Source: Candidatus Desantisiibacteriota bacterium (GTDB taxonomy: Bacteria > UBA9089 > CG2-30-40-21). Taken from it: a stretch of 17,783 bases of DNA. Positions 1-17,783 of the stretch are shown one piece after another; the stretch's first letter is position 1; the number at the start of each line of letters is the position of its first letter. A model generated the notes under the pieces. It was not told the DNA's origin and searched no databases. It worked only from the letters and a program-made list of their open reading frames with translations. The stretch spans positions 1-17,783 of the forward strand of contig JACQYP010000090.1 in assembly GCA_016208205.1 (NCBI GenBank), given 5' to 3'. Both the position numbers and the translations under genes were made by a program.

Positions 1-120
1 AGGTAGCTTGTTTTTGAGCTGAATGTGTCCAAAAATTAGCTGCATTTCATATGTGGAATCACGAGGTCTGATATTAAAGAACTTCTACGAAATCCTTTAT
101 CTTCACGGCACAAACAAAGA
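1..120. other. No recognisable gene at left edge
   Basis: I read this stretch in all frames and found no reading frame with a convincing start, ribosome binding site or family resemblance. It lies beyond the terminator of the ribosomal operon and before the nested inverted repeat, so it may hold the edge of a neighbouring gene or more repeat debris. Confidence 0.5.
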
Positions 121-342
121 CACTAAGGCACAAAGAAAGAAAAAATGTAACTACTCAGGTTCAAAGGTTCACGGTTCAGGGTTAGAGAACAATGAAGCTT
201 GTCCCTACGAAGGCGGGAATTGAACGGTTTGAAGATATTGAGGCTTGGCAACTGGCACACGAATTGACAACGCAAGTCTCCTAACCTTGAACCTTGAACC
301 AGACAACCTGAGTAGTTACGAAAAAATCTTTGTGTCTTAGTG
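121..342. repeat. Nested inverted-repeat element (CACAAAG family) downstream of the ribosomal operon
   Basis: Two nested sets of inverted arms are visible. The outer arms are CACTAAGGCACAAAGA (121-136) and TCTTTGTGTCTTAGTG (327-342), with one mismatch. The inner arms are the perfect 15-mer GTAACTACTCAGGTT (147-161) and its complement (305-319). Inside these, short GGTTCAAGGTT-like phrases are also inverted (158-187 against 283-300). The core carries a gene remnant on the + strand (192-284). No transposase is present, so this looks like a non-autonomous palindromic element or two half-elements in opposite orientation. Related CACAAAG hairpins lie at 7782-7918 and 13375-13499. Confidence 0.7.
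192..284 (+). pseudogene. Remnant of a four-helix-bundle protein gene (23S rRNA intervening-sequence protein type)
   Basis: A 30-codon frame starts at ATG 192 and ends at TAA 282-284. Its middle reads IERFEDIEAWQLAHELT, which I recognise as the N-terminal signature of the small four-helix-bundle proteins encoded in 23S rRNA intervening sequences and as free-standing genes. Full members are about 115-130 residues, so only the first helix is left. The frame runs into the GAACCTTGAACC repeat and stops. It lies opposite to the ribosomal operon and inside a nested inverted repeat, so it is most likely a truncated copy left by rearrangement. It is unlikely to give a functional product. Confidence 0.6.
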
Positions 343-349
343 GTAAAAC

Positions 350-386
350 AAAAAAAAGCAGGGAAATACAATCATTCCCTGCTTTT
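350..386 (-). terminator. Rho-independent terminator of the ribosomal super-operon
   Basis: Read on the minus strand, a perfect 12-bp stem (AAAAGCAGGGAA / TTCCCTGCTTTT, arms at 375-386 and 354-365) encloses a 9-nt loop. It is followed by an uninterrupted T run, then GTTTT. It lies about 80 nt after the rplQ stop codon with no gene between, so it should end the long transcript. Confidence 0.9.
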
Positions 387-467
387 AAGAATCTACCTTA
401 TATCATTATAGAGGAAACACTCACTGTACATCATCGCTTTTTCCTCCATCGCATAAAACAGTGCTGC

Positions 468-821
468 TCATTCTACCAGTTCAATAACCGCCATCTCTGC
501 AGCATCACCCATTCGTGTACCAAGTTTAATAATTCGAGTATAACCGCCCGGATGCGTTTGAAACCTTGGAGCAATTATTTCAAACAACTTTTTCACTACA
601 GCATTATCCTTGACATAGGTAAGTACCTGCCGTCTGGCATGTAAATCACCACGAATAGCAAAGGTAATAAGCTTATGGACTAATCTCACCATTGCCTTTG
701 CCTTAGCCCTTGTAGTCGTTATCTTTCCATGCCTGAAAAGCTCTGTAGCTAAATTATTAAGCAATGCCTTGCGATGAGCCGTTAACCTGCTTAATCTTGC
801 TACTGAATTTAAATGATGCAT
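468..821 (-). CDS. rplQ: 50S ribosomal protein L17
   Basis: L17 of the large ribosomal subunit, which binds 23S rRNA near the exit-tunnel side. The 117 residues match the usual bacterial length of about 115-130. The N-terminal block RLTAHRKALLNNL (12-24) and the C-terminal GGYTRI and AEMAVIEL segments are diagnostic. The ATG at 819-821 follows an AAAGGGGAT ribosome binding site. It is the last gene of the cluster, 12 nt after rpoA, and a strong terminator follows. rpoA-rplQ is the standard end of the alpha operon, so it should share the rpoA transcript. Confidence 0.97.
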   Translation of the reverse strand: MHHLNSVARLSRLTAHRKALLNNLATELFRHGKITTTRAKAKAMVRLVHKLITFAIRGDLHARRQVLTYVKDNAVVKKLFEIIAPRFQTHPGGYTRIIKLGTRMGDAAEMAVIELVE

Positions 822-833
822 AATTTATCCCCT

Positions 834-1835
834 TTACTCTTCTCTCAGCTTTTCCATTAAAGGAAGATACTCTTTCATCCCGAGAGTAAGATTATACAAT
901 GTCAACTTTTCTTTAATCTCAGTTAAGGATTTTTTCCCAAAATTTCTTGTTTTAAGCATTTCCTGCTCTGTTTTAGTAATCAATTCACCAATAGTATTAA
1001 GCTCCGAACTCTTAAGACAATTTGCAGACCGGACAGAAAGCTCTAATTCCTCTACAGGCATACGCAACAATGCCTTTATTCTCTCCTCTTCCTTATCAAC
1101 ACTATCCTCTATCTCTTTTTCCTCAACCTCAGAGAAATTGATAAATATATTAAGATGATCCTTTAATGTCTTAGCCGCATGAGCTACTGCATCCTGGGGG
1201 ATAATGGTTCCATCTGTCCAAACCTCAAGAATCAGCTTCTCATAATTTGTCACCTGTCCAACCCTGACGACCTCAACCTTATAAGCAACCTTGACCACCG
1301 GGGAAAAGAATGAATCTATAGCAATCGTCCCTACAGGCAATTCGTCCCTTTTATTTTCAGCAGCAAGCACATACCCATATCCCTTATTTACTTCCATATC
1401 TATCACTAACCTTCCATCTGTATCAAGGGTAGCAATATGCAAGTCCTTATTAACTACTTCTACATCCGAAGAGCACTGGATATCTCCGGCCATCACATCC
1501 CTTTCTCCCTCAACATTCAAAGAAATACGTTGAGATGAACTGCCATGAACCTTCAAACATAGTTGCTTTATATTCATTAAAAGATCCATGACATCTTCTT
1601 TCATCCCTGTCAGTGTAGAAAATTCATGGAGCACACCATCTATTTTTACAGAAGTAACTGCTGCCCCTTCAATATAAGAAAGAAGCATTCTCCTTAGTGT
1701 ATTTCCTACAGTAATTGCAATCCCGGGTTCAAATGGTTCTGCAATAAATTTTCCATAGGTATTAGTTAAAGTTTCCTCTTCCCACCTTACATTTTTAGGC
1801 TTCTGTAAATCTCTTATTCCACACATAGCACCCAT
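834..1835 (-). CDS. rpoA: DNA-directed RNA polymerase subunit alpha
   Basis: The alpha subunit dimerises to nucleate RNA polymerase assembly and contacts promoter UP elements and activators. The N-terminal domain is clear, with TYGKFIAEPFEPG from residue 26 and the assembly motif NTLRR at 45-49. The C-terminal domain spans about 259-333, with SVRSANCLK and the helix-hairpin-helix block RNFGKKSLTEIKEKL. I chose the ATG at 1833-1835 because AAGGAGG ends 9 nt before it. The frame stays open upstream to 1880, but that adds 15 residues with no family likeness. The product is 333 residues. A repeat-filled gap separates it from rpsD, and rplQ follows after 12 nt. Confidence 0.97.
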   Translation of the reverse strand: MGAMCGIRDLQKPKNVRWEEETLTNTYGKFIAEPFEPGIAITVGNTLRRMLLSYIEGAAVTSVKIDGVLHEFSTLTGMKEDVMDLLMNIKQLCLKVHGSSSQRISLNVEGERDVMAGDIQCSSDVEVVNKDLHIATLDTDGRLVIDMEVNKGYGYVLAAENKRDELPVGTIAIDSFFSPVVKVAYKVEVVRVGQVTNYEKLILEVWTDGTIIPQDAVAHAAKTLKDHLNIFINFSEVEEKEIEDSVDKEEERIKALLRMPVEELELSVRSANCLKSSELNTIGELITKTEQEMLKTRNFGKKSLTEIKEKLTLYNLTLGMKEYLPLMEKLREE

Positions 1836-1880
1836 GTAATCAAACCTCCTTAATCGTTCCTGTCGGATAGAAGTAAGCAT

Positions 1881-1986
1881 TCAGCTATCAGTTTTCAGGT
1901 AATCAGTTGTCAGGTTATCGGTTATCAGTAACCTGATAATCAAGTAAGTATTTACCGATAACCTTGTTTTTACCTGACACCTGAAC
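1881..1986. repeat. TCAGNTATCAG-type palindromic repeat between rpsD and rpoA
   Basis: This gap is built from phrases such as TTCAGGTAATCAG, GTCAGGTTATCGGT and GGTTATCAGTAACC. The left part (TTCAGGT...GGTTATCGGT) is the imperfect reverse complement of the right part (ACCGATAACC...ACCTGAA), so an RNA from either strand could fold into a long hairpin. There is no T run, so it is not an obvious terminator. I see no coding potential. Confidence 0.65.
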
Positions 1987-1995
1987 GCTTACAAA

Positions 1996-2616
1996 TTACT
2001 TAGAATACAAGGCAATGATCAAATTTTCATTAATCTCAACCTCTATATCTTCCCTTTTTGGAAGACGAAGTACCTGAGCTGATGCATTATCCTTATTAAC
2101 CTTTAACCAGATAGGCAGTTTGCTGCCAGGATTTTTCACCTTATCACCAATCAACAAATCCTTACTTTTCTCCTTAACAGAAATTACATCATCCGTATCA
2201 ACAAGGCATGAAGGGATATTTACCCTTTTCCCATTAATTAAAACATGACCATGCCTGACAAACTGCCTGCTCTGAATACGAGACTCTGCCCAACCAGCCC
2301 TGAAGACCACATTATCTAATCGTCTTTCAAGTAAGATTAAAAGATTATCACCGGTAATCCCTTTTTGTCTGGCTGCCTTAGCAAAGTATAACCTGAACTG
2401 CCCCTCTAATACGCCGTAAATTGCCTTGGCATTCTGCTTTTCTCTGAGCTGAACACCATAATCCGATACCTTTTTGCTCTCCTGTCCCTTTAATCCAGGT
2501 GGATAATTTCTTCTCATAACAGCACACTTTTCAGTCATACATCTTGTACCCTTTAAGAAAAGCTTTTTTTGTGCCCTACGGCAAAGTTTACAACCTGGCC
2601 CTGTATATCGTGCCAT
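1996..2616 (-). CDS. rpsD: 30S ribosomal protein S4, zinc-binding (C+) form
   Basis: S4 is a primary 16S rRNA binder that nucleates assembly of the 30S body. In many bacteria it also represses the alpha operon. The 206-residue product begins [16 protein letters not shown]. Cysteines 9, 12, 26 and 31 form the zinc site of the C+ type. The S4 RNA-binding domain follows ([15 protein letters not shown] and [16 protein letters not shown]). I prefer the ATG at 2614-2616, since the AGGGG motif lies 9 nt upstream. The other ATG at 2620-2622 would be only 3 nt from it. It sits between rpsK and rpoA as in a standard alpha operon. Confidence 0.97.
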
Positions 2617-2630
2617 AACCATTCACCCCT

Positions 2631-2690
2631 TATATGTCCTATAGGTCTTATAGGTCTTATTTTTATATGTCCTATAGGTCTTATAGGATT
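2631..2690. repeat. Tandem direct repeat of the GTCCTATAGG family
   Basis: A 24-bp unit beginning TATATGTCCTATAGGTC occurs at 2631-2654 and again, identically, at 2664-2687, giving a 33-bp period. Each unit contains CCTATAGG, a short palindrome. The array fills the gap between rpsK and rpsD. Related phrases recur at 3119-3130, 10062-10091, 10325-10352 and 11420-11474. Confidence 0.8.
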
Positions 2691-2695
2691 TATAA

Positions 2696-3100
2696 TTATA
2701 CTCTTCTTTTCTTTGGTGGTCTACACCCATTATGAGGAATTGGGGTTGTATCCTTAATCAATTTAATATCCAACCCAGATGCCTGAAGGGCACGAATAGC
2801 AGATTCCCTTCCAGACCCGGGACCATTGACATACACAGAAACCTCTCTTACCCCACAATCACCTGCTGTTTTTGCAGCCTGTTGAGCAGCCTGTTGAGCA
2901 GCAAACGGAGTTCCCTTTTTTGTTCCCTTAAATCCAACCGTACCACTGCTTGCCCAACAAACAACATTACCTATCCTATCGGTTACGGTTACAATTGTAT
3001 TGTTAAATGTAGATTGAATATAGACATTACCTACGCCAATATTCTTTTTTTCCTTTTTCTTTCCAACCCCAACCTTCTTAGTCTTTCCCTTAGTTGCCAT
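2696..3100 (-). CDS. rpsK: 30S ribosomal protein S11
   Basis: S11 lies on the 30S platform and helps shape the mRNA exit/Shine-Dalgarno region together with S7 and S18. The 134-residue product has the lysine-rich N-terminus (about 1-20) and the typical core: [16 protein letters not shown], then [14 protein letters not shown]. It ends in [11 protein letters not shown], the canonical S11 tail. The ATG at 3098-3100 is preceded by GGAGGG at good spacing. It follows rpsM after a 33-nt gap that holds a GTCCTATAGGAC palindrome, and precedes rpsD as expected in the alpha operon. Confidence 0.98.
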
Positions 3101-3118
3101 TAAAACCCTCCAAAATAA

Positions 3119-3130
3119 GTCCTATAGGAC
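3119..3130. repeat. GTCCTATAGGAC palindrome between rpsM and rpsK
   Basis: A perfect 12-bp palindrome, 3 nt after the rpsM stop codon in the direction of transcription. It is a minimal copy of the GTCCTATAGG family seen in at least four other gaps of this operon. Confidence 0.6.
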
Positions 3131-3133
3131 AAA

Positions 3134-3514
3134 TTAACGCCCTGCTACCTTTTTCTTAGTAATGGTATGACCTCGCTTCCCTTTACGGGTACGACCATTA
3201 GTATGCGTTCTCTGTCCCCTGACCGGCAAACCTTTGCGATGTCTGAAACCACGATAACACCCTATCTCCATTAATCTTTTGATATTCATAGTCAGGTCTC
3301 TACGCAGATCCCCTTCAACCCTGTAATCACCCTCTATTATTTGACGAAGCCTATTAACCTCTTCCTCAATCAAATCCCTCACCCTGGTATCAGGGTTAAT
3401 ATTTGCCTTTACAAGAATATCTTGAGAAGATGGCAACCCTATGCCAAAAATATAGGTTAAGGCTATATCTATCCTCTTATCCCTTGGTAAATCTACTCCA
3501 ACGATTCTGGCCAC
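3134..3514 (-). CDS. rpsM: 30S ribosomal protein S13
   Basis: S13 sits in the 30S head, contacts the P-site tRNA and forms intersubunit bridges with the large subunit. The 126 residues fit the family. The N-terminus [20 protein letters not shown], the YIFGIG helix-two-turns-helix motif and the basic tail [14 protein letters not shown] are all diagnostic. Translation most likely starts at GTG 3512-3514, since GAGGAGG lies just upstream and the encoded residues match the usual start. It begins the alpha-operon part, after rpmJ, with a 43-bp palindromic repeat between them. Confidence 0.97.
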
Positions 3515-3533
3515 ATTATCCTCCTCAAAATAA

Positions 3534-3576
3534 AATTATCAATTATCAATTAATAATTATTAATTGATAATTCTAC
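3534..3576. repeat. 43-bp AT-rich palindromic repeat, copy 1
   Basis: It contains a perfect 32-bp palindrome, half-unit AATTATCAATTAATAA, extended by one more AATTATC phrase. The minus-strand end is headed by GTAG (3573-3576). An identical 43-bp copy lies at 5008-5050. It fills the rpmJ-rpsM gap next to the rpmJ stop codon and could fold into a long AT hairpin. Confidence 0.85.
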
Positions 3577-3577
3577 C

Positions 3578-3691
3578 CTATCCCTGTCGCTGTTTATGCT
3601 TAGGATTAGCACAAATAACCCTGACAATCCCTTTTCGCTTGATTATTTTACACTTTTCACACATTTTTTTAATTGAAGATCTAACCTTCAT
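3578..3691 (-). CDS. rpmJ: 50S ribosomal protein L36
   Basis: L36 is a tiny zinc-ribbon protein of the large subunit. The 37-residue product reads [20 protein letters not shown] and continues to Cys27, His32 and the tail HKQRQG. Cys11, Cys14, Cys27 and His32 form the expected zinc site, so this is the zinc-binding form. The ATG at 3689-3691 lies inside the last codons of infA, giving an 11-nt overlap that suggests translational coupling. infA-rpmJ-rpsM is the standard order. Confidence 0.96.
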
Positions 3692-3959
3692 TATTGACCA
3701 CCATTCCCTTTCCGTCTTTTCCTCTATATACAATCCGACCACGGGTTAAATCATAAAGCGACAACTCTACAACCACTTTATCGCCCGGTAATATTTTTAT
3801 AAAATGCATTCGCATCTTACCCGATATATGAGCTTGAATCTTATGTCCATTCTCAAGCTCTACCCTAAAAACAGCATTAGGCAAAGCCTCTAAAACCGTT
3901 CCCTCTACCCTGACAGCCTCTTCCTTTTTGCCTGAATCCTGTTTGGCTCCCTTAGCCAT
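3681..3959 (-). CDS. infA: Translation initiation factor IF-1, with N- and C-terminal extensions
   Basis: IF-1 binds the 30S A site during initiation and aids IF-2 and IF-3. The OB-fold core is unmistakable: [37 protein letters not shown] and [12 protein letters not shown] chose ATG 3957-3959 because GAGGAG lies 5 nt upstream. The product is 92 residues against about 72 usually. The extra length is a charged N-terminal stretch of about a dozen residues ([13 protein letters not shown] region) and a short tail after VYR. The gene overlaps the start of rpmJ. Upstream, toward map, is a 288-nt gap full of REP-like hairpins. Confidence 0.96.
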
Positions 3960-3976
3960 ATTATCTCCTCTATAAA

Positions 3977-4246
3977 GTAGGTCAGACATTCTTGTCTGAC
4001 TGACCCTTGGGTCGCAATCCCTTACTCATCAAATACAACCACAAGCAAGAATGCATATGTTACCCTACATTACGAAGCGAGACGCTTCGTCTACATTCAT
4101 CAAATACAACCACAGGCAAGAAGCCTGTGCTACTCTAAGTTAATATCATTGCCCCATAGTAGGTCAGACATTCCTGTCTGACTGACCCTTGGGTCGCGCA
4201 ATCCCTCATTCATCAAATACAACCACAGGCAAGAAGCCTGTGCTAC
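3977..4246. repeat. Cluster of five GTAG-headed hairpins (REP-like)
   Basis: Five stem-loops, each with GTAG at the 5' foot, fill the map-infA gap. On + they are GTAG at 3977 with GTCAGAC/GTCTGAC arms (3981-4000), and the near-identical copy at 4159-4182. On - they are GTAG 4091-4094 with ACGAAGCG/CGCTTCGT arms (4072-4090), GTAG 4130-4133 with CACAGGC/GCCTGTG arms (4111-4129), and its copy at 4224-4246. A GTAG tetranucleotide beside a hairpin is the hallmark of REP sequences mobilised by RAYT (Y1) transposases. No RAYT gene is in this window. There is no T run, so they are not simple terminators. Confidence 0.75.
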
Positions 4247-4264
4247 TCTAAGTTAATATCATTG
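4095..4264. repeat. 113-bp tandem duplication that includes the 3' end of map
   Basis: A 57-bp block is present identically at 4095-4151 and 4208-4264, 113 bp apart. The right copy contains the last codons and the TAG stop of map. The left copy is an extra map 3' end lying in the gap. A third, shorter match (TCATCAAATACAACCACA) starts at 4026. This indicates local duplication of a gene end together with a REP-like hairpin. Confidence 0.85.
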
Positions 4265-4988
4265 GTCCATTATTAGTAACAACAATTGTATGCTCAAAAT
4301 GAGCCGATAAACTTCTATCCGCTGTAACAACCGTCCAGCCATCAGGCAAAACCTCTGTTTTGTGCTCGCCGGCATTAACCATTGGCTCGATACAAAACAC
4401 CATCCCTGACTTAAGCCTGGGTCCCTTTCCCTGTTTACCAAAGTTTGGAATCTGAGGATCCTCATGAACCTTCTGACCAATCCCATGCCCTGTATAATCC
4501 CGCACCACGGAAAACCCATGTTTTTCAACATGCAACTGAACTGCCGCAGAGATATCATACAATCGATTATTCTCCACAGCTTGCTCGATACCCTTATAAA
4601 GAGATTCATTAGTCACAGCCATTAATCTTTCTGCCTCAGATGTTACCCTGCCTATTTTCACGGTACTGGCTGCATCACTGCAATAATCCTTAAATCTTAC
4701 CCCAATATCGATCTTTAATATCTCCCCTTCTTTAAGCCTCTTCACCCCGGGGATACCATGAACTACCTCATAATTAATCGATGTACATATACTCCCCGGA
4801 AACCCCAGATATCCTAAAAAAGCCGGCTGTCCACCCCTTTTTATAATCAGCTTCTCAGCCGCATTAGCAATATATTGTGTTGTCATTCCAGGTTCAACGA
4901 TATCCTGCAGATACCGTAGCGCCTCTTTAACTATCTTTGATGCATCAGATATTTTATCTATCTCTTGCTTAGATCTCCTGATTATCAT
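4248..4988 (-). CDS. map: Methionine aminopeptidase, type I
   Basis: Removes the N-terminal Met from nascent proteins after deformylation. The 246-residue product has the pita-bread fold signature. The five metal ligands can be assigned as Asp94 (KIDIGV), Asp105 (CSDAAS), His168 (TGHGIG), Glu201 (CIEPM) and Glu232 (HFEHT). The substrate-binding His77 is in VVHGIP. There is no N-terminal zinc-finger extension, so it is the short class. The ATG at 4986-4988 has only a weak GGGA ribosome binding site. It follows adk after a repeat-filled gap, and adk-map-infA is the classic order. Its 3' end has been duplicated into the downstream gap. Confidence 0.97.
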   Translation of the reverse strand: MIIRRSKQEIDKISDASKIVKEALRYLQDIVEPGMTTQYIANAAEKLIIKRGGQPAFLGYLGFPGSICTSINYEVVHGIPGVKRLKEGEILKIDIGVRFKDYCSDAASTVKIGRVTSEAERLMAVTNESLYKGIEQAVENNRLYDISAAVQLHVEKHGFSVVRDYTGHGIGQKVHEDPQIPNFGKQGKGPRLKSGMVFCIEPMVNAGEHKTEVLPDGWTVVTADRSLSAHFEHTIVVTNNGPMILT

Positions 4989-5007
4989 TTAATCCCACGC
5001 TAAATAT

Positions 5008-5050
5008 AATTATCAATTATCAATTAATAATTATTAATTGATAATTCTAC
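5008..5050. repeat. 43-bp AT-rich palindromic repeat, copy 2
   Basis: Identical over all 43 bp to 3534-3576. On the minus strand the element begins GTAG, and the TAG of that tetranucleotide is the adk stop codon (5047-5049). The palindrome therefore starts right at the gene end. The rest fills the adk-map gap. Confidence 0.85.
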
Positions 5051-5688
5051 TCAAGCACACTCACCAATTGCTTGAAGATTTCGTCTATCTCAGCTTCCCC
5101 ATTTATTACCCTTAAAAGCCCTTTTTGTTGATAATATTCAATCAATGGCTCGGTTGTTTCTTTATAAATCTTTAATCGTCTCCTGACAACATCCTCTTCA
5201 TCATCCGGACGGTGATACAGCTTACCGCCACACTTTGAGCAAATACCCTTTTTTGCAGGTGGATTAAACTCAAGATGATAATTAACATTACACTCAGGAC
5301 ACACTATTCGGCCGCACAATCTCCTGACCACCATCTCTTCATTCACATCTAAGAGCAGGACAACATCTATGGGAATATTTTTCTCACCTGTCATCTTATC
5401 AAACGACGCTGCCTGAACAATCGTTCTTGGAAACCCATCTAATATAAATCCATTCCCGCAATCTGTCTGAATAACCCTGTCCCGAATAATGCCAATAATT
5501 ACATCATCAGAAACAAGCTCACCCTTATCCATAAATTCCTTTGCTTTTATCCCTAATTCTGTTTTATTGGTAACTGCCTCTCTGAGTATATCACCTGTTG
5601 AAATCTGAGGAATGCCAAACCTTTCACTCAAACGGCTTGCCTGTGTTCCCTTACCTGAACCTGGTGCCCCTAAAAATATCAATCGCAA
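5047..5688 (-). CDS. adk: Adenylate kinase, zinc-type LID
   Basis: Interconverts ATP + AMP and 2 ADP in the cytoplasm. From the TTG at 5686-5688 the product is 213 residues and begins MRLIFLGAPGSGKGTQ, the usual start of the family, with the P-loop at 7-15. The AMP-site GFPRT is at 85-89. The LID carries Cys130, Cys133, Cys150 and Cys153, the zinc-binding pattern. AGGGGTGA lies 8 nt before the TTG. An alternative is the ATG at 5752-5754, which overlaps the secY stop as TAATG and has GAGGT 8 nt upstream. That start would add 22 residues unlike the family. I favour the TTG, with moderate confidence in the start only. Confidence 0.95.
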   Translation of the reverse strand: MRLIFLGAPGSGKGTQASRLSERFGIPQISTGDILREAVTNKTELGIKAKEFMDKGELVSDDVIIGIIRDRVIQTDCGNGFILDGFPRTIVQAASFDKMTGEKNIPIDVVLLLDVNEEMVVRRLCGRIVCPECNVNYHLEFNPPAKKGICSKCGGKLYHRPDDEEDVVRRRLKIYKETTEPLIEYYQQKGLLRVINGEAEIDEIFKQLVSVLE

Positions 5689-5753
5689 TTTTCTCACCCC
5701 TCTCTGACGGACAAAACTTTCCAACACCAATAAACTTGCCTTATTTATCGGCA

Positions 5754-7079
5754 TTAGAATCTACCTCGTATCTTCCCTTTTTTCATAAAACCATCATAAT
5801 GACCCATCAAAAGATGAGATTCTATCTGCCGCATAATGTCAAGAGCCACACCAACTGCAATCAAGATGGATGTCCCTCCAAAATGAAACGGTACCTTCAT
5901 CCCGCCATATATCAACGACGGTATCAGATTAATCAATGCCAGAAATATTGCCCCAACAAAGGTAATCCTTTTCAGGATGCGTTCAATATATTCAGCCGTT
6001 GGTTTACCGGGTCTGATACCGGGAACAAACCCGCCATACTTACGCATATTCTCTGCAACATCCACTGGATTAAAGATTACAGTCACATAAAAGTAGGTAA
6101 AGAATATTATAGCAAAGGTCTCTATGATGTAATATATTGCCCCCTGTCCAGGTGTTAATTGATGAACTATAAACTCCATGACCGGATTACCTGTTCCACC
6201 AAAAAAGGTCATGATCGTAGCCGGTATGGTCAGCAGGGATGAGGCAAAGATAATGGGAATAACACCTGCCATATTGACTTGCAAAGGCATATGCGTACTC
6301 TGCCCGCCATATACCTTTCTTCCCACCATTCGCTTGGCATACTGCACCATAATCTTACGATGCCCCTGAATCATGGTCACTGTTGCTGCTATAGCTAATA
6401 AAATAACCGCCAGCCCTATTATAAATACAATAATATTCCTTTCACCGGTAAACAAAAGCTTACCACTCTCAATAATACCATTGGGTATCCTTGAGATAAT
6501 ATTAGCAAAGATTATCAGGGATGCTCCATTCCCCAGACCCCTTTCAGTAATCTGTTCCCCAAGCCACATCACAAAGGCAGTCCCTGTAGTCAAGGTGATA
6601 ATAGTCATAAGATGAAAACCAAGACCAGGAGCCAAAACCATACTCTCGCCTTGCAATCCACGCATACTCTGTATCCAGATGCTTACACCGGATGCTTGGA
6701 TAACACCAATTACAAGTGTCAGGTATCTGGTATACTGATTTATCTTCTTCCTGCCTATCTCTCCCTCTTTCTGAATCTTTTCAAGGGAAGGCATCACCTT
6801 TGTCAGCAGAGACATAATGATTGAAGCACTGATATAAGGCATAATACCGAGGGTAAAGATAGAAAACTTCTCAAATGCTCCCCCGGCAAACATATCCAGC
6901 ATCCCGACAATCGTACCCTTTGCCTGCTGAAATATCTGTCCAAGAGCAACCGTATCCACACCGGGTGTAGGCACTGCTGCCCCAAAACGATAAACAGCAA
7001 GCAAGGCAATAGTAAAAAGTATTCTCTTTCTTAACTCATAAACCTTAAACGGATTGAGTACATTTTCAATTCCCTTCAC
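5754..7079 (-). CDS. secY: Protein translocase subunit SecY
   Basis: SecY is the channel of the SecYEG translocon in the cytoplasmic membrane. The 441 residues fit the family, and I can follow about ten hydrophobic segments. Signature stretches include VPTPGVD in the first periplasmic region, EQITERGLGNGASLIIF, and the cytoplasmic loop around KRMVGRKVYGGQSTHMPL. The C-terminal GGTSILIAVGVALD is also typical. The start is GTG 7077-7079, preceded by GGAGG about 10 nt away. The stop TAA overlaps an ATG in the adk frame. rplO-secY-adk is the standard order, with a GTAG hairpin in the rplO-secY gap. Confidence 0.98.
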   Translation of the reverse strand: MKGIENVLNPFKVYELRKRILFTIALLAVYRFGAAVPTPGVDTVALGQIFQQAKGTIVGMLDMFAGGAFEKFSIFTLGIMPYISASIIMSLLTKVMPSLEKIQKEGEIGRKKINQYTRYLTLVIGVIQASGVSIWIQSMRGLQGESMVLAPGLGFHLMTIITLTTGTAFVMWLGEQITERGLGNGASLIIFANIISRIPNGIIESGKLLFTGERNIIVFIIGLAVILLAIAATVTMIQGHRKIMVQYAKRMVGRKVYGGQSTHMPLQVNMAGVIPIIFASSLLTIPATIMTFFGGTGNPVMEFIVHQLTPGQGAIYYIIETFAIIFFTYFYVTVIFNPVDVAENMRKYGGFVPGIRPGKPTAEYIERILKRITFVGAIFLALINLIPSLIYGGMKVPFHFGGTSILIAVGVALDIMRQIESHLLMGHYDGFMKKGKIRGRF

Positions 7080-7111
7080 CCTTACTCTTCCTCCATATCA
7101 TTGTCCACAGC

Positions 7112-7139
7112 GTAGAGACGCAAGATTTTGCGTCTCTAC
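7112..7139. repeat. GTAGAGACGCAA hairpin overlapping the rplO stop codon
   Basis: A perfect inverted repeat with 12-bp arms (GTAGAGACGCAA and its complement) around a 4-nt loop, so GTAG heads it on both strands. The rplO TAG stop (7136-7138) is formed by the element's own end. There is no T run on the minus strand, so it is not a simple terminator. It is another REP-like hairpin with a different stem sequence. Confidence 0.8.
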
Positions 7140-7576
7140 ACAAATTTCACAGTCCCACCTGCAGCCTCTATCTTTCTCACTGCTTCCTTACTTGCTGCCT
7201 CAACTACCACATGTAAAGGGATATTTATCTCTCCATCACCCAGAATCTTTACCCCGGATTTCAGCTTTGAGATCATTCCGGTACTTAAAAGCAAATCAGA
7301 TGTAATCGCACACCCTGACTCAAACTCTGACAATCTTTCTACATTAATAATAGCAAATTCCCTTCTATTCATACTGAAGAAGCCTCTTTTAGGGATTCGG
7401 CGCTGGAGCGGCATCTGACCACCCTCAAATCCTCTTCTCGGCTTCCTTCCACTTCTTGCCTTTTGTCCCTTTGCTCCCTTGCCGGCAGTCATCCCTAAAC
7501 CACTTCCATGCCCTCTCCCTACTCTTTTAGCCTTTTTTCGTGAACCGGCCGGAGCAACTAATTCATTTAACTTCAT
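7136..7576 (-). CDS. rplO: 50S ribosomal protein L15
   Basis: L15 is a late-assembling large-subunit protein that contacts many 23S rRNA domains. The 146-residue product has the canonical glycine-rich basic N-terminus (MKLNELVAPAGSRKKAKRVG, then GHGSGLGMTAGKGAKGQ) and the GFEGGQMPLQRRIPKRGF block. The ATG at 7574-7576 sits just after GAGGTGG and overlaps the end of rpmD by 14 nt, which suggests coupling. The frame is open further upstream, but that part reads as out-of-frame rpmD sequence. The stop codon lies inside a REP-like hairpin. Confidence 0.97.
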   Translation of the reverse strand: MKLNELVAPAGSRKKAKRVGRGHGSGLGMTAGKGAKGQKARSGRKPRRGFEGGQMPLQRRIPKRGFFSMNRREFAIINVERLSEFESGCAITSDLLLSTGMISKLKSGVKILGDGEINIPLHVVVEAASKEAVRKIEAAGGTVKFV

Positions 7577-7754
7577 TTCCCACCTCAACCAAATAACACA
7601 CTTTATTAACCATACCTCGAATAACCGGGGTATCATTCTTTATCACTACATCGTCTATTCTTCTGAGCCCAAGAGCAGCCAATGTCTTCCGATGCTTTGG
7701 CACCCTTCCGAAAGCACTCTTTATCAATTTTATTCTTATTTGCTTACCTTCCAT
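7563..7754 (-). CDS. rpmD: 50S ribosomal protein L30
   Basis: L30 is a small large-subunit protein. The 63-residue product fits the bacterial form: IRIKLIKSAFGRVPKHRKTL, then ALGLRRIDDVVIKNDTPVIRGMVNKV, with the conserved end of VCYLVEV. The ATG at 7752-7754 follows AAGGTGG. It overlaps rplO by 14 nt. It is separated from rpsE by a 167-nt gap holding a CACAAAG-family hairpin, which is unusually wide for this gene pair. Confidence 0.96.
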   Translation of the reverse strand: MEGKQIRIKLIKSAFGRVPKHRKTLAALGLRRIDDVVIKNDTPVIRGMVNKVCYLVEVGNEVK

Positions 7755-7781
7755 TTTACCACCTTAATTTTATCATTGTTT

Positions 7782-7918
7782 ATAACTATTCAGCCACAAA
7801 GACACAAAAAATATAGAATTTGGTAATCCGATATTTGTTAGATCACCAAGCCACCAAGTCAGTTATTTTACAACCTTGGTGTCTTGGTGCCTTCGTGGCA
7901 AGATACCTGAGTGGTTAT
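7782..7918. repeat. CACAAAG-family long inverted repeat between rpsE and rpmD
   Basis: The outer arms are ATAACTATTCAG (7782-7793) and CTGAGTGGTTAT (7907-7918), matching at 10 of 12 when inverted. Inside these, CCACAAAGACACAAA on the left faces a GGTGTCTTGGTGCCTTCGTGG run on the right. The core repeats CACCAAG phrases. The TAACYACTCAGGT motif at the right end is shared with the inner arms of the element at 121-342. It abuts the rpsE stop codon. I see no reading frame in it. Confidence 0.7.
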
Positions 7919-7921
7919 CAG

Positions 7922-8440
7922 CTACTTTCCTTTTCTCAATTCAACCTTATCTATTATCCCCTTCATCGCTTTCAACCCTTCCAATGTAGCATGAACCACA
8001 TTGATAGGATTATTTGTTCCAATAGTTTTAGTTAAGATATCCTTGATACCCACTGCCTCCATCACTGCCCTTACCGGAGCACCGGCAACAATCCCTGTGC
8101 CAGGTGCAGCAGGTTTCAGTATTACCCTGCCTGCTCCAAAATGACCTACGAAAAAGCAAGGTACGGTATTATCTCTTAATGCCACGGTAAACATGCTTTT
8201 CTTTGCTAATTCAACCCCTTTAGCAATTGCACTCGGCACCTCTTTTGCCTTTCCAATTCCAACCCCAACCTGTCCCTTTTCATCGCCAACTACAACCAAT
8301 GCTGAGAACCCAAACCGTTTTCCACCCTTAACCACTTTTGCTACCCGGTTGAGGAAAACTACCTTTTCCTTAAGCCCTGATGATGATTCACCATCTTTTT
8401 TTCTTTCTCTTGTCTTTCTTTCTCTTCTTTCCTCTGCCAT
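7922..8440 (-). CDS. rpsE: 30S ribosomal protein S5
   Basis: S5 lies near the mRNA entry channel and affects decoding fidelity and helicase activity of the ribosome. The 172-residue product shows the double-stranded RNA-binding-like N domain ([18 protein letters not shown] and [14 protein letters not shown]). The C-terminal domain contains [20 protein letters not shown] and the conserved [17 protein letters not shown] charged stretch rich in Arg, Lys and Glu precedes the core (2-25). I prefer ATG 8438-8440, as AGAGGT lies 9 nt upstream. An ATG two codons earlier is only 3 nt from it. The order rplR-rpsE-rpmD is standard. Confidence 0.97.
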
Positions 8441-8465
8441 AATCATTCTACCTCTTGTTAATTAT

Positions 8466-8590
8466 TTAGGTTGTTTAGGCTGAAGGCTATTAGGTAGGAG
8501 GGAATTATGCGATACGGACATATAGTCTGTTTACCTTTCCTAATCCCTTCTTACCTACAGTCTAAAAGCCTACAGTCTATCTACCTAAAC
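8466..8590. repeat. TAGACTGTAGGCT-type repeat between rplR and rpsE
   Basis: The left half (TTTAGGCTGAAGGCTATTAGG) and the right half (CTACAGTCTAAAAGCCTACAG...) are made of related phrases in opposite orientation, so the segment can fold back on itself. A second member of the family is at 10961-11058. No coding frame is visible. Confidence 0.6.
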
Positions 8591-8597
8591 TGTTACC

Positions 8598-8954
8598 TTA
8601 AAAATTCAGCCCTTCAGCCCTTGCTCCATCAGCAACGGCTTTGATTCGACCATGGTAAAGCAATCCACCACGATCAAAAACCACATCCTTTATCCCTTTT
8701 TCTATTGCCTTACGGGCAATCATTTTTCCTACCTCACCGGCTACTTCACTCTTTTTCATCCCAGAGGTATCAACACCCTTTATACTGGAAGCAGCAACAA
8801 GTGTTACACCTTTTTCATCATCTATTATCTGTCCATAAACATGATTCAATGTGCGACAAACAGTCAATCGTGGTCTTTCCGATGTACCACTTACATTCTG
8901 TCTCACCCTTAACTTTCTTCTTAACTTAGCATCTTGTTTTGTCTTAACCTTCAT
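8598..8954 (-). CDS. rplR: 50S ribosomal protein L18
   Basis: L18 binds 5S rRNA and joins it to the central protuberance. The 118 residues are normal in length. Diagnostic parts are [19 protein letters not shown] near the N-terminus, the [19 protein letters not shown] strand pair, and the C-terminal [20 protein letters not shown]. The ATG at 8952-8954 follows GGAAAGG. It comes after rplF, with a repeat-bearing gap of about 100 nt, and precedes rpsE. Confidence 0.97.
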
Positions 8955-8987
8955 CTTTCCTTTCCTTTTTGTCAGGTATATGTAATC

Positions 8988-9052
8988 GTTTACAGTTACC
9001 GGTTCACAGTTTTTTAACCGTAAACCGACAACTGTAAACCGTGAACAGTTAC
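8988..9052. repeat. GTAAACCGTGAACAGT-type repeat between rplF and rplR
   Basis: Phrases such as GTTTACAGTTACCGGTTCACAGTT and, inverted, AACTGTAAACCGTGAACAGTTAC face each other across a short centre, so the segment is an imperfect palindrome. A related member sits at 14637-14686 near rpsC. Confidence 0.65.
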
Positions 9053-9058
9053 AAAAAT

Positions 9059-9601
9059 CTACTTCTTCCCGCCTACCTTACCGGCCTTTCTTCTAATTAC
9101 CTCACCAACATACCTTAATCCTTTTGCCTTATAACAATCTGCCTTACGAATCTGACGAATCTTGGCTGCTGTCTCACCTACCAACTCCTTATCAATCCCC
9201 ATAACCCTTACCCTGGTAGGTTCCGGAACTTCAAAAGAAATCCCTTCCGGTGGCTCAAACACAACAGGATGAGAATAACCAAGCGCAAAAACAACCTTCT
9301 TACCCTTTAATTCAGCTCGATACCCTATCCCTTCAATTATCAGCTCCTTAGTAAATCCCTTAGATACACCATCAACCATATTCTGGATAAGGCTTCTGGT
9401 CAACCCATGCAATTTCCTATGCTGACAACTATCTGTCGGACGAGTCACAACAATCTGATTACCCTCATTTGAAATACTCATTGAGGCTGGAATTATCCAG
9501 TTTAATCTTCCCTTTGGACCATTAACAACTATTTTCTGATTATCTAACTCAAATTTTATCCCTGACGGGATAACTACCGGCTTTTTTCCAATCCTTGACA
9601 T
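9059..9601 (-). CDS. rplF: 50S ribosomal protein L6
   Basis: L6 binds 23S rRNA near the sarcin-ricin loop and the L7/L12 stalk base. The 180-residue product begins [15 protein letters not shown] and ends with [21 protein letters not shown] sequence ([20 protein letters not shown]). The middle has [23 protein letters not shown] 9599-9601 shares its A with the rpsH stop as TAATG, and GAGGTG lies just upstream, so translation is probably coupled to rpsH. A GTG two codons earlier is a weaker alternative. Confidence 0.97.
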
Positions 9602-9996
9602 TACCACACCTCACACAATATCTCTCCGCCAACATTCATCTTCCGACATTCTCTATCTGTTAATATTCCCTTTGATGTAGAGACAATTGACATCCCTAAT
9701 CCACTAAATACCCTTGTTACATCCTCTGACCCTTTGTACCTTCGCAACCCCGGTCTGCTAATCCTCTTCAGATTAGTAATTATCCTCTCATTGTTTGGCC
9801 CATATCTCAAGTATATTCGCAACACACCTTGCTTACTATCCTCTATAAGCTTATAATTTTTGATATACTTCTCCCTTTTAAGAAGAGAAGCTATCTCTGT
9901 CTTTAAGATAGAAGCAGGCACATCTAACTTTTCATGACCAGCCTTATTCGCATTCCTGATTCTCGTCAGCATATCAGCAATTGGATCTGTTAACAA
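9601..9996 (-). CDS. rpsH: 30S ribosomal protein S8
   Basis: S8 is a primary binder of 16S rRNA helix 21 and, in some bacteria, the repressor of the spc operon. The 131-residue product begins [20 protein letters not shown] after the start. It ends with the typical block [22 protein letters not shown] and GGEILCEVW. The start codon is TTG 9994-9996, with AGGGGTG about 7 nt upstream. No ATG fits. The stop overlaps the rplF start by one base. A repeat-filled gap of 101 nt separates it from rpsN. Confidence 0.96.
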
Positions 9997-10021
9997 TTTT
10001 AATCACCCCTTTATCAACTTT

Positions 10022-10091
10022 CAGCTGTCAGCCTTCAGCTGCCACCACCACTATTATCAATATAGGTCATATAAGACTTATTATGACCTAT
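10022..10091. repeat. Composite repeat: CAGCTGTCAG phrase plus ATAGGTCATA palindrome
   Basis: CAGCTGTCAGCCTTCAGCTG-like sequence at the left is followed by a perfect 10-bp inverted repeat, ATAGGTCATA (10062-10071) against TATGACCTAT (10082-10091), with a 10-nt centre. The latter belongs to the GTCCTATAGG/GGTCATATAAG family. It fills the rpsN-rpsH gap. Confidence 0.65.
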
Positions 10092-10097
10092 CCTTCA

Positions 10098-10283
10098 TTA
10101 CCAGCTTGCCTTTGTCACACCAGGTATCTTCCCCTGCAAGGCAAGCATACGGAAACATATTCGACACATTCCAAACTGGCGTAGATAACCCCTTGGACGA
10201 CCACACAATTGACATCGGTGATATTTTCTCACCTTAAACTTGGGATCTTTATTCGCCTTAATAATCATAGACTTCTTTGCCAT
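10098..10283 (-). CDS. rpsN: 30S ribosomal protein S14, type Z (zinc-binding)
   Basis: S14 is part of the 30S head. At 61 residues this is the short zinc form (often called rpsZ or rpsN1), with Cys24, Cys27, Cys40 and Cys43 in CQLC...CRIC. The end, [13 protein letters not shown], is canonical. The ATG at 10281-10283 is preferred, with AGGTGGG about 8-9 nt upstream. A GTG two codons earlier is in frame but too close to that motif. It lies between rplE and rpsH as usual. Confidence 0.97.
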
Positions 10284-10301
10284 AACCACCCACCTAAATT
10301 T

Positions 10302-10352
10302 TCAGCATTCAATCATCAGTTCTCAATAGGTCATATAAAACCTATAAGTCTT
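10302..10352. repeat. TCAGCATTCAATCATCAG / GGTCATATAAAACC repeat before rpsN
   Basis: A TTCAGCATTCAATCATCAG phrase is followed by AATAGGTCATATAAAACCTATAAGTCTTATA. The second part shows the same GGTCATATA and CCTATAAGTC modules seen at 10062-10091 and 11420-11474. It fills the gap between rplE and rpsN. Confidence 0.6.
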
Positions 10353-10355
10353 ATA

Positions 10356-10901
10356 CTATTTCCTGAATGGCATACCGAATAACTTCAACAACTCTCTTGC
10401 TTCTTCATCTGTCTTAGCCGTTGTTATCAGAGTAATATTCATACCGGCAGCCTTTTCAATCTTATCATAATTAATCTCTGGAAAGATTATTTGCTCTTTA
10501 ATCCCCATAGTATAATTTCCATAACCATCAAAAGACTTAGGAGACAACCCCCTGAAATCCCTGACCCTGGGAAGAGAAATACTTATCAAACGATAAAAAA
10601 ATTCATACATAGCCCGACCACGCAGTGTAACCATACACCCTATAGACATTCCTTCCCGCAGCTTAAAATTGGCAATAGACTTTTTCGCCTTAGTCTTTAT
10701 CCCACGCCTTCCGGTAATTTGTCCCAATTCCGTAATCGCAGTATCAAGCAGCTTGGGATTAGAACCACCCTCGCCCAACCCAATATTTATCACAATCTTT
10801 TCAATGCGAGGTACAGCCCATTTGTTTTTATATCCCAATTCCTTCATCATTTGAGGAATAATCTCATTATCATATTTTTCCTTTAATACTATTGCAGCCA
10901 T
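10356..10901 (-). CDS. rplE: 50S ribosomal protein L5
   Basis: L5 binds 5S rRNA in the central protuberance and contacts the P-site tRNA. The 181 residues match the family. Visible signatures are [16 protein letters not shown] near the N-terminus, [24 protein letters not shown] in the middle, and [21 protein letters not shown] before the C-terminal [16 protein letters not shown]. The ATG at 10899-10901 follows GAGAGG at good distance. rplX lies upstream across a repeat-filled gap. Confidence 0.98.
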
Positions 10902-10960
10902 TATTTTTCCTCTCTCCCTCTTATTTTTGCAGGAACAAGGGAATCACCCCTGTCTGATTC

Positions 10961-11058
10961 AGGCTATTAGACTGTAGGCTGTCAGGCTGTAGGTTTGAAG
11001 AACATCCTTACTCACCTTTATCTTCTTAACAGTCTATAGTCTATCTACCTTCAGCCTT
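10961..11058. repeat. TAGACTGTAGGCT-type repeat between rplX and rplE
   Basis: The left part reads AGGCTATTAGACTGTAGG followed by CTGTCAGGCTGTAGG. The right part, CAGTCTATAGTCTATCTACC and TTCAGCCT, is its approximate reverse complement. It belongs to the same family as 8466-8590. No reading frame of note. Confidence 0.6.
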
Positions 11059-11068
11059 CCTTAATTAC

Positions 11069-11404
11069 TTACTTTTTATCCTTATCCACAATTTCCGAGC
11101 ATTTTCGACAAATGCGTGATTTTATACCACCTTCTAATATCAAATGCCCCAATCTTGTTGGTTGATTACAATTTGGACAGATAAACATCACATTTGAAAC
11201 ATGAAGAGATGCCTCACGAGTAACTATCCCACCGGTTTGAGCCTTTTGAGGATTGGGACGGGTATGCTTTTTAATCATATTAACCCCTTCAACCAAAACC
11301 CGCTGTTTAGCAGAAAGAATATGGAGTATCTTTCCCTTTTTTCCCTTATCCTTACCGGCAATTACTTCTACCTTATCACCTTTTTTAACATGCAATCGAT
11401 TCAT
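11069..11404 (-). CDS. rplX: 50S ribosomal protein L24 with Cys4 C-terminal motif
   Basis: L24 initiates assembly of the large subunit and lies near the tunnel exit. The 111-residue product has an N-terminal KOW motif (KKGDKVEVIAGKDKGKKGKI, about 7-26). The middle contains VEGVNMIKKHTRPNPQ and GGIVTREASLHVSNV. Four cysteines (76, 79, 99, 102) form a zinc-ribbon-like tail seen in many bacterial L24 proteins. ATG 11402-11404 is chosen, with AAAGGTGAT close upstream. An in-frame GTG three codons earlier lies within that motif. Confidence 0.97.
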   Translation of the reverse strand: MNRLHVKKGDKVEVIAGKDKGKKGKILHILSAKQRVLVEGVNMIKKHTRPNPQKAQTGGIVTREASLHVSNVMFICPNCNQPTRLGHLILEGGIKSRICRKCSEIVDKDKK

Positions 11405-11419
11405 ATTTATCACCTTTTA

Positions 11420-11474
11420 ATAATAAGTCCTATATGACCTATAAGTCATATTCCTATAAGTCCTATAGGACTTA
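11420..11474. repeat. GTCCTATAGGAC-family repeat starting at the rplN stop
   Basis: The gap is made of alternating AAGTCCTATA, GACCTATAAGTC and AAGTCCTATAGGACTTATA modules. The right part contains a perfect 18-bp palindrome around CCTATAGG. On the minus strand the repeat begins with the rplN stop itself (TAAGTCCTATAGG). Confidence 0.75.
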
Positions 11475-11840
11475 TACAACCTCTGGAGCAAGGGTAATAA
11501 TCTTCATATAATTCTTTGCCCTTAATTCCCTTGCAACCGGACCAAATATTCTGGTTCCCTTTGGATTACCCTGTTCATCTACTATTACCACAGCATTATT
11601 ATCAAACCGTAAGGATGAACCGTCCTTTCTTTTTATTTGATTAACGGTTCTTACCACCACAGCCTTAACCACATCACCAGACTTAACCGCAGCATTTGGG
11701 ATAGCATCTTTTACTGCTGCTACGATTACATCCCCTACCCTTGCATACCGGGCATTCGATCCCTTCAGTACCCGGATACACAACACCTCTTTCGCCCCTG
11801 AATTATCAGCTACAACACACCTTGTCTGTGTCTGAATCAT
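11472..11840 (-). CDS. rplN: 50S ribosomal protein L14
   Basis: L14 lies on the intersubunit face of the large subunit and forms bridges to 16S rRNA. Its 122 residues are the standard length. The protein starts [19 protein letters not shown] and carries [18 protein letters not shown]. It ends with the [17 protein letters not shown] block and [11 protein letters not shown]. The ATG at 11838-11840 lies 4 nt after the rpsQ stop, with its ribosome binding site (AAGGCGGTG) inside the end of rpsQ. This tight spacing suggests coupling. Confidence 0.98.
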
Positions 11841-11844
11841 TTTC

Positions 11845-12102
11845 TTACACCGCCTTCCTTACAATCTCTGTTACCCGCCATCTCTTTGTCTTAGAAAGTG
11901 GTCTTGTCTCCATGATCCGCACCCTATCCCCTGTCTTGCAAGTATTCTCTTCATCATGAGCATAATAACTCTTTTTAACACTAATTATCTTTTCATAGAC
12001 AGGATGTTTCTTCCGACTGACAACATTCACGACAACGGTTTTATCCATCTTACTTGAGATAACATCTCCTTCTCTTACCTTTCGTCTTCCTCTATCCTGC
12101 AT
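11845..12102 (-). CDS. rpsQ: 30S ribosomal protein S17
   Basis: S17 binds 16S rRNA early in 30S body assembly. The 85-residue product has the OB-fold core [14 protein letters not shown] and the [19 protein letters not shown] segment. It closes with the conserved [23 protein letters not shown] 12100-12102 is chosen, since GGAGGA ends 8 nt upstream. The frame is open to 12156 but that part looks non-coding. Normally rpmC precedes directly. Here a roughly 1-kb insertion with two unrelated reading frames separates them. Confidence 0.97.
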
Positions 12103-12162
12103 CAAACATCTCCTCCATATACCTATCAGTAATCCTGTAGTCCACAAGATTTCCACACCTTA

Positions 12163-12837
12163 TTATTGAACAATTACCGATTTAAGTTTAAAAAAATATA
12201 CTATTAACGCCACCAATAATCCAGCAACAAAACTTACTATAATATTTGCTACTGGCTCAAATTTTTTTGCTTTATCTATTTCTATTACAGCAGAAACACT
12301 GTTTCTTATTTTTTTGTCAATATCAAAAAGTTCATCAAGAATCTCTTTATAATGCTCTACTTCAATCATCAATTCGCTACCATTCGCGATATCTTTCTCT
12401 TCTCTTAACCTTGCAATTTCATTACCTATTTCATCAATCCTTGGTCGTATGTTTGAATAATAATCAGGTATTGCTTTAGAAATAGCTTCATGATGAAAAG
12501 GTTTAAGTGTTTCTATTATTCTGTCTCTAAGGCTCATTGATAGCCAATCTACACTATCAAAAAATGCTCTATACTCATGTCCTAACGCTTTATCAAGATT
12601 CTTATCAATATATTTTGAATCTTCACAATCATTAATTCCTATTATTACCGAATTAGCCCTAATTATATGTTCTAAAGTATTTCTTAATTCATTAAAAGGT
12701 TGAATAAATGTCTTAAAACTCTCATCAAATTCCTCTGCCTTTAATGTAATATGCTTAGTATACTCATGAACATGTATTATTTTTTTCCATACTTCTTTAC
12801 AGACTTTCTCTATTTTTACCTCTATCTTATACTTCAA
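12163..12837 (-). CDS. Uncharacterised helical protein with C-terminal membrane segment
   Basis: I do not recognise this family. The 224 residues look mostly helical and charged, with a likely coiled coil around 130-180 (RIDEIGNEIARLREEK and EHYKEILDELFDIDKKI). One strongly hydrophobic segment lies at about 197-216 (ANIIVSFVAGLLVALIVYFF), followed by a short tail, which suggests a C-terminally anchored protein facing the cytoplasm. No ATG opens the frame. The first codon after the upstream gene's TAA is TTG (12835-12837), with no visible ribosome binding site. The upstream 65-codon frame is in the same phase, so readthrough, reinitiation or a broken single gene are all possible. Its base use is AT-richer than the ribosomal neighbours, suggesting acquired DNA. 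Confidence 0.6.
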   Translation of the reverse strand: MKYKIEVKIEKVCKEVWKKIIHVHEYTKHITLKAEEFDESFKTFIQPFNELRNTLEHIIRANSVIIGINDCEDSKYIDKNLDKALGHEYRAFFDSVDWLSMSLRDRIIETLKPFHHEAISKAIPDYYSNIRPRIDEIGNEIARLREEKDIANGSELMIEVEHYKEILDELFDIDKKIRNSVSAVIEIDKAKKFEPVANIIVSFVAGLLVALIVYFFKLKSVIVQ

Positions 12838-13035
12838 TTAAGGTAATTTCGTTGAATAAACTCTTTTTCTATTTTCTTCATACTCCTTCGTTGTCCAAAA
12901 TCTTCCTGTAGAAATTCTCACAGAACCTCGATACCTATATGACTCATTAACAACTTGCTTCCGGACTTCTTCAGTGATAGAACCCATAGATGGAAAATCC
13001 TTTTCAATAAGTTCTAATAATTCTGTCTTACTCAT
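12838..13035 (-). CDS. Uncharacterised 65-residue protein inserted between rpmC and rpsQ
   Basis: The start is very well marked: ATG 13033-13035 follows AAGGAGGT by 6 nt, the best ribosome binding site near this spot. The product is acidic at the N-terminus (TELLELIEKDFPS) and basic in the middle. Its C-terminal half, SVRISTGRFWTTKEYEENRK, looks like a defined short motif rather than random sequence, and it ends YSTKLP. I cannot assign a family. It ends at TAA 12838-12840, immediately and in frame before the 224-codon frame. The pairing resembles a small two-gene cargo unit, such as a regulator or antitoxin with its partner, but this is conjecture. Confidence 0.65.
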   Translation of the reverse strand: MSKTELLELIEKDFPSMGSITEEVRKQVVNESYRYRGSVRISTGRFWTTKEYEENRKRVYSTKLP

Positions 13036-13094
13036 TAAAATACCTCCTTTTTAATGATAAAACAATAGTAATTTTACCACTGATCACCAAATGC

Positions 13095-13295
13095 TTACCC
13101 TACAACACTACTCTCCATATTTCTAATCAGGGTCAACACCCTGGCAATCCCACGACGAACCTGACAAATCCTTGCCGGATTATCTAATTTTCGGAGTGCA
13201 GACTGATGTCTCAGATTTAATAATTCCCTGTACATATCTTTTCTTTTATCATAAAGCTCTTCTAAGGTTAATTCCTTCAACTCTCTCAGTTTCAT
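13095..13295 (-). CDS. rpmC: 50S ribosomal protein L29
   Basis: L29 is a small helical protein at the tunnel exit, near the docking site for SRP and trigger factor. The 66-residue product begins MKLRELKELTLEELYDKRKD and carries the family motif ELLNLRHQSALRKLDNPARI, then RRGIARVLTLIR. The ATG at 13293-13295 follows a purine-rich GGGAGAGAAGAAAG stretch. It is separated from rplP by a 227-nt gap full of palindromes and from rpsQ by the inserted genes. Both separations are unusual for this gene set. Confidence 0.96.
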   Translation of the reverse strand: MKLRELKELTLEELYDKRKDMYRELLNLRHQSALRKLDNPARICQVRRGIARVLTLIRNMESSVVG

Positions 13296-13347
13296 CTTTC
13301 TTCTCTCTCCCCTATGCGGATAATATCAATCAAAACCTGTCTGGCAT

Positions 13348-13368
13348 GTAGCAAGCACCTTCAGGTGC
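13348..13368 (+). repeat. GTAG-headed GCACC/GGTGC hairpin
   Basis: GTAG (13348-13351) is followed after CAA by GCACC-TTCA-GGTGC (13355-13368), a short perfect stem-loop. It follows the GTAG-plus-hairpin pattern of the map-infA cluster but with another stem sequence. It lies in the rplP-rpmC gap beside the larger hairpin. Confidence 0.55.
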
Positions 13369-13374
13369 GTTTCG

Positions 13375-13499
13375 ACCTGTGCAATCGAGATTTTTTACCA
13401 CAAAGAACGCAAAGGAGGCACAAAGTTTTCAAAGGTTTTCTTTGTGTCCTTTGTGAATTTTTTGCGACCCTTGTGGTAAAATTATACAGTTGCACAGGT
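13375..13499. repeat. 125-bp CACAAAG-family long hairpin between rplP and rpmC
   Basis: The terminal arms ACCTGTGCAA (13375-13384) and TTGCACAGGT (13490-13499) are perfect complements. An inner pair TTTTACCACAA (13393-13403) and TTGTGGTAAAA (13471-13481) is also perfect. Further in, AAAGGAGGCACAAAG faces CTTTGTGTCCTTTG. The whole segment can fold into one long stem with few interruptions. No gene is inside. It shares the CACAAAG theme with 121-342 and 7782-7918. Confidence 0.8.
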
Positions 13500-13522
13500 A
13501 AATGCGTTTTAATGCAACCAAT

Positions 13523-13945
13523 TTACACCACAATTTCCTCTCCACGAACCACAAACTTTGTCTTCAATGGCAATTTATGACTCATACGCCTCATAGCCTC
13601 TTTAGCCACTTCTACGGTAACACCAGATAGCTCAAACATCATCCTTCCGGGCTTAACCACAGCCACCCAGCCACATGGTGCCCCTTTACCCTTACCCATA
13701 CGAGTTTCAGCAGGTTTAGATGTAATAGGCTTATCAGGGAATATCCTGATCCAGACCTTTCCACCTCGTTTTACATATCTGGTCATAGCAATTCTTGCTG
13801 CTTCAATCTGCCTATCAGTTATCCATTTTGGCTCTAATGCCTGAAGACCATATTCACCAAAACTCATATAACATCCGGTATCTGCCATGCCTTTCATTCT
13901 TCCCTTGTGTTGTTTTCTATATTTAACCCTTTTTGGCATTAACAT
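13523..13945 (-). CDS. rplP: 50S ribosomal protein L16
   Basis: L16 lies near the A-site and helps position aminoacyl-tRNA at the peptidyl-transferase centre. The 140-residue product has [16 protein letters not shown] at the start, [21 protein letters not shown] in the middle, and [20 protein letters not shown], all diagnostic. I chose ATG 13943-13945 because GGAGG lies 9 nt upstream inside the end of rpsC, although the usual MPKRVKYR start is two codons on. The start is 1 nt from the rpsC stop, so coupling is likely. Confidence 0.97.
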
Positions 13946-13946
13946 A

Positions 13947-14594
13947 CTACTTTTCCTCCGGCTCTGTTCTATTTATAATTTCTCCCTTAAATATCCACAC
14001 CTTTACACCAATCTTTCCAAAGGTTGTATTTGCTTCGAAGGTTCCATAATCTATATCAGCCCTGATTGTCTGTAAAGGAACCCTTCCCTCCCGATACCAT
14101 TCGGTTCGAGCTATTTCTGCCCCACCAAGCCGTCCGGCACACATTATCTTTACCCCAAGGGCACCATTCCGTAAGGCTGTAGTTACAGCCTGTTTCATTG
14201 CTCTACGAAAAGAAACCCTTTTAACAAGCTGCCCTGCAATATTCTCTGCTACAAGCTGAGCATTGGTTTCTACATCTTTTACCTCATGAATATCTATAAG
14301 CAATTGTGCCTTAGTCATAGGCTGAACTATCTTGCGTAACTTATCTATCTCCTGTCCCCCACGACCAATAATTATTCCGGGTCTTGATGTATGAATATTT
14401 ACTCGCATCTTCTGACCAAAACGATCAATTAATATTTTGGCAATCCCGGCTTGCTGTAACTTATTTTTAATAAACCTGCTAATCTTTATATCCTCGATAA
14501 TATCCTTAGCATATGTTTTGTCATTAAACCATCTGGATTCCCAATCATAAAGATAGTTTACCCGAAACCCAATTGGATGCGTCTTTTGTCCCAT
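13947..14594 (-). CDS. rpsC: 30S ribosomal protein S3
   Basis: S3 forms part of the mRNA entry site and unwinds mRNA together with S4 and S5. The 215-residue product starts [20 protein letters not shown]. The KH domain is clear, with [10 protein letters not shown] as its GXXG loop. The C-terminal domain has [24 protein letters not shown] 14592-14594 is chosen, with AAGGGG 6 nt upstream. The 13 extra codons before it have no family match. It normally follows rplV directly, but here about 760 nt with three small membrane-protein genes intervene. Confidence 0.97.
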
Positions 14595-14636
14595 TTCATA
14601 CCCCTTGTCTCTAAGTGTAAGCTTTTCAGGCAATCA

Positions 14637-14686
14637 TTCACAGTTTTTCTGCTAACAGTGAACCGATAACTGTCCACTGTAAACGG
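14637..14686. repeat. GTAAACCGTGAACAGT-type repeat before rpsC
   Basis: TTCACAGTTTTTCTGCTAAC and AACAGTGAACCGATAACTG are followed by CCACTGTAAACGGTT, related to the repeat at 8988-9052. On the minus strand the repeat starts at the TAA stop of the 70-codon gene (14687-14689). Confidence 0.6.
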
Positions 14687-14899
14687 TTAAGCAGCAATCA
14701 TCCCTGTACCGATGTCTATAACCTGATTTATCATCCAAACAAACAAAATAATCAATACCACCAATACCCCAATCTTCAGAAAAAAGTTTACCTGATCCCT
14801 TCTTGTTTTACTTCGTTTATACTCTCGATAATATCCAACAGTCTCATATACGGTAAAAATCATAACCAAAAGCATTAATAATACATAAAGCCATTGCAT
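14687..14899 (-). CDS. Small two-helix membrane protein, uncharacterised
   Basis: The 70-residue product has two hydrophobic segments, about 3-22 (WLYVLLMLLVMIFTVYETVG) and 42-61 (KIGVLVVLIILFVWMINQVI). They are joined by a strongly basic loop (YKRSKTRRDQ), which would place the loop in the cytoplasm. A near-perfect ribosome binding site (AAGGAGGT) lies about 9 nt before ATG 14897-14899, so I regard it as a real gene. It is not SecE: the conserved SecE cytoplasmic helix is missing. It lies in the rplV-rpsC gap with two other tiny membrane-protein genes. The function is unknown. Confidence 0.7.
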   Translation of the reverse strand: MQWLYVLLMLLVMIFTVYETVGYYREYKRSKTRRDQVNFFLKIGVLVVLIILFVWMINQVIDIGTGMIAA

Positions 14900-14934
14900 A
14901 TCCTTCTACCTCCTTAAACACTTACAAATAAACA

Positions 14935-15057
14935 TTATCTTTGTCCTTCAACAGGCATTTGTTTGCGTTTCTTATGTTCTATATAGTAGACATAAATAGC
15001 AAAACCAATAGCCATTAAAGCCCCACCAATAGTTACCATTATAAGATTGTACCACAT
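14935..15057 (-). CDS. 40-residue single-pass membrane protein, uncharacterised
   Basis: ATG 15055-15057 opens a 40-codon frame ending at TAA 14935-14937. The product starts MWYNLIMVTIGGALMAIGFA, continues through IYVYYIEHKKRKQ and ends PVEGQR. It has one transmembrane helix (about 4-26) followed by a basic cytoplasmic tail. AGAGGT ends 9 nt before the ATG, supporting translation. It starts 3 nt after the stop of the frameshifted gene upstream, and the 70-codon gene follows after 35 nt, so the three look co-transcribed with the ribosomal genes. I do not recognise a named family. Confidence 0.6.
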   Translation of the reverse strand: MWYNLIMVTIGGALMAIGFAIYVYYIEHKKRKQMPVEGQR

Positions 15058-15060
15058 TAT

Positions 15061-15247
15061 TCATTGACCTCTTTCTTTATCTATCCAAAAAGCGATAATG
15101 ACCAAAATACATGTTACAAAAAGACCTACAATGATAAATATAAGGATTAACCATTTCTTTTGAAATAATAGAACCTATTACGAAACCACCAAAAGTTAAT
15201 TTAGCAATATCATAAAAGAACTTAGAAAGATTTGTATATCTTCCCAC
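15061..15247 (-). pseudogene. Frameshifted small two-helix membrane-protein gene
   Basis: From GTG 15245-15247 (AAGGAG about 10 nt upstream) one frame reads GRYTNLSKFFYDIAKLTFGG, then FVIGSIISKE. It then loses its membrane character. The next frame continues exactly there with WLILIFIIVGLFVTCILVII, then AFWIDKERGQ and TGA 15061-15063. Removing one base near the AAAAGAAAT run (about 15155) joins them into a 61-residue protein with two membrane helices and basic ends, a coherent design. So the gene is broken by a one-base insertion, contains a sequencing error, or uses a programmed frameshift. The family is unnamed to me. Confidence 0.65.
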
Positions 15248-15273
15248 TCCAACTTAACTCCTTTATCTTTTAT

Positions 15274-15306
15274 CCGAGAGGTTTCCGCTCCTGAGGCATA
15301 GCTTGA
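15274..15306. repeat. Possible dispersed repeat (CCGAGAGGTTTCCGCTCC)
   Basis: A GC-richer island, CCGAGAGGTTTCCGCTCC followed by TGAGGCATAGCTTG, stands out from the AT-rich surroundings upstream of the frameshifted gene. Its composition and weak self-complementarity (CCGAGAGG facing CCTGAGG-like sequence) suggest another dispersed element. I see no second copy in this window, so this is tentative. Confidence 0.3.
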
Positions 15307-15358
15307 ACAGTTATTTATTTCCTTAACTATTTCTACTTACCTGCAATACTTACCAACC

Positions 15359-15691
15359 TCATCCTTCAACAACAATCGTAATATAGCTTGTCCTCTTTCT
15401 AAGCCTGTTTGCCCGTCCAAAACACCTTGGCAGCCATCGTTTCAGGGTAGTACCTGCATCTGCATGGATAGTCTTAATGTACAAATCTTCCTGAGCAAGG
15501 TTTACTTGTTTTTGTCTTGCATTAGCCACTGCTGCCATAAGCACCTTTTCTATCAACCGTGCCGCTTTTTTCGGCAAAAACTTCAATATATTAGAAGCAT
15601 TATTCACGCTCTTCCCACGGACTACATCCATCACCTGTCTTAACTTCCTTGAAGAAATCCTCAAGTATTTTGCTTTTGCCATTGCTTCCAT
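15359..15691 (-). CDS. rplV: 50S ribosomal protein L22
   Basis: L22 lines the nascent-peptide tunnel with an extended loop. The 110-residue product fits the family: AKAKYLRISSRKLRQVMDVV, then IEKVLMAAVANARQ. The tunnel loop and C-terminus include RWLPRCFGRANRLRKRTSYITIVVEG-type sequence. I prefer ATG 15689-15691, with AGGGG 9 nt upstream. A GTG two codons earlier and an ATG three codons later (MAKAKY) are alternatives. rpsS precedes directly, but rpsC is displaced by the inserted membrane-protein cassette. Confidence 0.96.
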   Translation of the reverse strand: MEAMAKAKYLRISSRKLRQVMDVVRGKSVNNASNILKFLPKKAARLIEKVLMAAVANARQKQVNLAQEDLYIKTIHADAGTTLKRWLPRCFGRANRLRKRTSYITIVVEG

Positions 15692-15704
15692 CTTCACTTA
15701 CCCC

Positions 15705-15740
15705 TATTCATTAATTAATAATTAATAATTAACAATTATT
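15705..15740. repeat. AT-rich palindromic repeat between rpsS and rplV
   Basis: TTCATTAATTAATAATTAATAATTAACAATTATTAATTATT is an imperfect palindrome made of AATTAATAATT phrases, like the exact copies at 3534-3576 and 5008-5050 but diverged. On the minus strand it follows the rpsS stop immediately. Confidence 0.6.
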
Positions 15741-15742
15741 AA

Positions 15743-16036
15743 TTATTTCTTTGCTGACTTTGCCGCCTTATCTGCCTTTGTCCCACTATGTCCCCTAAAG
15801 ATTCTTGTAGGAGAAAACTCACCCAATTTATGTCCAACCATGTTTTCTGTTACATATACAGGGATAAACTTCTTTCCATTATGGACAGCAAAGGTATAAC
15901 CAACGAACTCCGGTGGAATAGTTGACCTTCTTGCCCATGTTTTCACTACCTTCTTATCACCGGCACTATTCATGGTATCCACTTTTTTCAACAATTTTTC
16001 ATCAATATACGGTCCCTTTTTGATTGACCTGCCCAC
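15743..16036 (-). CDS. rpsS: 30S ribosomal protein S19
   Basis: S19 pairs with S13 in the 30S head near the A and P sites. The 97-residue product begins [15 protein letters not shown] after the start. It carries [28 protein letters not shown] sequence and ends [21 protein letters not shown] with a lysine-rich tail. The start is GTG 16034-16036, with AAGGGGG overlapping the rplB stop region just upstream. It is 12 nt after rplB, as usual. Confidence 0.97.
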
Positions 16037-16048
16037 AACTATTCCCCC

Positions 16049-16873
16049 TTATTTCCGTTTCTTAACAATCATTCCTGAAGTCCGTTTATTCCTTCTGGTT
16101 TTATATCCCTTAGACAATTGACCCCATGGTGAACATGGATGCCTGCCGCCGGATGTCCTTCCTTCTCCACCACCCATTGGATGATCTACCGGATTCATAA
16201 CCACACCACGAACATGCGGCTTTTTCCCCATCCATCTTTTACGACCTGCCTTGCCGATTTTAACATTTTCCCATTCTACATTCCCAACCTGACCAATGGT
16301 AGCCATACAATCAAGATGAACAAGCCTTATCTCTCCGGATGGCAGCTTTACTTGAGAATAATCACCATCCTTGGCTACTAATTGAGCCGAGTTGCCTGCC
16401 GACCTGGCCAATTGACCACCCTTTCCTTTTTTTAGCTCAATATTATGAATAGCCACTCCATCAGGAATAAACCGTATTGGAAGAGCATTACCCGGTTTTA
16501 TCTCTGCCTCTTCACCGGAAGAAATAACATTTCCAACCTTTAACCCAACAGGACATAAGATATATCTCTTTTCACCATCTGCATAGGTCAATAAGGCAAT
16601 ATTAGCTGAACGATTTGGATCATATTCAATAGATGTTACCTTAGCCGGAATATTCAATTTATCACGACGAAAGTCTATAATCCTGTATTTCCTCTTTACC
16701 CTTCCGCCACGAAATCTAAGGGTAGCCCTGCCTTGATTATTCCTTGCACCCGTAGAAGGCAATATTTCCATTAATGACTTTTCCGGAGACTTACCCTTAG
16801 TAATATCATCTGATACCAGAACACTCATTCCTCTTCTGGATGGTGTTGTTGGCTTAAATGTCTTTATTGCCAT
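16049..16873 (-). CDS. rplB: 50S ribosomal protein L2
   Basis: L2 is essential for subunit joining and peptidyl-transferase activity. The 274-residue product has the expected length. The N-terminus [19 protein letters not shown] and the [20 protein letters not shown] block are typical. The C-terminal region has [19 protein letters not shown] with the conserved His of the DHPMGGG motif, followed by HPCSPWG. ATG 16871-16873 is chosen, with GGAGG 6 nt upstream. Six upstream codons are open but unsupported. rplW precedes and rpsS follows. Confidence 0.98.
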
Positions 16874-16921
16874 TTCATTCCTCCGATACAAAAGAATAAT
16901 TATTCATTATTCATTCTACTC

Positions 16922-17227
16922 TTACATTCCCTCAAACACCGGGATCACCTGTCCCTTAGCTATGGTTATCATAGCCTTTTTCCAATCCGGTGTTTTTCCA
17001 ATCTGCTGTCTTACCCTTTTCTTCTTCCCTAATTGATTTAAGGTATTTACCTTTGTTACCTTAACCCCAAAAATCTCTTCTATGGCATGCTTTATCTGAA
17101 ACTTATTTACATCCTTTGCCACTTCAAATACATATGTATTACGAGTTAATAAATCATTTGCCTTTTCTGTAAATATCGGCCTTTTTATAATCTTATATGC
17201 AAAAAGTTCACCTGTATATTTAGACAT
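16922..17227 (-). CDS. rplW: 50S ribosomal protein L23
   Basis: L23 sits at the tunnel exit and is the main dock for trigger factor and SRP. The 101-residue product contains IIKRPIFTEKANDL near the N-terminus. It then has the conserved segment YVFEVAKDVNKFQIKHAIEEIFGVKVTKVNT as a strand-helix pattern, and a basic loop (GKKKRVRQQIGKTPDWKKA). ATG 17225-17227 overlaps the end of rplD by 8 nt, with GAGGTGATG upstream, so translation is likely coupled. Confidence 0.97.
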   Translation of the reverse strand: MSKYTGELFAYKIIKRPIFTEKANDLLTRNTYVFEVAKDVNKFQIKHAIEEIFGVKVTKVNTLNQLGKKKRVRQQIGKTPDWKKAMITIAKGQVIPVFEGM

Positions 17228-17783
17228 TAGCCATCACCTCATTACCATTACTCAATTCATCAAGGACATCCTTGGTTATAAGAATTGTAGGATGCTTTAA
17301 GACCTCATAAGCATATAAATTCTCAAACTTCAATGACCCTATCCCTGGAATATTTCTCATGGAAAGAATAACATTTTCATCCTTATTCCCCATAACAACC
17401 AAGGGTCTACTCAATTTCAAATTCTTAAATATCTGTGCCATCCTTGATGTTTTCGGGCTATCGAAGCTTAAAGAATCAACCACCCTCAAACTTCCTTCTC
17501 TTACCTTATCTGAAAGCACAGTATAAAGGGCTGCCCTTCGCACCCTGATTGGTATTTTAGCCTCAAACAGCCTTGGTTTGGGTGGGAATACCACACCGCC
17601 ACCCCTCCAGACCGGACTTCTATTGCTTCCTGACCGGGCATTACCGGTACCTTTTTGCTTAAAGGGTTTCTTGCCGCCGCCACTAACATCACCCCTTGTC
17701 TTAGCCTTCACTGTTCCCTGACGACAATTTAATAGATGAGCCTTTACTGCCTCATACACCACTGCCTTTGAACCCTTGTATTC
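17220..17783 (-). CDS. rplD: 50S ribosomal protein L4, 5'-truncated by the window edge
   Basis: L4 is an early assembly protein whose extended loop reaches the peptide tunnel. In some bacteria it autoregulates the S10 operon. The reading frame is open to the right edge. 187 residues are visible, so only the N-terminal few dozen are missing. Diagnostic parts are LLNCRQGTVKAKTRGDVSGG, then GGKKPFKQKGTGNARSGSNR, SPVWRGGGVVFPPKPR and the C-terminal PTILITKDVLDEL. An internal GTG near 17762 is not the true start, since conserved sequence continues upstream. rplC and rpsJ are expected just outside the window. Confidence 0.97.
   Translation of the reverse strand, partial: EYKGSKAVVYEAVKAHLLNCRQGTVKAKTRGDVSGGGKKPFKQKGTGNARSGSNRSPVWRGGGVVFPPKPRLFEAKIPIRVRRAALYTVLSDKVREGSLRVVDSLSFDSPKTSRMAQIFKNLKLSRPLVVMGNKDENVILSMRNIPGIGSLKFENLYAYEVLKHPTILITKDVLDELSNGNEVMANV

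Follow-up and report, generated by a model that had tools for sequence, protein, structure and literature searches.

The window, a 17,783-nucleotide stretch of DNA from a Candidatus Desantisiibacteriota bacterium, carries ribosomal genes on the minus strand in their usual order around an insert of two genes that parts rpmC from rpsQ. The upstream flank, rpmC (13095-13295), was identified by sequence and position, and the downstream flank, rpsQ (11845-12102), has an S17 Pfam match, an ATG at 12102 and GGAGGAG upstream of it. Between them on the same strand lie ORF1 (12838-13035), which starts with ATG and encodes a soluble small protein of 65 amino acids with a C-terminal motif, and ORF2 (12163-12837), which encodes a helical protein with a predicted C-terminal membrane helix, 224 amino acids long from a TTG or 216 from an ATA at 12813. 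The coordinates confirm the original prediction of a 65-codon and a 224-codon frame lying in phase between the ribosomal genes, with only a TAA (12838-12840) to separate them.

The insert has a GC content of 26-31% in segments wholly inside it, against mostly 35-48% in the surrounding ribosomal genes. The other low-GC stretch (30-34%) marks another accessory insertion into this operon, in the rpsC-rplV gap (14687-15247, minus strand). It holds three small ORFs of 70, 40 and 56 amino acids, at least two of them hydrophobic, and the third matches Pfam DUF6722 above the cut-off (E 1.1e-9), a family not named in the literature searched. Between rplP and rpmC, at 13375-13499, an imperfect 60-nt inverted repeat with outer ends ACCTGTGCAA and TTGCACAGGT folds as DNA far better than its shuffled versions (z -7.1) and has the appearance of a miniature inverted-repeat element; the 23-mer at its core is found once in the window.

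Judged by gene content, the ORF1-ORF2 insertion is real relative to the S10 regions of six genomes of the planctomycete phylum. Around rplP-rpsQ in these six regions, searches with the window proteins detected relatives of neither ORF1 nor ORF2 at E <= 0.1; rplP and rpsQ are present there, and L29 was confirmed in two of the genomes. Scanning 11800-13600 turned up no terminator-like site, and the 59-nt gap ahead of ORF1 showed no promoter-like one, which makes co-transcription with the ribosomal genes plausible.

The excellent ribosome binding site predicted for ORF1 is borne out: the Shine-Dalgarno sequence AAGGAGGT (13042-13049, minus strand) forms a duplex of -13.0 kcal/mol, a strength matched by 0.4% of 1000 random minus-strand positions. 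ORF2 had been described as lacking such a site. This holds for the TTG (12835-12837) directly after the TAA, where the duplex reaches -0.1 kcal/mol, but not for an ATA eight codons further on (12811-12813), which is preceded at 4 nt by a Shine-Dalgarno-like GAGGT (12818-12822) of -7.2 kcal/mol, a value that 14% of random positions equal. The TTG is the sole common start of table 11 that retains the conserved N-terminal helix of ORF2, and reinitiation at this codon is possible. The ATA aligns with the starting methionine of the three closest relatives (P0006-P0008), whose starts are gene-caller choices known from protein sequences alone. An AUA start with its own Shine-Dalgarno sequence would fit this alignment better than reinitiation at the TTG. 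The accessible portion of PMC13009471 describes AUA starts with Shine-Dalgarno sequences in S. aureus, namely in infC, ccpN and citZ. In the window, either AUA is used, or UUG is reached by reinitiation, or the ATA reflects decay or an error; the lack of an ATG may point to weak expression or decay of ORF2 in this genome.

Relatives, pairing and the gene boundary

As a query, ORF1 alone matched 4 clusters and ORF2 matched 31, itself included, at 33-68% identity; a small-protein profile of 12 sequences reached 62 clusters at E <= 10. Source names of the ORF2 relatives include Nitrospirota, Kiritimatiellia, Syntrophales, Victivallaceae and Oscillospiraceae, and further ORF2 loci come from Lentisphaerae, Phycisphaerae, FCPU426 and Lachnospiraceae. 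The ORF2 searches contributed 10 loci from species genomes, two from viral contigs, one from plasmid records and more from group searches, while the small-protein searches gave L022, L023, L024, L029 and L032.

Homologues might have been fused, adjacent or alone; in all 20 other pairs they are adjacent separate genes, and with the window the two genes keep the same order in 21 of 21 pairs from several phyla. A small ORF stands immediately upstream at each of the 17 ORF2-search loci with upstream DNA (L001, L003-L010, L024, L026, L027, L029, L044, L045, L048 and L049), and ORF2 is present at all three loci reached by the small protein alone (L022, L023 and L032). In 17 sequences (the window, L001, L003-L010, L022-L024, L026, L027, L029 and L032) the top-scoring match to the small protein directly precedes that to ORF2; the small-protein match in L027 is weak (E 0.001), and the annotated genes of that locus fit. 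The small ORFs of L044, L045, L048 and L049 were recognised by eye through their RGS motif. P0002 and P0006 bear the tags ABIF11_11000 and ABIF11_11005.

From the shared phase of the two frames, the original prediction had considered stop-codon readthrough to a 290-residue form and a single gene disrupted by a nonsense codon. The shared phase is true of the window but uninformative, since 9 of the 21 pairs have it (8 of the first 17 and, among the last 4, L048). Small-gene stops are TAA, TGA or TAG across the pairs, so the TAA is not conserved, and spacing ranges from overlaps (TAATG in L006, 4 nt in L027, 8 nt in L044) to a gap of about 50 nt in L022. The overlaps are out of frame in relatives such as L006, L010, L027, L044 and L049. 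With stop, spacing and phase all variable, readthrough as a conserved mechanism is rejected; a nonsense-disrupted gene is contradicted by the 31 ORF2 matches, none of which is fused to the small protein, and by the 20 other pairs of separate genes. The sole joined product, P0093 (one of the 62 small-protein matches), runs into an ORF2-like start and looks like a frameshift. As far as sequence comparison goes, the TAA between ORF1 and ORF2 is an ordinary gene boundary.

The pair is rare wherever it was sampled. The small-protein profile was positive in 3 of 392, 2 of 240, 1 of 45 and 2 of 95 genomes, and the ORF2 profile in 5 of 387 and 4 of 295, with one positive in the second ORF2 set judged false. 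These counts put the pair at about 1-2% of the genomes sampled. The figure is rough and applies to groups already known to hold the pair: each was chosen for a known positive, which is counted, one small-protein and one ORF2 survey overlap in genomes, and some genomes had their candidates scored only in part. Pfam, PADLOC, NCBIfam and PHROG offered no convincing family for either protein, the PADLOC and PHROG matches being weak, and no title listed in the literature searched, whose coverage leaves most subscription papers outside, describes the pair. ORF1 and ORF2 are uncatalogued as a pair and leave a clear genomic signature in several bacterial phyla.

Protein features and the membrane anchor

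The C-terminal motif of ORF1 reads RGSVRxxxGRxWTxxxYExxRxxVxSTxLP, and in close relatives conservation covers most of the small protein's length. A structural model of one homologue (P0045) reached modest confidence (pLDDT 82, pTM 0.52). Some variants merit separate mention. A tight subfamily of 68-aa small proteins (P0070, P0075, P0076, P0079, P0080, P0083, P0084 and P0086-P0088), with the signature KHRGSVRISTGRFYT..EEW..RRK and one member named Dehalococcoidia, may define a sister system. P0004 carries an N-terminal run-on, VEHRSPKPRVAGSSPVGPA, which we take to resemble a translated tRNA gene, hinting that one copy adjoins a tRNA. At L024, a terminator-like hairpin with a T run after it (5193-5228) separates the small gene from the start of ORF2, a site of possible attenuation.

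The original prediction of a helical, probably membrane-anchored ORF2 protein agrees with its predicted structure. An AlphaFold2 model based on 31 sequences is all-helical (mean pLDDT 92.7, pTM 0.80), with helices that include residues 2-37, 46-65, 74-111, 126-146, 155-192 and 194-223. The best 19-residue Kyte-Doolittle window, residues 196-214 (12196-12252, minus strand; mean 2.53), marks the predicted C-terminal membrane helix. Conservation is greatest in a core of residues 50-104 (12526-12690, minus strand), which holds E50, H57, R60, K83, H87, R90, D94, D97 and R104. H87, D94 and R145 are invariant in 39 of 39 sequences, E36, E50, H57, R60, R90, D97, R104 and K148 recur in 37 or 38 of them, and the window's ORF2 retains the invariant residues of the family. 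In helix 74-111 the conserved polar residues fall on one face (chance about 0.005); the same test was not significant for three other ORF2 helices (0.10-0.15), so that one of four passed. Structure searches with ORF2 gave no informative match among the matches listed, and when the 31 ORF2 members were compared with Pfam, the 25 of 46 families listed contained nothing beyond weak matches to single members, the strongest at 2.4e-5. A version of ORF2 with a duplicated C-terminal part (321-323 aa) occurs in P0009 and at L001 (5947-6918).

Membrane segments were called where a 19-residue Kyte-Doolittle window passed 1.6, a threshold that we set ourselves, and exactly one partner exceeds it in 21 of 21 pairs. 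The anchor lies at the ORF2 C-terminus in 11 pairs (the window, L001, L003, L004, L022, L023, L024, L029, L032, L044 and L045) and at the small-protein N-terminus in the other 10 (L005-L010, L026, L027, L048 and L049). In a tree of 39 ORF2 sequences the members with a soluble ORF2 form one clade (support 0.91). The 21 pairs hence amount to about one evolutionary change and not to 21 independent tests. Even so read, the exclusive anchor is what one shared membrane complex predicts, and its pattern across the sequences suggests such an assembly; for two uncharacterised proteins, an anchor that either partner can carry is a helpful sign of a complex. L005-L010, L026, L027 and L049 have another hydrophobic ORF upstream, of about 130-173 aa, its hydrophobicity being judged by eye except in L049, where it was scored. 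This third gene is present at most Firmicute loci.

Mobility, selection and possible function

The two Firmicute loci L007 and L008 share a single blastn match (88.7% over 1.65 kb), which holds the three genes. Within it, dN/dS is about 0.16 for the third gene, about 0.14 for the small gene and about 0.03 for ORF2, values that show strong purifying selection in this pair of sequences. Two loci sit on viral-collection contigs; at one of them, L024, the upstream ORF appears tail-like by eye and is without a Pfam match. L007 and L010 have serine recombinases nearby, and L007 also has a Mu-type transposase; a DDE transposase lies close to L003 and a TIR gene close to L009. In the ORF2 tree, L032, from the order of the Oscillospiraceae genome, groups with L023, from the phylum of the Phycisphaerae genome (support 0.98). 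L055 carries a second copy of the cassette at a spacing of 1142 nt, and the reported 300-nt repeat is 100% identical. On these comparisons the cassette is rare and moves as a unit.

Other features of the neighbourhoods were recorded alongside. At L055 (4708-7284), three copies of a 44-nt repeat stand before, between and after the tandem cassettes, a presumably REP-type-transposase-like gene lies upstream, and a PD-(D/E)XK transposase-type gene is among the scanned neighbours. When 64 neighbour proteins were compared with PADLOC, the first of these proteins (L051:3576-5201) came out as a type III methyltransferase, and the 25 of 53 families listed also include DrmMI, mad3, two PDC-S01 members, a type IIG enzyme and a type III restriction enzyme; we infer which family belongs to which neighbour. 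One copy of the pair, at L051, follows closely on the methyltransferase and an adjoining 894-aa ORF (3576-8926) that is probably the restriction enzyme belonging to it. Against Pfam, the 25 of 82 families listed for the same 64 neighbours are mostly those of ordinary metabolism and housekeeping. A defence association, for which the defence-type neighbours are few, is at most suggestive.

The original prediction had offered, as an attractive reading, a functional small cargo pair riding on ribosomal expression. This is the reading that we favour, given the obligate pairing in the loci examined, the purifying selection in relatives, the one anchor per pair and the lack of a terminator-like site in 11800-13600. 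With moderate confidence, we regard ORF1-ORF2 as a mobile two-component module that is tethered to the membrane, rides on ribosomal transcription and probably resembles defence or toxin-antitoxin systems. A two-gene cassette would have been acquired horizontally and landed between rpmC and rpsQ. Its two proteins would form one complex at the inner membrane, in which sensing or effector action may fall to the helical bundle of ORF2, with its invariant polar residues, and the small protein may dock on ORF2 through its conserved C-terminal region as a regulator or adaptor. Both genes would be expressed from the ribosomal transcript, ORF2 being translated from AUA 12813 or after reinitiation at UUG 12837, and either start is proposed to hold ORF2 below the level of ORF1. 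Less certain than the module itself is its role, which we infer to be accessory defence or addiction (abortive-infection or toxin-antitoxin-like) and not housekeeping.

The strongest competitor is a membrane accessory pair with a physiological role, such as envelope stress or the regulation of transport, that is uninvolved in conflict or defence. The membrane anchoring, the third hydrophobic gene at most Firmicute loci and the prevalence of ordinary neighbours among the Pfam families listed would all suit it; its rarity, spread across phyla, movement as a unit and mobile-element neighbours would not, and we hold it to be a real but lesser possibility. Clearly behind it comes the proposal that ORF2 is a HEPN-like ribonuclease effector restrained by the small protein in a membrane-bound toxin-antitoxin or abortive-infection system. 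The pattern R-[NDH]-x3-H is found in 28 of 39 sequences, or in 33 if K is allowed for R, yet the three closest relatives have K in place of R, conservation is stricter at H87, D94 and R145, and the motif follows one long and one short helix, unlike the end of HEPN helix 3. The window protein gave no HEPN profile match, and we consider this proposal unlikely.

Equally doubtful is the idea that ORF2 is an intact frame starting to decay in this genome through a change of ATG to ATA, or that the base is a sequencing error. The ATA stands where P0006-P0008 start and the TTG has no Shine-Dalgarno sequence, but the frame is open over 224 codons with its conserved residues kept, AUA starts of this kind are among those that the accessible portion of PMC13009471 reports for S. 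aureus, and the starts of P0006-P0008 are the gene-caller choices noted above. It is quite improbable that ORF1 serves as a leader peptide controlling ORF2 translation and not as a functional protein. ORF1 is short and immediately upstream, many copies of the small protein end in Leu-Pro-stop, and the L024 gap holds its terminator-like hairpin; against this stand the conservation over most of the small protein in close relatives, its membrane helix in 10 pairs, its dN/dS of 0.14 and the absence of the Leu-Pro ending in L010, L048 and L049. A 290-residue fusion made by readthrough, or a single gene that a nonsense mutation has divided, has the in-phase frames of the window in its favour and is scarcely credible given 9 of 21 pairs in phase, three stop codons, out-of-frame overlaps and no fusion among 31 ORF2 matches.

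Beyond the favoured mobile module, a more ambitious interpretation may be put forward tentatively, as one that we would not yet bet on. The pair might represent a new class of mobile membrane-tethered conflict system, anti-phage or addictive, in which a small protein with an RGSVR C-terminal region controls a helical effector that has a conserved polar core, the anchor sits on either partner and a third membrane protein joins in Firmicutes. If the conflict-system reading were true, the system in the window would be wired into a ribosomal-protein transcript, its dose would follow growth rate and ORF2 would be damped by an AUA start.

Comparison with known systems

The closest general parallel is with type II toxin-antitoxin modules, as treated in the accessible parts of Makarova, Wolf and Koonin (2009, PMC2701414). 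The present pair resembles them as a two-gene operon of small proteins, with this arrangement in 21 of 21 pairs, and in its patchy distribution and horizontal mobility. It differs in that one partner always has a membrane helix, whereas the body of the same source and a reviewer's comment in it present such helices as atypical for type II pairs. No DNA-binding or known toxin domain was recognised in either protein: no family exceeded its cut-off for ORF1 or ORF2, and the PADLOC and PHROG matches are weak.

The HEPN superfamily offers a second comparison. In the portion of PMC3710099 available, its motif is given as Rx4-6H, with N, D or H after R, placed at the end of helix 3, and permuted HEPN domains are said to exist. 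ORF2 is likewise all-helical in its predicted model and has R-[NDH]-x3-H in 28 of 39 sequences, a HEPN-like pattern that serves as no more than a lead; unlike HEPN proteins, its R is not invariant, other residues are more conserved and the motif occupies a different position. No HEPN profile match was found for the window protein or among the 25 of 46 weak families listed for ORF2 members.

Insertions into the ribosomal cluster have precedents. The part of PMC8046335 that was accessible describes known genes (tusDCB, bfd-bfr, nrdHEF and ilv-leu) inserted between operons or in rpoBC, and the present case is similar in that a few genes have entered a conserved ribosomal cluster. Unlike the insertions described in that part, the one reported here is an uncharacterised mobile pair that splits rpmC from rpsQ, and it indicates that even this adjacency tolerates mobile cargo.
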